NCBI RefSeq assembly: GCF_003351025.1
Contig: NZ_QPCG01000011.1
Coordinates: forward strand, 1 to 64,000
Direction: 5' to 3'
DNA: 64,000 nt
Source of the DNA: Mucilaginibacter endophyticus
GTDB taxonomy: Bacteria > Bacteroidota > Bacteroidia > Sphingobacteriales > Sphingobacteriaceae
The position numbers and the translations under genes were made by a program. Below, piece by piece: positions 1 through 64,000 of the stretch (positions are counted from its first letter, which is position 1; every line of letters begins with the position of its first letter). Below the pieces are notes generated by a model. That model saw only the letters and a list, made by a program, of their open reading frames with translations, did no database searches and was not told where the DNA came from.

Positions 1-537
1 ACCAGTCCGAACTAAGGGAGGGTTACACATATAGCACACATATTTGACATGCAAGTCATAGATATTATCAATTATAAGACGATGAAAGCATTTGACGAAG
101 AGGCAGACAATGAAACGCTATTAGTCGGCTAAAGCGCTACTTATACCTTGAATTGTCGAGATCGTTAAAAGGGAGTTCAAGCTCTTTTTTTTAAAGCTTT
201 AAGAAACAAGGATTCATAGTTATAAATAAGATGAAACCTGTCAATGGTCATCAATATGCATACCTTTTACCAGATGTCTTCACATTCAGGATAAGAATAA
301 TTTAAGCTTATGAGTACCTTCTGTGATTGTATCCATTTTTTAAGGTCGTAAAGATTGACGATCAGGTGTAATTGGAGGAAAGGATCAGCATTTGCACTAA
401 GTCTGCAATTCAAGGACTAAAGGGTTTAAGGCATTTTAATTCGTCGCTATACTCTTTTGAGCGACGGACGGCGGATATATTAGCGAGAACTCTAAGACTG
501 CCCTATTGTATTAAAGCTAATTGCGTGCAGAAATTAC
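1..537. other. Gene-poor left edge
   Basis: No convincing gene is visible. A frame at 50-132 on the plus strand reads 27 residues and ends in GTCGGCTAA. It is rich in acidic residues and could be the tail of a lost gene, but no family is recognised. The rest is AT-rich with no clear hairpin. Confidence 0.3.
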
Positions 538-880
538 GTGGTAAATATTGATATTTTTAACATGTGCGTATCGAATGGCTTAGCGGATGAAGTCATGGGC
601 TCCCGCTTCAGTGCGTTCCTTTTTCTCTCCCTGCTTGCAGAGATCACAAGCACGGGCGGTCCGTTCGTTTCCGATTTTTATGCTATGCGCGTTGTACCTG
701 GTCACCATATAGACATCTATAAATCAAGAAGTATTGGCGTTGGATGCCGCTTGTCAGTAATCTCATAGAGCTGGAGGCTCTTTTTAGAGGTTTGTTTCAA
801 AACCGTTTTTCTGAGCGGATGAGCTCAAGCGTATCCAGTAATCCGTCATCATCATAGATCAGTATCATTTTGTTAGTCAT
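538..880 (-). pseudogene. Decayed response-regulator receiver domain
   Basis: Read on the minus strand from the ATG at 880, the sequence starts MTNKMILIYDDDGLLDTLEL, the opening of a CheY-like receiver with its acidic cluster. The frame then breaks near 797. In shifted frames one finds PTPILLDL (the phospho-Asp strand), PVLVISAS (strand 4) and AKPFDTHML (the Lys-Pro motif), so the whole receiver can be traced in order. At least two frameshifts and several stops make it non-functional. An open plus-strand frame over the same bases is an antisense artefact. Orthology to the intact receivers at 11031 and 37379 was not tested. Confidence 0.7.
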
Positions 881-918
881 TGGGGCTCTTTTCATACTTA
901 GGCAAAGTAAGCTAAAAG

Positions 919-1170
919 TTGAACCTTTTTCCCGGCTCGCTTTCAAAGCATTCCTCGGTAGTTTTTAATAGTCTGTTCGCAAACATACATTACGATACTT
1001 ATTCCCGGGAACCGCTGCTGAACATCGGGCTCGAAAAGATAGTCAATTATAATGGAGTTGGCGGATTCGGCAACGCCGGCTACCAAAGCCTTTTCGGTCT
1101 CTCATTCGGGGCCCAGGTTTTCCTCTTCGGAAAACGGAAGCTGGACGAAATAAAAAGTGATCTGAAATAA
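919..1170 (+). CDS. Unidentified ORF, possible C-terminal fragment
   Basis: The frame encodes about 80 residues. The stretch from about residue 40 onward is rich in Gly, Asn, Phe and Tyr, contains GVGGFGNAGY and GLSFGAQVFLFGKRKL, and resembles the last strands of an outer-membrane beta-barrel. The first codon is not ATG and no domain is recognised. It may be the 3' remnant of a larger gene or a chance frame. Confidence 0.25.
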   Translation: MNLFPGSLSKHSSVVFNSLFANIHYDTYSREPLLNIGLEKIVNYNGVGGFGNAGYQSLFGLSFGAQVFLFGKRKLDEIKSDLK

Positions 1171-1272
1171 TCCGCCGATACGCTCGGACCGCCGGGTCTG
1201 CACTTTAATTTTCCATGAGGACACAAATGTATGATTGTTGCACTGTTATTGAAGTAAAGGTGCTTTGCTCTT

Positions 1273-1962
1273 TCATGATATGGCACCAACCTCCGCAGCA
1301 ACCTTTTTGAGGTCTTCTTTATTAATTATTGTTTTTCTTTGGTAATGTTCCAAATGAAAGTTTTCGAGCTTTTGCAACAAATACTGTAATGTGAGTTTCT
1401 CAGCAAGGGTTAATTTGCCGGTGATGATCGTACCCACATAGCTGGTGTGCTCAAAGATCTCGAACAGTAAAGACCTGCCCTTTTCGGTTATCGCGATTAG
1501 CTTGCTTCTTTTGTCCTTTTCATCGTCCCACTGTTTCACCAGGCCGGAGGCAACGAGACGTCTGATAACTTCTGTACCAGATGCTTTTTCCTGTAAATTA
1601 TGGCTGATCAATTCACTTTTTGACAGAAATTGGTGGGTTAACAATATCGCTAATGCCGTAAAATCCTCGGCGGTTTGCAGTGGTGTGCCTTCCAGTGCTT
1701 TTTTTATATAAGATTTCGCGTAGCGGCTCATAAAAACAAACAAGCGGCCGATATTATTATCGAGCTGATAGGCAATATTCAAAGCGGTGCTGTCATTGTC
1801 GCCAAATCTAACTTCAGTACTATGATTATTATCGGCAGGCTCACCAACTTTATTCAACAGAAAACCTGTAAAATCCTGTAAAGACGCTTCCCGTCCCTGG
1901 TTTTCTTTTTCCAGTTCGGCTACAAGATCGATCAGTTGGTGAATAAGTTGGTATGATTTCAT
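1273..1962 (-). CDS. MarR-family transcriptional regulator
   Basis: This is a winged-helix regulator and the last gene of the carotenoid operon. The start chosen is the ATG at 1962 (MKSYQLIHQLIDL), giving 229 residues; an upstream extension would run into the preceding gene. The MarR fold is seen as a helical N-terminus, the recognition region around EVIRRLVASGLVKQW, and the wing DDEKDKRSKLIAITEKG. MarR proteins bind short palindromes as dimers and usually repress nearby genes until a ligand or oxidant releases them. A near-palindrome at the head of the operon (10551-10576) is a candidate target, which would make the operon autoregulated. The ligand cannot be read from the sequence. Confidence 0.85.
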   Translation of the reverse strand: MKSYQLIHQLIDLVAELEKENQGREASLQDFTGFLLNKVGEPADNNHSTEVRFGDNDSTALNIAYQLDNNIGRLFVFMSRYAKSYIKKALEGTPLQTAEDFTALAILLTHQFLSKSELISHNLQEKASGTEVIRRLVASGLVKQWDDEKDKRSKLIAITEKGRSLLFEIFEHTSYVGTIITGKLTLAEKLTLQYLLQKLENFHLEHYQRKTIINKEDLKKVAAEVGAIS

Positions 1963-1999
1963 GTTTTTATAAAATTGAGCAGCCAGACAATTTTCAAAT

Positions 2000-3067
2000 T
2001 TAGTTCCTTTTACTGAGTTCCGGGTTTTGGTTTTTGAATGCTGCATAAGCTGCAAGGTAATTTTGCTTAGCATCTCCCTGCGGCTTAAAGCTTCTCAGCA
2101 GGTTCAGTATTCTGATCAGCCTCAATTTATAAGCGGGCAATTCAGGAGCATTAATCGCCAGCATATCAGCCATTTCTTTTCCAAGCAGGTAACGCATTAA
2201 GCCCAGGATATCGTTGGCAGTCGCCTTACTTTTATTCACCGAAAGAATATGAGCGGTTAGCGATCTGGTTAGTTCCTGTCCATGCGCAGAAACAGTGAAT
2301 TGCCTTCGTTTAATAATATTATCAAGTTGCTGCGCCTTTTTAGAATTTTCCGGGATCAGATCTTCATCTAAGCCCGATAAGTAACCTACCACTGCCCAGA
2401 TATGCATAAATGCTGCCTGATCTTCCTCGCTAACGCTGTAACCGAGCATTCGCAACCCGCGAATTACGATCAGCGAAAATGACAGGTTTGTTCCGGCCAT
2501 GTCTTCCTGGTTGATGGGAAATCCCCAGTTATCCTTCCATTTGCCGCTTTGCAGGGTGTAGTAACGAACGGCCGCATGCATGATCCGCACTTTTAAAATT
2601 TCCTCGAAAGCGATTCCGTCCTTACTGAAAGCATCCGGCCCCATTACTTCCCAAACAAAAACAGCGGTATCAAAAAGCCTTTTGGTAGTTTGCTTTCGGA
2701 TTAGCTCGGACAAGTATAACACCATTGCGCCATTGGCGGCATTATAACAATAGGGCAATGATAGCAACCCGAGCAAACTCAAAATGATCTCAGAATGCCG
2801 GGCAAAGAAAACAGCGCCGGTTTTCATCAGCCGTGGCTGTGCCCATGTGGGCAGTTCCGTAGCTTTATCAATAAAGGAAAAACCCGGAAAGGTATCTTGT
2901 ATTAAATTCAAGTGGAGAGTACCAGAAGCGCCACCCATCCAGTCCTGTAATTGCTTTTTTTTCGCCGGATCCCTAAAAATATAACGTATAAACTCATCCG
3001 CCTGCGCGTCGCCCAACAGTCGTTTACGGTCTAAAAGTTCATTGCTATATGAATTATGATTCCTCAT
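2000..3067 (-). CDS. MpaB/Lcp-type (DUF2236) haem oxygenase-like protein
   Basis: This 355-residue protein belongs to the DUF2236 family, which includes the rubber oxygenase Lcp and the fungal oxygenase MpaB that cuts a farnesyl side chain. The hallmark MHAAVRYY is present. Counting from the ATG at 3067, Arg130 in KRLFDT, Thr134 and His164 in MHAAV are spaced +4 and +34. This matches the Arg/Thr/His set I recall for Lcp (R164/T168/H198, His being the haem ligand). The Lys ligand of Lcp, one residue before the Thr, is Asp here. No signal peptide is seen, although the central region is hydrophobic. The start overlaps the preceding stop (TAATG). A role in cleaving a carotenoid or another polyprenoid is inference from context. 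Confidence 0.8.
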   Translation of the reverse strand: MRNHNSYSNELLDRKRLLGDAQADEFIRYIFRDPAKKKQLQDWMGGASGTLHLNLIQDTFPGFSFIDKATELPTWAQPRLMKTGAVFFARHSEIILSLLGLLSLPYCYNAANGAMVLYLSELIRKQTTKRLFDTAVFVWEVMGPDAFSKDGIAFEEILKVRIMHAAVRYYTLQSGKWKDNWGFPINQEDMAGTNLSFSLIVIRGLRMLGYSVSEEDQAAFMHIWAVVGYLSGLDEDLIPENSKKAQQLDNIIKRRQFTVSAHGQELTRSLTAHILSVNKSKATANDILGLMRYLLGKEMADMLAINAPELPAYKLRLIRILNLLRSFKPQGDAKQNYLAAYAAFKNQNPELSKRN

Positions 3068-4317
3068 TAACACATGGTATTTATCATGGCCTCTGCAGCC
3101 AGCCTGCCACTTTTCATAGCCGCATTGATCGAGCCATTCATCAAATAATCACCACAGGTGAAGCATTGGGCATTTACCGACATGGTTGTATAATCAGGTT
3201 CATTAATTATGTGGTCGTCATTGGGCAGCGCATAATCAATATGGTAGGTTCTTAAATGCTTCCAGCTGACGGCTTCGGGATACCAGAATTTCAATTCGTT
3301 AACTACATTTTCCTGGAGTTCGTTTTGGTTGGCTTTAGAATGATCCTCGATCAGCGACAGTGAAATTAAAGTATCACCGTTTTCAGAATACCGGGTGGAA
3401 ATACGATCCATTACCGCTATGTTATTTACGATTTTTCCCGGTAACGTATTTAAAGCTATAAGAGGCTTTTCAAACGGTCTTTTTTTAGCGGTGAAATACA
3501 TATTGCTAACAGAGTGGTGTTCAATTTTCGAATTTCTATTACGTATGGGGGAACGCAAAGGATCGGTAGCGATCAAAACAAAGTTAGCCTGATACCTAAC
3601 CCCATCCGTTGTTGTTACCGAGCCCCTATTAACAGCGGATACATTTTGATGAAACAGCAGTTCCTGTGAAGAAAGGCATCCGGCAAGTTGTTTAGGTATC
3701 ATGCCCATTCCTTTGGCTGGGACCGCAGCATTTCCTTCGCTAAACATTTTGAAAACAAACTCAAACATTCTGCTGGAAGTACTTAGCCTGCCTTCGAGAA
3801 ATATCCCGGTCATAAAGGGCCGGAAAAACTGGTCCATGACCGTTCCGCTAAAACCTTCTTTTTTCAGGTATTCTGTAGTAGTGATCTCCGGTTCTGAAAA
3901 TATCTCATCTATACTTTTACCAGCCAATTTTAGTTTTAACCGTAGCATGCGTAATTTATCGGCAAATTTCGCCGCTGGAGACAGCAAAGTACTCACTATC
4001 GAACCTGGCTGCCTGGCCGGATCTCCCAAAGTAGTGGTGCCCTCCCTGTTCAAAATAATTGCGCCGGAATCAAATTTGCATAATTCCAGGGCCTTGTAAT
4101 CTAATATTTTTTGGGCTTCGGGATAAGCTGTTAAAAAAACCTGGAAACCCCGGTCGAGCAGGTAGCCGTCTACCTCATCTGTTCGCACTCTGCCACCTAC
4201 GCCATCGGAGGCCTCCAAAACCAAAACCGATTTGCCGGCAGCCTTTAATAATTTGGCGGCAGTTAAACCGGCAATGCCCGCGCCTATAATAATCACTTCC
4301 GCGTCTTTTTTCATCAC
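3067..4317 (-). CDS. FAD-dependent amine oxidase/desaturase-like oxidoreductase
   Basis: A 416-residue flavoprotein. The Rossmann FAD motif IIGAGIAGLTAAKLL lies at residues 9-23, followed by VLEASDGVGGRVRTDE, the standard start of the amine oxidase/phytoene desaturase superfamily. The C-terminus has CGDYLMNGSINAAMKSGRLAAEA, the second FAD contact. It is shorter than CrtI (505 residues here) and belongs to a separate branch often annotated only as NAD(P)/FAD-dependent oxidoreductase. It abuts the flavin reductase-like gene with no spacer and is coupled to the downstream oxygenase by TAATG, so the three probably act together. A carotenoid or isoprenoid substrate is plausible from context but unproven. 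Confidence 0.8.
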   Translation of the reverse strand: MMKKDAEVIIIGAGIAGLTAAKLLKAAGKSVLVLEASDGVGGRVRTDEVDGYLLDRGFQVFLTAYPEAQKILDYKALELCKFDSGAIILNREGTTTLGDPARQPGSIVSTLLSPAAKFADKLRMLRLKLKLAGKSIDEIFSEPEITTTEYLKKEGFSGTVMDQFFRPFMTGIFLEGRLSTSSRMFEFVFKMFSEGNAAVPAKGMGMIPKQLAGCLSSQELLFHQNVSAVNRGSVTTTDGVRYQANFVLIATDPLRSPIRNRNSKIEHHSVSNMYFTAKKRPFEKPLIALNTLPGKIVNNIAVMDRISTRYSENGDTLISLSLIEDHSKANQNELQENVVNELKFWYPEAVSWKHLRTYHIDYALPNDDHIINEPDYTTMSVNAQCFTCGDYLMNGSINAAMKSGRLAAEAMINTMC

Positions 4318-4974
4318 TTACGTATTGAAGTTGACATATGTATTTAATAGATGGGGTTCAACACCGGGCTTGGCATAGGCGAGTTGCCCAACGGGTTGCG
4401 CAAGATAATAAGTATCCAAACCGGCCACGGTCATGGTTCTTGCTTTGCCGTGATCAGCTGTTCCATCCGGCCCGATCAATCCGTCTTCTGTCAGGATATG
4501 AACTATTTCACCAATTACAATGGTTGTTCCGTTAACCTCCATATCAATCATCTCACGCAGTTCCAGCCCTATGCGTATGTTGGATGCTGCAACAAAAGGC
4601 GCTTTAAAGCCATTCAAATAATGCTTTTTGAAATGGCAGGCATCAAACTCAGAAACGCCCGAAGGATAACTTGCACTGGTTTGATGTGCCTGTATATACC
4701 ATTCGGGCAGCACGTTATTGAGGGTGTATTGTCCTGTTGATCTGATATTACGCAGCGTATCATTGTGCTCACGTTCAGGCCGGATCACCATTCCGATAAG
4801 CGGCGGGTTGGCACCCAAATGGAAAACAGAACTGATGATACACAGGTTGGTGATACCATCGTTACCGGTAGTGCCCAAAAGATTCAAAGCCCGGTAGCCT
4901 ATCAAACTATTGATCAGGCTTGTCCGGTATTGCTTCTCCATCTGAAAGATCTGTTCGCTTTTTATATCCTGCAT
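4318..4974 (-). CDS. Flavin reductase-like (FMN-binding split barrel) protein
   Basis: A 218-residue protein of the flavin reductase/DIM6-NTAB family. Its order is typical: an N-terminal region with ITNLCIISSVFHLGANPPLIGMV, then RPEREHNDTLRNI and YTLNNVLPEWY, and a long C-terminal half with IVIGEIVHI. These proteins bind FMN and either reduce free flavin or act as flavoenzymes. It could supply reduced flavin or electrons to the neighbouring FAD enzyme. It starts one base after the SDR stop and abuts the next gene. Confidence 0.8.
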   Translation of the reverse strand: MQDIKSEQIFQMEKQYRTSLINSLIGYRALNLLGTTGNDGITNLCIISSVFHLGANPPLIGMVIRPEREHNDTLRNIRSTGQYTLNNVLPEWYIQAHQTSASYPSGVSEFDACHFKKHYLNGFKAPFVAASNIRIGLELREMIDMEVNGTTIVIGEIVHILTEDGLIGPDGTADHGKARTMTVAGLDTYYLAQPVGQLAYAKPGVEPHLLNTYVNFNT

Positions 4975-4975
4975 C

Positions 4976-5692
4976 TTAACTTGTTTTTAATTTACCTAAA
5001 CCACCATCCATGCCGATAACCTGCCCGGTCATCCAGCTGGCATCATCCGATAATAAAAAGGCGATCAGCCGGCTGCTATCTTCGGGTTGTCCTATCTTTC
5101 CTAAAGGATGGCGTTTAGCTGAGGCTTCCCGTTTTTCAGCTGTGCTCAACAAGGTTTGAGCGAGTGGCGTATCTGTTAACGACGGTGCAACCACGTTAAC
5201 CCGGACATGCTGGGCGGCAAGCTCGGCTGCCAAAGACAGGGCCACACCTTCAACCGCACCTTTTGCCGCTGCGATACTGGCATGGTAAGGCATGCCTGTT
5301 TTGGCGGCGACAGAACTGATCAACACGATAGATGAACCGGCGGCATTTTTTATAGGTTTAATAGCTTGCCGGATCATACGTGCTGCACCTAAAACATTCA
5401 GCTGGAAATCCTTCAAAAAGTCGTCATCAGTTAACCTGCTGAACGGTTTCAGCGTGATGCTGCCAACAGAATAAACCAGGCCATGCAATTGCCCTGGAAG
5501 GAACATTTCTACCGCCTCCAAATTTTCTAAAACGTCGGCTTTTAAAAAATGTACCTCTTCCGGCCACTCGGCTGATGCCGATCTTGATATCGTATAAATA
5601 TTTGCTTGCTGCTGATGAAGCAATTTAATCAGCGACAGGCCAATGCCGGAACTTCCACCGACTACCAGGATATTTTTTCCGTTGAAATTCAT
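4976..5692 (-). CDS. Short-chain dehydrogenase/reductase (SDR), atypical active site
   Basis: A 238-residue SDR. The cofactor motif VVGGSSGIGLSL lies near residues 10-21 and the C-terminal TGQVIGMDGGLG is standard. In the active-site region the sequence is PYHASIAAAKGAVEG. The catalytic Lys is present, but the position four residues before it is Ile, not the Tyr of the YxxxK motif. A Tyr lies eight residues before the Lys instead. This variant occurs in a subset of SDRs, so it may be functional. It overlaps folE by four bases (ATGA). A pterin-reducing role is possible because it follows folE, but this is inference. Confidence 0.85.
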   Translation of the reverse strand: MNFNGKNILVVGGSSGIGLSLIKLLHQQQANIYTISRSASAEWPEEVHFLKADVLENLEAVEMFLPGQLHGLVYSVGSITLKPFSRLTDDDFLKDFQLNVLGAARMIRQAIKPIKNAAGSSIVLISSVAAKTGMPYHASIAAAKGAVEGVALSLAAELAAQHVRVNVVAPSLTDTPLAQTLLSTAEKREASAKRHPLGKIGQPEDSSRLIAFLLSDDASWMTGQVIGMDGGLGKLKTS

Positions 5693-6372
5693 GATCCGAT
5701 ATACTTTAAAAATTCATTCTTAGTTTCCATATTTAAAAACTGTCCGCTATATTCAGCGGTAATCGTGGTGCTGCCGGCGTCTCTTATACCACGACTGGAT
5801 ACGCAATGGTGGTGCGCATCTATGATAACCGCGACATCTTTGGTGCCCAATGCTTCTTTGAGCATATTGGCTATTTGCATGGTGAGCCTTTCCTGCACTT
5901 GCGGCCTTTGCGAACAGTACTGAACAATTCTGTTCAGCTTTGATAAACCGATCACCTGCCCGTTACTGATATAGGCAACGTGGGCTTTACCCACAATAGG
6001 TACAAAGTGGTGCTCACAATTGCTAAATACAGCGATATTCCGTTCCACCAACATCTGGTTATAGTTGAATGGATTTTTGAATAAAGTGGGTTTGGGTTTA
6101 TGAGCAGGGTTCAAGCCGCTGAAGATCTCCTTCACGTACATTTTAGCCACCCGCTTAGGCGTATCTTTCAAACTGTCATCTTCCATATCCATTCCCAAAG
6201 TTTCCATGATCGCTGTAAAATGTTTGGCAATCAGTTCCATTTTGGTATCATCGTCCAGTTCAAAAGCGTCAGGACGGAGTGGGGTGTCGAAGGCAGCATG
6301 ATAATGATCCTGCTCCAGATCTGTTACCACCCGCGCTAAAGTTAAGTCATTCGGTATTTCGTTTTTTAGCAT
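5689..6372 (-). CDS. folE: GTP cyclohydrolase I
   Basis: This 227-residue protein is FolE, which converts GTP to 7,8-dihydroneopterin triphosphate, the first step of folate and tetrahydrobiopterin synthesis. Visible motifs are TPKRVAKMY, the zinc ligand region CEHHFVPI, GLSKLNRIVQYC, QVQERLT and HHHCVSSRGIRD, all in the usual order. Length is normal. It overlaps lycopene cyclase by seven bases and the SDR by four, so it is translated as part of the pigment operon. This placement suggests an extra, condition-specific pterin supply, for example for a photolyase antenna cofactor or a pterin-dependent enzyme. Confidence 0.95.
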   Translation of the reverse strand: MLKNEIPNDLTLARVVTDLEQDHYHAAFDTPLRPDAFELDDDTKMELIAKHFTAIMETLGMDMEDDSLKDTPKRVAKMYVKEIFSGLNPAHKPKPTLFKNPFNYNQMLVERNIAVFSNCEHHFVPIVGKAHVAYISNGQVIGLSKLNRIVQYCSQRPQVQERLTMQIANMLKEALGTKDVAVIIDAHHHCVSSRGIRDAGSTTITAEYSGQFLNMETKNEFLKYIGS

Positions 6373-7124
6373 GAAATTGTTTTAACATAAGTTAAAGAGC
6401 TTTTGCTATTTATCGCCTTTCTCTGATTTTTAAACCAAGGGTAAAACCTCGCGCTTAAACCTGAATAGATCATTACATTTAGTAAGATCAAATCCATGCC
6501 ATAAAAAATATCCTCAACGGGAATGGTCAAAATACGTAAGCCTGTAATATGCGCCGGGTTGTACCAAACTACCGGGTTTTCCAGGCCGGTGCCAGTCAGC
6601 AAACCATTCACAATGAGAAAAGGTAGTAACAACAGCAAGTAAGCATTATAAAACATTGACAGCCAGTTTACTTTTAAAATAAACTGTGCGGTAAAAAGTA
6701 AGATAGTTAAAGCAGCGAAAGTGTAACACGTGTAATGTTGTTTATGAAACCAGATTGCCATAAATAAAGAAAGGGCTATTAGTAATGAGCTAATGATAAT
6801 CTGGTAACGGGCAGATATCTTTTTTTTGATCATTACATTTAAACAAGCATAAGTGAACACACATGAGTAAGGGATAAAAAAAAAGAACAACACTTCTTCA
6901 ACAGGCAAGTTGCCGATGTAGATGCCTGTGAGGTAAACAGGATTAAAGCCCCATATTTTTAAGTGAGTGAAATACATATCCCAGGCAATAAATATTCCTC
7001 CTGTTATGAACATTGCCGGAAAAAGTGAACGCCAGTTTCTATAAAACTTCAGGCTGGGATGAAATGAAAAAAGAAAGGGCACCAGCACCGAAAAAAGATT
7101 GATTAACAGATATGTAAATCTCAT
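6366..7124 (-). CDS. Lycopene cyclase, fused CrtYc-Yd type
   Basis: A 252-residue integral membrane protein with about six or seven hydrophobic segments. It holds two copies of the heterodimeric-type lycopene cyclase domain: the first with IYIGNLPVEEVLFFFF near residue 70 and the second with ILTIPVEDIFYGMDLILL near residue 210. These PxE(E/D) motifs are the family signature. It should cyclise the ends of lycopene to beta-carotene. It overlaps crtZ by four bases and folE by seven. Confidence 0.9.
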   Translation of the reverse strand: MRFTYLLINLFSVLVPFLFSFHPSLKFYRNWRSLFPAMFITGGIFIAWDMYFTHLKIWGFNPVYLTGIYIGNLPVEEVLFFFFIPYSCVFTYACLNVMIKKKISARYQIIISSLLIALSLFMAIWFHKQHYTCYTFAALTILLFTAQFILKVNWLSMFYNAYLLLLLPFLIVNGLLTGTGLENPVVWYNPAHITGLRILTIPVEDIFYGMDLILLNVMIYSGLSARFYPWFKNQRKAINSKSSLTYVKTISC

Positions 7125-7591
7125 GCCGGGTTGTTTTTTGAAGTATTACGGAAATATTTCCAGGATACCCATAACATACCGAAGCTTTCGCCGTCATATT
7201 TACCCGTATGCTTATGGTGCATTTTGTGCGCCCGGCGGATGGCTTTCAGGTAACGGTTCTCTGAATTACGCAGCACTTTTATCCGCTGATGGATAAACAG
7301 GTCGTGTACAACAAAGTAACAAGCGCCATAAAGCGTTATGCCTGTGCCGATGCAAGTGCATACCGGCAAATGATACAGCGCTCCTGCCGCAAGGCAAGCC
7401 ATGCCGGGAAGCGCGAAGATCAGGAAGAACAAGTCGTTACGTTCCAGAAAGCCATCATGTTCTTTCAGGTGGTGATCGCGGTGCAGCGGCCAGAAAATAC
7501 CATGCATCATATATTTGTGGGTTAACCACGCCACACCTTCCATTCCTGAAAATGCAGTTATTACAATAGCAATGTTAATGAGCAAATTCAT
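7121..7591 (-). CDS. crtZ: Beta-carotene 3-hydroxylase (CrtZ, fatty acid hydroxylase superfamily)
   Basis: A di-iron membrane hydroxylase of 156 residues from the ATG at 7591 (MNLLINIAIV). A longer frame exists but would overlap idi. The His clusters are HKYMMHG, HRDHH, HDLFIHQR and HKMHHKH, as expected for CrtZ. It should add 3-hydroxyl groups to beta-carotene, giving cryptoxanthin and zeaxanthin. The gene follows idi by one base and overlaps the cyclase by ATGA. Confidence 0.92.
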   Translation of the reverse strand: MNLLINIAIVITAFSGMEGVAWLTHKYMMHGIFWPLHRDHHLKEHDGFLERNDLFFLIFALPGMACLAAGALYHLPVCTCIGTGITLYGACYFVVHDLFIHQRIKVLRNSENRYLKAIRRAHKMHHKHTGKYDGESFGMLWVSWKYFRNTSKNNPA

Positions 7592-7592
7592 T

Positions 7593-8114
7593 TTAAATAA
7601 TTTGACGGTAGATTTCCAATACTTGTTCCAGGCATATTTTAAACCAGGCTGTATATTGTTCAGGCTGTTCCAATAATTCAACAATTAACAAATCGGTATC
7701 TATATACCTAAAGCCGGCCACTTCCGCAGGATTTGGCAACGGCAACTCATCGCTGATGCCCATAAAAACATGATCGTATTCATTTTCGATTAAGCCGTTC
7801 GCAAATTCATGACGATAGCTGAACTGAAATAACTCTGTCAGTTCACAATCCATTCCCATTTCTTCCTGCAAACGTCTATGAGCGGCATTCTGTGTAGTTT
7901 CGCCTGCACGCGGATGACTACAGCACGTGTTAGTCCAAAGCCCGCCTGAATGGTATTTATCCAAATCCCTTCGCTGAAGCAGCAACTGGCCTTTGCTGTT
8001 GAATACAAAAACGGAGAAGGCGCGGTGCAGCGTTCCTGATATATGAGCATCCATCTTATCTATTTCACCAATAGCGTTACCGGCTGCATCAACTATAATT
8101 ATGTTATCTTCCAA
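7593..8114 (-). CDS. idi: Isopentenyl-diphosphate delta-isomerase, type I
   Basis: A 173-residue Nudix-fold enzyme that interconverts IPP and DMAPP, feeding carotenoid precursor synthesis. It shows the Cys active site in NTCCSHPRAGE, the Nudix-like helix RRLQEEMGM and the acidic motif NEYDHVF. Length is normal for the bacterial type. It lies 38 bases after crtB. No GGPP synthase gene is present in the window, so prenyl elongation must be encoded elsewhere. Confidence 0.93.
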   Translation of the reverse strand: MEDNIIIVDAAGNAIGEIDKMDAHISGTLHRAFSVFVFNSKGQLLLQRRDLDKYHSGGLWTNTCCSHPRAGETTQNAAHRRLQEEMGMDCELTELFQFSYRHEFANGLIENEYDHVFMGISDELPLPNPAEVAGFRYIDTDLLIVELLEQPEQYTAWFKICLEQVLEIYRQII

Positions 8115-8152
8115 TTTTTATTTATTTAGTTTACCAGATATTTCATCAAACA

Positions 8153-8989
8153 TTAAAGCACATTCAACTTGTACCTTACCAATGAATCGAACATTAAATA
8201 AAACTTGTGCCCGTTTGATACCCGTATCCTTTCCAACATTACTTTTTCGGCCGATACCTTCGCTATCTTCCCGAATAGTTTTTTATAATAAACGTAAGCC
8301 AGATAAACACCCTTGCGGCATGAACGCGGCAATTCCCTGATCCCTTCCAGGGCTTCGTTAAATTCTGAAAGAATATCCTGTTCTATTGTACGCTTATTCT
8401 CATCTGAGAAGGCAGACAGGTTAACATTCGGAAAGTAGGTGCGATTCAGTTGCTGATAGTCGGCGCTTACATCCCTGAGAAAATTCACTTTTTGAAAAGC
8501 CGACCCCAATTTCATCGCAGGCATTCTCAAGCGCTCAAATTCGTCTTTATTACCGTTGGTGAATACGTGCAGGCACATCAGCCCCACTACCTGGGCAGAA
8601 CCCATGATATACTGATCGTATTTCTCTGCATCATACAATTGTTCACCAAGGTCCATTTCCATACTGTTTAAAAACTGCGTAATGAGGTGATGTTCAATTT
8701 TGTACTGGTTTACTACCTGTTGAAATGAATTAATTACCGGGTTGATACTTATGCCGCGCTCTATAGCCGTAAAGGTATCCGCCTTCAATTCGGCAAGCAT
8801 AAGTGATTTCGGGTAATCATGGAAACTATCTACAATCTCATCGGCTAATCTCACAAAGCCGTAAATAGCATGTATAGGATTACGTACTTCCTTGTTAAAA
8901 AATAATATCCCCAGGGAAAAGCTGGTACTATAAAGCCGGGTTGTTTCCCTGCTGCACGTAGCAGATAAGGTATCAAATCGTTCTTTCAT
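8153..8989 (-). CDS. crtB: Phytoene synthase
   Basis: This 278-residue squalene/phytoene synthase family member should condense two GGPP to phytoene. Both Asp-rich motifs are present: ADEIVDSFHD near residue 50 and FLRDVSADYQQLNRTYFP near residue 175, the latter being the NFLRD-x3-D signature. The start overlaps the crtI stop by four bases (ATGA), so the pair is translationally coupled. Confidence 0.95.
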   Translation of the reverse strand: MKERFDTLSATCSRETTRLYSTSFSLGILFFNKEVRNPIHAIYGFVRLADEIVDSFHDYPKSLMLAELKADTFTAIERGISINPVINSFQQVVNQYKIEHHLITQFLNSMEMDLGEQLYDAEKYDQYIMGSAQVVGLMCLHVFTNGNKDEFERLRMPAMKLGSAFQKVNFLRDVSADYQQLNRTYFPNVNLSAFSDENKRTIEQDILSEFNEALEGIRELPRSCRKGVYLAYVYYKKLFGKIAKVSAEKVMLERIRVSNGHKFYLMFDSLVRYKLNVL

Positions 8990-10503
8990 TTATTGTCGAG
9001 ATATTGAATAAGCAATTTAGCGGAAACCTTACCTGAAATAATTGAAGGTGGCACCCCCGGCCCCGGGACGGTAAGTTGCCCGGTGTAAAAGAGGTTTTTT
9101 ACCTTTTTATTTTTGATGGAAGGTTTAAGATGAGCGGTTTGCATTAGCGTGTTGGCCAGGCCATAAGCGTTCCCTTTAAATGAATTATAATCTGTTTTGA
9201 AGTCATTCACACAGTAGCTTTTCTTATAGTCAATCGCGCTTCTGATGAACACTCCGGTATAAGCTTCCAGCCGTTCCATAATCAATTCAAAATATTCCGC
9301 TCTTAACGCCTCGGTATCTTGTATACCCGGTGCCAGCGGAATCAGGATAAATAAATTTTCATGTCCATCCGGGGCTACGCTGTCATCTGATTTTGAAGGG
9401 CAGCAAACATAAAAAAGCGGCTTTGTCGGCCATTTTGGATCTTTGTAAATCTCTGTTGCATGCAACTTTAAATCTGCATCAAAAAACAAAGTGTGGTGTT
9501 TCAGCTTTTCTATTTTGAGGTTTACCCCCAAATAAAAGATCAGGCTCGAAGGAGCCATTACCCTTTTTTGCCAATAGTCTGCACTATAGTTCCTGTATTC
9601 TTCATCAAGTAGTTGTTGCTCCACATGATGATAATCTGCCGATGCAATGACGCCATCGTAATAATCTTCGCCATATTTGGTGCCAACCTTTTCGATCTTT
9701 CCATTTGCAACCTGTAAATGGCTTATCGGTGAGTTGGTATGAAAAACTACTCCCTGTGCTTCGCATACTTTTTGCATAGCTTCGATAACTTTGCCAAAAC
9801 CGCCTTCAGGATACCATGTACCAAGTTTTAATCCGGCATAATTCATTAAACTGTATAAAGCGGGCGTATCTTGTGGCATTGCGCCGAGGAAAAGCACCGG
9901 AAATTCCATTAATGTAATTAAACGAGGATCTTTAAAAAATCGCCTGACATGCTTACTAAATGAAGTAAAAACCTGCAGTTTTAAAGCCCCTTTGATTAGA
10001 TCCCAATCGGCAAACTCTAATAAAGAAAGCCCTGGTTTGTGAACCAATTTATTCATCCCGGTGCGATATTTATAGGCGGCTTCTTCTAAGAAAAGTTTAA
10101 GCTGTATGGCGCTTCCAGGCTCTATCGATTCAAAAAGCGATTCTAAAGCAGCGTAGTCCGCAGGTACGTTTAAGACATCGCTTTTTCCGAATACAATAGT
10201 GAACCCGGGATCAAGTTGTTTCAATTCGTAAAAATCGGACGCTTTATAACCGAAATGATTGAAAAAGTCCTCAAACACTTCCGGCATCCAGTACCAGCTC
10301 GGCCCCATATCAAAAGTGTAACCTTCCTCAACCATTTGACGGGAGCGGCCTCCTATGTCAATGTTTTTTTCATAAATATTGACACGGTGCCCTGCTTTGG
10401 CTAAATAGGCGGCCGCACTTAGGCCGGCATATCCGGAACCTATCACAGCGACAGCAAATTTTTTACCAGGAATAGTATGATCGATATGATTTGGCTTTAA
10501 CAT
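8986..10503 (-). CDS. crtI: Phytoene desaturase
   Basis: First gene of the operon. From the ATG at 10503 (MLKPNHID) it encodes 505 residues. The FAD-binding motif is VIGSGYAGLSAAAYLA, followed by YEKNIDIGGRSRQM, and the C-terminus has FYTGQLTVPGPGVPPS, diagnostic of bacterial CrtI. It should convert phytoene to lycopene. A longer frame begins with TTG at 10545, but that codon lies inside the likely -7 promoter box, so the ATG is preferred. Confidence 0.95.
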   Translation of the reverse strand: MLKPNHIDHTIPGKKFAVAVIGSGYAGLSAAAYLAKAGHRVNIYEKNIDIGGRSRQMVEEGYTFDMGPSWYWMPEVFEDFFNHFGYKASDFYELKQLDPGFTIVFGKSDVLNVPADYAALESLFESIEPGSAIQLKLFLEEAAYKYRTGMNKLVHKPGLSLLEFADWDLIKGALKLQVFTSFSKHVRRFFKDPRLITLMEFPVLFLGAMPQDTPALYSLMNYAGLKLGTWYPEGGFGKVIEAMQKVCEAQGVVFHTNSPISHLQVANGKIEKVGTKYGEDYYDGVIASADYHHVEQQLLDEEYRNYSADYWQKRVMAPSSLIFYLGVNLKIEKLKHHTLFFDADLKLHATEIYKDPKWPTKPLFYVCCPSKSDDSVAPDGHENLFILIPLAPGIQDTEALRAEYFELIMERLEAYTGVFIRSAIDYKKSYCVNDFKTDYNSFKGNAYGLANTLMQTAHLKPSIKNKKVKNLFYTGQLTVPGPGVPPSIISGKVSAKLLIQYLDNK

Positions 10504-10542
10504 TAGGTATTTAAGGAAACAGGTTAATTTGAATTGTTGAAT

Positions 10543-10576
10543 CAAATATAATTCAATAATATACTATATTTTGAAT
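10543..10576 (-). promoter_or_regulatory. crt operon promoter with candidate MarR operator
   Basis: On the minus strand TATATTTG (10543-10550) fits the Bacteroidota -7 consensus TAnnTTTG and would place the transcription start about 30 bases before crtI. Immediately upstream lies an inverted repeat, 10551-10576: left arm ATTCAATAATATA, centre C, right arm TATATTTTGAAT, perfect except for one extra base in one arm. ATTCAA/TTGAAT arms are typical of MarR-family sites. A bound dimer would cover the -33 region. No clear -33 TTG was found. Confidence 0.6.
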
Positions 10577-11030
10577 AATGGTGTATTTTTGTACTAATTC
10601 AGAAAGGTTTTAAATTGCATTTGCACAAACATTTTTTACTGTTGATCTTATTTTTACCTGATAGCTTTGTAAACACTGAGAGCTTGGAGGAAGTAGTTGC
10701 CGCAGCATCGCCCGGTGTTAAGCAAGAATGTGAAGCCAGTTGAGAAAGCTTTTAGGAACGAGCATAGTTGGCGAAAAGGGTTTAGGCTTGACAAAATATA
10801 ACACGGGTTTTATATAAAGAACATATTTTTAGAATATACAAAACATTTACAGCCAATCTGATCAAAAAATCCATTTAATAAAACAGCGTGTATCGAATGT
10901 GGAACACTTTGCTATCTTACTATAGGTAAAAGCAATTGTATTTTCCTTAAATCGGCTTCGTAAATTATTTTAGTTTTTTTCTGAGCCTTTGGATACGCTT
11001 TTGATATACTTTTCTGAATAAACGCATCAT
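10577..11030. other. Intergenic region with a possible small peptide
   Basis: This spacer separates the leftward crt operon from the rightward receiver gene. A plus-strand frame at 10621-10743 starts with TTG and encodes 40 residues: an N-terminal hydrophobic run (HFLLLILFL) followed by an acidic, Ala-rich tail ending ECEAS. It has the shape of a tiny secreted peptide, but without an ATG or a homologue it may be chance. The rest is AT-rich. Confidence 0.3.
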
Positions 11031-11393
11031 ATGTCTAAAAGAATAATGGTAATTGACGACAACGAGGATATCCTTGAAATATTGAACATTGTATTCCAGG
11101 ATTGCGGATACGATGTCATATTGTCCAATACAGGCGAGGCTGCCCACAACATCGTGGTGATTCACCCGGACCTTATTTTGCTGGATGTGAATATTGTTGG
11201 GTCCGAGAAAACGGGGGCGGAAATTTGCCGTGAGATCAAATCTAATTACCTGACCGCTAATCTGCCTGTGATGCTGGTTTCAGCCGAAACCGACCTTGAC
11301 CTGATAGCAGTTGGTTGTGGCGCTAATTCATTTGTAAGAAAACCATTTGACATCTATGAATTATTGATGCATGTTAAACAATACCTATCTTAG
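11031..11393 (+). CDS. Single-domain response regulator (receiver only)
   Basis: A 120-residue CheY-like receiver with no output domain. Key residues are present: acidic pair in VIDDNEDI near residue 9, phospho-acceptor Asp in LILLDVNI near residue 56, Ser in VMLVSAE and Lys in VRKPFDI. Such proteins act by protein contact in phosphorelays. It lies 21 bases before a DUF892 gene, so the two may share a transcript. No histidine kinase is adjacent. Confidence 0.9.
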   Translation: MSKRIMVIDDNEDILEILNIVFQDCGYDVILSNTGEAAHNIVVIHPDLILLDVNIVGSEKTGAEICREIKSNYLTANLPVMLVSAETDLDLIAVGCGANSFVRKPFDIYELLMHVKQYLS

Positions 11394-11414
11394 CAGAAAG
11401 ATTAAACAGCTATC

Positions 11415-11939
11415 ATGGAAAAACAACCCGGCGGATCTGCTCAAAAAATCAGTCTGGCAAAACAAGAACTGAAGTCGTTTTTTATCAGTCACCTTAATAA
11501 AATTTACGCTGCCAAGGCTCATTTGGTTTCGAAGCTACCGCAGATTGCCAATGAAGCGCATTTTAGGGATCTTCGACATGCCATAATAGAAACAATTGAG
11601 GATGTGGAAAAACAAATGGCGCGGATGGAAATGATATTCGCTTTGCTGGACAGCAACATCGATCCCGGAAATTTTAGCGGATTAGCCGGTTTGGTCGATG
11701 ACGCGTTTGAGGATATTAAACTGCATGAAAAGAAACATGAGCTCAGAGATATGTCCATACTGTTTTATCTGCACAATATCGAAAGCATGGAAATGGCCTC
11801 ATTTCAGATTCTACGAATAGCTGCAGTTAAACTGAAAAACAACCAGATTAAACAACTCATCCAGGAAAACTATGATGAAGCCAAGGCTGACAGGACACTA
11901 ATGCTGCTGATTGCGGCTAAATACATTACTTCGGTTTAG
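11415..11939 (+). CDS. DUF892 (YciE/YciF) ferritin-like protein
   Basis: A 174-residue all-helical protein. The opening FFISHLNKIYAAKAHLVSKLPQ and the helix pattern ending in YDEAKADRTLMLLIAAKYI match the YciE/YciF family, ferritin-like four-helix proteins induced by stress. Family members bind a di-metal site, but the substrate is unknown. It follows the receiver gene by 21 bases. Confidence 0.75.
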   Translation: MEKQPGGSAQKISLAKQELKSFFISHLNKIYAAKAHLVSKLPQIANEAHFRDLRHAIIETIEDVEKQMARMEMIFALLDSNIDPGNFSGLAGLVDDAFEDIKLHEKKHELRDMSILFYLHNIESMEMASFQILRIAAVKLKNNQIKQLIQENYDEAKADRTLMLLIAAKYITSV

Positions 11940-12598
11940 CGTTGTTCCTTAACCATTGGATATGCGTAGCTATATCATTTCTGACACAAGGTAAGATTTA
12001 GCCATCTTAAAAATTTCTTCCAATTATAATCTTTAATGTTACTTTATCCGAGCGCTGGGGAAAACCAAATCCCAGCCCCCGCGTTAATTTACCATGCTGG
12101 ATTAAAATCCAGATCAGTTGCTAAAAAAATTGATGTTCCTGTTTGAGGTACGGATCGTAATGGAAAAAAGGTCCGGTACTTGGCATTTATTCCCGGCCAA
12201 GGGCCACAACTTTTGTTACGTCATAACCTGCAAAGAGCATGAATGTGCTTATCTTATGCCTATACTCCCCGATGTGCTAAACGAGGCAACGCATTACATC
12301 AAATGTCTCAGAGGTTTTTTTAGGAAAACGAGGTTTCATTTCCAGGTGAATTCCGATTTCTTTTGTAAGATATATCATCGCACTGCATAGCGGTGTCCAT
12401 GCAATGAGTACCAATTCGACAGTCAGGTGGACAGTCGGTATATTAAGGGAATTTTCAGATAATACAGCCATAACGTCAGGTAGTAACACGCCGGCGAGAG
12501 AAAACACAAGAAAATTCTGAATATTACTAATTTTTGGATCAACTACCTGACGCAATGTCCAGTATACGATCTATGATCCAAAATGTTATTTTTGGATT
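11940..12598. other. Intergenic region without a confident gene
   Basis: A plus-strand frame at 12118-12390 has an uncertain start (an internal ATG exists) and a Cys-containing segment CYVITCKEHECAYLMP, but no family is recognised. Two minus-strand frames overlap it. A TATTTTTG box at 12587-12594 lies five bases before the next ATG and resembles a -7 element, with no good -33 partner. Confidence 0.3.
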
Positions 12599-13177
12599 AT
12601 GTTCGAGCTGCTTTTTGAATACATACAACGTTATGGCAAGCAACGATTGTCGGAAGCGGAAAGGGAAATGATCCGGGGGATAATGCTGCACAAACGCCTT
12701 CGCCGTAAACAACTTTTTCTGGAGGAAGGGAAGGTATGCACGTATACGGGCTTTATTGTTCGTGGCGCTACCCGGCAGTTCAGTATAGATGAGCAGGGCA
12801 ATGAGCACATCCTGCAATTGGCCATAGAAAACTGGTGGATCACGGATCGTGACAGCTACATGAACCGTATTCCGTCGAAGTATTTCATTGAGGCCTGGGA
12901 AGATACAGAGCTCCTCCTGATGCCGCGGGAAAAACTGGATAAGCTACTGGAAATACCCGCGATAAAAGGGATGTTCTGGCAGATGAGCGAGAATAATCAT
13001 ATCGCCTCGCAAAAACGGCTGGATGATACCATCAGCCTGCCGGCCATCAAACGCTATGAACATTTTGAACAGCTCTATCCCGAGATCGTGCAGCGTTTTC
13101 CAGCTCACCAGATCGCCTCTTACCTGGGCATTGCCCGCGAAACGCTGAGCCGGGCCCGATCACGCTCGCTGCGTTAA
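12599..13177 (+). CDS. Crp/Fnr-family transcriptional regulator
   Basis: A 192-residue regulator: N-terminal cyclic-nucleotide-like beta barrel (FLEEGKVCTYTGFIVRG, then FSIDEQGNEHI and IENWWITD) and a C-terminal HTH, HQIASYLGIARETLSRARSR. The HTH is of the short type seen in many Bacteroidota Crp-like proteins. It lacks the Cys cluster of Fnr. It is followed by an isochorismatase gene whose promoter region has two TGAC-N4-GTCA palindromes, probable binding sites for a Crp/Fnr protein. Paralogues are at 59095 and 60643; the one at 59095 shares the LEEG, WWI and TRETLSR segments. Confidence 0.88.
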   Translation: MFELLFEYIQRYGKQRLSEAEREMIRGIMLHKRLRRKQLFLEEGKVCTYTGFIVRGATRQFSIDEQGNEHILQLAIENWWITDRDSYMNRIPSKYFIEAWEDTELLLMPREKLDKLLEIPAIKGMFWQMSENNHIASQKRLDDTISLPAIKRYEHFEQLYPEIVQRFPAHQIASYLGIARETLSRARSRSLR

Positions 13178-13186
13178 GGATCACCG

Positions 13187-13253
13187 TGACTTTTGTCAAC
13201 ATGCGTTCGTGACAAAGGTCATCGTCCGTGGCCGGTCCTTCCCGGTACTTTTG
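13187..13253 (+). promoter_or_regulatory. Two TGAC-N4-GTCA operators and a -7 box
   Basis: TGACttttGTCA (13187-13198) and TGACaaagGTCA (13210-13221) are two copies of one palindrome, 23 bp apart, between the Crp/Fnr gene and the isochorismatase gene. The pattern resembles Fnr/Dnr-type half-sites. TACTTTTG at 13246-13253 matches the Bacteroidota -7 element. Two sites upstream of the promoter suggest activation by the adjacent regulator. Confidence 0.6.
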
Positions 13254-13282
13254 CTTTGTAAACATAAAAAAATACAAAGCAA

Positions 13283-13879
13283 ATGAAAAAGTTCAAGATC
13301 GATGACACTGTCATTTTACTGATCGACCACCAACAAGGAACCATTAATTTTTCAGCCAACCGCCCGCAAGAGGTGATCATCTCTCGTGCCCGCGCACTGG
13401 CGCTGCTGGCCAAAGGCCTGAACATCCCGGTCGTACTGACCACCAGCCAGGAAAATATGCAGCAGGGGCCGCTGATCAAAGACCTACAGGAAATATTACC
13501 TCAGGAGTACGCTGACCGTGTAAAGCGTCAAGGCATTACCAATGCCTGGGATGATCAAGAGTTTAAGTCAGCGGTACTAAAAGCGGCTGGTGGCCGTAAG
13601 AACATGGTGATGGCTGGTCTGACCAATGACGTTTGTATCGTCTGGCCGGCGATCGACATGCGGGAAGAAGGCTTTGACGTTCAGGTTGTTATTGACGGTG
13701 GTGGCTCACCGACGCAGATCGCTGAAGACGTAGCCCGGAGTACCTGGGAAGCACAAGGCGTCCGCACGACCACCATCAGCCAGTTCTTTTCTGAACTGAT
13801 CGGCAGCTGGGCCTCACCGGAAGGCGAGATCGCCAAACCGATCGTTATCGATGAGATCTATTCCATTTTATTTAAATAA
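13283..13879 (+). CDS. Isochorismatase-like cysteine hydrolase
   Basis: A 198-residue member of the YcaC-like branch of the isochorismatase fold. The catalytic Asp is in LLIDHQQG (residue 13-14) and the nucleophile Cys in GLTNDVCIVWPAIDM. A cis-peptide-type loop precedes the Cys. The substrate is unknown; family members cleave amides or isochorismate. It is probably controlled by the preceding Crp/Fnr regulator and is followed by a strong terminator. Confidence 0.88.
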   Translation: MKKFKIDDTVILLIDHQQGTINFSANRPQEVIISRARALALLAKGLNIPVVLTTSQENMQQGPLIKDLQEILPQEYADRVKRQGITNAWDDQEFKSAVLKAAGGRKNMVMAGLTNDVCIVWPAIDMREEGFDVQVVIDGGGSPTQIAEDVARSTWEAQGVRTTTISQFFSELIGSWASPEGEIAKPIVIDEIYSILFK

Positions 13880-13888
13880 TTGATCATG

Positions 13889-13916
13889 ACCGCGCCGGCA
13901 GACCGGCGCGGTTTTA
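13889..13916 (+). terminator. Rho-independent terminator
   Basis: A 10-bp GC-rich perfect stem (ACCGCGCCGG / CCGGCGCGGT) with a CAGA loop is followed by TTT. It lies 10 bases after the isochorismatase stop. Confidence 0.85.
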
Positions 13917-13922
13917 AAGACA

Positions 13923-14666
13923 ATGCTTATGTTACAGAAAATAAACAGTGATACCTTTCGCGGTAATGGACTGATCAGGGTACTATACCCAGGTTTGGGC
14001 TTAGGGGAAGGGGATACGGGGCTGGGAAGTATCGGACGTATCGATTATGCGACCTTCCGGGGCCGGCACCATATCGCCATGCATCCCCATGTGAATGATG
14101 AGATTCTTTCTTATTTCAGGTCCGGCAGCGTACAACACCGCGACAGCCAAGGTTTCGAGGAGACACTGAGCTGCGGGCGTATGATGCTGATGAAAGCCGG
14201 AACGTTCTTTCAGCATGAAGAGGATATTGATGGTACGACCGAGCCGCATGAGGGACTACAGATCTTTATCCGGCCGGGCGAAAAGGATCTGAAGCCGCAG
14301 GTCATCTTTCATGACCTGGAGAATTTATACAGTGATCAGGAATGGCGCTTGCTGGCCTCACCGGATGCAGATGCCGTTTTTCAGTTCAGCAGCCGGACCT
14401 GGATCTATGATATCCGGCTGGCTGCCGGAACGTCTGCTAAATTACCGGAGATTCCTGTACCCGGTCTGACCGGTCTTTTGTATATTTATCAGGGCGGTCT
14501 CACCCTTCATGGCGATCTGCCGCTGCTGAAACAAGAAGGGCTGATCTTCCGGAATGAAGTCTTCGGGGTGGAGACAACTGCCGGTGCGGAGCTGGTCCTC
14601 TTCCTGACCGATGAGCAGGCTCCTGTTTATAAGGGAGGTATGTACAGTGGGAACCAATTGCATTAA
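13923..14666 (+). CDS. Pirin-family protein
   Basis: A 247-residue bicupin. The N-terminal cupin has the metal motif spread over MHPHVNDEILSYFRSGSVQHRDS and the later FFQHEEDI / EPHEGLQIFI, typical of pirin/YhhW proteins. Some members have quercetin 2,3-dioxygenase activity. It follows the terminator by a few bases, so it may have its own promoter or depend on read-through. The cupin gene follows within five bases. Confidence 0.8.
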   Translation: MLMLQKINSDTFRGNGLIRVLYPGLGLGEGDTGLGSIGRIDYATFRGRHHIAMHPHVNDEILSYFRSGSVQHRDSQGFEETLSCGRMMLMKAGTFFQHEEDIDGTTEPHEGLQIFIRPGEKDLKPQVIFHDLENLYSDQEWRLLASPDADAVFQFSSRTWIYDIRLAAGTSAKLPEIPVPGLTGLLYIYQGGLTLHGDLPLLKQEGLIFRNEVFGVETTAGAELVLFLTDEQAPVYKGGMYSGNQLH

Positions 14667-14671
14667 ATACG

Positions 14672-15169
14672 ATGGAAAATACAGTTCATATATTGCGTAA
14701 GGAGGATGGCAGGCACTTGGGTGTGGCCGGCGGAAATTACCGGGTGGTCGTTTCCGGTAAGAATACCGGTGGCACCTACGCCGTGATCGAAATGCTGGTG
14801 CCGCCGGGCGGCGGGCCGCCGCCGCACAGCCATCCGCTGACAAAGGAGACCTTTTATGTGCTGGAAGGCGAAGTCACCTTTAAAACGGAAGCCGGGCAGC
14901 AAATGGTACAACAGGGTGGTTTCGTAGTCATTCCCTTCGGCGGGGCCATTCATTGTTTTCAAAATAATTCGACGGCCCTTGCCCGTTGACTTTGTACGGT
15001 CATGCCGGCCGGACTGGAAAAAGTATTTGAAGCGATCGGCACGCCGGTCGCGCCGGGAGAATTTCTGCCGGGGCCGGAACTGACACCGGAACGCAAAGCT
15101 TTATTGCAGCAATTGGACGAGGCCCATCAGCAGCGAACCTATCAGCGTGATCATCTGGACCGGAGCTGA
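14672..15169 (+). pseudogene. Cupin-domain protein interrupted by an in-frame TGA
   Basis: The frame opens as a cupin with PPPHSHPLTKETFYVLEGEV and ends at TGA 14987-14989 after 105 residues. The same frame continues without any shift as LCTVMPAGLEKVFEAIG and on to a second TGA at 15167-15169. The continuation aligns with the intact cupin at 59674-60180 (LLCTVAPAGLEDFFEEIG), where the stop position is Leu. This is therefore a full-length 166-codon cupin gene with one nonsense codon. The metal-binding His pair lies before the stop, so a truncated barrel might still fold. A sequencing error is possible. Confidence 0.85.
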
Positions 15170-15536
15170 CAGGCCTTGGTATTTTTGTAAAACCAAACAT
15201 CTCTTGCTTTATTGCATATCGCTTAACGACCGGAGCTTGCCACCGGGATGTGCAACGGCTAATCGAACCGTATCCGATGTGCCGGATAATGTCATTTTCA
15301 GTACTATCGTTAATGAAGATGATGCCATCAGGCAATTATTTGAGCGTTGAAACGGATTAACAAATCAGTAATCTGCGAAAAAGATCGTTACTGAATCAGA
15401 AATCATTGTTCCCTAATAATTTCGAGATCGCCCTTTTTACCCAATTTGTGGGCTACCCAGCCGGGGTTCAGCAATAGTTCATAGTTGCGGCCGGTTATTT
15501 ACGATAGATCAGCGAAAAGTCATCTCTTAAGTTAAA
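15170..15536. other. Intergenic region with gene remnants
   Basis: No complete gene is seen. A plus frame ending at 15350 contains SDVPDNVIFSTIVNEDDAIRQLFER. A minus frame at about 15405-15500 reads YELLLNPGWVAHKLGKKGDL. Both look like real protein text cut from larger genes, but neither is identified. Confidence 0.35.
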
Positions 15537-15568
15537 TTGGTATATCGGAAAATTCCGATATATCTTTG
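15537..15568 (+). promoter_or_regulatory. ArsR promoter with perfect operator palindrome
   Basis: TTG (15537-15539), a 21-base spacer, then TATCTTTG (15561-15568) forms a good Bacteroidota promoter. Between the two boxes is a perfect palindrome, 15541-15562, with arms TATATCGGAA and TTCCGATATA and a two-base centre. A regulator bound there would block RNA polymerase. The adjacent ArsR protein is the obvious candidate. Confidence 0.8.
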
Positions 15569-15572
15569 CTGC

Positions 15573-15875
15573 ATGGATCAGGTAGAAATATTCAAAGCGC
15601 TCTCCAACAAGACCCGGCTGCAGATACTGGCCTGGCTGAAAGAACCCGAGCTGAACTTTCCCGGACAACTGGAACATACCAATTTTCAAGACGGCGTCTG
15701 CGTCGGGCAGATCCAGCAAAAATCCGGGCTGACGCAGTCCACCGTTTCTGAATACCTGGCGCTGCTGCAGCGTGCGGGTCTGGTGGAATCGAAGCGTAAA
15801 GGGCAGTGGACCTATTACAAAAGGAACGAAGCTGCTTTCGAAAAACTTTCCCAACTGATCCTGTCTAACGTTTAA
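15573..15875 (+). CDS. ArsR/SmtB-family repressor
   Basis: A 100-residue winged-helix repressor from the ATG at 15573 (MDQVEIFKALSNKTRLQIL), which lies just downstream of the promoter; an earlier in-frame ATG at 15537 overlaps the -33 box. The recognition helix is GLTQSTVSEYLALLQRAGLV and the wing is ESKRKGQWTYYK. One Cys (GVCVGQI) lies before the recognition helix. The classic metal-site ELCVCDL is not present, so the signal may be an electrophile or another ligand. It precedes two flavin oxidoreductase genes. Confidence 0.9.
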   Translation: MDQVEIFKALSNKTRLQILAWLKEPELNFPGQLEHTNFQDGVCVGQIQQKSGLTQSTVSEYLALLQRAGLVESKRKGQWTYYKRNEAAFEKLSQLILSNV

Positions 15876-15890
15876 TACAAACATTTACTG

Positions 15891-16997
15891 ATGAATACTG
15901 ACAGCTTATTCAGGCCTTTCGCCCTGAAAACATTGAATTTAAAGAACCGAATCGTGATGGCGCCGATGACGCGCTCTTTCTCGCCAAATGGCGTACCTAC
16001 CGAAGCAGTAGCCGCTTATTATAGCAAACGGGCCGAAGGCGATGTAGGCCTGATCCTTTCCGAAGGCACGGTGATTGACCGCCCGGCATCTTCCGCCGAT
16101 CCCAACATCCCGCATTTTTATGGTGATGCCGCATTGGCAGGCTGGCAAAAGGTGATCGAGGGCGTACACGCCGCTGGCGGCCGTATGGGCCCGCAGATCT
16201 GGCACCAGGGCGTTTCGCATAACCACCATTCGGGCTGGCTGCCACCTACACCTTTTGAAGGTCCGTCTGGCTTGAATAGCCCTGGCTTTAAGAACGGCAA
16301 TACGATGAACGATGCCGATATCGCCGATACAATTGCCGCATTTGGCCGCGCGGCAGCAGAAGCCAAACGCCTTGGCTTTGATACCCTGGAACTCCATGGT
16401 GCTCACGGTTACCTGATCGACCAGTTTTTTTGGGAAGGCACCAATGAGCGCACCGACGTTTATGGGGGTAAAAGCCTGGCAGAACGCACCCGTTTTGGCG
16501 CGGAAGTGATCAAAGAGGTCCGGAAACAGGTTGGCGAGGTTTTTCCGTTGATCATCCGTCTGTCACAGTTCAAACCCACTGCATATGATAACAAACTGGC
16601 CAAAACACCGCAGGAACTGGAAGCCTGGCTGACACCCTTGATCGAAGCGGGTATCGATATTTTTCACTGTTCGCAGCGCCGTTTCTGGGAGCCGGAATTT
16701 GAAGGCTCCGACCTTAACTTTGCTGGCTGGGCCAAAAAGATCAGCGGCAAAGCGACCATCAGCGTAGGCTCTGTAGGTCTTTCGGGTGATTTCTTTAGCG
16801 CTTTCGCAGGGCAAAGCTCCGAGCCAAGTTCACTGGATGAATTGGTACGCCGGATGGACAAGGACGAATTTGACCTGATCGCTGTTGGCCGCCCGATCCT
16901 TGCCGATCCTTTCTGGGTACAAAAGATCCGTGACGGCCGCAATGATGATTTGCGCACCTTTACCAAAGAGGCGCTGGGCCAATTGATCCTCCAATAA
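15891..16997 (+). CDS. Old Yellow Enzyme family NADH:flavin oxidoreductase (alkene reductase)
   Basis: A 368-residue TIM-barrel flavoenzyme. It starts LFRPFALKTLNLKNRIVMAPMTRS, has the FMN/substrate segment ELHGAHGYLIDQFFWEGTNERTDVYGG, and ends with VGRPILADPFW. The usual HxxN/HxxH substrate pair is seen as HGAHGYL. Such enzymes reduce activated alkenes, nitro compounds and other electrophiles using NAD(P)H. It lies 15 bases after the ArsR gene and shares its promoter, so it is probably induced by reactive compounds. Confidence 0.92.
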   Translation: MNTDSLFRPFALKTLNLKNRIVMAPMTRSFSPNGVPTEAVAAYYSKRAEGDVGLILSEGTVIDRPASSADPNIPHFYGDAALAGWQKVIEGVHAAGGRMGPQIWHQGVSHNHHSGWLPPTPFEGPSGLNSPGFKNGNTMNDADIADTIAAFGRAAAEAKRLGFDTLELHGAHGYLIDQFFWEGTNERTDVYGGKSLAERTRFGAEVIKEVRKQVGEVFPLIIRLSQFKPTAYDNKLAKTPQELEAWLTPLIEAGIDIFHCSQRRFWEPEFEGSDLNFAGWAKKISGKATISVGSVGLSGDFFSAFAGQSSEPSSLDELVRRMDKDEFDLIAVGRPILADPFWVQKIRDGRNDDLRTFTKEALGQLILQ

Positions 16998-17005
16998 ATA
17001 ATCAA

Positions 17006-17992
17006 ATGAACATCAAATATTCAGTTCTCGACCTGGCGACAGTCATCCAGGGACATACCATCGCGGACAGTTTTAATTATAGTGTGGCCAACGCGCAACA
17101 GGCAGAAGCTTTGGGCTATACGCGTTACTGGTTTGCCGAGCACCATAACATGGTGAGCGTCGCCAGTTCGGCCACCAGTTTGCTGATCGGGCATATCGCC
17201 GGCAAGACATCTACGATCCGGGTCGGTTCGGGCGGCATCATGCTGCCCAACCATTCACCGCTGGTAGTGGCCGAGCAGTTCGGTACGCTGGAAACGCTTT
17301 ATCCCGGCCGCATCGACCTCGGTTTGGGCCGGGCCCCGGGCAGCGACCAGGCAACGGCATTGGCCATCCGTGGTGAAAATATGAATGCAGCCTTTCATTT
17401 TCCGCATGATGTGGCATCTTTGCAGCATTACTTTGCGGGCGATCATCCGAATGGAGTGAGCGCGGTTCCCGGAGAAGGCTTGGATATACCCATCTGGATA
17501 CTTGGTTCCAGCCTGGACAGCGCCAGGCTGGCGGCCGCCAAAGGCCTGCCTTATGCTTTCGCCAGCCATTTTGCACCGGCCCAGTTTTTACAAGCCATGG
17601 AACTTTACAGGAAGACATTTAAGCCCTCCCGGCACTTATCCGAACCCTACGTCATCGCCTGCGTCAACGTAGTAGCGGCTGACACGGACGCAGAAGCGCA
17701 TAACCTGGCCACTTCCCTGCAACAATTGTTCAAGGGCATCGTCACCGGCAGGAGGCAACCTTTACCGCCGCCGGTGGAAAGCATGGACGGCATCTGGAGC
17801 GCTGCCGAACGCGAAGCGGCCATGCAGATGCTGGCTTATTCCTTCTTTGGCAGCAAAGAAACGGTTCAGGCGCAATTAAATGATTTTATCAGCCGCACGG
17901 GCATCAATGAATTAATGGCCACATCGCATCTCTACGATCAGCAGGCTAGATTAAAATCCTACCGGTTACTGGCGGAAGCATTAAATGCTTAA
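17006..17992 (+). CDS. LLM-class flavin-dependent oxidoreductase (bacterial luciferase-like)
   Basis: A 328-residue luciferase-like monooxygenase family protein of the MsnO8-like branch. Visible landmarks are YWFAEHHNM near residue 45, GSGGIMLPNHSPLVVAEQFGTLETLYPGRIDLGLGRAPG, and IWILGSS. The family uses reduced FMN or F420. It starts eight bases after the Old Yellow Enzyme stop. Substrate unknown; the context suggests detoxification. Confidence 0.9.
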   Translation: MNIKYSVLDLATVIQGHTIADSFNYSVANAQQAEALGYTRYWFAEHHNMVSVASSATSLLIGHIAGKTSTIRVGSGGIMLPNHSPLVVAEQFGTLETLYPGRIDLGLGRAPGSDQATALAIRGENMNAAFHFPHDVASLQHYFAGDHPNGVSAVPGEGLDIPIWILGSSLDSARLAAAKGLPYAFASHFAPAQFLQAMELYRKTFKPSRHLSEPYVIACVNVVAADTDAEAHNLATSLQQLFKGIVTGRRQPLPPPVESMDGIWSAAEREAAMQMLAYSFFGSKETVQAQLNDFISRTGINELMATSHLYDQQARLKSYRLLAEALNA

Positions 17993-18001
17993 CTAGGGGG
18001 T

Positions 18002-18190
18002 ATGGGAGAACCCAAAAAAACTGGAACTGATCATCGAGGCGCGCGTGAAGCTCAAAGCGCGTTTCGAAGAGCAGATGCAGGCCACGGCTTCAGTGGCCGA
18101 TGAGCAGCCAAAAGGCTTCGGACCGTCGAACCGGCACAATATGCCTAGCATCCCGATGAATAGTGCAGGCTTTACAGGAGAAGTTTTTTG
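18002..18190 (+). pseudogene. 5' fragment of a sulfite oxidase-like molybdopterin oxidoreductase
   Basis: After ATG at 18002 the frame shifts in a run of seven A. In the adjusted frame it reads KKLELIIEARVKLKARFEEQ and then GFGPSNRHNMPSIP, which resembles the N-terminus of Bacteroidota molybdopterin-dependent oxidoreductases. The match stops near 18170 and the catalytic domain is absent. A frameshift plus 3' truncation means no function. Confidence 0.5.
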
Positions 18191-18193
18191 CTG

Positions 18194-18410
18194 CTATTCG
18201 GCTTTTTTATAAAAGAGTTTAAAGTAATGCGCCCAGTTTTTACCATCTGTCGACTTCTCTCAATTTTCCGATATGATGTCTTGATCATGGTTGACTTCAG
18301 CTGTAAAGCGTTGCCTAAATTTGGACACATTACGCCATAGCTTCCAAATATCGTTTTCAACACTCACTTCATATACGCGGGGAGGTTGTTGGTCATCCAT
18401 ATACAAAACG
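18194..18410 (-). pseudogene. 3' remnant of a small conserved protein
   Basis: On the minus strand the frame reads YTVLYMDDQ, RVYEVSVENDIWKLWRN, then a TGA at the position of an expected Trp, then EKSTDGKNWAHYFKLFYKKAE and a TAG at 18194-18196. The text resembles small calycin-like stress proteins (DUF1579-like). The 5' part is missing. It faces the SplB-like remnant. Confidence 0.5.
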
Positions 18411-18433
18411 GTGTAATTCTGCGCAACTTTATC

Positions 18434-19468
18434 ATGACCGATAAACCATATCGCCCAAACGCACGGGGGCGGGAGATCCTGGCCAAATATCCCGGCGCTA
18501 AACTGATCGAGGTTCGAACCCACAACGAGATTCCTGAGCTGTTCGGGTTTGCCGGTCAAGTCGAAGACTGCTTGTACAACAAAAATTAGACACTGATCCT
18601 CGGCAGTAAACATGTGCTCAGCGCCAGACCCAATACGTGAAGCCCGCACTGGGTCGCGCCTCCCCAGTCTAATGGTGGCACAATGTCGTGTTCGTATTGT
18701 TATGTACCGCGGCGGAAAGGCTACGCGTCCCCATGACCCTATTCATAAATATTGAAAAGATCATGGGATACCCGGAGCGACATGCAGCCCGTCAGGACAG
18801 GAAGCTGCTTCCTGCCCTGACAGACCCGGAATTTTAGGTTTACGAAATCGTTGAAAACGGGGATTGTTCGGCAGACGCCACCATCTGTGATAATGTTAAA
18901 GACCTGGTTCATTTGTTCCGGCGGCTCGATAAAGCCAAGCTTACTTTCGCTAACAAATTCGTAAACCGTGAATTGCTGAATTATGATCCGCAGCGCAAAA
19001 CGCGCATTGGTTTCAGTCTTATGCCACACCAGATGCCGAAACTGGTTGATGTACGCACCACACCGTGTGTGAGCGGATCGCTGTGATGAAAGATTTCTTA
19101 ATGCAGGTTACGAAGTTAATATATCCTTTGCTCCAGTCATTTTCTATGAAGGCTGGCCGGAAGACTGGCACAGGCTGTTACAGAAACTGGATGACCAGCT
19201 TGCTACGCCTGTCAAACAGTAACTGGAGGCAGAGATTATATTTTTAACACATAACCAGCACTTAGCTGAGGTTAATAAGAGCTGGCATCCCAAAGGAGAG
19301 GAAGTGCTTTCGCGACCCGATATTCAGCAGGTCAAATACAGCCAAACCGGTCAGCGTAACGTGCGCTGTAAAAATAACATTAAACGTGAACTTGTCAGAG
19401 AATTAGTGGGTTTATGCGCGGAAATGATCACTCACTGCACTATCCGTTATGCTTTCTTAAACCATTAG
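18434..19468 (+). pseudogene. Decayed SplB-like (spore photoproduct lyase family) radical SAM protein
   Basis: The whole gene can be followed. It has an N-terminus with LIEVRTHNEIPELFG, a radical SAM site reading GTMSCSYCYVPRRKGYASP (first Cys of CX3CX2C replaced by Gly), then VYEIVENGDCSADATICDN, FANKFVNRELLNYDPQRKTR, FAPVIFYEGWPEDW and a C-terminus IKRELVRELVGL. Stops occur at 18587 (TAG), 18638 (TGA), 18835 (TAG) and 19220 (TAA), with about three frameshifts. Members of this family in Bacteroidota are of uncertain function; true SplB repairs UV-induced spore photoproduct. This copy is dead. Confidence 0.8.
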
Positions 19469-19529
19469 TTTCACTCAATTTATCAGTAAAATACTGTCGA
19501 GACTTTAATTTGAGCATAATCAATATGCG

Positions 19530-19859
19530 TTACCAGGCTGCCGGGTTATTTCGTATCCCGCTTAACAGTTCGATCAATTCGTTTACCTCTTCGGCGTCCA
19601 GCCCCGCGGCTCCGGAAGCATAGCTGAATAATTTGTCAGGCAACTCAAATTTCAATGTTCCGAGATAATCGGGATCATTAACTACTTCCAGTAATTCTTC
19701 GTTCTGCCGGGATTTTAGCTGTTTTGGGGTAGCAAATCCAGGGTCTCTGAAAATAGTGTAGCTTTTGGTGATCACGGTATGGCCATTCAAATGAGCCAGG
19801 GTATCCGGGAGCACCATCACTTTACGGTTGGTATGTAATGTCAGGAATAATGGGGCCAT
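19530..19859 (-). CDS. Conserved hypothetical protein
   Basis: A 109-residue soluble protein with an intact frame: MAPLFLTLHTNRKVMVLP, then HTVITKSYTIF, and an acidic helical C-terminus DAEEVNELIELLSGI. No family recognised. It is intact amid decayed neighbours, which suggests it is maintained. Confidence 0.5.
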   Translation of the reverse strand: MAPLFLTLHTNRKVMVLPDTLAHLNGHTVITKSYTIFRDPGFATPKQLKSRQNEELLEVVNDPDYLGTLKFELPDKLFSYASGAAGLDAEEVNELIELLSGIRNNPAAW

Positions 19860-19992
19860 GATGGTAAATTATAAGATCGGTGGACCGAATATTGTGCCAA
19901 TCGCGCAGCTCAATTGACTTTTTTTACAACCTGTGAGGATTTTTGGAACAGCCTTTGCACGATGAGATGATCATTTACCTAAAAAAAATAAA

Positions 19993-20151
19993 ATGAGATC
20001 ACTTTTGTACATCATAGCAGTTATCCTGGTTATAGGATGGGCTATCGGAACATTCGCTTATGCAGCCGGCGGGCTGATCCACGTATTGTTGGTTATTGCA
20101 ATTATTTCGTTGATCCTGGGATTCCTCAGAAGGGATACCACTGTAGTCTAA
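19993..20151 (+). CDS. Small lmo0937-family membrane protein
   Basis: A 52-residue protein with two hydrophobic segments (LLYIIAVILVIGWAIGTF and LIHVLLVIAIISLILGFL) and a short charged tail, the pattern of the lmo0937/DUF5670 family common in Bacteroidota. Function unknown, often near stress genes. A hairpin terminator follows. Confidence 0.75.
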   Translation: MRSLLYIIAVILVIGWAIGTFAYAAGGLIHVLLVIAIISLILGFLRRDTTVV

Positions 20152-20170
20152 TGTATCAACCCTTGCAGAT

Positions 20171-20192
20171 AGCCCGGCTGAGCAGCCGGGCT
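20171..20192 (+). terminator. Hairpin terminator
   Basis: A perfect nine-base stem AGCCCGGCT / AGCCGGGCT around loop GAGC, 20 bases after the small membrane protein gene. The T-tract is weak. Confidence 0.6.
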
Positions 20193-20193
20193 A

Positions 20194-20448
20194 TTGGTTT
20201 ATATATCTTTGGCTAATTATCTCATCAGCATTACTTTAGGTTGGAAATTGTATCACTGTGAGGTAGGGGAATACCCCCATCATGATGAAAACCGCTGCCG
20301 TTACCGCGTTTATGAGGATGAGAAATTGGTTGCCAGCTTTGAACCGGACGCTCAGGATGATCTTCAGGTATGCAAGAATACGGCAGGCTTAGTAGATGAG
20401 TTGCTTCATTTACTGGCTGACCAGATCGAAGCGAAACTAAAGAATTAG
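20194..20448 (+). CDS. Small hypothetical protein
   Basis: An 84-residue frame. The part from about residue 17 (WKLYHCEVGEYPHH, then YRVYEDEKLVASFEPD) to the end looks like a real small soluble protein with a beta-hairpin and a C-terminal helix (LVDELLHLLADQIEAKL). The first 16 residues overlap the terminator region and may not be translated. Confidence 0.45.
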   Translation: MVYISLANYLISITLGWKLYHCEVGEYPHHDENRCRYRVYEDEKLVASFEPDAQDDLQVCKNTAGLVDELLHLLADQIEAKLKN

Positions 20449-20641
20449 AACTGGAGGTCGACTTGTTTAAAATGCCAATGGAGATTCTGGCCATGGTGAT
20501 CCGGAAGATATCGTAATGTCGCAAGCGTTACGAAAGGCATTACCAGGCAAGGGCAAAAATGCACTCGTACTGACCTGATTTTTTCTTTTCTTACACAATC
20601 AACCTTGAGGTCCGGAATCTGTTATACCTAAAAAAAGCTTT

Positions 20642-20869
20642 ATGAAAAATATATTCAAACACCCCAAAAATGGACTCGTCCTGCCTGCCGTCTTATTCAC
20701 GGCGACTGCCGCAGGAATAGCCATCTGGTATTACTTCCATCAAAAAAATGCAGCGATAATAGTAAATCTGCCAGCCAGCCAAGAATATCTTGATCGTCGT
20801 AACGCAAAAGCTAAAAAGCACAAAACCGATGTCGCCGAATTAAAAAATATCATCCCTGGGCATGCTTGA
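20642..20869 (+). CDS. Small single-pass membrane protein
   Basis: A 75-residue protein: a basic start MKNIFKHPKNG, a hydrophobic helix at residues 12-32 (LVLPAVLFTATAAGIAIWYYF) and a charged Lys/Arg-rich tail. No family recognised. Confidence 0.5.
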   Translation: MKNIFKHPKNGLVLPAVLFTATAAGIAIWYYFHQKNAAIIVNLPASQEYLDRRNAKAKKHKTDVAELKNIIPGHA

Positions 20870-20901
20870 GCAGCCTTTCATGATCAAACCATTAAACAGG
20901 C

Positions 20902-21360
20902 ATGAACCAAACGGAAAAAACGCTGCTCTGCGGCTTCATGGGAACAAATATCATGACGCTGTCCAGCGCAATGATGTCTTTGATATTTAATGAAAACTTT
21001 AAGGAGCCCGGGCACCTGGCTACTTTGATCGGTCGGCTCGCGCCTGCGCTCTCAAAAAAAGCGAGGCAGCTGGCAGGCTGGGGAGCGCATTATGCCATGG
21101 GAGTAGTTTTCGCAGCGGTGTATGTCGAGTTATGGGAAACCGGCAAAATCAGGCATACGATCAGGAACGGCATTATTCTTGGTGCAGTCAGTGGCATAGC
21201 CGGGTTGCTGATCTGGAAAGGGACCTTCAAAGCTCATCCATTTCCTCCCCGGATGAAATATGACCATTATTACCTGCAACGCATTCCGGCACATATCGTT
21301 TTCGCGGTTTTTGCAACGATCACCTACCGGCTAATCCAAAAAAAGGAAAGTAGCAATTGA
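20902..21360 (+). CDS. Hypothetical integral membrane protein
   Basis: A 152-residue protein with about four hydrophobic segments: TLLCGFMGTNIMTLSSAMMS, HYAMGVVFAAVYVELW, GIILGAVSGIAGLLIW, and AHIVFAVFATITYRLI. The repeated Gly-rich helices suggest a small helical-bundle membrane protein. It lies 32 bases after the preceding small membrane gene. Confidence 0.6.
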   Translation: MNQTEKTLLCGFMGTNIMTLSSAMMSLIFNENFKEPGHLATLIGRLAPALSKKARQLAGWGAHYAMGVVFAAVYVELWETGKIRHTIRNGIILGAVSGIAGLLIWKGTFKAHPFPPRMKYDHYYLQRIPAHIVFAVFATITYRLIQKKESSN

Positions 21361-21469
21361 ACCATTATCTCAGGTACATCGTCTGGGATGCACACAAATT
21401 CACGGTCCTGGATCTGCGGGGTAGATTTTTTGAGCGACGGCTATTCCGCAACGATCAATTCAGGGGGGG

Positions 21470-21603
21470 ATGGAGGACAGCTTTTTTCTTATGTCCGCAA
21501 GATTTTGTTCACAACTCAGAAGCCTTGCTCTCAATACTTCGATTTCACTGATCAGTAATTGTTATTCTATGGACAGTAACTCGTATTCATTTGTTGTGGT
21601 CAT
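21470..21603 (-). pseudogene. Small coiled-coil protein with an in-frame TAA
   Basis: From the ATG at 21603 on the minus strand the frame reads MTTTNEYELLSIE, then TAA, then QLLISEIEVLRARLL and a heptad pattern to about SSI. There is no frameshift. The family is not recognised. The stop could replace Lys, Glu or Gln. Confidence 0.45.
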
Positions 21604-21990
21604 CAGAATTGTATTTTAAAGTTTTAAATCTAATCAAATTACGCCTGTCACCAGTTGGAGCGCAGACAGCGAACGCCCCGGAATTTTTTTGTGGCAGCCA
21701 TGAAAGAACAACTTGAAAACTTGGGGTCTTGGAATCCTGATCATCCCGGACATATCAGATTTGCCACAGAAGCATAATTTTTGGCTTGGCCGTGAGGTGG
21801 TGTCCAATTTGCAAATCATTAAAAAGAATGAATAGGTTCTCTTATCAGATTTAAGCGTCTAATTGGTGAAGACATTAGACAAAAATATTTTTAAATTCCT
21901 TCATTAATCAGAAATTGAAGGGTTTTTCCAATGTTGGCTGCAAACCTGCACGCAAACAAATTATTCCTCCAATACCTTACTCAGAAAAAA
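21604..21990. other. Gene-poor stretch
   Basis: A short plus-strand frame from 21700 reads MKEQLENLGSWNPDHPGHIRF before a stop. It may be a fragment of a decayed gene. Nothing else is seen. Confidence 0.25.
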
Positions 21991-22242
21991 ATGATGAACG
22001 AGTCAACAAACAAATTGCCCTAAGAAGAAAAAGCACCGGACATTAAAGAAGGAAATTTCGAAACCGATTCGGTAACTGAGGCTGGTAATGATATTGATAG
22101 TATGGCTGTTGGATAAGGGAATATTGACCGGGGAGATGCTTAAGAAACACCGGGTGAGGATAATAAAACTATTGACAGCGAACAGGGTTGCGGGCATAAA
22201 CTTAAGAACCAGAATACTCCTCGCAAACGCATCCGCAGCTAA
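21991..22242 (+). pseudogene. Small acidic protein gene with three in-frame TAA codons
   Basis: From ATG 21991 a single frame of 84 codons reads as a coherent acidic, low-complexity protein (APDIKEGNFETDSVTEAGND, then NIDRGD, ending TPRKRIRS), with TAA codons after LP, after MAVG and after GDA. No frameshift is needed. At each stop a Gln would fit (CAA to TAA). The 3' end overlaps the next minus-strand gene. Confidence 0.6.
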
Positions 22243-22453
22243 TATTTAGAATGGTTTTACAAACTTCATCTGATGGCGACAGTTGATTTTCATTGGCGTA
22301 ATGTTCTAGCAGATTTTGAAGCTCGGATATGTATGCTTGTATCTCAGGAAAATTAAGCCAGGCTGACAAGATTTTTAGTTCATTATTATCTAATGCACCC
22401 AGAACATAGGCTTCTAAATAGCCGGATTGTATGATGTCTTCTATATTAGTCAT
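22202..22453 (-). CDS. Small anti-sigma-factor-like protein
   Basis: An 83-residue protein that opens NIEDIIQSGYLEAYVLGALDNNE and continues with a PEIQAYISELQNLLEHYA helix. This matches the N-terminal sigma-binding part of FecR/RskA-like anti-sigma factors in Bacteroidota. The transmembrane helix and periplasmic part are missing. The C-terminus is Cys-rich (SCGCVCEEYS). No sigma factor gene is adjacent. It may be a truncated gene or a small cytosolic regulator. Confidence 0.5.
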   Translation of the reverse strand: MTNIEDIIQSGYLEAYVLGALDNNELKILSAWLNFPEIQAYISELQNLLEHYANENQLSPSDEVCKTILNISCGCVCEEYSGS

Positions 22454-22526
22454 ATGGTTTAGCTAAGTAATAAAAATAGATTCATAATATTTTTATAATT
22501 CAGCTTTGTTAGTGATTTGCTACAAA

Positions 22527-22790
22527 TTAGCAATTACAGGATTTTGATACAATTGGCAGTTGATGATTATGATGACTCTCTTCATCACACCGGACAAGTT
22601 CCGATACTGAGATCTCCAGCACCTTTGCGATTTCTATAAGCCGTGCAAGTGTTAACTTTACATTTCCCAACTCGATTTTGCTGAACGAGTTTTGTGAAAT
22701 ATTGAGTTTGTATGCCACATAATATTGGCTGTAATTTTTTTTTATTCTGATTTCTTTTATGCGCCCGGCAACCACTTGTTCTGTTAGCAT
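22527..22790 (-). CDS. XRE-family helix-turn-helix regulator
   Basis: An 87-residue HTH_3 protein. The HTH reads IKEIRIKKNYSQYYVAYKLN, then SQNSFSKIELG, and continues with LARLIEIAKVLEISVSELV. The tail is His/Cys-rich (ESHHNHQLPIVSKSCNC), a possible metal-binding feature. The same YSQxYLAxxL...QNxYSK pattern occurs at 38567 and 39848. Confidence 0.8.
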   Translation of the reverse strand: MLTEQVVAGRIKEIRIKKNYSQYYVAYKLNISQNSFSKIELGNVKLTLARLIEIAKVLEISVSELVRCDEESHHNHQLPIVSKSCNC

Positions 22791-23208
22791 TATGTGTTTG
22801 TAGATAGTAACTAACTTACGGAGTACTCCATTTAGAGGTTTTCAAATATTATACACCTAATAGTGGTAAATGACATCTAAAACCTATGCCACTGGAGCGC
22901 TTACAAATTAAGCTCTGCTAGCAAGAAGCTATCAACATTACACCATACGCTTAATCGTCGGTACAAGTCCAATGATAGTCTCAGTTCCGAACTTGCAAAA
23001 CTGCTTTCGGCAGCACCGGTCATAAACTCACGTGTCTTCCGCGCAGTTTTTGTTATTTTGTCGTGTTAATCTTCCCATCCCCGCACAGTTTCAATCCCGG
23101 GACGGTTATATTTTGTTAAAAGGCAAGCCATAACTTCATAATTATCCGGATCTATTTCTAAACCAAATAACAGCAAAAACTGATGTATAGCAAAGCTTAG
23201 GAGACTCC
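22791..23208. other. Gene-poor stretch
   Basis: On the minus strand a frame ending at 23066 reads AIHQFLLLFGLEIDPDNYEV and then NRPGIETVRGWED. It may be a small gene or the tail of one, but the start is unclear. Nothing else seen. Confidence 0.25.
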
Positions 23209-23520
23209 CTAACTTCCTGCTATCGGCGACCCGAAAATACCTACGGCCAGTTCTGCCCAGAGGAGGAACAGGATAATGAGTACCGCGGCGCAAATGATCA
23301 GGCGCTGCCTGGCGTTCCGGTATTTTCTCATCACCGCTTCGCAGATAAGCCCGGTTCCGAAAAGTAAGAATGCTGCCACCAGAAAATCTAAGGTTGTCCA
23401 TTCGATTTCGGTAGTTAAGCACATTGCGATTAATGGAACCATCAGCAGAATAGTTGCTAAAGCTATAATAATAAGCAGTCTTAGGTTTTTGTGGGTTCCA
23501 AGGTTTAATTCAGATCTCAT
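23209..23520 (-). CDS. Small membrane protein, three predicted helices
   Basis: A 103-residue protein with hydrophobic segments at about residues 14-34 (LLIIIALATILLMVPLIAM), 43-60 (LDFLVAAFLLFGTGLICEA) and 73-95 (LIICAAVLIILFLLWAELAVGIFG). The pattern is that of a conserved, uncharacterised bacterial membrane protein family. Confidence 0.65.
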   Translation of the reverse strand: MRSELNLGTHKNLRLLIIIALATILLMVPLIAMCLTTEIEWTTLDFLVAAFLLFGTGLICEAVMRKYRNARQRLIICAAVLIILFLLWAELAVGIFGSPIAGS

Positions 23521-23743
23521 ACGGAATTTATATTTAAAGTACTTTGATTTACAAAGTAAATTAATTCGTTTTTTATTTACAATGATTTATTTCAAATAAA
23601 TATAAGCTAGAGATCGGGGATATAAGGACAGGGCGTGATCCAATAGCGCTTGCAACTCGTTGTATAATTGTTAAAAGTTTAACAGTAAAATTATTAACTA
23701 TTAACAAAGAAACTTAAATGTATTAAACCTGAGAAAGGAAATT

Positions 23744-23972
23744 ATGACGGGATTATTTGTTCTGTCAGTAAGCTGAATAATGGCTTGTAACGGCGACCAA
23801 TCGGCTAAGGGAGGGGGATACGGCTCAAACTAAACGGGATGCGTCATCAAGCATCGATACTTCCAAAACTACCACTACTACCGGCGATGCCTCTACCATT
23901 GATAACCGTGCGTCCGGAGGTACTAAAACAAAAAAAGCTGATACCATCAAAACTAACATTACCCATTGGTGA
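23744..23972 (+). pseudogene. Decayed small lipoprotein
   Basis: From ATG 23744 the frame gives LFVLSVS, TGA, IMACNGDQSAK: a signal peptide with a lipobox (IMAC) interrupted by a stop where Trp or Arg may have been. A one-base shift near 23815 leads to a Thr/Ser/Asp-rich tail, SSIDTSKTTTTTGDASTIDN, ending at TGA 23970. It is non-functional. Confidence 0.55.
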
Positions 23973-24710
23973 CCATGCCACAGGCTCAATGGGATTAACC
24001 AGTAGAACTTAACAGCTTCTGTAACTTATCGCTATTCACTACTGATTCTCGCCATTTGGCGAGGCCTTGTTTAAATGTACTAAGAAGCCAGGCCTTGCGC
24101 CCGGCTTTTTATGAAATAAACGAATAAAAAATGGATGTTAGATGTTTCCTATTACTTGGGATCATCTGCAATAATCTTGCCATTCGTAATAGAACACGAA
24201 TCGTTAACATTCAGGCGGCCAACCTGTTTGCCAACGCTTAAAAACTACCATAATGTTGATGATGTTTTGGACAATAAAGCCCTGCCAGGAGGCATTCAAC
24301 TGCATTGCACCACGCGTCAACGCTCCGGGTTCCATTTCGCAGCCAGCCTTCCTGCTACTCGCGCAAAAATGTGAGGCGGCAAGCTCCTCACTGTTTTGCT
24401 TTTTTCAACCGCGCGATTGGCCGCTTCTTTTTCTATTCCATAAAAGCTCTGAAAAAGCACGGAAACTGTGCATCATAATTCTAATATATTTTCAACGATA
24501 ACGGATAAAAAGGGCAGCGATGGCATTGCCCGCGATCGGAAAGAATGCCGTCGTATACGCAAAAGCTGGCATGGGATATGAACCATGACCGCCGTCCAGA
24601 CTTGTTATAAATCGACCGTTTACAAACATAAGTTGTAAAGTCGGGTTGTACTGATAGCATTTGATCCTTCCGGCCCCGGCGGGGAGCTATTCCCATTTGC
24701 GACAGCTCCC
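23973..24710. other. Long region without a recognised gene
   Basis: Two possible hairpin terminators on the plus strand: an imperfect one at about 24085-24110 (AAGCC / GGCTT, then TTTT) and one at 24372-24392 (GTGAGG / CCTCAC) followed by TGTTTTGCTTTTTT. Short open frames here show no protein-like pattern. The leader of the transaldolase gene probably starts in the right half. Confidence 0.35.
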
Positions 24711-25808
24711 ATGGCAGAAAATAAAGTGAAGCAGATCCACGACCACAAGCAAAGCATTTGGCTGGATTTCATTGACCGTAAGATCATGAATACCGGCAAA
24801 CTCCGTCAGATGATCGATGAGGATGGCCTTCGTGGCGTGACCTCCAACCCGGCGATTTTTGAGAAGGCCATATCCTCGAGTTCGGACTATGACGCCGATA
24901 TTAAAGCGAAGGCGGACACTTCGCTCAGCAACGAAGAACTGTTCTTCGAACTGGCTATTGCTGATATTCAGCAGGCAGCCGGCCTGTTCGATCACGTTTA
25001 CAACGACGATGTGGTGGGCGCCGATGGTTATGTAAGCCTGGAGGTTTCCCCCGCGCTGGCCCTGGACACCGAAGCAACGATCCGCCAGGCCAAGGACCTG
25101 TGGCAACGGGTGGACCGTAAAAATGTGATGATCAAGATACCCGGCACCTTGCCTGGCTTGGCGGCAATACGGGAAGTTATTGCTGACGGCATAAACGTCA
25201 ATGTCACACTGATCTTCGGGCTGGAGCGTTATGAGGCGGTTGTCGAAGCTTACCTTTCCGGTTTGGAAGACCGGCTCGCGAAGGGAGAGCCGCTCAGCCA
25301 GATCGCCTCGGTCGCCAGTTTTTTCCTAAGCCGCATCGATGTGCTCATCGATCCGCAACTCGAGGAAAAAGGCTTGAAAGACCTGAAGGGCGAGGTAGCA
25401 ATCGCTTCGGCAAAAAAGGCTTATGAGATTTATCTACGGATATTCCACTCCGCGCGCTGGCAGAAGCTGGCCGACGCGGGTGCCAAACCGCAGCGTCTGC
25501 TGTGGGCCAGCACCGGTAGCAAAGACCCGTCTGCCCGGGATACTAAATATATGGAGGCATTGATCGGACCTGATACGGTCAACACCGCGCCGCTGGAAAC
25601 CATTGACGCCTTTCGCGATCATGGTGTGGTGAATGATACCCTGGAATCTGGATTGAACTTGGCGGACAATACGCTGAACCAGCTGCACCATGCCGGTATC
25701 GATCTGCAGCAAGTCACGGCGCAGCTGGAAGAAGAAGCCATTGAAAAGTTCAACCAGCCTTTCAAAAAAATGCTGGCTGCCATTGCTGAAAAGCGCGCCA
25801 GCTGGTGA
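24711..25808 (+). CDS. tal: Transaldolase
   Basis: A 365-residue enzyme of the long transaldolase class. It shows IWLDFIDRKI, GVTSNPAIFEKAI, the Schiff-base Lys region VMIKIPGTLPGLAAI, NVNVTLIFGLERYEAV and WASTGSKDPSARDTKYMEALIG. It transfers a dihydroxyacetone unit in the pentose phosphate pathway. It stands alone, convergent with the TlpA-like gene. Confidence 0.93.
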   Translation: MAENKVKQIHDHKQSIWLDFIDRKIMNTGKLRQMIDEDGLRGVTSNPAIFEKAISSSSDYDADIKAKADTSLSNEELFFELAIADIQQAAGLFDHVYNDDVVGADGYVSLEVSPALALDTEATIRQAKDLWQRVDRKNVMIKIPGTLPGLAAIREVIADGINVNVTLIFGLERYEAVVEAYLSGLEDRLAKGEPLSQIASVASFFLSRIDVLIDPQLEEKGLKDLKGEVAIASAKKAYEIYLRIFHSARWQKLADAGAKPQRLLWASTGSKDPSARDTKYMEALIGPDTVNTAPLETIDAFRDHGVVNDTLESGLNLADNTLNQLHHAGIDLQQVTAQLEEEAIEKFNQPFKKMLAAIAEKRASW

Positions 25809-25860
25809 AACGCTTGACTGACAGGCATGACCGGCAATTTTTGAATGGTTTTTGATAGGT

Positions 25861-26550
25861 TTACTGGCGATACGCCTTATCGATCACTGCATTTAGCAGA
25901 TCGAATATATGTTCATCATAGTTTGCCGCGAAAGCAACTTTGCCATCCTTGCCGATCACAAAGCTGGTCGGCCAGGAACTGACCTGGTAAACTTTATCCA
26001 CTTCGCGGGAGGAGGGCAGGATGGTATAAGCGAAGCGGTGCTCCTTTAAAAATCCGGTGACGGCATTCTGGTCATTGAAGGTCAGTGCCAGGAAGACAAT
26101 ATCCTTACCCTGGTAATTTTCCACCAGCTTATTCAGCTCTGGCATTTCCGCGTTACAGGGCGGACAACTGGTGAACCAAAAATTGAGGACGGCGACTTTG
26201 CCTTTGAGCGCGCTCAGCGTCCATGATTTTCCTGTAAGGTCTTTTAAGGTGAAATCAGGCGCCGCCTGACCCCTCATCGCCTGCATGGCCTGGCGTTGCT
26301 TTTGGCCCATTTCTTCCAGTTGTTTGGCCATTTCCGGCGTCATCCGCAACAGGTGCATGACATGATTCTTGTCGTCCTCCTCGTTATGCTGGAACAGGAT
26401 ACGTTCGCCGTTCCAGGCTTTTTTCACACTGTCCAGCTTGTCCGGGCCGATCTCCTTGCCATCGGGTAAAATGAACTTATTAACTCTCATTTGCGCTTCT
26501 GCGGCTACGGCCAGTAAAAGGCCAGTTAATAAACTGATGGATTTTTTCAT
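25861..26550 (-). CDS. TlpA-like thiol-disulfide oxidoreductase
   Basis: A 229-residue exported redoxin. A signal peptide (ISLLTGLLLAVAAEA) precedes about 75 residues of unknown structure, then the thioredoxin-like domain APDFTLKDLTGKSWTLS with active site CPPC in NFWFTSCPPCNAEMPEL and cis-Pro in VSSWPTSFVIG. It should act in the periplasm on disulfides. It is divergent from a two-component system whose promoter region holds repeated GTGTTAAC sites, so the pair may be co-regulated. Confidence 0.88.
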   Translation of the reverse strand: MKKSISLLTGLLLAVAAEAQMRVNKFILPDGKEIGPDKLDSVKKAWNGERILFQHNEEDDKNHVMHLLRMTPEMAKQLEEMGQKQRQAMQAMRGQAAPDFTLKDLTGKSWTLSALKGKVAVLNFWFTSCPPCNAEMPELNKLVENYQGKDIVFLALTFNDQNAVTGFLKEHRFAYTILPSSREVDKVYQVSSWPTSFVIGKDGKVAFAANYDEHIFDLLNAVIDKAYRQ

Positions 26551-26583
26551 ACGGCAAATTTAGTTTCTAAGAACACCGCAGGC

Positions 26584-26620
26584 GTTAACACCAGCAGCTT
26601 TAGTGTTAACTAGTGTTAAC
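26584..26620. repeat. GTTAAC repeats between redoxin and kinase genes
   Basis: TAGTGTTAAC occurs twice in tandem (26601-26610 and 26611-26620), and GTTAACAC at 26584-26591 is an inverted copy. Ten-base direct repeats are typical of OmpR/PhoB-family binding sites. The OmpR-type regulator at 27998 is the obvious candidate. Confidence 0.55.
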
Positions 26621-28010
26621 AGCTGGCGCAGCTAAGCGCAAAGCCTTACCTTTGTATCGTGAAAAAAAGGTCGCGGCATATTTTTGGCTGGCTGGCGGCG
26701 CAGCGGCGCTGATCCTTATTTGCCAGTGGTACTGGGTATATTACAACTACCGTACGGCCAAAGCAAATTTCTTAGCGACAGCTAATTATGCCCTTCGGCA
26801 AAGTATTGACCGTTACCAGCTGGCACAGAACAAACTGCCCACCTCGCTGGAATATCTTAAACCGAGCCTGACCTTTATGGTGCGAACGCTGCCAAACCAG
26901 GATCCGCTGGCGCTGGATACCCCTGGCAGTAAACGCCGTTTTAGTGCAGAATTTTCGACGGTAGCGATCGATCAGTTACATTTGCCCGAGCTGCGGGCGC
27001 TGGTGGCGCGGTTGCTGTCCCAGCAACAGCACCGACCGCTCCATTTGGATACGCTCGCCAGGATCTTTCGGCAGGAACTGTTAAAGAACAACATCAGAGA
27101 GGAATTCCGTTTAAGGATGGAACACGGAGCGGCTCCTGCAAACGGCGGGATCAACACGCCTGTCAATTTTTACAAAGACCCGGTATTGATCCGGGCTGAA
27201 TTGGTCCACCCGGTCCGTTTCTTATTGCGGCAAAACGCAGGCGCAGCCGGCGTGTCGACCCTGCTGATCGTGCTTTCGGCCTGCAGCATTTTTTATATGG
27301 GACGTGTGATCCGCCGGCAGGAAAAACTGGACGACTTAAAGACCAGTTTTATCAATAATATATCACATGAATTAAAAACGCCGCTCAGCATCCTGCGTAC
27401 CGCCAATGAGGCGCTTAGTAGTTTTGGCGCGGCGGATAACCCGGAATCGCTGCGACGCTACCTGTCCATCAATGCCGGTGTTATCGACAGTATGGACCGC
27501 AATATCGACCGGCTCCTGGAGCTCAACCGCGACAGCCGGCTGCAGCCCCAGTGGCAAGCCATAGACTTGCCGGCGCTGCTCGAAAATCTGATCGGCAGGT
27601 TAGCCGCAGACGACCAGCCGCCTGTCCGAATGGACATTCCGCAAGGTATGGCCGAAGTATTCAGCGATCCTTATATGCTGGAAGTGATTCTGTTAAATCT
27701 CCTTGACAATGCCCTGAAATATGCGGGGCCAGAGGCGCAGATTATTGTCCGCGCTAAGCAGCAGGTCCAAAGCTGGCAACTTGTTGTAAGCGATGACGGG
27801 CCGGGTATCGCAGCTGCATACCTGCCCTATATCTTTGACCGGTTTTATCGCGTGCCCACCGGGAACCTGCATGAAGTGCCCGGTTATGGCATTGGTTTGG
27901 CCCATGTCAAAGACCTGGTAAGGGCATTGAACGGCAGGATCAGCGTGAAAAGTAAATCCGGCCGGGGTACGGAATTTATAATAAATTTTGATATAAGATG
28001 GAGGGGCTAA
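26613..28010 (+). CDS. Sensor histidine kinase
   Basis: A membrane kinase of up to 465 residues. A helix at about residues 24-43 (FWLAGGAAALILICQWYWVY), a periplasmic sensor of about 170 residues, a second helix near 213-235, then HisKA with ISHELKTPLSILR, N box LLDNALKYA, and G boxes DDGPGIA and GYGIGLAHV. The GTG start given is uncertain: it lies inside the operator repeats, and TACCTTTG at 26647-26654 looks like a -7 box downstream of it. A GTG at 26659 is out of frame by a run of seven A. The true start may be near 26660. It overlaps the regulator gene by 13 bases. Confidence 0.85.
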   Translation: MLTAGAAKRKALPLYREKKVAAYFWLAGGAAALILICQWYWVYYNYRTAKANFLATANYALRQSIDRYQLAQNKLPTSLEYLKPSLTFMVRTLPNQDPLALDTPGSKRRFSAEFSTVAIDQLHLPELRALVARLLSQQQHRPLHLDTLARIFRQELLKNNIREEFRLRMEHGAAPANGGINTPVNFYKDPVLIRAELVHPVRFLLRQNAGAAGVSTLLIVLSACSIFYMGRVIRRQEKLDDLKTSFINNISHELKTPLSILRTANEALSSFGAADNPESLRRYLSINAGVIDSMDRNIDRLLELNRDSRLQPQWQAIDLPALLENLIGRLAADDQPPVRMDIPQGMAEVFSDPYMLEVILLNLLDNALKYAGPEAQIIVRAKQQVQSWQLVVSDDGPGIAAAYLPYIFDRFYRVPTGNLHEVPGYGIGLAHVKDLVRALNGRISVKSKSGRGTEFIINFDIRWRG

Positions 28011-28702
28011 AAGTTTTACTTGTCGAAGACGAGCCGACCCTGGCGGCCATCGTGAAGGAATCGCTGGAGAAACGCGGTTTCAGCATCATCCTGGCCGCCA
28101 ATGGCGTGGAAGGCTGGACGCTTTTTCGCTCGGAAAGACCGGACGTCTGCGTCATCGATGTCATGATGCCTCGTAAGGACGGCTTTTCCCTTGTTGGGGA
28201 CATCCGTCTTCTCGATGAACAGGTCCCGCTGATCTTTTTGACTGCCAGGGTACTAACAGAGGATGTCTTGAAGGGATTTGAACTCGGTGCCGACGATTAT
28301 ATCAAAAAGCCGTTCAGCATGGAAGAATTGATCTTACGGCTAAAGGCCATTGCGCGCCGGAAGGTCCTGCCACAAGTTCCCGGGCAAAGCGCGTTGCAGT
28401 TAGGAAGTTTTCGTTTCAATCCCCAAGTCCATGAGTTGAGCAATCGTGAAACTACGCATACTTTATCCCAGCGTGAATCGGAACTATTATTGCTGCTGGT
28501 GCAGCACCGGAACCGTCTGCTTGACCGGCGGCTGGCTTTAATCAAGCTCTGGGGGGAAGATACGGTATTTACGGCGAGGAGCATGGATGTTTACATCAGC
28601 CGGTTGCGTAAGTATTTGCGGGACGAGCCCGGTCTGGAGATCGTCAACAGCCGCGGGCAGGGATATTCGCTTATTGATACAACAAATATCAATCATATTT
28701 AA
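27998..28702 (+). CDS. OmpR/PhoB-family response regulator
   Basis: A 234-residue regulator: receiver with VLLVEDEP, phospho-Asp in VCVIDVMMPRKDGF, Lys in IKKPFSMEEL; C-terminal winged helix LSQRESELLLLL, DVYISRLRKYL and SRGQGYSLI. It overlaps the kinase gene by 13 bases, so the pair is coupled. The tandem TAGTGTTAAC repeats upstream of the kinase are probable binding sites. Confidence 0.93.
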   Translation: MEGLKVLLVEDEPTLAAIVKESLEKRGFSIILAANGVEGWTLFRSERPDVCVIDVMMPRKDGFSLVGDIRLLDEQVPLIFLTARVLTEDVLKGFELGADDYIKKPFSMEELILRLKAIARRKVLPQVPGQSALQLGSFRFNPQVHELSNRETTHTLSQRESELLLLLVQHRNRLLDRRLALIKLWGEDTVFTARSMDVYISRLRKYLRDEPGLEIVNSRGQGYSLIDTTNINHI

Positions 28703-28707
28703 ATACG

Positions 28708-29304
28708 ATGAGAACAGCCATTATTGGATTTGGAAAACTGGGCGAGGCCATCACCCGTAAACTGATCAGGGCGGGGCACACAGTTCTGCTGACCAACAGC
28801 CGCGGTCCGGCTTCTTTACAACAAAAAGCAATACAGCTGGGCGAACTGGCCGTGCCGGCTGAATTGGCGGACGTTGCTGAGGCTGAAGTATTGTTCCTGA
28901 CTGTGCCCTGGTCGACGATTCCTGCGGTCAGCAAGTCGTTGCCGGAGCTGAGCGGTAAGATATTGGTCGACGTCACCAACCAGTTCCTGCCTGATATGCG
29001 ACTGGACGACCTGAAAGGCAAGGCCTCCAGTAGGATCGTGCAAGCGCATTTTCCGGATGTCAGCCTTGTTAAGGCGCTGAACCATTATTTCGAAAAATGG
29101 GTGGATGCGGAACCCGTGGTCGGCCTTGGCCACCGGCTCGCCTTTATTGCCGGCGATGATGAGCAATCCAAATCGGTCGTGGCTGGCTTATTATCCGAAT
29201 TTGGTTTCCAGCCGCTGGATATGGGTGATATTGATACGGGCAGCCTGGCGCAGCAAGCCGGCGGCCCGCTCGCCGGGCTGAATGTGGTCAGCTATCCAGC
29301 CTGA
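28708..29304 (+). CDS. NADP oxidoreductase, coenzyme F420-dependent-like
   Basis: A 198-residue Rossmann protein. It starts TAIIGFGKLGEAITRKLIRAG, then LFLTVPWSTIP, ILVDVTNQFLPD and a C-terminal half rich in Gly and Ala. It belongs to the family named for F420-dependent NADP reductase, but most bacterial members act on other substrates. It lies five bases after the regulator stop and may be in the same operon. Confidence 0.8.
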   Translation: MRTAIIGFGKLGEAITRKLIRAGHTVLLTNSRGPASLQQKAIQLGELAVPAELADVAEAEVLFLTVPWSTIPAVSKSLPELSGKILVDVTNQFLPDMRLDDLKGKASSRIVQAHFPDVSLVKALNHYFEKWVDAEPVVGLGHRLAFIAGDDEQSKSVVAGLLSEFGFQPLDMGDIDTGSLAQQAGGPLAGLNVVSYPA

Positions 29305-29392
29305 AAAATGAAATAGCGGGTGTTGGTCATTTAGCCGTGTCGGTACTGAACGCTACCCGCAGTGTCTTGAATGGGTTTGACAAGCTGATGTT

Positions 29393-29812
29393 TTAAGTAC
29401 GGAAATCCGTCTTCCAGATCTTGAAGACATGCTCAAAGCGGCTGCCGCTGTCCCGCACCAATACGGAGACATCCTCCGTGCGGACAGGGAACTGTTCATC
29501 GATCGCCTGCTGGATACGGTGCAGTACTTCACCGAACCGGTGCTGAAAAACTTCTGCGGTGACCACCACCTTGATCATTGTGTCCTGATAAGTAACAGTT
29601 GCTTCCTGCTGCAGGAGCCGTACCAGCAAGGCGGCGATATCCTGGTGCAACCGTTTAGAGGGAGATACTTTTAAGGCCATCTTCAAATATACCAAATGGT
29701 TGCATTCATTCCAGGCCGGCAGGGCATCTTCGCCGACTTCGAAGCGATGCTCTTTTTGCCCTTCTTCACCGTTATCGCATAATTTTCCATAAAAAGACAA
29801 CCGTCTGGACAT
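29393..29812 (-). CDS. Hypothetical protein
   Basis: A 139-residue soluble protein. The N-terminal half has FYGKLCDNGEEGQKEHRFEV and the C-terminal half alternates charged helices (FGEVLHRIQQAIDEQFPVRTEDVSVL). No family is recognised. It is divergent from the DUF3253 gene, with about 20 bases between them. Confidence 0.5.
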   Translation of the reverse strand: MSRRLSFYGKLCDNGEEGQKEHRFEVGEDALPAWNECNHLVYLKMALKVSPSKRLHQDIAALLVRLLQQEATVTYQDTMIKVVVTAEVFQHRFGEVLHRIQQAIDEQFPVRTEDVSVLVRDSGSRFEHVFKIWKTDFRT

Positions 29813-29831
29813 TGCATTGTTTAGGATAAAG

Positions 29832-30074
29832 ATGCAAAGGAAAGATATTCGTCAAACCATACTCCAAACCGCCGGGGAACGCGGCCCGTTGAAAAGCACT
29901 TGCCCCTCCGAGATCGCCCGCATTTTATTTCCGGAAGACTGGCGAAAACAAATGGAGGCGGTCCGGGATGCTGCTATTAGCTTGCATAAAGAAGCCCGGG
30001 TGGTGTTATCGCAAAAAGGTAAGGCTGTCGATCCCGATCATTTCAAGGGGCCGATCCGGATCAAAATCTGTTGA
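29832..30074 (+). CDS. DUF3253 protein
   Basis: An 80-residue protein from the ATG at 29832. It shows the family pattern: CPSEIARILFPEDWRKQMEAV, then AAISLHKEARVVLSQKGKAV and GPIRIKI. A winged-helix-like fold is predicted for the family, with unknown function. Confidence 0.8.
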   Translation: MQRKDIRQTILQTAGERGPLKSTCPSEIARILFPEDWRKQMEAVRDAAISLHKEARVVLSQKGKAVDPDHFKGPIRIKIC

Positions 30075-30113
30075 GTTGCTAGCGAAAGTATACCTCGTTC
30101 AATAGTACGCGGG

Positions 30114-30200
30114 TCATGGACCTAAATTCCGTGCTAAAAAATTTTCGATGATGCTGTAGAACGCTTCCGGCTGTTCGATCTCCGGCTAATGCCCGCAGCT
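30114..30200 (-). pseudogene. C-terminal scrap of an alpha/beta hydrolase
   Basis: The minus strand reads ESCGH, TAG, PEIEQPEAFYSIIENFLARN and a stop at 30114-30116. GHWP-x-IEQPE is the catalytic-His end of alpha/beta hydrolases, with the Trp codon now TAG. The rest of the gene is missing. Confidence 0.55.
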
Positions 30201-30290
30201 CTCCCGTAGGCAAGGCCGTCATAAAAATCAATCTGTAAGAGCGCTGATTCTTTCCGGCTTCTTGCCCCTACGCGAAATATTTGCCTTAAA

Positions 30291-31532
30291 CTATTTTTTA
30301 CTCAAGCTGTGCCGGATCACCCGGTTCAGGGAGAGCCCCTGAACGATAATGGAAAAGATTACCACGAAATAACAGGCTGACAATATGATATGGCGGTAGT
30401 GACTAGCCGGCAGCGACAGGGCCAGGGCAATGGAGATACCGCCGCGAACACCCGCCCAGGTCAGGATATTGATATTGCTGTAATTGACCTGCAGGGAACG
30501 GCGCAAGAAGATCAAAGGGACAAAGATACTGAACCAGCGCGCGACGAGGATCAAAACGATCGATAAACTCCCTGTGATCCAGTAATTGGTCAGGTAAGGC
30601 AGGTTCACCATCTGCAACCCGATCAGTACGAATAATACGGTATTGAGCATTTCGTCCACGAGGTGCCAGAACTTTTCCAACGCCTCATGCGAGCGTTCGG
30701 AATCATTCAAGTTGATCGAATTATCACCGACGAATAAACCAGCCGAAACTGCCGCCAGCGGAATGGACAGTTCCAGCCAGGCCCCGATTAGGGAAATGCT
30801 CATCACCAGGGAAAGTGATACCAGTACGATGGTCTGGAAGTCGGTGATGGTTTTCATCAGCCGGTGTCCGATCATGCCCAGGATCACGCCCATTGCTATG
30901 CCGCCAAAAACCTCCCGCAGAAACAAAAGTCCCGTTTTGGCCAGGTCGACATTATCCGCCCCGGAACGGATCGCTTCCAGGATCGTAATGAACAGTACCA
31001 GACCAACCCCGTCATTGAACAAGGACTCCCCGGCGATAATGGTCGACAGGTTGACCGGCAGCTTGGAATTTTTGATGATATTGCCCACGGAAACCGGATC
31101 GGTGGGGGAGATCAGTGCCCCGAACAAAAAACAATAAATCAGCGGGATGCGAATATGGAGCCAATCGCCAAGGTAATGAAACAGGAGTCCAAAGATCCCG
31201 GCCGAGAGCAAAACGCTCAGGGTGCTCAGTATGACTACCGGGCGCATTTCCTTTTTCAGTCTTTTCGTATTGGCATTAAAGGAGCCGGCAAAAAGCAGAA
31301 AGCCCAGGAGAATATTCAGGACGATGGTTGAAAAATTGATCTCTTTGGCCACGCTCATCAACCGCTGGCCAATATCCGGATCCAATTGATCGGCAATGAC
31401 AGTCAGGACCGAACCGATGATCGCAATGGTTATAATACCGATCGTACCCGGTAGTTTCACGAACCGGGCGTTAATGTAAGAATAAATGGCACTGACAATT
31501 ACGAGCAGCGCGATTAGTACAAAAAGTTGCAT
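30291..31532 (-). CDS. Na+/H+ antiporter, CPA1 family
   Basis: A 413-residue membrane transporter with about 12 hydrophobic segments. Diagnostic motifs are FLFGALISPTDPVSV near residue 140 and IAGESLFNDGVGLVLF near 165, with the transport Asp in FNDGVG. It should exchange sodium or potassium for protons across the inner membrane. It lacks the long cytosolic tail of some CPA1 members. Confidence 0.92.
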   Translation of the reverse strand: MQLFVLIALLVIVSAIYSYINARFVKLPGTIGIITIAIIGSVLTVIADQLDPDIGQRLMSVAKEINFSTIVLNILLGFLLFAGSFNANTKRLKKEMRPVVILSTLSVLLSAGIFGLLFHYLGDWLHIRIPLIYCFLFGALISPTDPVSVGNIIKNSKLPVNLSTIIAGESLFNDGVGLVLFITILEAIRSGADNVDLAKTGLLFLREVFGGIAMGVILGMIGHRLMKTITDFQTIVLVSLSLVMSISLIGAWLELSIPLAAVSAGLFVGDNSINLNDSERSHEALEKFWHLVDEMLNTVLFVLIGLQMVNLPYLTNYWITGSLSIVLILVARWFSIFVPLIFLRRSLQVNYSNINILTWAGVRGGISIALALSLPASHYRHIILSACYFVVIFSIIVQGLSLNRVIRHSLSKK

Positions 31533-31658
31533 CGTCGAAATACATATAAAAAGCGTGTTCAGCGCTGATTGTTTGTTTCGGTTCAGCCAAAGCGCCAGTT
31601 TATGTTTGATTGGGAATCAAAAATTGTGGTGCCTGTTTTTTATTATTTTAGTTCCTGC

Positions 31659-31850
31659 ATGAAATTTCTTACGGCGACTGTGCTGCTCGGCTTCCTGGTC
31701 CTGTTTTTCAAAACGGATCGGCCGGCTTTTACCAAACATAATCAATTTAATCACTTATACATCGTCATAAACGATTCAACCTACGCGCATTTGTTTGACA
31801 ACCTGAAATTCTCAGACGGTTTCGCCAAAACAAGCGAAGAAAAGCTTCGT
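31659..31850 (+). pseudogene. 5' fragment of an exported protein gene (DUF5829-like)
   Basis: From ATG 31659 the frame gives a signal peptide (LTATVLLGFLVLFF) and NHLYIVINDSTYAHLFDNLK, resembling the start of DUF5829 proteins. Protein-like text ends near 31850, where the antisense lipocalin remnant begins. The boundary looks like a deletion junction joining two truncated genes tail to tail. Confidence 0.45.
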
Positions 31851-32304
31851 CCGGTAGTACGTCCCGCGAAAGCAGCCACAAGTAGCCCATGCTGCTGCCG
31901 GATACCAGCGCGTACCGGTAATCTTCATCAATATCCAGCACATTGTAATCCAGGTAGATCGGCAGGTAATAAGCCTCTTCCAACAGGCCGCGTGTTTCGG
32001 GGCCTTTTAATTTGATAGTGCCGTTGGCTTCTACCGCTTTGTTTTTAACCGGATTAAATGCGCGGGTTCCCACCGGGATCGCGCCGTCGTCATTCCGGGA
32101 ATATTCTTCCGTCAGGTCGCGCAGATCTTTCTTGATCAGATTAGGCAGCCGGGCGACTTCGTGCCAGGTGCCCAGATACCGCTCTTTATTAAACGGATCA
32201 ACGATTGCGCCGGGCGGCACCTATTTCTTAGCCCAAAGCGCATACGCGATGCCCGCAAGTCCTGCAGCTGCCGCAACGTCCATCGATGCTTTTGCTTTTT
32301 TCAT
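31840..32304 (-). pseudogene. Lipocalin (Blc-like) gene with nonsense codon and lost 3' end
   Basis: From ATG 32304 the frame encodes a short membrane helix (VAAAAGLAGIAYALWAKK), TAG at 32221-32223, then PFNKERYLGTWHEVARLP, EEYSRNDDG, and DYNVLDIDEDYRYALV with YLWLLSRD. These are standard bacterial lipocalin motifs, including the GTWxEVARLP core. The stop fits CAG to TAG. After DEAF the sequence departs from the family and runs into the neighbouring remnant. Translation from the GTG after the stop could give a leaderless lipocalin core. Confidence 0.65.
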
Positions 32305-32819
32305 AGGGAATACGCTTTAAATTGCAATGGCCTTTATATCAACGCTCTCCGCGTTCGTAATATCAATGGCGCCCTAACAGGTCACCGTCAAACTAAAACA
32401 AAATCACATAAACTTATTATGTTAAGTGATGACTATTTTGTTGAAATAACATAAATGGCTCACGTTTTTGTCTTTTGGGTTTATCACAAGGATACTTCAA
32501 CGTCCCATGGCTGGTGAAGAAAAGAAAAGAGTATACTGTGCGGTATTCCATATATTTGAATAAGCACTTTAAAGATCGGCGATATAGGAATGAGGGAATC
32601 CTAAGCGGTTAGCCGGTCAAAAAAGATGATACCTACGTTATTCCTTACATCTAACAATCCCGTTCCATTTTCGCGCATCAAGCGCAAGCCATAACCGTTG
32701 AACTTTTACGCTCGCTTATTTTCCATTAATATGTTAGTTTCGAATTAATCGGCATATTTATCCTATTGCTATCTGTCATAGTTTTCCTCTGACAAATGGG
32801 GAACATACTAAAGCATTAT
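32305..32819. other. AT-rich region without a gene
   Basis: No convincing reading frame, hairpin or RNA gene. It separates two decayed genes. Confidence 0.4.
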
Positions 32820-33403
<584 letters not shown>

Positions 33404-33675
33404 GATAATTCGTTTTACAAATGTATCACGATGGTTTATTTTAAAGATGAGCAGGAAGTATTAACATTTAAATGTGGTCGTTTGTGCTCCCAGTATTATA
33501 AAAATTAGCCATGCATCGGCTTTGTTACTTCTCGTGTTTATTTGTTAAAAAATGTTAAAACTATTGCAGGATTTTCAAGAGGTTTTTTTATTTGAACCAT
33601 CAATTTTTAATCCTTAAACAAATTTTTTAGAAGCATTTTTTGAAAGCTATCACTAATCATTTTAGTCGTTGAATT
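33404..33675. other. Intergenic, AT-rich
   Basis: Nothing coding seen. It probably contains the promoter of the ABC-exporter operon downstream. Confidence 0.3.
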
Positions 33676-34530
33676 ATGTTAATTAAATTATCTACAACAC
33701 CATCACGCGTCTTACGCCGGACCACCCTTTTCCTTTTTCTAATTCTTATTTGTTCTATCAGTGATGCGCAGCAGTCTTCCGCTCAGTCAATTTCCGGTTC
33801 AGGGTTTAGTGCCAAACTCGTGAACATCGAAGCGGCGACCAACGAAACATTCCGCTACAGCACGACGTTGCGAAACGGATCTTCCGCAACGCACTTGTAT
33901 GACTTGCAGACCGTGCTTCCTCCGGGTTGGACCATTGCTTTCAAAGCCGAAAGCAGCCAGGTGACTTCGATCAGTATAGATGCAGGCAAATCGCAGGATA
34001 TCGCCGTCGAGATCAATGCTTCACCGGAAGCGAAGCCAGGAAAATATAAAATTCCGATTAATGCCATATCCGGGAAAGATACGATGGCTTTGACACTTGA
34101 AGCAGTGGTCAAGGGTACCTTTGCTTTGACCCTAACCACACCGACAGGCAGGTTAAGTGAGGATGTTACATCCGGAAGCCAAAAGCAGCTTCAACTGGTT
34201 GTCAAAAATTCCGGTACCCTGCCCCTCAACAATATCAGCTTCTCCAATCAGTTGCCGCCCGGCTGGGAAGCCAGTTTCGAACCGGCCAATATCACCGTAC
34301 TGGAGCCGGCGAAATCTCAAGACATAACGTTAACGCTCAAAGTGCCGGATAAGACGCTTGCCGGGGACTATGCCGCTACCATCACCGCATCGAACATCAA
34401 TACAAATTCCCAGGCGGCTTTCAGGCTTAGTGTTAAAACATCGCTACTGGCTGGTTGGCTCGGTATAACCGTCATTCTCGTTGCTATCGGTATCGTTTAT
34501 TACCTTATTCGTAAATATGGCCGAAGATAA
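33676..34530 (+). CDS. NEW3-domain exported membrane protein
   Basis: A 284-residue protein with a signal peptide (TTLFLFLILICSISDA), two tandem Ig-like NEW3 domains (LPPGWTIAFKAESSQVTSIS and QLPPGWEASFEPANITVLEP) and a C-terminal membrane helix (LLAGWLGITVILVAIGIVYYLI). It is anchored with the repeats outside. It precedes ABC ATPase and permease genes closely, so it may be the extracytoplasmic partner of that transporter. Confidence 0.8.
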   Translation: MLIKLSTTPSRVLRRTTLFLFLILICSISDAQQSSAQSISGSGFSAKLVNIEAATNETFRYSTTLRNGSSATHLYDLQTVLPPGWTIAFKAESSQVTSISIDAGKSQDIAVEINASPEAKPGKYKIPINAISGKDTMALTLEAVVKGTFALTLTTPTGRLSEDVTSGSQKQLQLVVKNSGTLPLNNISFSNQLPPGWEASFEPANITVLEPAKSQDITLTLKVPDKTLAGDYAATITASNINTNSQAAFRLSVKTSLLAGWLGITVILVAIGIVYYLIRKYGRR

Positions 34531-34537
34531 TTGTTAT

Positions 34538-35518
34538 ATGCAGATGGAAGTTCCTATCATACAACTAACTGGCCTGACTAAACGTTACGGCAGTCACCTG
34601 GCTGTCGATAATTTAAATTTGCAGGTAAATAAAGGAGAGATCTTCGGCTTGCTCGGGCCTAACGGAGCGGGTAAAACCACCAGTATACTCATGATGCTGG
34701 GCCTCACCGAACCGACCGAAGGATCAGCAATCGTGTGTGGATATAATGCTACAAGTGATCCCATTAAAGTAAAGACGAAAGTCGGTTATATGCCGGATAG
34801 TGTTGGTTTTTATGATCACATGACCGCGTTGGACAACCTGCTGTATATCGGTAGGCTTAATGGCCTGCAAGAGCTCCAGCTTAAGCCTAAAGCAGCTCGG
34901 GTGCTTGAACTTGTCGGGCTGAGCGAGGCGGGGCTTAAAAAAACAGCGACATTTTCCAGGGGCATGAAGCAACGTCTGGGCCTGGCGGAAGTGCTCATCA
35001 AGGACCCGGAGGTGATCATCTTGGATGAACCTACGCTTGGGATCGATCCCACCGGCGTTAAAGAATTTTTAGTGTTGATCAGGAAGCTGAGCCGGGAACA
35101 GGGCCTGACCGTTTTACTATCCTCGCACCATTTGCATCATGTACAGCAGGTCTGTGATCGGGTAGGCATATTTGTAGCAGGGCGGCTTCTGGCCGAAGGA
35201 GACCTGCCCCGGCTCGCCGAGCAATTATTTGGAAAGAACAGCTATGTTACCTCAATTGCCCTCGACGAGTGTTTGCGCCATCCCTGGCCACCGGAACGGG
35301 TGCTGCAGGCCTGGGACGCCATCGATGATATTTCATATCAGGGTGAAACGATAGTATTCAATTGCAACAGTAATATTACGCCGTCCCTGGTACGTTTCTT
35401 AGTTGAAAATGATTGCAACATCATCAGTGTAAATCAAAAGAATTATGGACTTGACGATATTTATGAAAGATATTTTGAAACCCAAACCGGAAAAAGTGAT
35501 TACAAAAAGCCAGCCTGA
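34538..35518 (+). CDS. ABC transporter ATP-binding protein
   Basis: An ABC ATPase of about 326 residues from the ATG at 34538; an upstream ATG at 34517 overlaps the previous stop. Walker A GPNGAGKTTS, signature TFSRGMKQRLGLAEVL, Walker B VIILDEPTLGID, switch His in SSHHLHH. It is of the ABC-2 exporter type (CcmA/GldA-like). The last 56 bases overlap the permease gene. Confidence 0.92.
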   Translation: MQMEVPIIQLTGLTKRYGSHLAVDNLNLQVNKGEIFGLLGPNGAGKTTSILMMLGLTEPTEGSAIVCGYNATSDPIKVKTKVGYMPDSVGFYDHMTALDNLLYIGRLNGLQELQLKPKAARVLELVGLSEAGLKKTATFSRGMKQRLGLAEVLIKDPEVIILDEPTLGIDPTGVKEFLVLIRKLSREQGLTVLLSSHHLHHVQQVCDRVGIFVAGRLLAEGDLPRLAEQLFGKNSYVTSIALDECLRHPWPPERVLQAWDAIDDISYQGETIVFNCNSNITPSLVRFLVENDCNIISVNQKNYGLDDIYERYFETQTGKSDYKKPA

Positions 35519-36467
35519 AAGGGGCGCGTTCGCTGTGATGCTTCGTAAGGAAACAACCGACCATATACGTAGCTGGCGATTCATTGTCCTGGTAGCACTG
35601 ATTGTCCTGACATTTATAGCGGCTATATATACGTCGCTTTCAAACATCAGGCCACCTGGCGCCATGTCCCATAATCCGGAGCAGAATTTTCTTTATCTTA
35701 AGTTGCTGACGGTAACGGATAACACCATTCCTCCTTTTCACATTTTTTTAAGCTTTTTAGCACCCTTGCTGGGTATCGGTTTGGGCTTTGATGCGATCAA
35801 TTCTGAAAAGAACAACGGTACACTTATACGGCTCATGGCCCAGCCGGTCTACCGCGATAACCTTCTGCTCGCGAAATTCAGCAGCGCCCTGCTGATCATA
35901 AGCAGTCTATTTATTGTTCTTGCGTTACTGATGATCGGTGCAGGCCTAATCTTAACGGGCGTAAGGATGGAACCGGACGAGGCACTTCGAATTACAGGTT
36001 TTGTTTTCGTCACAGTCATTTATGTCGCGTTTTGGCTGGCCTTGTCCTTGATGCTTTCCATTGTATTCAAACAAGCTGCCACTTCGGCTATCGCCAGTAT
36101 AGGGCTTTGGCTTTTTTTTACGGTGTTTTACCAGATATTGGTTAGCCTGGCGCTGAAATCGCTGTTGCCGGACCCTGCCCAACTTACCCCGGAGCAGGCG
36201 ATTGCCTATAATGATGTTGTGCTGAACATTCTGCGCATATCTCCAAACCAGCTTTACACGGATGCGGTTACAACACTGCTCATGCCATCTGTTCGGAGTC
36301 TCGGGCCGCTGACGATGGAACAAATGGCGGGTGCAATTCCTTCGCCATTGCCGTTTACCCAGAGCCTGCTGGTGGTGTGGCCACAATTCAGCGGCATGTT
36401 AGCCTCGGTGACCTGTTGTTTTGGTTTGGCTTATTATCTATTCATGCGCCGGGAAATTCGAAGCTAA
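35463..36467 (+). CDS. ABC-2 type permease
   Basis: A permease of about 334 residues with roughly six membrane helices. The N-terminal cytosolic part MLRKETTDHIRSWRF leads into the first helix FIVLVALIVLTFIAAIY. A large outside loop follows, then FLAPLLGIGLGFDAINSEKNNGTL, the typical ABC2 segment. ATG at 35463 is chosen; another at 35445 is possible. Together with the ATPase and NEW3 protein it forms a three-gene export operon with unknown substrate. Confidence 0.88.
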   Translation: MKDILKPKPEKVITKSQPERGAFAVMLRKETTDHIRSWRFIVLVALIVLTFIAAIYTSLSNIRPPGAMSHNPEQNFLYLKLLTVTDNTIPPFHIFLSFLAPLLGIGLGFDAINSEKNNGTLIRLMAQPVYRDNLLLAKFSSALLIISSLFIVLALLMIGAGLILTGVRMEPDEALRITGFVFVTVIYVAFWLALSLMLSIVFKQAATSAIASIGLWLFFTVFYQILVSLALKSLLPDPAQLTPEQAIAYNDVVLNILRISPNQLYTDAVTTLLMPSVRSLGPLTMEQMAGAIPSPLPFTQSLLVVWPQFSGMLASVTCCFGLAYYLFMRREIRS

Positions 36468-36722
36468 CGCCAGGTATTTTCGAGCATAAGCGGATGTGCG
36501 GTGGGTATCAAGTGATGAGGCAAGTCCTTGTTAGCTAAGGTGTTTAAACACATAGACTTATCGGTATATAAGCCGGATAGTATTGACGCCTATTCGTTAC
36601 AAAACCTATAGCGACCTAAAGTGAGAGCAAGCACTCCACTTTAGGTTACTAAGATCCAGTATCAGCCGATCTGGTAATTTGAGAAAAGCAACGCTTGTTT
36701 AACAGGATTGATGGACTTAGGA

Positions 36723-37049
36723 TCATTGTGCGCCGAGGACTTCAAAGTGGTCAGCAGATATTTCCGTTACATATTTCTTAAGACCAGTTCGATCTGTAAA
36801 GTTTCGGGTACGTATCTTCCCTTCGATATAAACAAGTTGGCCTTTTTTTAGCTGTACTGACCTTTCCGCCAAAGATCGCCACATGACTATGTTATGCCAT
36901 TCGGTGAAAGCTTTTTGCTGCTCCCCTCTGCCGGTCATCTCCGAGGTTGCCAGCGGGAAGGATGAAACGGCGACGCCGTTATCGAGATAACGTAAATCCG
37001 GGTCTTTGCCTAAATGACCGGCCAAAAATACCTTGTTAATACCAGCCAT
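36723..37049 (-). CDS. ssb: Single-stranded DNA-binding protein
   Basis: A 108-residue OB-fold SSB: NKVFLAGHLGKDPDLRYLDNG, then TEWHNIVMWRSLAERSVQLKKG and YIEGKIRTRNFTD. It lacks the long acidic C-terminal tail (DDDIPF-type tip) of the housekeeping protein, which suggests an accessory copy. It stands alone. Confidence 0.88.
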   Translation of the reverse strand: MAGINKVFLAGHLGKDPDLRYLDNGVAVSSFPLATSEMTGRGEQQKAFTEWHNIVMWRSLAERSVQLKKGQLVYIEGKIRTRNFTDRTGLKKYVTEISADHFEVLGAQ

Positions 37050-37378
37050 AGTTCAGTAATTAAGATTTAAATGCAAATTAGCTTTCAAAGTTTGATTTTA
37101 TTAACAAGAAACTGTAAAAAGGTATCAACCGGTTAATTCATGCGCTCAATACCAATATCAGATCACTGTCCGACAAGGTTTCCATTCATATCGCACCTAT
37201 TAGCTCCGAAATTACATAAGGTTATGAACGCATGTCGCCGCATGTTTACAAATTTGATCATTCCAGGACCTGTCCTGCCAACATACTCAGCCATAAGCGC
37301 AATCGTTTATTCAGTAGTTTGTTTTATCACCAATGTTGTCTGTTTTTTGATAAATCCCTGGCTAAAGGCTTGGAATGT

Positions 37379-37750
37379 TTAAGATAACACTTTTTCGTAC
37401 AGCCAGAAATCAACTTTGGTTAAAAGATCTTCTATGTCAAAGGGTTTTGAAAGAAAATCGTCCGCACCGCTTTCTTTAGCAGATGCTGCTAAGTTGTTTG
37501 CCGCAGAGATAAGTATTATAGGAACATTTGCTGTATGCGCATTGTTTTTTAGGTTTTTACAAAGCTGGCTGCCGAGACCATCATTAAGCCAGTCATCCAG
37601 CAGGATCAAATCCATGGTATTTTGACATAACTTTTGAAAAGCAACAATATCGCTAACTGCCTCCACGGTCATGCCATGTTCTTCCAGGACATAGCGAATA
37701 ATTTGTAGTATGTCATCATCGTCATCAACGACAATTATTTTTTTTTTCAT
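37379..37750 (-). CDS. Single-domain response regulator (receiver only)
   Basis: A 123-residue receiver from the ATG at 37750 (MKKKIIVVDDDDDIL). Phospho-Asp in LILLDDWLNDG, Ser in ILISAAN, Lys in LSKPFDI. No output domain. It resembles the receiver at 11031 in layout. No kinase is adjacent. Confidence 0.88.
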   Translation of the reverse strand: MKKKIIVVDDDDDILQIIRYVLEEHGMTVEAVSDIVAFQKLCQNTMDLILLDDWLNDGLGSQLCKNLKNNAHTANVPIILISAANNLAASAKESGADDFLSKPFDIEDLLTKVDFWLYEKVLS

Positions 37751-37961
37751 ACGGGTCTTCATAAGGTTGGGAATGTTATTGATAGAAGATTGATTCCAGG
37801 CGGGATAAATTTAACTAAATATAAATTATTAAAACATATATGCTGTCTATTTTTCTTAGAATGAAATATTTCTTTGGTCTAAACGCTCGGGTTCCAGGGC
37901 TTTCCGTTTTTTGATTGAAATCAGGTCATTGCCTGTGTAACTGTCATTTGCAAAAAAACAA

Positions 37962-37983
37962 GCCCGAGCCAAAAGGCACGGGC
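37962..37983 (-). terminator. Hairpin terminator, minus-strand sense
   Basis: Stem GCCCG-a-GCC / GGC-a-CGGGC with an AAAA loop. On the minus strand it is followed by TTGTTTTTTTG, the T-tract expected of an intrinsic terminator for leftward transcripts. Confidence 0.6.
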
Positions 37984-38566
37984 GCAAAATTAGTGTATCG
38001 GAAAATATAATGCCGGTGGACACTGATGAGTTGTAACAACAATATGTTTAAAAATGTGGGCCTTTAAAGCGGGTAGTGTTCTACTATCTTTTACGGTGAA
38101 ATATATAATAAGGTTGCCGGTAAAAGAAAGGAAATTTCAGACTACGGAGGATTGCTGTTTTTTCTTATAGCACTCTGTTCCTGCAGTTCACAAAATGCTG
38201 TATAATTTTCATGCCCACAAAACATGGCAAGCACATCCTTGGTAAAAAGGGAGGATGGGAATTTTGATGGCAGACACCCGTAAAGCCTAAGGATCGTCTT
38301 TTCTGAAAGCTAGTACGTCGTCAAAGCCAAGACGGAAGCCGAGACGTGACCTGCGTGAGCAGGCGTCATCGTCGTAAGCGCGCATTTGGCGAGCACCGAC
38401 AACCTCAGCACTTCCAGGCAGTTTGACAGAGGAGGCATTTAGGTTTATGTTAAAGAACATACAAAACGTTGGCGCTGCTGGTTTTCGTAGATAGCGCTAA
38501 ATTTCATTTTAGGAGAAGTTTTATAATAATAAAATAATTACAAAACAATTATCATTACGGCAGGTT
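37984..38566. other. Region with a possible decayed small gene
   Basis: A plus frame at about 38223 reads MASTSLVKREDGNFD in one frame and AKHILGKKGGWEI in another, reminiscent of short DUF2188-type proteins, but the rest does not match. No confident feature. Confidence 0.25.
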
Positions 38567-38875
38567 ATGTTTCCTGATTTAGAGCAGTCGGCTCTATTTG
38601 CCTTGGCTACTATGGAACAACCAAAAGATCAAATTACTCCAATCCTCGAACATATAAGACAACTACGGGAAAGCAAACATTATTCACAAGATTACCTGGC
38701 ATATCGACTTGACATCGGCCAAAACGCATACAGCAAACTTGAACTCGGATACAGCAAGCTCTCTGTTCAACGCCTGATCGATATAGCGTCGGTGCTCGAA
38801 GTCGATGTCATAGAGCTGATAAAGCATCGGAGTGATTCCAGTAAAATAAGCCTTATCGATGAATTGATACAATGA
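38567..38875 (+). CDS. XRE-family helix-turn-helix regulator
   Basis: A 102-residue HTH_3 protein: ILEHIRQLRESKHYSQDYLA, then GQNAYSKLELGYSKLSVQRLIDIASVLEVDVIELI. The start is probably the ATG at 38567 or the one at 38612 (MEQPKDQ). It is similar to the proteins at 22527 and 39848. Confidence 0.82.
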   Translation: MFPDLEQSALFALATMEQPKDQITPILEHIRQLRESKHYSQDYLAYRLDIGQNAYSKLELGYSKLSVQRLIDIASVLEVDVIELIKHRSDSSKISLIDELIQ

Positions 38876-39228
38876 GGTAGGTTCCAAAAACAGGTAAGAT
38901 TTACAATGCAAAAACAGCCAGGCATTCTTTAAACAGGGGCAGCGCGACGCTCTGGACTTATATAGGCAAAACGACTTCTGCTTGTTGTTTTAAACGAATA
39001 CAAGGAAGGCCAAAGCTGTTGTGCGCAATCACCATCTCAAAGCAATCAGCAAGGGTAGTATCGTGATATAAGTTTAAAAGAGACTGGTAAACAATATCAT
39101 ACGCTGCACGCGATGAAACAAATTGTTATTTTCTTGCGTTAAATTCCGTCGTACCTGATCTGCTGCCCATCATTCATTCCCGTTGCACTTTATAAGCTGA
39201 GCATCACAAATGTTAGAGCAATATAATA

Positions 39229-39585
39229 TTGGTTATAATAATGAGGGAATTGCAGGTGAAAAATAACTTTAATTTATCTTCTATGTTCGGACAATGGAAC
39301 AGTCTTTGCATACCATATTTTATGGAAACAAGTACCTACCATCTAGTAGCAAGCCATGGGATGGATGTCATCATAGTTCCTGAACTGGATTGCCGGCTTG
39401 TCGTGATAGAGAAATACGATTATTCCCCTATGGACGACGATCTGGTACTTTTCGCGGTAATCGGAGTGCGTTCGCTCGTGTTTCGGGCGATCCGTTATGA
39501 GTATGAAGATATGTCACCATTACACGCAGCAATACGCTGGTATGCCAACCGTCTTCATTATCCTTTAATAAGTCTCTCCGCTTAA
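39229..39585 (+). CDS. Hypothetical protein
   Basis: A 118-residue soluble protein (114 from the ATG at 39241). It has YHLVASHGMDVIIVPELDCR and a C-terminal helix MSPLHAAIRWYANRLHYP. No family recognised. It lies between two XRE genes and may belong with them. Confidence 0.5.
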   Translation: MVIIMRELQVKNNFNLSSMFGQWNSLCIPYFMETSTYHLVASHGMDVIIVPELDCRLVVIEKYDYSPMDDDLVLFAVIGVRSLVFRAIRYEYEDMSPLHAAIRWYANRLHYPLISLSA

Positions 39586-39847
39586 GTTTTTTCTCAACTT
39601 CGATTCTAATTTCGACCGAAATTACCCGCAATAAATAACCTTGCCGGAGTGACCGCAACCTTTTTTTAATTCGATGCGTACAATAAATATCAAAAGTCCG
39701 TATATGAATAATCAGAAGTTCAAGGTATTGATTTATATGATTCACTTTTTGAGCGTCATTACGTTAGCAAAGCATTGGCAAAACGGCATTAAGCTGGTGT
39801 TCAGGAAGCCCATGAATAAATCATGAATTGATTTTTACGTTTTGTAA

Positions 39848-40231
39848 GTGTGTAATAGGCTCCTCACAATGCGTAAAATAATCGCGCTTTACTTTTCGTT
39901 AGCATTATTCCTTATAGGGGTAAACCAGGCCTTAAATTGTATACGTTGGATTACACTTCATATTGATATTAGGAAAATCAGTAATTCAATAACACAGGGA
40001 ACAGTCAGTACAAGAACGGGTAAAATAATAATTAAGAATATGCGCATCATTCGCGAACAAAAAGGGTATTCGCAGGGATTCTTGGCCGCGAAGCTTGGAG
40101 TTAGCCAAAATGCGTACAGTAAGGTGGGGCTGGGTCAGGGTATATTAACTATTGAACGCTTCTTTCAAAATGCAATGATACTTGAAACGGATATTTCTAA
40201 ACTTTGCCAGCAAGGGATGTTGGAAAATTAA
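39848..40231 (+). CDS. XRE-like HTH protein with an N-terminal hydrophobic segment
   Basis: The frame holds an HTH_3 domain in its second half: MRIIREQKGYSQGFLAAKLG, then SQNAYSKVGLGQGILTIERF. In front is a hydrophobic segment, MRKIIALYFSLALFLIGVNQ. If the ATG at 39869 is used, the protein would be a membrane-anchored HTH protein of 120 residues. If translation begins at 40040 it is a plain 63-residue HTH. The Glu of the usual YSKxELG motif is Gly here. Confidence 0.5.
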   Translation: MCNRLLTMRKIIALYFSLALFLIGVNQALNCIRWITLHIDIRKISNSITQGTVSTRTGKIIIKNMRIIREQKGYSQGFLAAKLGVSQNAYSKVGLGQGILTIERFFQNAMILETDISKLCQQGMLEN

Positions 40232-40293
40232 AACAGCGATAAGTCAAAGTGAGCCCATGAATTTTGATAACCAATTCATCGGATGGGTGATGG

Positions 40294-40596
40294 TTGAAAG
40301 TTAAAGATTTTTTATCTTTCGGCATGATTTCCGACTTGCAACGCGCATTCCTTACGGCCCGGACTATTTTACCTTCGGACCATGATAAACTTATTGATGT
40401 TATTGTCATAGCAACTGGTAGAGAACCAGGGCTGTGGACACCTCATTTCGTATACCTGCCGGACGAAACACGCTATTTTATCTTTATACGTGATGCGGCG
40501 GGTTCTAATTGGGTATGTACCGATAAACGACTACAGGATTGGCTTGATGTCAGTAATATTCTTGCATTACGTCTGCTGGAAGAAGTTTGGCAATAA
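40294..40596 (+). CDS. Hypothetical protein
   Basis: About 90-100 residues. The listed start is TTG; the ATG at 40324 is an alternative. Text such as SDLQRAFLTARTILP, WTPHFVYLPDETRYFIFIRD and WLDVSNILALRLLEEVW looks like a real compact domain. Not recognised. It follows the HTH gene by 62 bases and is closed by a strong terminator. Confidence 0.5.
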   Translation: MKVKDFLSFGMISDLQRAFLTARTILPSDHDKLIDVIVIATGREPGLWTPHFVYLPDETRYFIFIRDAAGSNWVCTDKRLQDWLDVSNILALRLLEEVWQ

Positions 40597-40690
40597 GATA
40601 CATTTCGCTGAAATTTCATCAAATAAAACGTTATATACAGCGTTTCAAATCTGTTGCGTAGACAACATCTAACAAATAGAAGATAGGTTA

Positions 40691-40717
40691 CAAAAGGCCG
40701 GAATTTCCGGCCTTTTG
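40691..40717. terminator. Bidirectional terminator
   Basis: A 13-bp perfect stem CAAAAGGCCGGAA / TTCCGGCCTTTTG with a one-base centre, flanked by A- and T-runs, so it can work in both directions. Confidence 0.8.
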
Positions 40718-40848
40718 TAAGGTTGCTGATCTTATAACTGCTGAGGTACTATTTTTTAATAGATAAAACATTTCATAATTTAGGATGTATTACTGATGGT
40801 TTATGGCATTGCCATTACGCCTAATCTTCATTCAGTAAATCAAATGTT

Positions 40849-40877
40849 AAGCCGGGTTAATCCCCGGCTTTTGTTTT
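40849..40877 (+). terminator. Rho-independent terminator
   Basis: Eight-base stem AAGCCGGG / CCCGGCTT with a six-base loop, followed by TTGTTTT. It lies in a gene-free stretch (40597-40984); the transcript it ends is unclear. Confidence 0.6.
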
Positions 40878-40984
40878 AACCTGAATTAAAAGAGTCCGCT
40901 TTTCGCCATGTGGCGGTTATTTTTCTACAACCATTCGTTGTAGAATGGCGGATCGGCGTATCTTTATCCAAAACCTTTGACCTT

Positions 40985-41218
40985 ATGGATGATAAAGCCA
41001 GGGCGCGCGAACTTAGAATCAAAACCGGGCGTAAATTTGCACTTGAGCGGGCATATCGCTCGCTTACGGTAGCGCAGCTTGCTGAACGAACCGGCATCCC
41101 GATTGAAACAATTATCGTTATAGAGGACGGGGTATCAGATTTTCTTTTAGAAGATATGTTGGTGCTGCTTAATGTGCTTGATATCGATATCAAGGAATTC
41201 TTTGCCGATTTAATTTAA
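40985..41218 (+). CDS. Small HTH-like protein
   Basis: A 77-residue protein from the ATG at 40985. It reads ALERAYRSLTVAQLAERTGI, then PIETIIVIEDGVSDFLLEDMLVLLNVLDIDIKEFF, which fits a divergent XRE helix-turn-helix. It is the fourth such small regulator in the window. Confidence 0.6.
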   Translation: MDDKARARELRIKTGRKFALERAYRSLTVAQLAERTGIPIETIIVIEDGVSDFLLEDMLVLLNVLDIDIKEFFADLI

Positions 41219-41419
41219 CAAGCCTGCCTTCAAAATAAGATTGTAAATGTATGCAGAAGAAGCGTTGTAGAAATTCGTATCCTCTAAAATAACATGTCAT
41301 TGAATAGATGGGACTTTTCAAAGTCCGTATCAAATTTTACAATGCCGGGAAGATTCGTTTAATAAGTTAAGAAAACATGTTGAAAGCTTACTGAACCATT
41401 TTTGGTTTTTAATCTTCAG

Positions 41420-42277
41420 CTACAAAGACATAGCAAAATGCAGGCCTAATGCTCCATTGTTGAGTGATGGCAATAATACAGAACTGCTGCCTTCGTTTTT
41501 CTTTTTTTGGAATTCTTTAGGAAGATTTCTGTTTTTCTCCTTTTCGCGACCTGCTTTAAATAGGTTATTTCGGATATAAGGATATAACAGGTATGCTGCT
41601 TTTGTAGATAAGATGCCAAAGCCTGCCCCCGCTATCACGTCACTAAACCAATGATCTTTATGATAGATCCTGAAAACCCCTGTAGTGGTCGCGAATGCAT
41701 ATCCAATGACACTATAGGCAGCTGAATTATCACCCAGTTCCTGCGACATAAATTCGGCCCCGGCAAAGGCATTGCCGGTATGGCCAGAGGGGAATGAGTT
41801 ATAATCACTATTATCTGGCCGTAACCTATGCGTTACTTTTTTCAATGTAAAGGTGCTGATATTTAACATACCCTGGGCCATGACGTAAATCAAAGTGCGA
41901 TCTATAAAAGTGTTTTTGCCATGGATTCCCGCTATATTCAACCCATACACTAAAATCGGGGGAGCATATTGCAGGTAATTCTCAATATGGCTCCTGGTTG
42001 CGAAATTATGCTCGCCTGCTTCCTTGTATATGTAACGATCCAATCGTCGCAATGGATGGATGGCGAATGAACTTGCGCCATAAGCAATCAATACAGCAGG
42101 TGGAATTAGCGCTATAGATTTACTGTGCAGGTGCCTTACGGTATCCGGTGCTGTCAAAATATCTTTCTTAAGGGTGTCCGCAATATTGATTTTCCGCGAA
42201 GTATCAGGTGTGCTTTCCTGAGCAAACACCGTAAAGGTCGAACAAGAAAATAAGAGTAAATAGAAAATTCTTCTCAT
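41420..42277 (-). CDS. PAP2-family phosphatase, exported
   Basis: A 285-residue protein with a signal peptide (IFYLLLFSCSTFTVFA) and the PAP2 motifs KKVTHRLRPD, SFPSGHTGNAFAG and YHKDHWFSDVIAG. Family members remove phosphate from lipid phosphates such as undecaprenyl or phosphatidic substrates at the outer face of the membrane. It marks the last chromosomal gene before the mobile element remnants. Confidence 0.88.
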   Translation of the reverse strand: MRRIFYLLLFSCSTFTVFAQESTPDTSRKINIADTLKKDILTAPDTVRHLHSKSIALIPPAVLIAYGASSFAIHPLRRLDRYIYKEAGEHNFATRSHIENYLQYAPPILVYGLNIAGIHGKNTFIDRTLIYVMAQGMLNISTFTLKKVTHRLRPDNSDYNSFPSGHTGNAFAGAEFMSQELGDNSAAYSVIGYAFATTTGVFRIYHKDHWFSDVIAGAGFGILSTKAAYLLYPYIRNNLFKAGREKEKNRNLPKEFQKKKNEGSSSVLLPSLNNGALGLHFAMSL

Positions 42278-42339
42278 AAAATAATCTAAAGGATTCTTGT
42301 GTCAAAATGTTTGCAATATAAAAACCAAATGTTTGTCGA

Positions 42340-43220
42340 ATCACATTACAACCATGATTCGATACGCGTATGTTGTGAGTTATGCCGACAAAAATAAGTT
42401 TCTTTTGACCAACGGGATCGAGTTCCGCAGGCATCCCCTATTTCCTTTAGATACCTATTCATCTTTCGATTGCTCAATACTGGAAGCAATAAATCATCAT
42501 TTACGCATTGCGGATTATCTTCATATTTTGCCATTAATTCCATTGCTCGGGGAAGTAAAGGGATTCGGGAAAAAGTATCTGTTTTCTGACGGCTTGCGTA
42601 AACCAATTCCTGTCCGTCGATCCCCCGGTTACGATTTCTGAACGTTTTAACTTCTTCACGTCTGCATCAGCTAAGCCTGTGTAGCAGCTGAAAAGAAAAA
42701 TATCCCTTACTTGTGATACCCAGTCGCTGACAAGTTTCTTATTTGCCATCAACTCCAGTTCTTCGGCATTTAAGAAATCGAGTTTAACCTCTTTAACTTC
42801 GGGTTGGTATTTGACAAACGGATCTTTGTCAAGCCTTCCGTTTGCTTTAAAAATGAGTATTATCTTTTAAACTTCTTTAGATATTTAACCCTTTAATTAT
42901 TAATACAATTCCTTTCCGAACGTAGATAAAAATCATCGGCCATGTTAAACTCGTGGTCGATTGCCCGGATATCAATATCCGAGGAGTTATATTCCATTGC
43001 AGAAACGCCTGTGTATGTTTCAAACTTGTCTCATACCCATCAATTGTCCCTTTTGCATATTCTTTGCCAATAAGGGCAACATTCTGACGATTATGTTCCT
43101 GGAATGTCGGCACCAGCATTTTTCCAGGCAAGGGTCGTCCGCCGAGTAACCAGTCTTTAAGTTAGGAGCAATGATCAGTTATTTGCGCTTTATCATATCC
43201 CGGTGAATATCGTAGACCTG
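42340..43220 (-). pseudogene. Tyrosine recombinase, middle and C-terminal part
   Basis: Minus-strand text in order: QVYDIHRDMIKRK (then TAA), MLVPTFQEHNRQNVALIGKE, YETSLKHTQAFLQW, VRDIFLFSCYTGLADADVKK, SRQKTDTFSRIPLLPRAMEL and LPVLSNRKMNRYLKEIGDACG. These are the core-binding and catalytic regions of a CTn-type integrase. A degenerate HNSQHT stands where HxxRHT is expected, and the Tyr end is missing. Several frameshifts. The N-terminal piece of such a gene is at 58077-58301. Confidence 0.85.
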
Positions 43221-43390
43221 GTGTTTAATGTTTTCAGGTACGCATTGACACTAACAGGTTTATGCGTGCAAATCAATGCGGATCAAAGTCTTAAAACGTT
43301 ACCAACAAAATAACGGCGAATGGAATAACCGTCACGGCGATCGCATGGCGGATAAAGTTTAACAGGTTGAGTCAGCGGACAAGTTCATGG

Positions 43391-43681
43391 TTATGGAATG
43401 AGCAACAGTTCCACGCGGCTGCCGAGGAGCGGGTGGTAAGATGGTGTGTACCTGATATAACCATACTCCTGAAGCTGGCTAATACATTTGTGATAAGTAA
43501 TATTACTTTGAATACGAGATAACTTCATAAGTTTCCTTCGGGAAATATTTACAGATTTTTTGATACCGTTGGACTGCCATAAAAAGTACATCGCCATATA
43601 GAGACTCAGGTGCCAGGCGGTAATCCGGGTGTCTTCGCTGAAGCAGTGAAATAAACGGGATAAATGTTGAGTAGCAGACAT
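43391..43681 (-). CDS. Mobile-element winged-helix-like protein
   Basis: A 96-residue protein from the ATG at 43681. Pattern: ITAWHLSLYMAMYFLWQ, NISRRKLMKLSRIQSNITYHKCI, LQEYGYIRYTPSYHPLLGSR. This family accompanies HTH genes in Bacteroidota conjugative elements and looks like a winged-helix DNA-binding protein. A paralogue is at 44163. It follows the HTH gene by one base. Confidence 0.7.
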   Translation of the reverse strand: MSATQHLSRLFHCFSEDTRITAWHLSLYMAMYFLWQSNGIKKSVNISRRKLMKLSRIQSNITYHKCISQLQEYGYIRYTPSYHPLLGSRVELLLIP

Positions 43682-43682
43682 A

Positions 43683-43955
43683 CTAGCGAAATGCCTCCCT
43701 GCTGCTTTCCAATAATTTGATGATGTCCTGATGACGATAATAATAAGTTCCCCCAACCTTGGAGTAAGATAATCTGCCTCCCGTCCGGAGATTTTGCAAT
43801 GTGCCGGGTGATACTTTTAACAGTTGCCTGACTTCAGCACCTTTGAGCCATTCTTTTTGTATATCTTTTTTTGTGTTTAACAAAGCATTGATATCATGAA
43901 GTAATTGCAGCCTGAAAGCCTGCAGATCTTCTTTGGTAATAATCTCTACATTCAT
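43683..43955 (-). CDS. Excisionase-type helix-turn-helix protein
   Basis: A 90-residue protein with an HTH_17 domain: WLKGAEVRQLLKVSPGTLQNLRTGG, then YYYRHQDIIKLLE. It belongs to the small DNA-binding proteins linked to integration and excision in CTns. It is paired with the winged-helix gene downstream. Confidence 0.8.
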   Translation of the reverse strand: MNVEIITKEDLQAFRLQLLHDINALLNTKKDIQKEWLKGAEVRQLLKVSPGTLQNLRTGGRLSYSKVGGTYYYRHQDIIKLLESSREAFR

Positions 43956-44162
43956 GGTCTATGTAATATTTAATCTTGTTGCATCAATTTCTTTTGAATG
44001 ATGGTATTGATAAGGTATATCCGGCGTCAAATAGATACAGGATATGTTTACGATAACTCATACTACCTGAAATCTTTGCGATGTTTAATAATTTGATGTG
44101 CCATGGTTCTCATCATGGTGTATATTCTGACATTATGATTTTTAATTTCCTACAGTTACTGT

Positions 44163-44477
44163 TTATCTTTTGCAAACAGGCAGATCCCGGGGAACAAGAA
44201 TGATTTTACTGCGCCTCTTCTTATTGAAAGAGGGGAAATACTGTAAATAACCAAAGTCATGCAGGTCACGGATACAGCGATGATAGGTAGCCCGCGAGGA
44301 AATCCGGGCCACCTCCATCACCTCGTAACTATAAGCCTCGATATGATCCGGAAAGCCACCGCTTTGCCACAACTGCAAGAGCGTAGCAAAAAGGCCGATA
44401 TGGGCAATACAGATCCGGGGATCGTTGCCGACCCGTTCAAAGAATACCCATAAAGGCCTGTACAACTCCATACTCAA
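44163..44477 (-). CDS. Mobile-element winged-helix-like protein
   Basis: A 104-residue paralogue of the protein at 43391: ICIAHIGLFATLLQLWQSGG, EVMEVARISSRATYHRCIRDLHDFGYLQYFPSF. It overlaps the preceding large gene by four bases, so the two are coupled. Probably a DNA-binding regulator of element functions. Confidence 0.7.
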   Translation of the reverse strand: MSMELYRPLWVFFERVGNDPRICIAHIGLFATLLQLWQSGGFPDHIEAYSYEVMEVARISSRATYHRCIRDLHDFGYLQYFPSFNKKRRSKIILVPRDLPVCKR

Positions 44478-46252
44478 ATTTTTACAGCTTGCTTGCGCTG
44501 CGGAGCAGGTTCCTGTTTTTGTTCAGCTGCCGCTTGCTGAGCAGCCGGTATTCCCTGGTCCGCAGCCGGCGCGCCATCTTTGGCTTGTGTTACTTTAGCC
44601 ATAGCTGCCCGTTGAACTTCCTGCGGTGATAAATCAGATTTCTGGCTTTGCTCAAAGCCCTGCCTGTTCACCGGTTTGATATCCAGCTTTTGGCCGTTCT
44701 CATCATAAAAGTCGATGCGCATCATCGGGGCATTCGCGACCATTTTAGCTTTTGTCTCCAGCCCGTCCTGCAATACGTTAACTTCGACCTGGTTGCCTTT
44801 TTGCAATTGCGCCAGTAAACGCTCCTGCATGTATTTTTCTTCCGCACCGACAATCGGGAATTTTTCCAATACCTTCCCCTGGTCATGCCAGCGGATCATT
44901 TTTGGTAGAAAGTTCCCGTGCTGATCCGCTTCCTTGAAGTTAAGCGCCCGCCAGGCCCAGTAGGTGTCACCGGTCGGCACCATTTTCAATTTACCATCGA
45001 TTTCTTTCTTTTCCAAAACTGGTTGTTCCCGGTAAACCGCACGACCGTCCATCATATTGTAGCGTTCCTGGAGTGTGTAGTTAAATTTGGGCCCGATAAA
45101 GAAAGTCTGTGAGAGGTCTTCCATGCCCTCTTTCTTCAGCGTCGAAGTAAAACGGTTAAAAAAGGTAAGGTCTTTAGCAGCATCATCGCCTTTCGAAAAA
45201 TACAGCACCGAATGCAGTTCATCTTTTCCGAACTTGCGTGTATGGTCCAGTGTAAACTCCGTCAGGTTCTGTTCCATTTTGGTATTTAAAACCTTAGCGA
45301 TGTCTTCGCCGAAACCCATGTAATGGAGTTGATCCCTGTTGTATTCAAAACTTGCCTGATTCATAATACTTATATTTTTAATGGTTAATATTTCTTTGAT
45401 AAAATAGGTCGGATAGGTTGAGGTAGCTAAAAGTCTCGGGTCTGTCCGTTTGAGCTGGTCATCATGCAGCCAAATGGTACAACTGCGACGGTCGAACCGT
45501 GCATAGAGCGTTTGCTCGATGGTCAGCGGACGGTAGAGTGAGTGGGGCGTTGAGAATTGCAGCCTGCCATCCCGGTTGGAATGAACACTGAGCAGGCCGA
45601 TACCGCAGTGTTGTTCCGGGTAACCATCCAGATCCAGCTTTAGGAAGCGCCCGCGGTATTCCCTCGCCAGGATCAGATCGGCCGGCTTTTTATCCACCGC
45701 CAGTGTTTTGGCTTTTTCGCGCAGGAAATTTTCTCCGTCTTCCTGGCGCTCGAAATATTTTAAAATATTCACTTTGTGCCCGATCTCATAAATATGGTGC
45801 CCCGGATGGGTATGTTCGATCACCAGAAAGCGCTTCACTTCTTTATCCGGCTCGATATCCTGTCGCCATTGCACGGGGAAGAACAATTCCTGTTGCAGGT
45901 AAAGCCTGAGGTCGTCCATTTTCCAAAAAGGTTGCAGCTCCACTTGAAGCCCGGATAGTTGCTGCACAACATCCGGCAGGTTTACCTCGGTGGATACCGG
46001 TTTTTGCACAAAACTTGCCGCCAGATTGGCCACCGGAAGAAAGGCATAATCGGCCTCGATAAAATCCTGCATGACATAATCAAATACATTATTCGATGCT
46101 GCACAGAATGCTGAGGCTTCACCGGCGGAAACATAACCACGAAATACAGGTTGATCCTGAACCCGGTCAAAGGCCACCCAGTTCCATTGTTGCTCCGCTG
46201 CCTCGGATAAAAAATGGGCAACCGCTTCGTGATCCGTTAATTCCATAGTCAA
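44474..46252 (-). CDS. DUF3945-type conjugative-element protein, apparent two-gene fusion
   Basis: A 592-residue frame in two parts. The first 296 residues are an unrecognised domain (VAFDRVQDQPVFRGYVSAGE). The second begins at an internal ATG at 45364, MNQASFEYNRDQLHYMGFGE, the usual start of DUF3945 proteins in CTns, and ends with a Gln/Ala-rich tail. The join, FIKEILTIKNISI, reads like an AT-rich leader rather than protein, so an upstream stop codon has probably been lost and two genes fused. Separate translation from 45364 remains possible. Confidence 0.75.
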   Translation of the reverse strand: MTMELTDHEAVAHFLSEAAEQQWNWVAFDRVQDQPVFRGYVSAGEASAFCAASNNVFDYVMQDFIEADYAFLPVANLAASFVQKPVSTEVNLPDVVQQLSGLQVELQPFWKMDDLRLYLQQELFFPVQWRQDIEPDKEVKRFLVIEHTHPGHHIYEIGHKVNILKYFERQEDGENFLREKAKTLAVDKKPADLILAREYRGRFLKLDLDGYPEQHCGIGLLSVHSNRDGRLQFSTPHSLYRPLTIEQTLYARFDRRSCTIWLHDDQLKRTDPRLLATSTYPTYFIKEILTIKNISIMNQASFEYNRDQLHYMGFGEDIAKVLNTKMEQNLTEFTLDHTRKFGKDELHSVLYFSKGDDAAKDLTFFNRFTSTLKKEGMEDLSQTFFIGPKFNYTLQERYNMMDGRAVYREQPVLEKKEIDGKLKMVPTGDTYWAWRALNFKEADQHGNFLPKMIRWHDQGKVLEKFPIVGAEEKYMQERLLAQLQKGNQVEVNVLQDGLETKAKMVANAPMMRIDFYDENGQKLDIKPVNRQGFEQSQKSDLSPQEVQRAAMAKVTQAKDGAPAADQGIPAAQQAAAEQKQEPAPQRKQAVKI

Positions 46253-46256
46253 AAGA

Positions 46257-47378
46257 TTAATGCCCGCCCCGAACGGTCTTGTTATCGCGCAGCAGCAGTT
46301 CGTGCCCGTCCTTTAGTTTTCCTTTCACGCGTTTGACCTTTTTGGAGAAAAGCCCTTTGGCGGTATTGATCCCCGCCGTCGTCAGCTGCGCCGTCACTGA
46401 TGGGTCGAGGCTCATCATATCCATGGACTGCAGCCCACTGACGGCACCGTCGCGTAGTGCTTCAGCGGTTACGGCTTCCGGCACACTGATGCCTTCCAGG
46501 CCATCCGTCCGGTCATACACCGTCAGGTCGACCGGGATAATGTTTAGCCCTGCATGGATCAGTTTGATATTGATCTTTACCCGCTGGTTGTAGAGGTCGC
46601 CGCTGCCATAGATCAGCTGCCCTTTGGCGAAGAGTTGCCCGTTCAGCCTTACCGAGTCCAGCAGGCGCATGCGGATCACTGTTCCCTGCACGATCTTTTG
46701 GTTGCCCTCGACCACCGCGGGGATCGCCTGGAATTGTTCCGGTGCAGTATTTACGGCTACCTCCGGTGTTTTTTCCTTCAGGCGCTCCGGATGCTGGATA
46801 TCCAGGATTTTTTCCAGCAGGCCGTTCATTTGTTTCAGTTCAGGGTCTTCGCTTACGGTCGCAGGATACCCCATGGAATCCTGATGGCTGTAAACCGTTC
46901 GTTCAGGTATGGCGGCAGCCGCCGGCGCAGGCGGTTTGTTGATCACCGATTGTAACCGGCTTAGGCGCTGGCTGATCCTGGCGGCATTGGCCGCAGGGTC
47001 ATCGTTATTCCCGGCAGCCTGGTCGACAAAATAAGTGGCTTGGCGGGGGGGAAAAGAAAAGCTGTTATCCGGCGGCGCTAAAGTTCCGCTGTCCGCGCCG
47101 CGTTTGAAAAAAGGGTCTGTCTTGCGCAGTTGGGCTTGTTTATCGGAGTCGGCGCGGGCGCGGTCGTAAAAGCTCATTTTGTCGCCGTCCGGATCGCCGC
47201 CCAGTAAGGCGGATGGTATTTTGTACTGGAGGTTGTGCCGGGCCCCGGTTTGCGGCTCCGGGCCTTTGCCGCCGCCGAAGGCCCAGAAGCATACGGTGCT
47301 CAGGCAAAAAATAACAAGCGGCATGACCAGCAGCGCTTTGCGCTGGCGTTGCAGTTTTAAAGGGTTTTTGGTTTCCAT
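46257..47378 (-). CDS. traM: Conjugative transposon protein TraM
   Basis: A 373-residue protein: short cytosolic start, one membrane helix (LLVMPLVIFCLSTVCFWAF), a low-complexity linker, and a C-terminal domain with VEGNQKIVQGTVIRMRLLDS and GQLIYGSGDLYNQRVKINI. This is TraM of the Bacteroidota CTn transfer system, similar to VirB10-type channel proteins. It directly follows traK. Confidence 0.9.
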   Translation of the reverse strand: METKNPLKLQRQRKALLVMPLVIFCLSTVCFWAFGGGKGPEPQTGARHNLQYKIPSALLGGDPDGDKMSFYDRARADSDKQAQLRKTDPFFKRGADSGTLAPPDNSFSFPPRQATYFVDQAAGNNDDPAANAARISQRLSRLQSVINKPPAPAAAAIPERTVYSHQDSMGYPATVSEDPELKQMNGLLEKILDIQHPERLKEKTPEVAVNTAPEQFQAIPAVVEGNQKIVQGTVIRMRLLDSVRLNGQLFAKGQLIYGSGDLYNQRVKINIKLIHAGLNIIPVDLTVYDRTDGLEGISVPEAVTAEALRDGAVSGLQSMDMMSLDPSVTAQLTTAGINTAKGLFSKKVKRVKGKLKDGHELLLRDNKTVRGGH

Positions 47379-47379
47379 G

Positions 47380-47997
47380 TTAATGATTGCTGATGGTTAA
47401 AACTTTGTTTTCTATGGTGGTCCAGTGCTCGATGAGGAAGCCAAGGAGGTTATTGTCGCTGCGTTCGACTTCGCGAAGGTCGCCTTCGGTGATGAGGCTT
47501 TGCGCGACTTGGCTGGTAGACCGTATGATGCGCAGGGTGGCGTAGCACCGGAAATGGTAAGGACTGGCGCGGGTATCGACCTGTACGCTGTCGACGTTGA
47601 GGCGCTGGCTGATGTTGCCGGCGATGATATTGGCGTAATAGCCGCTGACCGAAAGGCTGTCGTAGACTTTGCGGGCGGAGTTATCCGCGAGGTAGAGGGC
47701 GCGGGAAAGGTTCCGCTTGTTGACCTTTTCGTCGGGGTCGAGCGTAAAGAACAGCTCGTGGAAGGCACGGACATGGCCGCGGGCGGTGAGGGGCAGGTAC
47801 TCGCTGCGTTCGACGGCTTTGGCTGACCAGGCGGTATTGCCGGAAAGGACGTAAACCTTTTTTTGCAGGTCGACGGATTCGGATTTCAGGAGCCAGGCCA
47901 TCAAGCAGACGGTGGCAAAGGCCAGCAGGACGATGACGATGCTGAAAATACGCACGTGCTGGAAGGCCGTTTCCAGGTTTTTGAGTTTCTTGAACAT
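47380..47997 (-). CDS. traK: Conjugative transposon protein TraK
   Basis: A 205-residue membrane protein: helix IFSIVIVLLAFATVCLMAWLL, then KVYVLSGNTAWSAKAVERSEYLPLTARGHVRAFHELFF, the diagnostic TraK segment. It is a VirB8-like channel component and lies two bases after traJ. Confidence 0.93.
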   Translation of the reverse strand: MFKKLKNLETAFQHVRIFSIVIVLLAFATVCLMAWLLKSESVDLQKKVYVLSGNTAWSAKAVERSEYLPLTARGHVRAFHELFFTLDPDEKVNKRNLSRALYLADNSARKVYDSLSVSGYYANIIAGNISQRLNVDSVQVDTRASPYHFRCYATLRIIRSTSQVAQSLITEGDLREVERSDNNLLGFLIEHWTTIENKVLTISNH

Positions 47998-47999
47998 GG

Positions 48000-49124
48000 C
48001 TATTGGGATTTTGGGGACGAGCCTTTCAGCTTTTCCGTGTTGTAATTATTGTCTTGAGTTTGTTTGCTGTTGCTTTGCTGGTTGTTGACCTGGCTGTTGC
48101 CGGCAAAAGCGTTCCGCATGATGGAGCCGCTGAACCAGGAAACGGCCATCGAAGCCATCGCGGAGGTTTTGTTGAAGAGGGCGTGCCCGCCGACGTTCAT
48201 GATGTAGTTGGCAATGCCGGGTACGGTGAAGTAACCGAGGATACCGATCAGCAGGAAGATCAGGTATGCCGTGCTGGTATTACCGAATTCGTTACCGCCG
48301 AGGTTCCCGCTTTGGATGGCCAGCAGCATATTGACCTGGATTTTGGCAATGATGGCGCCGAAGATGTTGGCGACGGGCAGCCACATGAATACGTTGACGT
48401 AACGTGCGATCCATTGCTTCAGGGTATGCTGGAAGCCGTCGAAGATGCTCAGCCCGAAGCAGAGCGGGCCGAGGATGGCCAGTACGATGAGTTTAAATGT
48501 GCGGATCGTGTCAAGGCAAAGGGCGGCTGACTGGAAGAGGACATTCAGGACTTCGTAGAGGAATTTACGTGCCCAGTTCTTCATGCTCCAGCCGGAAAAG
48601 GCATCCGAAATGGGGTTGCCCGCGCTTGCATCGGTGCCGTCGGGGTGGCTGTACTGGTACCATTTGTCCGGGTCGGAATTGAGTTCGTCGGGCGTTTGCT
48701 CATTGTCGGCCTGCGGTTGTTCGCTGAGCATCTGCCCGATGGCCTGGTTGGAATTGGTGACCATATTTTCCGTCGCGGTCACTACCGGTTGCAGTACGCC
48801 GTTCATCAGGCGGAGCACCAGCGGGAAAAAGGCGACGCAAAAGCCGATGGCGAATGGGCGCAGCAGGGGGTAATAATCGACGGGTTCGGCTGCGGCGAGG
48901 TGTTTCCAGACACGCGCGGCGATATACCACAGGGCGGCGAAACCGCCGATGGCGCGGGCGACGCCGATCATATCGCTGCAAAGCGGAATCATCTGGTCGT
49001 AAAGCTGGCTGAGCATGCCCTGCAGGCTGTGCAGCTCGTCGGCGACGCCTTCGGCATGGGAACGTAATGGGCAAAGCGCAGCCAGCGTTGCCAATGCGGC
49101 AACCGTTAATAGTTTCTTTTTCAT
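48000..49124 (-). CDS. traJ: Conjugative transposon protein TraJ
   Basis: A 374-residue multi-helix membrane protein, VirB6-like. Signal-like start (LLTVAALATLAALCPLRSHA), LHSLQGMLSQLYDQMIPLCSDMIGVA, then FVYE-type helices and IVLAILGPLCFGLSIFDGF. Length and layout fit TraJ. It precedes traK. Confidence 0.93.
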   Translation of the reverse strand: MKKKLLTVAALATLAALCPLRSHAEGVADELHSLQGMLSQLYDQMIPLCSDMIGVARAIGGFAALWYIAARVWKHLAAAEPVDYYPLLRPFAIGFCVAFFPLVLRLMNGVLQPVVTATENMVTNSNQAIGQMLSEQPQADNEQTPDELNSDPDKWYQYSHPDGTDASAGNPISDAFSGWSMKNWARKFLYEVLNVLFQSAALCLDTIRTFKLIVLAILGPLCFGLSIFDGFQHTLKQWIARYVNVFMWLPVANIFGAIIAKIQVNMLLAIQSGNLGGNEFGNTSTAYLIFLLIGILGYFTVPGIANYIMNVGGHALFNKTSAMASMAVSWFSGSIMRNAFAGNSQVNNQQSNSKQTQDNNYNTEKLKGSSPKSQ

Positions 49125-49128
49125 GGGA

Positions 49129-49785
49129 TCAGGGTTTAAAGCCGTAAATAGATTGGAGCGCCTGTCTGTCCTGTTCGGTCAACGCCCGTTGTTTCGCCAT
49201 GGCGGATGCCTGGTCGTTGAACCGCCGCAGGTACGTGAGCTGGTTATGGCTTTCGAGGTATAGCCGGTCGATGGCCCTGAGCCGTTCGGCATCGCTCATC
49301 CGCAGCTGGCTGTCCGTGACGATCATGGCCAGGTTATCGAGGTTTTGCAGGCTGGCGCTGATGAGGTTATTGTAGACTTTCATCATATAAGCCAGTTCAG
49401 CGGGCTTGAAGCGGCCGCTCCGGCTGAATGAGCCGGAAACCTGCCGGTACACGCCGACGAGCCTGGTTTGATCGCTGATGATATCCGTAATGCGGGGGTA
49501 CTTGCGCACGGTTGGGCTGACCAGGTAAAGGCCGTCCAGGAATACCTGGTGCAGGCTGAAGTTGCCCTGCGCAACGCCTTTTACGGCGTTATAACCTTTG
49601 GACAAAACCGCGTAGCCTTGGTACATCTGGCTGAGGATATTTTTCAGGCTGGCCAGTTTTTCATAGTCGAGTATGAGTTGCTGGATGCAATCTTCGACGG
49701 ATTGCGCTTTGCTTGGCTGCGGCAGCATACCGCAGAGCCCTGCCGTCAGCAGGATGGTAAAAATTAACTTTTTCATCGCTTTCAA
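49129..49785 (-). CDS. TraI-like exported conjugation protein, copy 3
   Basis: A 218-residue exported helical protein: signal peptide (LIFTILLTAGLCGMLPQPSKA), then FKPAELAYMMKVYNNLISAS, NLDNLAMI, MSDAERLRAIDRLY and a tail ending YGFKP. It shares the layout and the xxDAERL and YG tail motifs with the two genes upstream. Such proteins are annotated TraI or TerB-like in CTns and are thought to be periplasmic transfer components. Confidence 0.75.
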   Translation of the reverse strand: MKAMKKLIFTILLTAGLCGMLPQPSKAQSVEDCIQQLILDYEKLASLKNILSQMYQGYAVLSKGYNAVKGVAQGNFSLHQVFLDGLYLVSPTVRKYPRITDIISDQTRLVGVYRQVSGSFSRSGRFKPAELAYMMKVYNNLISASLQNLDNLAMIVTDSQLRMSDAERLRAIDRLYLESHNQLTYLRRFNDQASAMAKQRALTEQDRQALQSIYGFKP

Positions 49786-49809
49786 GATCTCCTTTCACCT
49801 TTGTTTTGG

Positions 49810-50481
49810 TTATTGTAGGCCGTAAAGCCTTTTCATTTGTTCGCGTTCTTTTTGCTGCTGCTGTCGATGGAGCGCCAGTTTGCGGCATTTGGCCGTGAAG
49901 TAAGCTGCAAAGTCATGTTTGTCCTTCATGCGTTCATAGCTTTTATCCAGCCGGTCCAGTCGTTGGGCATCGTTCAATTGCAATTTGCCGGGTGTGAGCA
50001 CATCGGTCAGTTCGTCCATATCCGTTTTACATTTGGCAAGCAGTCCGGTGCTCACCTGATCGAGATATTGCAGTTCTTTTGGATTAAGCAGTTTTTGTTT
50101 GGCCTGCCATTGTTTTTCGTTCGCAAAAAGCGAACGGATCTGCTGGTACAGGCTGTCGGTGGCGCGGCTTTTTTGGTCGTTTTTCACCACGGGCGCAACC
50201 TGCTGCAAAGCATTGAAATAAGTAGTATGCAGGACAAATGTGCCGTTCTTCAGGTCATGCGCTGCCGTCAGGCCTTTATCGGTGATGGTGTAACCGGTTT
50301 TAATCGCGCCCAGGTAGAGCTGGTAAGCGGCGAGTTGTTCTGCCATCAGTTTTTTCTTCGTGACCTGCTGGCTGAAGAAGCCGCCGAGAAATTGGGCTTT
50401 GGCCGGCGTGGTGCAGAGGCAGGCGAGGGAAAAAATAAAGATGGCGGCTAAGCGCGCGGCTTTGCTGAATGGATTTTTCAT
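49810..50481 (-). CDS. TraI-like exported conjugation protein, copy 2
   Basis: A 223-residue paralogue: signal peptide (AAIFIFSLACLCTTPAKA), GLTAAHDLKNGTFVLHTTYF, LNPKELQYLDQVSTGLLAK, LNDAQRLDRLDKSYERM, tail MKRLYGLQ. It is the most divergent of the three. It shares the motif order of copy 3. Confidence 0.7.
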   Translation of the reverse strand: MKNPFSKAARLAAIFIFSLACLCTTPAKAQFLGGFFSQQVTKKKLMAEQLAAYQLYLGAIKTGYTITDKGLTAAHDLKNGTFVLHTTYFNALQQVAPVVKNDQKSRATDSLYQQIRSLFANEKQWQAKQKLLNPKELQYLDQVSTGLLAKCKTDMDELTDVLTPGKLQLNDAQRLDRLDKSYERMKDKHDFAAYFTAKCRKLALHRQQQQKEREQMKRLYGLQ

Positions 50482-50492
50482 ATGGGTTGGTT

Positions 50493-51167
50493 TTATTGTA
50501 TCCCGTAAAATTGTTTCACCGCCGCGCGGTCGCGGCCGTCTTTGGCACGCTGAAAGCTCAGCGCGGCGTTCTGCCGGTTGAACTGTCGCAGGTGGTCGAG
50601 GTTCGTTTGCATGGCTTTGGCCGCCAGGCTGATCCGCTCCAACCGTTCGGCATCGTCCATCTGCGCGGCGAGGTCGCTGATGACCGTAATGGTTTCGTCG
50701 AGGTTGCGCAGGCTTTCCTGTAAGATGCCGCTATAGATATTGCCCATGTATTTCAGTTCTGTTGGGCTGAAATGCGGGTCGCGCCGGAACAGCGCATTGG
50801 CGTTCCGGTATTCGCTGAGGACCTGGCTTTGCTGGCTGATAATACGCTTAACCGCGTCGTAATCCACGATGAGCCTCCGCACTTTGGACAGTTCCCGGTA
50901 ATAACCGGCATAGAGGTCTTTTTCCTTGGTGAGCCAATCGGCGATCCCGTTCAGGCTGTTGAGGTGCAGGGTGTTTTCGACCTGTTGTTCGGCGTTTTGC
51001 AGCGCGATGGTCTGGTTTTGCAGGCGCTGCACTTTGATGTCGATAGCGACGATCACCTTTTTGATCAGGCCGGTAAAAGCGCTGGCGGCAGGTACCTGCG
51101 CTTTGGCTTCAGGCGTGGCCGTCAGATACAACATGCCGGCAACCAGGATGATGATATGTCTTTTCAT
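50493..51167 (-). CDS. TraI-like exported conjugation protein, copy 1
   Basis: A 224-residue paralogue: signal peptide (IIILVAGMLYLTATPEAKA), a long Gln-rich helix (KVQRLQNQTIALQNAEQQVENTL), FSPTELKYMGNIYSGILQES, MDDAERLERISLAAKAM and tail VKQFYGIQ. The start overlaps the traG stop by four bases (ATGA). It has the longest coiled segment of the three and most resembles canonical CTn TraI. Confidence 0.75.
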   Translation of the reverse strand: MKRHIIILVAGMLYLTATPEAKAQVPAASAFTGLIKKVIVAIDIKVQRLQNQTIALQNAEQQVENTLHLNSLNGIADWLTKEKDLYAGYYRELSKVRRLIVDYDAVKRIISQQSQVLSEYRNANALFRRDPHFSPTELKYMGNIYSGILQESLRNLDETITVISDLAAQMDDAERLERISLAAKAMQTNLDHLRQFNRQNAALSFQRAKDGRDRAAVKQFYGIQ

Positions 51168-53617
51168 GATGCTGCTGAATTAAGTTTCCCGGCCACCAGC
51201 GCGGCGATGCCCGCCTCGATGCCGCCGTGTTTTTCCGCGTATTCCCGGACTTGCACCCGCTCTTTGCCCTCCGTAGTAAAGGCGTAATATTCTTCCGGGC
51301 AAAGTTCATTCTTGTAGACTTTCATGATCTGCCCGCCGATATCCACGAAAATCTCCCGGTTATCCTTGTTGACCGACAGCAGGATGGTTTTGCCTTTATC
51401 CGAGAGGCCGAGGGCGTTTTGCAGTTTGTCGAACTTGCCCTGGAACTTGCGCATATCCATTAAGATTTTGATATCGGCGTTATTGATAATAGCATCCTTA
51501 ATGACCGGCGAGGAGATCAGGTCGTCCAGTTCCTGGGTGATGACGATAGGTACCCCGTTAAACTTACGGATGGTTTTGAAGGCGTAGCGCAGGAATTCGG
51601 CCATACCCGATTTGGCGATGGCCTTCCAGGCTTCGTCTATCGTGAGGACTTTACGGATGCCGGCCAGCTTCCGCATTTTCGATATGAACAATTCCATAAT
51701 GATGAGCGTCACGACCGGGAAAAGGATCGGGTGGTCTTTGATCTGGTCGAGTTCGAACACAATGAAGGGCTGGCTGAGCAGGTCGAGGTTTTCCCTGGCG
51801 TTCAGCAGGTAATCGAATTCCCCGCCTTTATAATAAGGCCTTAGTACGTACAGAAAATTGTCCATATCAAACGCGCTTTCTTTTACCCGGTGGCTTTTCA
51901 GCACTTCACGATAGTCGCGTTCCAGGTATTCATAGAAAGAATCGAAGCCTGGGAATACCGTGGCGTTTTGTGCTAAATACACATAATAGCCCTGCAAGGC
52001 ATTGGAGAGGGCCACGTATTCCGCCCGGTTGAACGTTTCGTTTTCCCCTTTCCAAAGTGATACCAGCAAAGCTTTGAGGCTCTCCTTTTTTTCCGTATCC
52101 AGCACTTCTCCCTTGGATAAATAAAATGGGTTGAAGCGGATGGGATCATTTTCGGTATAAGTGAAATAATACCCTTTTAGCGCCTCGCAGAGCCCGAGGT
52201 AACTGCCGCCGATATCGACGGTCACACAATGCGCGCCCTGGTCGTAAAGTGAGCGCAGGATGTGGTTGACCGTCATCGATTTGCCGCCACCTGAAGTGCC
52301 GCAAACCAGTGTGCCCATATTGGAGGTGATCCCTTCCTTTCGGGGGGCGTCGAACAGGTCGGCATAGACCGGTTTGCCGGATAAGCGGTCGCAGAAGCGG
52401 ATGCCGTCCAAGGGGTTGGCGCTTTTATAATTGCTTTCGAGATTGAGAAAGCAGGCGGCTTGTTCGGCAAACGTATCGAAGGTGTCGTTGACCGGGAAAT
52501 CGCCCGCATTGCCGGGGATACCTGCCCACCAGATCTGCGCGGCGCCGTCGGTTTCCGGTTTAGCGGAGGCATCCATCGCGGCCATCGCCGATAAGACCTG
52601 GTTGCCTTTGCTCAACAGTTGTTCCCGGTCATCCGACCAGACCATCACGTTAAAATGTGCTTTCACCGGCAGTCGCTGGCTGCCGATGGCCTCGTTGAGG
52701 TAATCGTTCGTGGCCTCCAGCGAGATGGCGTTCTCGCGGGAATAAGCCGAGAGCGATTGCAGGCGCAGCCTTTTCTTTTCCAGTTTTTTGAGCGTGGCCT
52801 GTGCATCGCCGACAAAAATGTATTGGTTATAGATATGGCTGGTTTGAAGTAAAAGCCCGAGCCGGGCGGCAAAGCTCACCGGGAATTTGGTCTGGTCGGT
52901 GGAATAGGGCTCGTAGGTCAGGCGGGAACCGCAATATGGCGGCAGGCTTTCGGTATCGCCCAAAGTATAGATGGCCAGCCGCCGGTTGCCGATACGCACC
53001 GTTTCGTCAAAAGTGATATCCTGGTACAAGGCCTGGTCATCGCTTTCGGCCAGGAAACAATAACGTTCGATCAGCCCGGTTTTCCTCAGCTGGCTTTGCA
53101 GCTTGGCGGCGGTCAGGGGCGTAACTTTGAGCAGGCGGGTGTCTTCTAGCAGGCGTTTGAACTGGGCGGCCACATCCCGGAATTCGCGGACGGCTTGCGG
53201 GCCTAACATTTCGCGGGGTATCAGGGTCGGCCGGATCAGGCTGGAAAATAGCGAGCCGCTGGGTTTACTGCCCTTCGGTTTTTTGGTCAGGTAAACGATG
53301 CAGTCGTGCGCGAGGTAGGGCCTGCCTTCAAAGTAACGACTGCTGGCTTGGTTCAGAAAAGTAGGATGGCCTGCGGTTTCGCCCACTTTTGTTTTTTGCT
53401 TAAAAAACCAATCCTGTTTATGTAGCACGCTGTCTTTGGGCAATGCCCGGATAGCTTTTACCCAGGCCTGGTGCAGGTTTTCGTAATCCTCATCCGAGAG
53501 CGTGAACACTTCCGGCAGGCTGATGCGGAAGGCCAGCGTAAACTCGCCCTGTTTGGATAAGATGGCGTCGTTTTCGATCCCCAGGATGGGCAGTATGTTT
53601 TTCAGTTGTTTTTCCAT
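51164..53617 (-). CDS. traG: TraG-family conjugation ATPase (VirB4-like)
   Basis: An 817-residue ATPase from the ATG at 53617 (MEKQLKNILPILG). Walker A GTSGGGKSMTV near residue 440, Walker B KVLTIDEAWKAI near 640, and FVITQELDDL-type motif near 680 (IVITQELDDLI). It powers assembly of the CTn transfer channel. It appears intact, unlike many genes around it. Confidence 0.93.
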   Translation of the reverse strand: MEKQLKNILPILGIENDAILSKQGEFTLAFRISLPEVFTLSDEDYENLHQAWVKAIRALPKDSVLHKQDWFFKQKTKVGETAGHPTFLNQASSRYFEGRPYLAHDCIVYLTKKPKGSKPSGSLFSSLIRPTLIPREMLGPQAVREFRDVAAQFKRLLEDTRLLKVTPLTAAKLQSQLRKTGLIERYCFLAESDDQALYQDITFDETVRIGNRRLAIYTLGDTESLPPYCGSRLTYEPYSTDQTKFPVSFAARLGLLLQTSHIYNQYIFVGDAQATLKKLEKKRLRLQSLSAYSRENAISLEATNDYLNEAIGSQRLPVKAHFNVMVWSDDREQLLSKGNQVLSAMAAMDASAKPETDGAAQIWWAGIPGNAGDFPVNDTFDTFAEQAACFLNLESNYKSANPLDGIRFCDRLSGKPVYADLFDAPRKEGITSNMGTLVCGTSGGGKSMTVNHILRSLYDQGAHCVTVDIGGSYLGLCEALKGYYFTYTENDPIRFNPFYLSKGEVLDTEKKESLKALLVSLWKGENETFNRAEYVALSNALQGYYVYLAQNATVFPGFDSFYEYLERDYREVLKSHRVKESAFDMDNFLYVLRPYYKGGEFDYLLNARENLDLLSQPFIVFELDQIKDHPILFPVVTLIIMELFISKMRKLAGIRKVLTIDEAWKAIAKSGMAEFLRYAFKTIRKFNGVPIVITQELDDLISSPVIKDAIINNADIKILMDMRKFQGKFDKLQNALGLSDKGKTILLSVNKDNREIFVDIGGQIMKVYKNELCPEEYYAFTTEGKERVQVREYAEKHGGIEAGIAALVAGKLNSAAS

Positions 53618-53665
53618 GTCACGTATCTCTTTCACATTTTCAATTGGGCTGGCGAGGGGAATAAA

Positions 53666-54466
53666 TCAAAAGCGGTGGCGGTTGCGCGGCCTGACCTTTT
53701 GCATGTTTTCCTGGTGGTCAAGCTGCAATTGTTCCTTGTTCTGGCGGATCAGCCTCGGAATTTCCGTTTCACTCAGCGGGATGACTTCCGCTTTCAGTTC
53801 TTTTTGGATCGGGTGGCGGCGTAGCAGCCCGCGTTCGTCCATGCCGTAGATCTGCGCAATACCCACCGGGTCGAGCCCGATCTCATTGGGTAGTTTGAGC
53901 TTGATCACACCAGGCGGGAATTCCAGCAGTTTCGGGTCGATGGATACGGTTTGTTTCATCAGCGGTTCATAAAATGCCTCGTAATTCCAGCCGTCATTGG
54001 TCAGTTCAAAAGATTTGAGGCTGATGACCGGGAAGAAGTGCTGCACGTGGCGGAGTTCGTGCAGCCGCAGGTCGACGATGAACTGCTCACCGGCTATGTC
54101 GATGGCCGGCAGGATACCCGCACGTCGCGCTTCGAGCGCATAAGGATCTACGATGATATCGAAATCCGTTTTACCGCGTAGTTGTTCGACGGGCAGCTTG
54201 TACTTTTCGGCCATCCCATGCGGGTCAAGTTCGGCCAGGGTCGGAACGGTGACGCGTTTGATGGGCCGGTCAGGGTCCAGGTTGGTCGTAGCGCAGCAGT
54301 ACACCGTATCGTAATGAAACTGATAATGGTTACCCTTGTCCTGCATGTCGCTGATGAACGAGATCTTATTGTGCGGCCTGTCCGTTTGTCTTAATTCCTG
54401 TTGATGGATATCCACCTCAAAGGACGTGCCTTCTATGGTGAATATCACGGGCTCTTTAAATTTCAT
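53666..54466 (-). CDS. Element-encoded protein with an internal duplication
   Basis: A 266-residue soluble protein of unknown family. Two halves share a pattern: FEVDIHQQELRQ and FIVDLRLHELRH; LAELDPHGMAEKYKLP and EIGLDPVGIAQIYGMD. Each half ends near a short helix. The repeat spacing is about 110-120 residues. It overlaps traF by 11 bases, so it belongs to the transfer operon. Confidence 0.65.
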   Translation of the reverse strand: MKFKEPVIFTIEGTSFEVDIHQQELRQTDRPHNKISFISDMQDKGNHYQFHYDTVYCCATTNLDPDRPIKRVTVPTLAELDPHGMAEKYKLPVEQLRGKTDFDIIVDPYALEARRAGILPAIDIAGEQFIVDLRLHELRHVQHFFPVISLKSFELTNDGWNYEAFYEPLMKQTVSIDPKLLEFPPGVIKLKLPNEIGLDPVGIAQIYGMDERGLLRRHPIQKELKAEVIPLSETEIPRLIRQNKEQLQLDHQENMQKVRPRNRHRF

Positions 54467-54797
54467 ACATCTGTCCTCCTGTAGTTATTTGTTGGAAAAA
54501 GCGGCGGCCGTAGGATTTCAGGACGCGGGGCACCTGCTTGCGGGCCATGGCTTTCATCAGGCCGTGCTCGCCATATTTGCGGCTTAGCGCGAAGATTTTC
54601 ATGGAGCCGAATACTGCCGCGGGGCCGCAAATAATGAAGCAGATGATGGTCCCGGCGCCGATAATGTACAATGCGGCGAACAGGGTCATCAAAGCGGCCA
54701 TCAGCCCGGCGAAATACCAGATGTATTGTGCCCTTAACCCGTGGAACTCGATGCTTTTGTTAATGCCTTTATTAATGGTATAGATGCTGTTGTTCAT
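54456..54797 (-). CDS. traF: Conjugative transposon protein TraF (DUF4133)
   Basis: A 113-residue protein from the ATG at 54797 (MNNSIYTINKGINKSIEFHG). Two adjacent membrane helices: YIWYFAGLMAALMTLFAALYII and IICFIICGPAAVFGSMKIF. This is the VirB3-like DUF4133 protein. Confidence 0.88.
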   Translation of the reverse strand: MNNSIYTINKGINKSIEFHGLRAQYIWYFAGLMAALMTLFAALYIIGAGTIICFIICGPAAVFGSMKIFALSRKYGEHGLMKAMARKQVPRVLKSYGRRFFQQITTGGQMYEI

Positions 54798-54902
54798 GGT
54801 ATCTTTTTTGAGCTTCCTTTGCAGATTGTCTTTTCGTGCCGGTGCTGTTCCGCCCGGCATTGCTGTAAAAGCGGGGCGGGCGAGGGGGAAAAAACGAAAG
54901 GG

Positions 54903-55121
54903 TCAGGGGGGAAAAGCCTCAGGCCAGTTGGAAGCATGGCGTTTCTCCCATTCCTGTTTTTCGCCTGCGGGGTACAATACGGCCTTGATGCTGCCGAAAC
55001 TAGCGTATTTGCGCAGGGCGGCGGTACCGTGCGCGGATAATACATCGCCGGGTTTGTAGACCAGCGCGATGTGGATCGCTTCGATGTTATCGCGTAGTTG
55101 ATGGAATGGGTTAAATGACAT
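54903..55121 (-). CDS. Short N-terminal fragment of a CTn DNA methylase/helicase protein
   Basis: A 72-residue frame: NIEAIHIALVYKPGDVLSAH, ALRKYASFGSIKAVLYPAGEKQEWEKRHASNW. This matches the start of the very large N6-methylase/helicase proteins carried by Bacteroidota CTns, where it is followed by more than 1,000 residues. Here it stops after one small domain. It may be a remnant or a deliberate short version. Confidence 0.5.
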   Translation of the reverse strand: MSFNPFHQLRDNIEAIHIALVYKPGDVLSAHGTAALRKYASFGSIKAVLYPAGEKQEWEKRHASNWPEAFPP

Positions 55122-55128
55122 GAGGGTT

Positions 55129-55575
55129 TTAATTTTCGGTTTGCTGGTTTTCGAGGTATTCAGCGATCATGCCGGTGATAGCTGCGCGCAGGCCGCGATG
55201 GTCTTCATGTTCTTCGCCGAAACCGAAGACTTCGAAGATGGGTTCGCAGCCACCGATGAGGTTGATGAGTTCATAAGTGAGGATGCCACTGCGGTTCAGC
55301 CGCTGGTAGCCCTCCGGGAATTCTTCTTCCAGTAGTTCGCGCATCCAGCTGAAGCGGGAGGGGCGGAGGTCGCGGGTAAGTTCTTCGAGACAAAGCGCTT
55401 CGATCACATAGGCCGGTCGGTTATCCTGTTGCAGCTCTTCGATCAGTCCGCTGATGGAATTGACCTTGGTGCTTAGGTAATGGCTCAAACGGTGGTCTTC
55501 CTGCAAAGCGATGAGCAGGTCGGTATGGTGTTGCACCATATAGCTGTGCAGCTTGCCGATGAGTAATGTTTTCAT
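55129..55575 (-). CDS. DUF1896 protein
   Basis: A 148-residue soluble helical protein: YMVQHHTDLLIALQEDHRLSHYL, IEALCLEELTRDLRPSRFSWMRELLEEEF, YRLNRSGILTYELINLI. These are the landmarks of DUF1896, a CTn-linked family of unknown function. Confidence 0.82.
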   Translation of the reverse strand: MKTLLIGKLHSYMVQHHTDLLIALQEDHRLSHYLSTKVNSISGLIEELQQDNRPAYVIEALCLEELTRDLRPSRFSWMRELLEEEFPEGYQRLNRSGILTYELINLIGGCEPIFEVFGFGEEHEDHRGLRAAITGMIAEYLENQQTEN

Positions 55576-55613
55576 TTTTCTGTTCTTGTGTTAATCCCCC
55601 TTGAGGGTTCGGG

Positions 55614-55946
55614 CTACAGGCCGAAGAATGATTTGATGATGGTGGCTACGACGACCAAAAAAATGCAGGAACCGAACCAGGCGGCGGCGACTTTGGAGGT
55701 GTCCTGGTCCCCGCTGTTCCATTTCTGGTAGACTTTGACGGCCCCGATAAGGCCGACAATGGCCCCGATACCGTACATCAGGCTGGTGCCGCTTTCAAAA
55801 TAGCTCCTGACCTGGGTGTTGGCTTGCTGGATGCCTGCGTTACCGTCCTGAGCCTGGGTCGTTAAATAAGCCAGGGTGATGAATACCGCGCATACGGCGG
55901 CTTTGGGTAGGGTTTTGCCCCACGATTTTCTCTTGCACTTTTCCAT
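55614..55946 (-). CDS. traE: Conjugative transposon protein TraE (DUF4134)
   Basis: A 110-residue protein with a signal-like helix (LPKAAVCAVFITLAYLTTQA) and two later helices (LMYGIGAIVGLIGAVKVYQKW, VAAAWFGSCIFLVVVATIIKSFFG). This is the VirB2-like pilin/channel protein DUF4134. Confidence 0.9.
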   Translation of the reverse strand: MEKCKRKSWGKTLPKAAVCAVFITLAYLTTQAQDGNAGIQQANTQVRSYFESGTSLMYGIGAIVGLIGAVKVYQKWNSGDQDTSKVAAAWFGSCIFLVVVATIIKSFFGL

Positions 55947-56201
55947 TTCACTATCGTTTTGTTCTTATTGAATTCTGAGGCTTTTTTGCTTTTCGCTTTC
56001 GGCCTTTTGCTTTTTTCGGGGCATGGGTTTCCCATACCCGCTCCCGGTGTTCCCGGGAGGGGCGGGAAAAAGCCGCTACCGTAACCCATTTCTATCCGGT
56101 CCTGGCTCTACAGCACGGGGCCGGTGCAGCTTTTTGGGGTTGTCTCAATGTTTCCCCTTAATGGCCCCGCGGGTTGCGAGGCCGGGGAATGGCACGGCGT
56201 G
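55947..56201. other. Spacer inside the tra operon
   Basis: GC-rich, gene-free. Contains imperfect hairpins around 56030-56065 (CCCGGGAGGGGCGGG region). No gene is supported. Confidence 0.3.
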
Positions 56202-56702
56202 CTAAGCGCTCCACCACAGATCCACTTCACTTTCACTCAGCAGCGCCGTGCCGGTATTTTCGCATTCCCTGACGACGAGGGCGTTGATCTTTTCGCGGTC
56301 TTTCGTCGCGGCGACATCAGGGTAATCGTTGAGTATTTTCTGGAGTTTGGGAATGAGCTCAGCGGGGGCGAAAGGTTCGTCGCTTGCCTCACCGATACAT
56401 TGTCGTAATTGCCAGGCCAGATCTCCGGCAGTTCCGCTGAAAGCTGGCTGTTGTGCATAGGCCATAGTTTCCTTTACCATCGTTTCGAACGTTTCGCCAG
56501 ATTGGATAACAGGTGCTTCCTGGTATTCCAATGCTGAAGGCAGTTCCAGCGTATTTTTACTTTTGCCGGTTACCCGGTTGATCACCTTCCTGATCTCTGA
56601 ACGATAATGCTTCCAGGAGATAAAGGCATAGTAAATAACCATAGCAGCAATTGAGGTGCTGATGTATTGTTTCCAGGAGATATTGTTTAAAAGCTGTTCC
56701 AT
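56202..56702 (-). CDS. Hypothetical element membrane protein
   Basis: A 166-residue protein: one membrane helix near residues 16-30 (STSIAAMVIYYAFISW), a long cytosolic part with FETMVKETMAYAQQPAF and a C-terminal acidic region. It is the first gene of the tra operon in reading order. No family recognised. Confidence 0.55.
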   Translation of the reverse strand: MEQLLNNISWKQYISTSIAAMVIYYAFISWKHYRSEIRKVINRVTGKSKNTLELPSALEYQEAPVIQSGETFETMVKETMAYAQQPAFSGTAGDLAWQLRQCIGEASDEPFAPAELIPKLQKILNDYPDVAATKDREKINALVVRECENTGTALLSESEVDLWWSA

Positions 56703-56876
56703 TTTCGTATTGCTTAAGTGATAATCCGGCGGTTATGTGCCGTTTGATGATACAAAGCAAGCGGATTTGGAGACGCGCATAAACTTCAACTTTGAGTTGA
56801 AGCTGTATTGAATTACTTGAAGCCAGTATGAAAAGGGGGGCGCTTTTTCTTCAGGTTGGGTTGTTTGCAGGAAAAT

Positions 56877-57319
56877 ATGAGCAGACTGGGTGTGTCTTGG
56901 AGCGGCATGTTTGGTTCTCATGGTGGGGCGTCTATAGCTCCCAAAGATGTTATTTTATCCGAAGGAATGCCTCCTGTAGAAAGCGAAGGTGATGCTATAG
57001 AGGTGAAAATAAAGGAAGGGTGGACATTAGAACAAAGAAATGCAGCGGTACCTAAAGTTGAAAAAATTAATTCTTTAGAACCCACAGTTACAACTGGTAT
57101 TAAAAGACTTGGAAATAATAGAGGTAGCTTTGAAAAAGCTGGTGGTAGTGCTACTCTTCTGAAGATGTCGATCATATGTTAGATTTGCTGTTAAGGGGAC
57201 TTGGCGACGTGTCAAATATGTGGGGGTTGGATAAGAGCTTTAACAGGTTATTTGGAAAGCAAATAAATAATCAAATAATAGGGGCCGGCACTAAAGTAAA
57301 AATAGTAATACGACAATGA
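56877..57319 (+). pseudogene. Frameshifted toxin C-terminal domain
   Basis: From ATG 56877 the frame has WTLEQRNAAVPKVEKIN and a Gly/Ser-rich stretch, then breaks near 57160. In the next frame DVDHMLDLLLRGLGDVSNMW and DKSFNRLFGKQINNQI follow to TGA 57317. DVDHxxDLxLxG...NM...DxSxNRxxGxQI is the C-terminal pattern of Rhs/polymorphic toxin nuclease-like domains. The delivery part is missing. The stop overlaps the ATG of the immunity gene (ATGA). Confidence 0.6.
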
Positions 57320-57932
57320 AACTAGAAGATTTTGAAAACCAATACAAGTTATTGGGCATTGATAATTTATATTGCAACACGTATTCGAATATGGGACGGA
57401 AAGTTCTTGAAACGAACCCAAAAATCAAAGCCTTGTTGGAAAGGCACGAGGGCGCTACTTTCGAAAATGGATTGATCAGAATACATAACGCAGGGTCCTT
57501 TTATTTTTGGACAGGTCTGCCGTTTGAATTTTTTAAGCGATACAGAGGAAAGGCGTATGTTTTTGCATATGACTGGATGGGGCGACAGTATGCCGTTTTG
57601 GGCGAAAATATTATTTTGATGCTCGATCCAGCAACTGCTGAAGTCTTTGAGCTAAAAGTCTCTTTGGAAGAGTTTTTTAATGTTGATCTTTCCCAGGGAA
57701 AGGAAGATCTTTTAGAACAATCCAAATTTCTAGAATCATTAACTTATTATCTGGTGAGTTAAGCTACAAGGATTGCATCGGTTTCATAAAACCACTGTTT
57801 TTAGGCGGTAAAGATGAAGTTGCTAATCTAGAAATCACACAAATGGAAATTTATTGGGAACTATCTTATCAAATATATAATAAAACCAAGAATCTACCTC
57901 CCGGAACTTTGGTCAACTTTAAAATCAAATAA
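57316..57932 (+). pseudogene. Frameshifted immunity protein (DUF1851/Tdi1-like)
   Basis: The frame from ATG 57316 reads RYRGKAYVFAYDWMGRQYAV and IILMLDPATAEVFELK, the T6SS-immunity (GAD-like/DUF1851) pattern, and stops at 57760. A one-base shift near 57740 restores LSYKDCIGFIKPLFLGGKDE and NLEITQMEIYWELSYQI, the second half of the family. It is paired with the toxin remnant just upstream, and both are broken. Confidence 0.65.
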
Positions 57933-58076
57933 ATTACTGATCAAATGCCCGCTTAACTGTTTTGCTTTAAAAACGGGAAAACAAAATTGCCCGAACTTAT
58001 CCGGAAAAGCTCGCTAAGAAAGGAGGGAGAAGTAGCAATTATCAAATGTAATGACAGACCTTGGCATAACCGGCAT
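57933..58076. other. Right edge of the inserted segment
   Basis: Gene-free. It ends at about 58077, where the integrase N-terminal piece is interrupted. No inverted repeat matching the left edge near 43221 is apparent. Confidence 0.4.
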
Positions 58077-58301
58077 TTGCGATTGTAATCCATCGAGATA
58101 ATTGTTTAAAGCGCGGACATCTTCTTTCGTTCCTGTAAGTCTTCCTGCTTTATTATTCCAGCGGGACGGCTCACAGGTTCTCCCGGTAGTGGCTTCTGAT
58201 CGTTTACCGTCAACAGTAAACCGGAGATAAACGGGTATTGGGCCTGATTGATAGTTCTTTGGCTTTTTCAAATAGAAAAGCAGATTGACGTTTGTTCTCA
58301 T
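58077..58301 (-). pseudogene. Tyrosine recombinase, N-terminal arm-binding part
   Basis: From the ATG at 58301: MRTNVNLLFYLKKPKNYQSG, PIPVYLRFTVDGKRSEATTG, WNNKAGRLTGTKEDVRALNN, ending LDGLQSQ. This is the arm-DNA-binding domain of CTn integrases. After LQSQ the sequence leaves the family. The piece at 43220 starts with QVYDIHRDMI, exactly where this one stops. Confidence 0.85.
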
Positions 58302-58494
58302 GGAAATGAGGATTAATAATGAAACAAAATTAATTTTCTCATCACTTGAGCGCAAGATGTTCATATTTTGAACCGCTTGCATATCAAACAGTTGCAAAAG
58401 AATTGGCGAGTCATTGAGCTACTTTGATTGACTCACCGCATTACTCACCAGAATTATGATTTCAGATGAATAATTTGGTGAGCCCCGAAAGCAA

Positions 58495-58528
58495 AAAACC
58501 CTTCAAATGATATCATTTGAAGGGTTTT
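58495..58528. terminator. 34-bp perfect palindrome at the element edge
   Basis: Two 17-bp arms (AAAACCCTTCAAATGAT / ATCATTTGAAGGGTTTT) with no loop. It may be a bidirectional terminator or part of the attachment region. The truncated SDR begins just after it. Confidence 0.6.
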
Positions 58529-59003
58529 GCTCAATTTTAATATTGATGTAGCGGAATTAATGTATATGGACCTGAACCTGAAAAGCACCTACTTCTCCGT
58601 AAAAAAAGCATTGCCCTATCTGAATGACGGCGCATCGATCATACTGATCGGTTCAACCGCCGCGCACCGCGCAGCGCCGGGCATGACCATTTACGCCGCC
58701 GCCAAAGCTGCCGTGATCTCGCTGGCGAAAGGCCTGTCACTGGATCTGCTGTCCAGGAGGATCAGGGTGAATACCTTATCGCCCGGCTCAATCGATACAC
58801 CCGTGTTCGGCAAGATCGTACCCCAAGAACACGTGGCGAGTGTTAAACAGCTATGGGTTGACCTGATCCCCGTTGGCAGAATGAGCTCTCCTGCTGATAT
58901 GGGCAAAGCGGCGGCTTTCCTGGCTTCAAAGGATTCGGCCTTTATTGTGGGCACAGAACTGATCGCCGACGGTGGTATGACCAATATCAGCCTGATGAAA
59001 TGA
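58527..59003 (+). pseudogene. SDR oxidoreductase lacking its N-terminal half
   Basis: Protein-like text starts near 58545 (DLNLKSTYFSVKKALPYL) and includes the active site IYAAAKAAV (YxxxK) and the C-terminal TELIADGGMTN. The TGxxxGIG cofactor motif and first three strands are absent. The break coincides with the palindrome at the element edge, so insertion or deletion there removed the 5' half. Confidence 0.75.
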
Positions 59004-59048
59004 TCAATAACGGGAGCGTCATTTCTGCACCCTGCCAGCAACCTGATC

Positions 59049-59078
59049 TTTGAATGTGGCGGGATTTGAATAGCTTTG
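59049..59078 (+). promoter_or_regulatory. Promoter of Crp/Fnr gene
   Basis: TTTG (59049-59052), 18 bases, TAGCTTTG (59071-59078): a good match to the Bacteroidota -33/-7 pattern. It lies 16 bases before the ATG of the regulator. Confidence 0.6.
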
Positions 59079-59094
59079 TTAAAAAGCCGTTTGA

Positions 59095-59673
59095 ATGTCG
59101 CCAACGTTTATAAACTATCTTCAGGAAAAAGGTACGCTCACGCCGGAGGACCTGGAATTGATCGCCAATGCTTCGATAGCAAAACGCGCACGAAAGGGTC
59201 AATATCTGCTGGAGGAAGGCGAGGTTAGCGACTTTCTCGGATTCGTCGTCAAGGGGGCTTTCCGGTTATTCCGTATCGGGGATGATCGGCAGGAGCATGT
59301 GATGCGGTTCGCTATCGAGGACTGGTGGATATCGGATTTCACCAGCTTTATGTCCGGCCTGCCCTCCCATTGTTACATCGAAGCGCTGGAGGACAGTGAG
59401 ATGATCCGCTTTTCCAAAAAGAGCTGGGAGGAACTGCTCGCTGCCTCGCCAAATTTTAAACGCATCATTGATGCACTGACGACACGGAATTTTGAAGCCC
59501 ACCAAAACAGGATCTTCAGCAACATCAGCGATCCGGCGGAAGTGCGTTATGAAAAATTCGTGCAGCAATACCCGACGCTTTACAACCGCATCCCATTGTA
59601 TATGATCGCCTCTTTCCTGGGTCTCACCCGCGAAACCCTGAGCCGTGTCAGGAGGCAAGCCGTTACCAAATAA
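59095..59673 (+). CDS. Crp/Fnr-family transcriptional regulator
   Basis: A 192-residue regulator: sensor barrel with YLLEEGEVSDFLGFVVKGAF, DRQEHVMRFAIEDWWISD; HTH MIASFLGLTRETLSRVRRQ. It is a paralogue of the protein at 12599 (same length, shared LEEG, WWI and TRETLSR segments). It ends against the convergent cupin gene with no spacer. Confidence 0.88.
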   Translation: MSPTFINYLQEKGTLTPEDLELIANASIAKRARKGQYLLEEGEVSDFLGFVVKGAFRLFRIGDDRQEHVMRFAIEDWWISDFTSFMSGLPSHCYIEALEDSEMIRFSKKSWEELLAASPNFKRIIDALTTRNFEAHQNRIFSNISDPAEVRYEKFVQQYPTLYNRIPLYMIASFLGLTRETLSRVRRQAVTK

Positions 59674-60180
59674 CTATCGCTTATCCAGGAAATCCGCCGG
59701 GTACAATACCTGCCCATGCGACCGGGCGATATTCTGGATTCGCTTGAGCGATTCTGCATACATCGGAGGCGGCGGCAAAAACTGGCCCGCCGCAACCGGC
59801 TCGCCAATCTCTTCAAAAAAATCTTCCAGGCCCGCCGGAGCAACGGTGCACAGGAGTTGAGCCATTTGATCGCTGATATTTTTAAAGTAATGCACCACGC
59901 CGCCCTTGGGTATCAGGACGAATGCGCCTTTTCTGGCGGTATAGGTTCCCGCTTCTGAATGTACTTCCACTTCGCCGTCCACCACGTAAAACGATTCAAA
60001 AAAGTCGGCATGGGAATGCGGACTGGGGCCATTTTGCGGCGGCACCCGCATCTCGATGGTCGAAAAGGCGCCGCCGGTTTGCTGCCCTGACACCAGTACG
60101 CGGTAATTACCGCCTATAACTGCTAATATTTTACCGCCAACAGGATCGACTATGGATGGCATTGATTTGATGTTTTCCAT
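59674..60180 (-). CDS. Cupin-domain protein
   Basis: A 168-residue cupin: NYRVLVSGQQTGGAFSTIEM, metal motif PSPHSHADFFESFYVVDGEV, GAFVLIPKGGVVHYFKN, and a C-terminal arm LLCTVAPAGLEDFFEEIG. It is the intact relative of the broken cupin at 14672. Each lies beside a Crp/Fnr gene, so this pairing recurs. Confidence 0.85.
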   Translation of the reverse strand: MENIKSMPSIVDPVGGKILAVIGGNYRVLVSGQQTGGAFSTIEMRVPPQNGPSPHSHADFFESFYVVDGEVEVHSEAGTYTARKGAFVLIPKGGVVHYFKNISDQMAQLLCTVAPAGLEDFFEEIGEPVAAGQFLPPPPMYAESLKRIQNIARSHGQVLYPADFLDKR

Positions 60181-60189
60181 GATGTGATT

Positions 60190-60570
60190 TTACTTAGATT
60201 TTTTGATCAATAACAAAAGGCCAAACACCGCACAGATCAAGATAGCGATGATATGTGGCATGGCCTGCAAGATACTGTTATAAGGTTTGCTCAGCACCAC
60301 CAGCATATCGTTTACCGGTATGATGGTTCCGGCCAGCAAGGTGACGCCCACGGTTTGCCTTTGTTTCAGCAATACAAAGCCGCAGAGCAGTATGCCCGAA
60401 AAAATATCGCGGATACCTTTGATGTAGTGAAATGAATAATCGCCGCCCGCATTGTAATGAATGCCGAAGCCGGCAGTAGCCGCTTCAGGGGCGAAAAAGA
60501 AACGGGTCCCTAAAAAGATCATGCCCAAACCCAGCAGGCATGCCATTGCATAAGAAATTTTTGTTGTCAT
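60190..60570 (-). CDS. DUF4267 membrane protein
   Basis: A 126-residue protein from the ATG at 60570 (MTTKISYAMACLLGLGMIFL). It has four hydrophobic segments, FGIHYNAGGDYSFHYIKGIRDIFSGI and IIPVNDMLVVLS, matching DUF4267. It precedes the cupin gene on the same strand by nine bases. Confidence 0.78.
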   Translation of the reverse strand: MTTKISYAMACLLGLGMIFLGTRFFFAPEAATAGFGIHYNAGGDYSFHYIKGIRDIFSGILLCGFVLLKQRQTVGVTLLAGTIIPVNDMLVVLSKPYNSILQAMPHIIAILICAVFGLLLLIKKSK

Positions 60571-60642
60571 GATTTTAAGTATTAAATGATGACACAAAAT
60601 TCCCTAAATCAGGTTTGGCATTCATGCACCTGGGTTAACAAA

Positions 60643-61224
60643 TCATTTTGAACTAAAAATTCTTTTGCGAATACGGCTGAGCGATTGCGGCTTTACGCCG
60701 ACATAGGAAGCGATATGGTATTGCGAAACCCTTTGCAGCAGGTCAGGATGTTCGCTCAGCAACTTTTGATACCGGTTTTCCGGGCTATCGGTGTACAAAG
60801 AAGTCAGAGCTTTCAGCAATTGAACAAACACCTGTTCGATCACCATTCTGCCAAACCGTTCGCCGCCGCTAACGGACTGATAGAAAACCTGCAGGTCGGC
60901 GTGGGAGATCTGCCATAGCGCACAATCTTCCAGCGCCTGGATGATCTTGGTAGACGGCGTCTGCGGCAGGAAGCTTTCATAGTTGCAGACGAAGTTATGC
61001 TCCTGCCCGAACTCATAGGTCTTTTCCTCGCCGTCAGCATTTATATAATAGCGTACCAAGCCCTTTTCGATAAAGCCGGCGTATTTACATACCTGTCCGT
61101 CCGCAAGAAAAAATTCACTCTTTTTAAGGTCCCTTTTTTTGAACAATCTGCCGATCACATCCACCTCGTCCTCGCTGAGGCTGATCAAAGATCGTATGCT
61201 GCTGATCAAAGCTTCCGGTATCAT
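60643..61224 (-). CDS. Crp/Fnr-family transcriptional regulator
   Basis: A 193-residue regulator: FFLADGQVCKYAGFIEKGLVR, DGEEKTYEFGQEHNFVCNYESFL, and HTH HIASYVGVKPQSLSRIRKRI. It is divergent from the SDR operon at 61346, with 120 bases between them, and is a candidate regulator of that operon. Confidence 0.85.
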   Translation of the reverse strand: MIPEALISSIRSLISLSEDEVDVIGRLFKKRDLKKSEFFLADGQVCKYAGFIEKGLVRYYINADGEEKTYEFGQEHNFVCNYESFLPQTPSTKIIQALEDCALWQISHADLQVFYQSVSGGERFGRMVIEQVFVQLLKALTSLYTDSPENRYQKLLSEHPDLLQRVSQYHIASYVGVKPQSLSRIRKRIFSSK

Positions 61225-61345
61225 TTCATCTTTTTGGTGAAGTTAAACTTTTTTGATCATATCCTTTTGGCTACAAGCTTCCGACTTTTGAACACATTGC
61301 CTTGCTGGAAAGGGTACAATTTTGCTTTCAACAAAAACAGCAAAC

Positions 61346-62128
61346 ATGGAACTACAACATAACACGATCCTGATCACCGGCGGAACCAGTGGCTTCGGCT
61401 TCGAGTTCGCCTCGCGGCTACTCGCGCTTGGCAATACTGTGATCATCACGGGTCGGAATATTCAGAAATTGCAGGAAACAAAACAACAATTGCCGGCTAT
61501 CCATACCATCCAAAGTGATGTCAGCAAAGCCGAAGATATCATCAGTCTATTCGAACAGGTCAGCTCGGAATTTCCCAGGCTGAACATCCTCATCAACAAC
61601 GCCGGCGAGATGCGGCCTATCATTGTTCATAAAGACCACGGGCTCGAAGACTTAACCCGCGAAATTAGCATTAACCTCATGGGGCCCATCCGTATGGTGC
61701 AGCAATTTCTGCCGCTGCTGAAAAAGCAACAAAATGCAGCCATCCTCAACGTCACCTCGGGTATCGCATTAATGGCTTTTCCATTGACGCCGATATACAG
61801 CGCCAGCAAATCGGGTCTGCGCGCCTTTACGCAGTCGCTGCGTGTCCAGCTCAAACATACCGGCATCAAGGTTTTTGAACTGGTTGCGCCCGGCTCGCCT
61901 ACGCCGCTAAACGAAAAGTTTAAGGGCGTGGATGGTTTTAGCAATAATGGTTTTTTACCCGCCGAAAAGATCGTTGCCGAAGCCATAGCCGGCTTAAAAA
62001 GCAATAAGTATGAGATATATCCCGGCCCGTTGAAAGTACTGCGTTTCCTCATAAGGCTGTTTCCGGGTACTATACTTAGGTTTGCCAGCAGGATCGGCGC
62101 CAAAGCGATGGAGGGAACATCGAAATGA
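61346..62128 (+). CDS. Short-chain dehydrogenase (DltE-like)
   Basis: A 260-residue SDR from the ATG at 61346. Cofactor motif LITGGTSGFGFEFA, NNAGEMRP, active site YSASKSGLRAFTQSL with Ser in LNVTSGIAL, and a C-terminal membrane-associated tail (LRFLIRLFPGTILRFASRI). It overlaps the next gene by four bases. Substrate unknown. Confidence 0.9.
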   Translation: MELQHNTILITGGTSGFGFEFASRLLALGNTVIITGRNIQKLQETKQQLPAIHTIQSDVSKAEDIISLFEQVSSEFPRLNILINNAGEMRPIIVHKDHGLEDLTREISINLMGPIRMVQQFLPLLKKQQNAAILNVTSGIALMAFPLTPIYSASKSGLRAFTQSLRVQLKHTGIKVFELVAPGSPTPLNEKFKGVDGFSNNGFLPAEKIVAEAIAGLKSNKYEIYPGPLKVLRFLIRLFPGTILRFASRIGAKAMEGTSK

Positions 62129-62487
62129 AGACCATAACGATCGTGCTGATGGCCATATCAGCCATCCTGAGCTTTAAACATGGCTGGGATGCTTTCCGTC
62201 CGGCGACATCCGAGCAGCTTAAAATGATGACGATGTTGGGGACCAGCCCAAATCTGATGCCTTACTTAGGTGCATTATCTATCAGCATTGGTCTATTGTT
62301 ACTGTTTCCGCAGACTTTCTTCATCAGTAACGTATTGAATGCCTGTACGATTTTGCTGATCATGGCACTGGCTTTGAGGGCCGGTGATGTAAAAACTGCG
62401 CTCATCGAAATTCCTTTCTTAGCGTTGCCCTTATTATTGATCTGGATCAAATCCAATTTTCAATTAAATTTGTGGTCATGGTCATGA
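62125..62487 (+). CDS. Small four-helix membrane protein
   Basis: A 120-residue protein with four hydrophobic segments, including ITIVLMAISAILSFKHGW and GALSISIGLLLLFPQTFF. It resembles DoxX-like small membrane proteins. It overlaps both neighbours by four bases (ATGA), so it is translated with the SDR and the AraC regulator. Confidence 0.7.
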   Translation: MKTITIVLMAISAILSFKHGWDAFRPATSEQLKMMTMLGTSPNLMPYLGALSISIGLLLLFPQTFFISNVLNACTILLIMALALRAGDVKTALIEIPFLALPLLLIWIKSNFQLNLWSWS

Positions 62488-63386
62488 AGACACCTTACCG
62501 GATCAGGTCGATCACTGAAGTGCACCGCCTGATGGGGCTGCCCAAGCCGCAGCACCCGCTGATCGGGGTCATTGACCTTCAAGGGCTGAAAGATGAGCGG
62601 GATATCGAAGCGGTCACCTTTGACTTTTATGTCGTCTCGCTTAAACGGGGCTGCGATAAACTGCTGTACGGCCAGCAGAAATATGATTTCGACGAAGGCC
62701 TGATGGCCTTTATGGCTCCCGGGCAAGTCCTGCGTGGTGAACCTAACGGCGTACCCGAACAATTGGAAGGCTGGATGCTGTTTATTCATCCTGATTTCTT
62801 ATGGAACACGACACTTGCCAAAAAGATTCGGCATTATGAATACTTTCATTATGCCGCTAACGAAGCCCTGTTTTTATCGGATAAAGAAGAGACGATTATC
62901 AACGGTATCGTAGACCTCATCAAAAACGAGTACCACGCCAATATAGATAAGTTCAGCCAGGACGTGATCATCGCTCAACTGGAACTGCTGTTTACCTATG
63001 CCCAGCGCTTTTACGAGCGGCAGTTCATTACCCGTAAGATCAGCGGCAGCCAATTGCTGAACCGGCTGGAAGACCTGCTGACCAATTATTTCGACAATGA
63101 AGCGCTGCTGGCTAAGGGCTTGCCATCAGTACAGTACATCGCTAGTCAGCTGAATATTTCCATTAAATACCTGGGGAGTTTACTCAAACAAGTCACCGGG
63201 CAGACCACGCAGCAGCACATCCACGCCAAACTGATTGAAAAGGCCAAGGTAAAACTATCGACCACCGAACTGTCGGTTAGCGAGATCGCCTACAGCCTCG
63301 GCTTTGAGCATTCCCAGTCCTTCAGTAAACTCTTCAAAAGGAAGACCCGGCAATCGCCGCTGGAGTTCAGGCAGGCATTCCATTAA
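62484..63386 (+). CDS. AraC-family transcriptional regulator
   Basis: A 300-residue regulator. N-terminal cupin-like sensor with FDEGLMAFMAPGQVLRGE, C-terminal double HTH: YIASQLNISIKYLGSLLKQ and ELSVSEIAYSLGFEHSQSFSKLFKRKTRQSPLEFR. ATG 62484 overlaps the preceding stop (ATGA). It is probably the regulator of the SDR-membrane protein operon it belongs to. Confidence 0.9.
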   Translation: MKTPYRIRSITEVHRLMGLPKPQHPLIGVIDLQGLKDERDIEAVTFDFYVVSLKRGCDKLLYGQQKYDFDEGLMAFMAPGQVLRGEPNGVPEQLEGWMLFIHPDFLWNTTLAKKIRHYEYFHYAANEALFLSDKEETIINGIVDLIKNEYHANIDKFSQDVIIAQLELLFTYAQRFYERQFITRKISGSQLLNRLEDLLTNYFDNEALLAKGLPSVQYIASQLNISIKYLGSLLKQVTGQTTQQHIHAKLIEKAKVKLSTTELSVSEIAYSLGFEHSQSFSKLFKRKTRQSPLEFRQAFH

Positions 63387-63413
63387 GACCATTAATAAGC
63401 CATGTGCGCACGG

Positions 63414-63822
63414 TTAACTATGGAATTTGAGTTTGCCAACTGCTTTATCTACTTTCCTGTTTTCGCCATAAATGATGATCCCAACGAGATCGAGTTCATC
63501 ATCACCGTTTTTGGCGATTTCCGCCAGGTTACCTTCTTCATTCTTGGTAGCGAATAATTCACGCGTATATACCCCGATCTTTAATTCCCTTTTGCTCGCC
63601 CGCGCAAAGGCGCGTTTGAGTTGGTCTTCACTATCGGCACCATACACCAGAATAGGATGTTTAATAAAAGGCAAATAAGGTTCCGGATGCACTGACCTAT
63701 GGGGCGCCATGGGGCTCCGGTAGTGCAATGGCTATGGAGCTGGCCAAAAAAACGGTCACGTTCAGTTTCTCCCAGTTTTCAAGGGTGTTAAGAATTACGA
63801 CGGTGATCTTGTTATCGTACAT
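63414..63822 (-). pseudogene. DUF2000 gene with a stop and a frameshift
   Basis: From ATG 63822 the frame reads KITVVILNTLENWEKLNVTV, FLASSIAIALPEPHGAP, then TAG. A one-base shift nearby restores YLPFIKHPILVYGADSEDQL, KIGVYTRELFATKNEEGN and LDLVGIIIYGENRKVDKAVG, the DUF2000 pattern, to 63414. The gene is otherwise complete. Confidence 0.7.
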
Positions 63823-63839
63823 ATCAGTTCTTTTCAATA

Positions 63840-64000
63840 TTATCGGTCGCGGCGAACCAATGGCATCACTTGCTCACCGATGAGCCGGATGGAGTTCATG
63901 AGCTGTTCATGGGTCAGCCCCGCGTTGTCCATCTGGAAAGTAAAGCGGTCGACGCCGCCGAGTGCTTCGCCGTGGCGGAGCAGTTTTTCGGCTACCCGTT
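63840..64000 (-). CDS. LLM-class flavin-dependent oxidoreductase, C-terminal end
   Basis: The visible 52 codons read RVAEKLLRHGEALGGVDRFT, FQMDNAGLTHEQLMNSIRLI, GEQVMPLVRRDR and TAA at 63840-63842. This is the C-terminal end typical of luciferase-like oxidoreductases. The 5' part lies outside the window. Confidence 0.75.
   Translation of the reverse strand, partial: RVAEKLLRHGEALGGVDRFTFQMDNAGLTHEQLMNSIRLIGEQVMPLVRRDR

Follow-up and report, generated by a model that had tools for sequence, protein, structure and literature searches.

Among the closest described systems is the rubber oxygenase LcpK30 (PDB 5o1l/5o1m), in which His198 is described as the proximal haem ligand and activity as requiring Arg164 and Thr168 (PMC6311187, PMC5522427). 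The distal haem ligand of Lcp is reported to be Lys167, a residue kept in 59% of 495 Lcps (PMC5522427), and changes of Glu148 drastically lower activity (PMC5522427, PMC6311187). The fungal, ER-bound enzyme MpaB cleaves a C=C bond of a farnesyl chain in mycophenolic acid synthesis, and C=C bonds are also the target of bacterial haem oxygenases (Purwani, 2024), both as described in PMC12724181. The structure of t-anethole oxygenase, an enzyme with an aryl-alkene substrate (PDB 8s1j), presumably stems from the 2024 work; in a 2013 paper the P. putida t-anethole oxygenase is called a flavoprotein, and thus haem in this enzyme is not undisputed. In terms of gene content, a described parallel is provided by light-inducible gene sets of Pseudomonas (PplR/PmlR, LitR type), which, as given in PMC9758184, include folE, a short-chain dehydrogenase/reductase (SDR), a FAD-dependent oxidoreductase, and a photolyase.

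Here, we consider a 64,000-nucleotide stretch of Mucilaginibacter endophyticus DNA (the window), for which an earlier note had proposed that a DUF2236 oxygenase, here called P0001, belongs to a carotenoid operon. P0001 has in common with LcpK30 its membership of PF09995, its whole-length fold, and the R/T/H spacing of the haem pocket. It differs in sharing 21% identity, in lacking a signal peptide, in having Asp133 at the place of Lys167 and Gly opposite Glu148, and in sitting in a gene run with carotenoid and other genes. MpaB, likened here by name and description, is named in the Pfam domain of P0001 and is an isoprenoid C=C cleaver; unlike P0001, it is fungal and ER-bound. With the Pseudomonas light sets, likened by family name, the window has folE, SDR, and FAD oxidoreductase in common; PMC9758184, in its accessible text, makes no mention of a DUF2236 protein, and the window run instead has marR after it.

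A minus-strand gene for a DUF2236 oxygenase

P0001 (2000..3067, minus strand; 355 aa) is assigned to the DUF2236/PF09995 (MpaB/Lcp-like) oxygenases by Pfam, by sequence match in the PDB, and by fold; the earlier note had the family and coordinates right and gave no strand. Its start is an ATG at 3067, the A of which is shared with the stop codon of the upstream gene (TAATG). PF09995 (MPAB_Lcp_cat), the sole Pfam family in P0001 in a search at E 0.01, matches with E 3e-17 and 63.9 bits (cut-off 23), and LcpK30 is matched in the PDB with E 2.5e-18 (phmmer), or 5.3e-25 with a profile; judged as sequence matches, both are far above chance. On the plus strand, the same frame is riddled with stops, which together with the PF09995 match rules out a chance ORF or a wrong strand. 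Among the named relatives listed, the nearest is that of Mucilaginibacter gossypiicola, which is 98% identical.

At the N-terminus of P0001, no hydrophobic stretch and no signal peptide were seen. Only two of 69 homologs pass a crude hydropathy test for a signal peptide, both with starts that appear over-extended by eye, and a loose twin-arginine pattern occurs in one of the 69, placed outside the start. Lacking a signal peptide, P0001 should act inside the cell, unlike Lcp.

An Lcp-type fold and constant residues of the putative haem pocket

The AlphaFold2 model of P0001, built from 23 sequences, has a mean pLDDT of 83.8 and a pTM of 0.86, with residues 111–125 below a pLDDT of 50. A Foldseek search with this model places Lcp at the top (E 5e-11), followed by t-anethole oxygenase (E 2e-3). 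VIA, which covers just the entries ranked by Foldseek (so that matching folds beyond those may exist), gives Z 30.3 over 328 residues for Lcp, Z 19.5 over 256 residues for t-anethole oxygenase, and Z 4.5 for the following entry; the structure prediction and Lcp alignment called for in the earlier note thus return an Lcp-type fold. The fold common with t-anethole oxygenase spans model residues 75–348, the first 74 residues being unaligned, at 12% identity. This likeness would fit an enzyme that cleaves a non-isoprenoid alkene (an aryl alkene or an unsaturated fatty acid), as does t-anethole oxygenase, and one Streptomyces homolog does have an oleate hydratase gene three genes upstream. However, Lcp is the closer match by both fold and sequence, and isoprenoid genes turn up repeatedly in the neighbourhood, albeit at a minority of the loci; we regard a non-isoprenoid substrate as quite unlikely.

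A phmmer alignment pairs Arg130, Thr134, and His164 of P0001 with Arg164, Thr168, and His198 of LcpK30 at equal spacing (4 and 34), confirming the resemblance proposed in the earlier note; the motif MHAAVRYY, also pointed out there, corresponds to residues 163–170. R130, T134, R161, H164, and R168 are constant in 55/55 homologs (alignment of L033–L087), and a further 12, more distant rows retain R130 and T134 throughout and H164 in 11 cases (L016 has Ser in the alignment). The place of Lcp Lys167 is occupied by Asp133 in P0001 and by Asp or Glu in 55/55 homologs, and Glu148 is aligned with Gly in the same 55, in the stretch (111–125) where the model is of low confidence and where Glu121 is close in sequence. 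Because just 59% of Lcps keep Lys167, its absence is a weak test against the Lcp type. A constant R/T/H pocket with Lys167 replaced suggests that P0001 likely binds haem, with a distal side that would differ from that of Lcp, and, given that both Lys167 and Glu148 are unmatched, Lcp chemistry is not simply transferable to it. We rejected the reading of P0001 as a rubber oxygenase proper on account of the missing signal peptide and the replaced Lys167.

The gene run in the window

Along the minus strand, the genes are ordered crtI, crtB, idi, crtZ, lycopene cyclase, folE, SDR, flavin reductase, FAD oxidoreductase, and P0001, followed by marR. Gaps in the run are at most ~40 nt, or the genes overlap, and P0001 closes this ten-gene coupled run. 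The run begins with crtI (8986..10545; 720 bits for NCBIfam CrtID, whose cut-off is 640), crtB, a member of the squalene/phytoene synthase family (PF00494 by Pfam, with no NCBIfam model above cut-off; 8153..8989), and idi, encoding isopentenyl-diphosphate isomerase (7593..8114; Pfam/NCBIfam). The ORF of the crtZ-like hydroxylase (PF04116 by Pfam; 7121..7684) overlaps idi, and the true start probably lies within it, the ORFs of relatives being mostly ~156 aa; lycopene cyclase (PF18916 and TIGR03462, by Pfam and NCBIfam) follows at 6366..7124. Next come folE, encoding GTP cyclohydrolase I (5689..6372; above the NCBIfam cut-off), the SDR gene (PF13561 by Pfam; 4976..5692), the gene for a flavin reductase-like protein (PF01613 by Pfam; 4318..4974), and that for a FAD-dependent amine-oxidase-like oxidoreductase (PF01593; 3067..4317), whose best NCBIfam match, HpnE, is far under cut-off and whose predicted structure has a pLDDT of 57.7. 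These last four genes, which we refer to as the module, separate P0001 from its nearest crt gene, lycopene cyclase. After P0001 lies the marR-like regulator, also on the minus strand (1273..1962, with the start picked by eye; the listed ORF extends to 2073). All gene calls are mechanical (longest ORFs), with uncertain starts and small genes. The gene order agrees with the coupled operon as first described, to which the four module genes and the downstream marR are additions; no crtE is present in the window run.

Upstream of crtI, a divergent response regulator gene and a DUF892 (PF05974) gene occupy 11031–11939 of the window, and members of each of their clusters are found again at some other loci. 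Inspection of inverted repeats upstream of the runs gave no convincing shared MarR operator. Matches to what we take to be the Bacteroidota-type promoter pattern (2 versus 2.1 expected) and terminator-like sites (9 versus 9.9) are no more frequent than expected; sigma-70-like sites number 34 against 25.8 expected.

Across the whole genome (7.5 Mb in 30 contigs), PF09995 matches three proteins: P0001, a short protein of 256 aa (L003) for which no solved relative was found, and a further copy, L038. This last (G000:C28:367214-368275), 74% identical to P0001, lies in a run of crtB, idi, flavin reductase, oxygenase, and marR, without crtI. A second crtI, 55% identical to the first, is found in a separate crt cluster (L116). 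No match to the RPE65-type family of classical carotenoid cleavage oxygenases (PF03055) was found in the genome or in P0001, and two control genomes did match. In a rhodopsin search of the same genome, the controls gave no match.

Oxygenase neighbourhoods across the order

Taken together with the crtI, crtB, crtZ, and lycopene cyclase genes in a coupled run, here and in several relatives, the lack of an RPE65 match would be in keeping with P0001 being a carotenoid cleavage enzyme proper, one that fills the role of an RPE65-type oxygenase and makes apocarotenoids from the operon's beta-carotene, zeaxanthin, or lycopene. The neighbourhoods of related genes bear on this reading. We sampled 300 genomes belonging to the same order as the window; a match to P0001 at E 1e-25 was found in 60, of which 50 reach ≥40% identity (one, G222, as a fragment), with 51 places in those 50 genomes. 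We examined 47 of the 51 loci, leaving out those in G097, G054, G075, and G222; the counts exclude ten matches at ~30–34% identity and short (~260 aa) family members, treat near-copies (e.g., L045/L046) separately, and enter statistics that ignore kinship. Within 9.5 kb of the oxygenase, marR is present in 20 of the 47 loci, flavin reductase in 19, FAD oxidoreductase in 17, SDR and folE in 16 each, idi in 13, crtB in 11, crtI in 8, and crtZ and lycopene cyclase in 7 each. At least one module gene is near the oxygenase in 25/47 loci, and any of crtB, crtI, crtZ, or lycopene cyclase in 11/47. The remaining 22 loci have no module gene, and crt genes are near in 0/22 of them, so the oxygenase can work without either. 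A crt neighbour, which the earlier note had suggested seeking in other Bacteroidota, is thus present in several Mucilaginibacter loci and one Pedobacter locus, but it is absent from 36 of the 47 and is labile: a quick tree with 68 homologs calls for 11 changes (shuffled mean 15.5), 5 of them forced by well-supported branches. Module linkage requires 8 changes on the same tree, and one locus outside the main tree group (L059) combines a complete module with marR but lacks crt.

Module loci that lack the oxygenase serve for comparison. We fetched 22 of 24 FAD-oxidoreductase places away from the examined oxygenases (G319 and G153 were left out), and L119 was dropped from the counts since its FAD oxidoreductase is on another contig. 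Among loci with at least two module genes, crt is near in 10/20 with the oxygenase versus 4/15 without (p 0.30); the corresponding figures are 11/25 versus 4/21 for at least one module gene (p 0.11) and 10/16 versus 4/13 for at least three (p 0.14), kinship being ignored throughout. Excluded from the group without oxygenase is L149 (G222), which at 9468–9809 holds an oxygenase fragment (residues 237–350, 63% identity) beside FAD oxidoreductase and SDR; including it would give 4/22 (p 0.07) and 4/16 (p 0.18), so that its removal slightly weakens the trend for a crt–oxygenase tie and leaves the odds of the readings unchanged. Moreover, crt genes also occur beside the module without the oxygenase in L117, L123, L131, and, divergently, L121; divergent crt genes are likewise found in one locus with the oxygenase (L042). 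The oxygenase and crt each go with the module, and a direct tie between them is not significant, although the trend is towards one. Crt linkage alone was accordingly rejected as proof of a carotenoid substrate.

Co-occurrence at the level of whole genomes gives a similar picture. FAD oxidoreductase is found in 40/300 genomes, 25 of which are among the 50 that bear the oxygenase (p 6e-13, uncorrected for kinship and physical linkage). The crtI gene is present in 49/50 oxygenase-bearing genomes versus 211/250 others (by eye; p 0.006, kinship uncorrected), but with crtI in 260/300 genomes overall, this co-occurrence says little. Weighing these points, we consider carotenoid cleavage proper a possible but improbable role for P0001.

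Relatives of the FAD oxidoreductase outside the order give mixed support for a link to crt. In S. atratus a crt cluster is present, and the SDR found there has no meaningful alignment with that of the window; in S. chartreusis no crt was found in 13 kb with S. atratus queries, and near the relatives in Bernardetia, Deinococcus, and Natronorubrum there is no crt annotation.

Two further arrangements were observed. In Mucilaginibacter sp. SMC90 (L103, ~9737–11105), pieces of crtB abut the oxygenase, marR is kept, and no module gene was found, which looks like an internal deletion. Separately, a conserved protein of 157–189 aa recurs in crt clusters, often beside crtB (L139:11589-12092 and 18 other loci); it is absent from the window run and has no Pfam match (L036, L139) or NCBIfam match (L139).

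Isoprenoid genes beside distant homologs

On plasmids, 11 loci were opened out of 28 records with an oxygenase match, and in 4 of these 11 (L153, L154, L156, and L157, all Streptomyces) a polyprenyl synthetase gene lies directly upstream of the oxygenase homolog; in a fifth, L160, one is annotated ~4.7 kb upstream. The same four loci also carry a small ORF annotated as polyprenyl synthetase. Such a position directly downstream of a polyprenyl synthetase gene may hint at what the family acts on. In two distant Bacteroidota loci, a gene of a Pyr4-like terpene cyclase cluster follows the DUF2236 gene (L091:10636-11310 and L088:10751-11413; PF25129 by Pfam on L091), and these may represent loci for terpenoids or meroterpenoids in bacteria. 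Upstream of the homologs in L060, L064, L070, and L072 lies a gene from an ABC1-kinase cluster (Pfam on L070); ABC1 kinases are linked to quinones. The remaining neighbours inspected showed no evident isoprenoid link. At L089:6387-11462, PF09995 is part of a 1692-aa protein that also has caspase (C14), GDSL lipase, and DUF5995 domains.

These neighbours, together with the farnesyl chain described as the MpaB substrate (PMC12724181) and the fact that module genes are near the oxygenase oftener than crt, are compatible with a different substrate: another prenyl lipid (a menaquinone side chain, a polyprenol, or an oxidised isoprenoid), trimmed or detoxified in photo-oxidative stress, with crt merely co-regulated. 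On the other side, the window run has no quinone or polyprenol gene, the neighbours vary between clades, and the ABC1–quinone link is general background. We consider this reading, too, possible but improbable.

Possible links of the module to light

The light-response set that the module recalls is represented in the window by folE, SDR, and FAD oxidoreductase, and in relatives by photolyase or B12-MerR genes. In L120–L122, genes of two photolyase-family clusters lie near SDR and FAD oxidoreductase, with flavin reductase also present in L120 and L121. In L117, a MerR-B12-binding cluster gene heads a run of crtI, crtB, idi, crtZ, lycopene cyclase, folE, SDR, and FAD oxidoreductase. Both assignments derive from family searches run on one member per cluster (L121, L139). 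The MerR-B12 member scores 81 bits versus a CarH cut-off of 400, so the protein is CarH-like only, and none of the genes called in the window's first 20 kb belongs to this cluster. In L048, L050, and L051, a DUF2805-cluster gene follows marR (Pfam on L050). The module thus appears to resemble known light-induced gene sets, and, by analogy, a role in light or photo-oxidative stress is our best guess for it.

Discussion

P0001 can be placed with good support in a family already known to cleave C=C bonds, and its genomic context is new to the literature searched: among titles and abstract openings, no paper was found on a linkage of DUF2236 to a carotenoid operon, and PMC9108482, in its accessible text, mentions carotenoid clusters and MpaB separately. 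From its computed family and fold, the constancy of its haem pocket, the absence of a signal peptide, and the gene order and its recurrence, we infer that P0001 is a cytoplasmic haem-b oxygenase that cleaves C=C bonds of an intracellular isoprenoid or polyene, as an optional part of a light or photo-oxidative-stress operon; we consider this reading somewhat more probable than its negation. The core of that operon would consist of folE, SDR, flavin reductase, FAD oxidoreductase, and marR, with P0001 as an optional part, and in this genome the same operon would also carry a second carotenoid gene set. In the most likely mechanism, His164 would hold ferrous haem b, which would bind O2; Arg130 and Thr134 would lie on the haem's distal face, and a hydrophobic alkene would be cut into two carbonyls, in the way described for Lcp, for MpaB, and for bacterial haem oxygenases (PMC12724181). 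A carotenoid or another polyprenyl lipid would be the candidate substrate. The SDR could process the resulting aldehydes, but its presence at loci lacking the oxygenase too means that the two are not dedicated partners.

The earlier proposal that P0001 cleaves a carotenoid or a long prenyl chain therefore stands in part: family, fold, pocket, crt linkage, and recurring isoprenoid neighbours favour it, and a carotenoid as the specific substrate does not follow from them. That a carotenoid is the substrate is a fair hypothesis, though one with a probability well below even. The fuller proposition, in which a DUF2236 haem oxygenase would be a light- or stress-induced carotenoid cleavage enzyme yielding apocarotenoids without the RPE65 type, and hence a second, unrelated family, we consider rather doubtful.

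Should the substrate indeed prove to be a carotenoid, apocarotenoids would have a second source in a haem-based enzyme family, and the known chemistry of DUF2236, which involves rubber and meroterpenoids, would extend to the turnover of pigments during light stress. Should another prenyl lipid be cleaved instead, the operon would still give direct access to a family for which few substrates are known. The pairings of DUF2236 genes with polyprenyl synthetase on Streptomyces plasmids and with a Pyr4-like terpene cyclase in Bacteroidota may serve as pointers to further loci.
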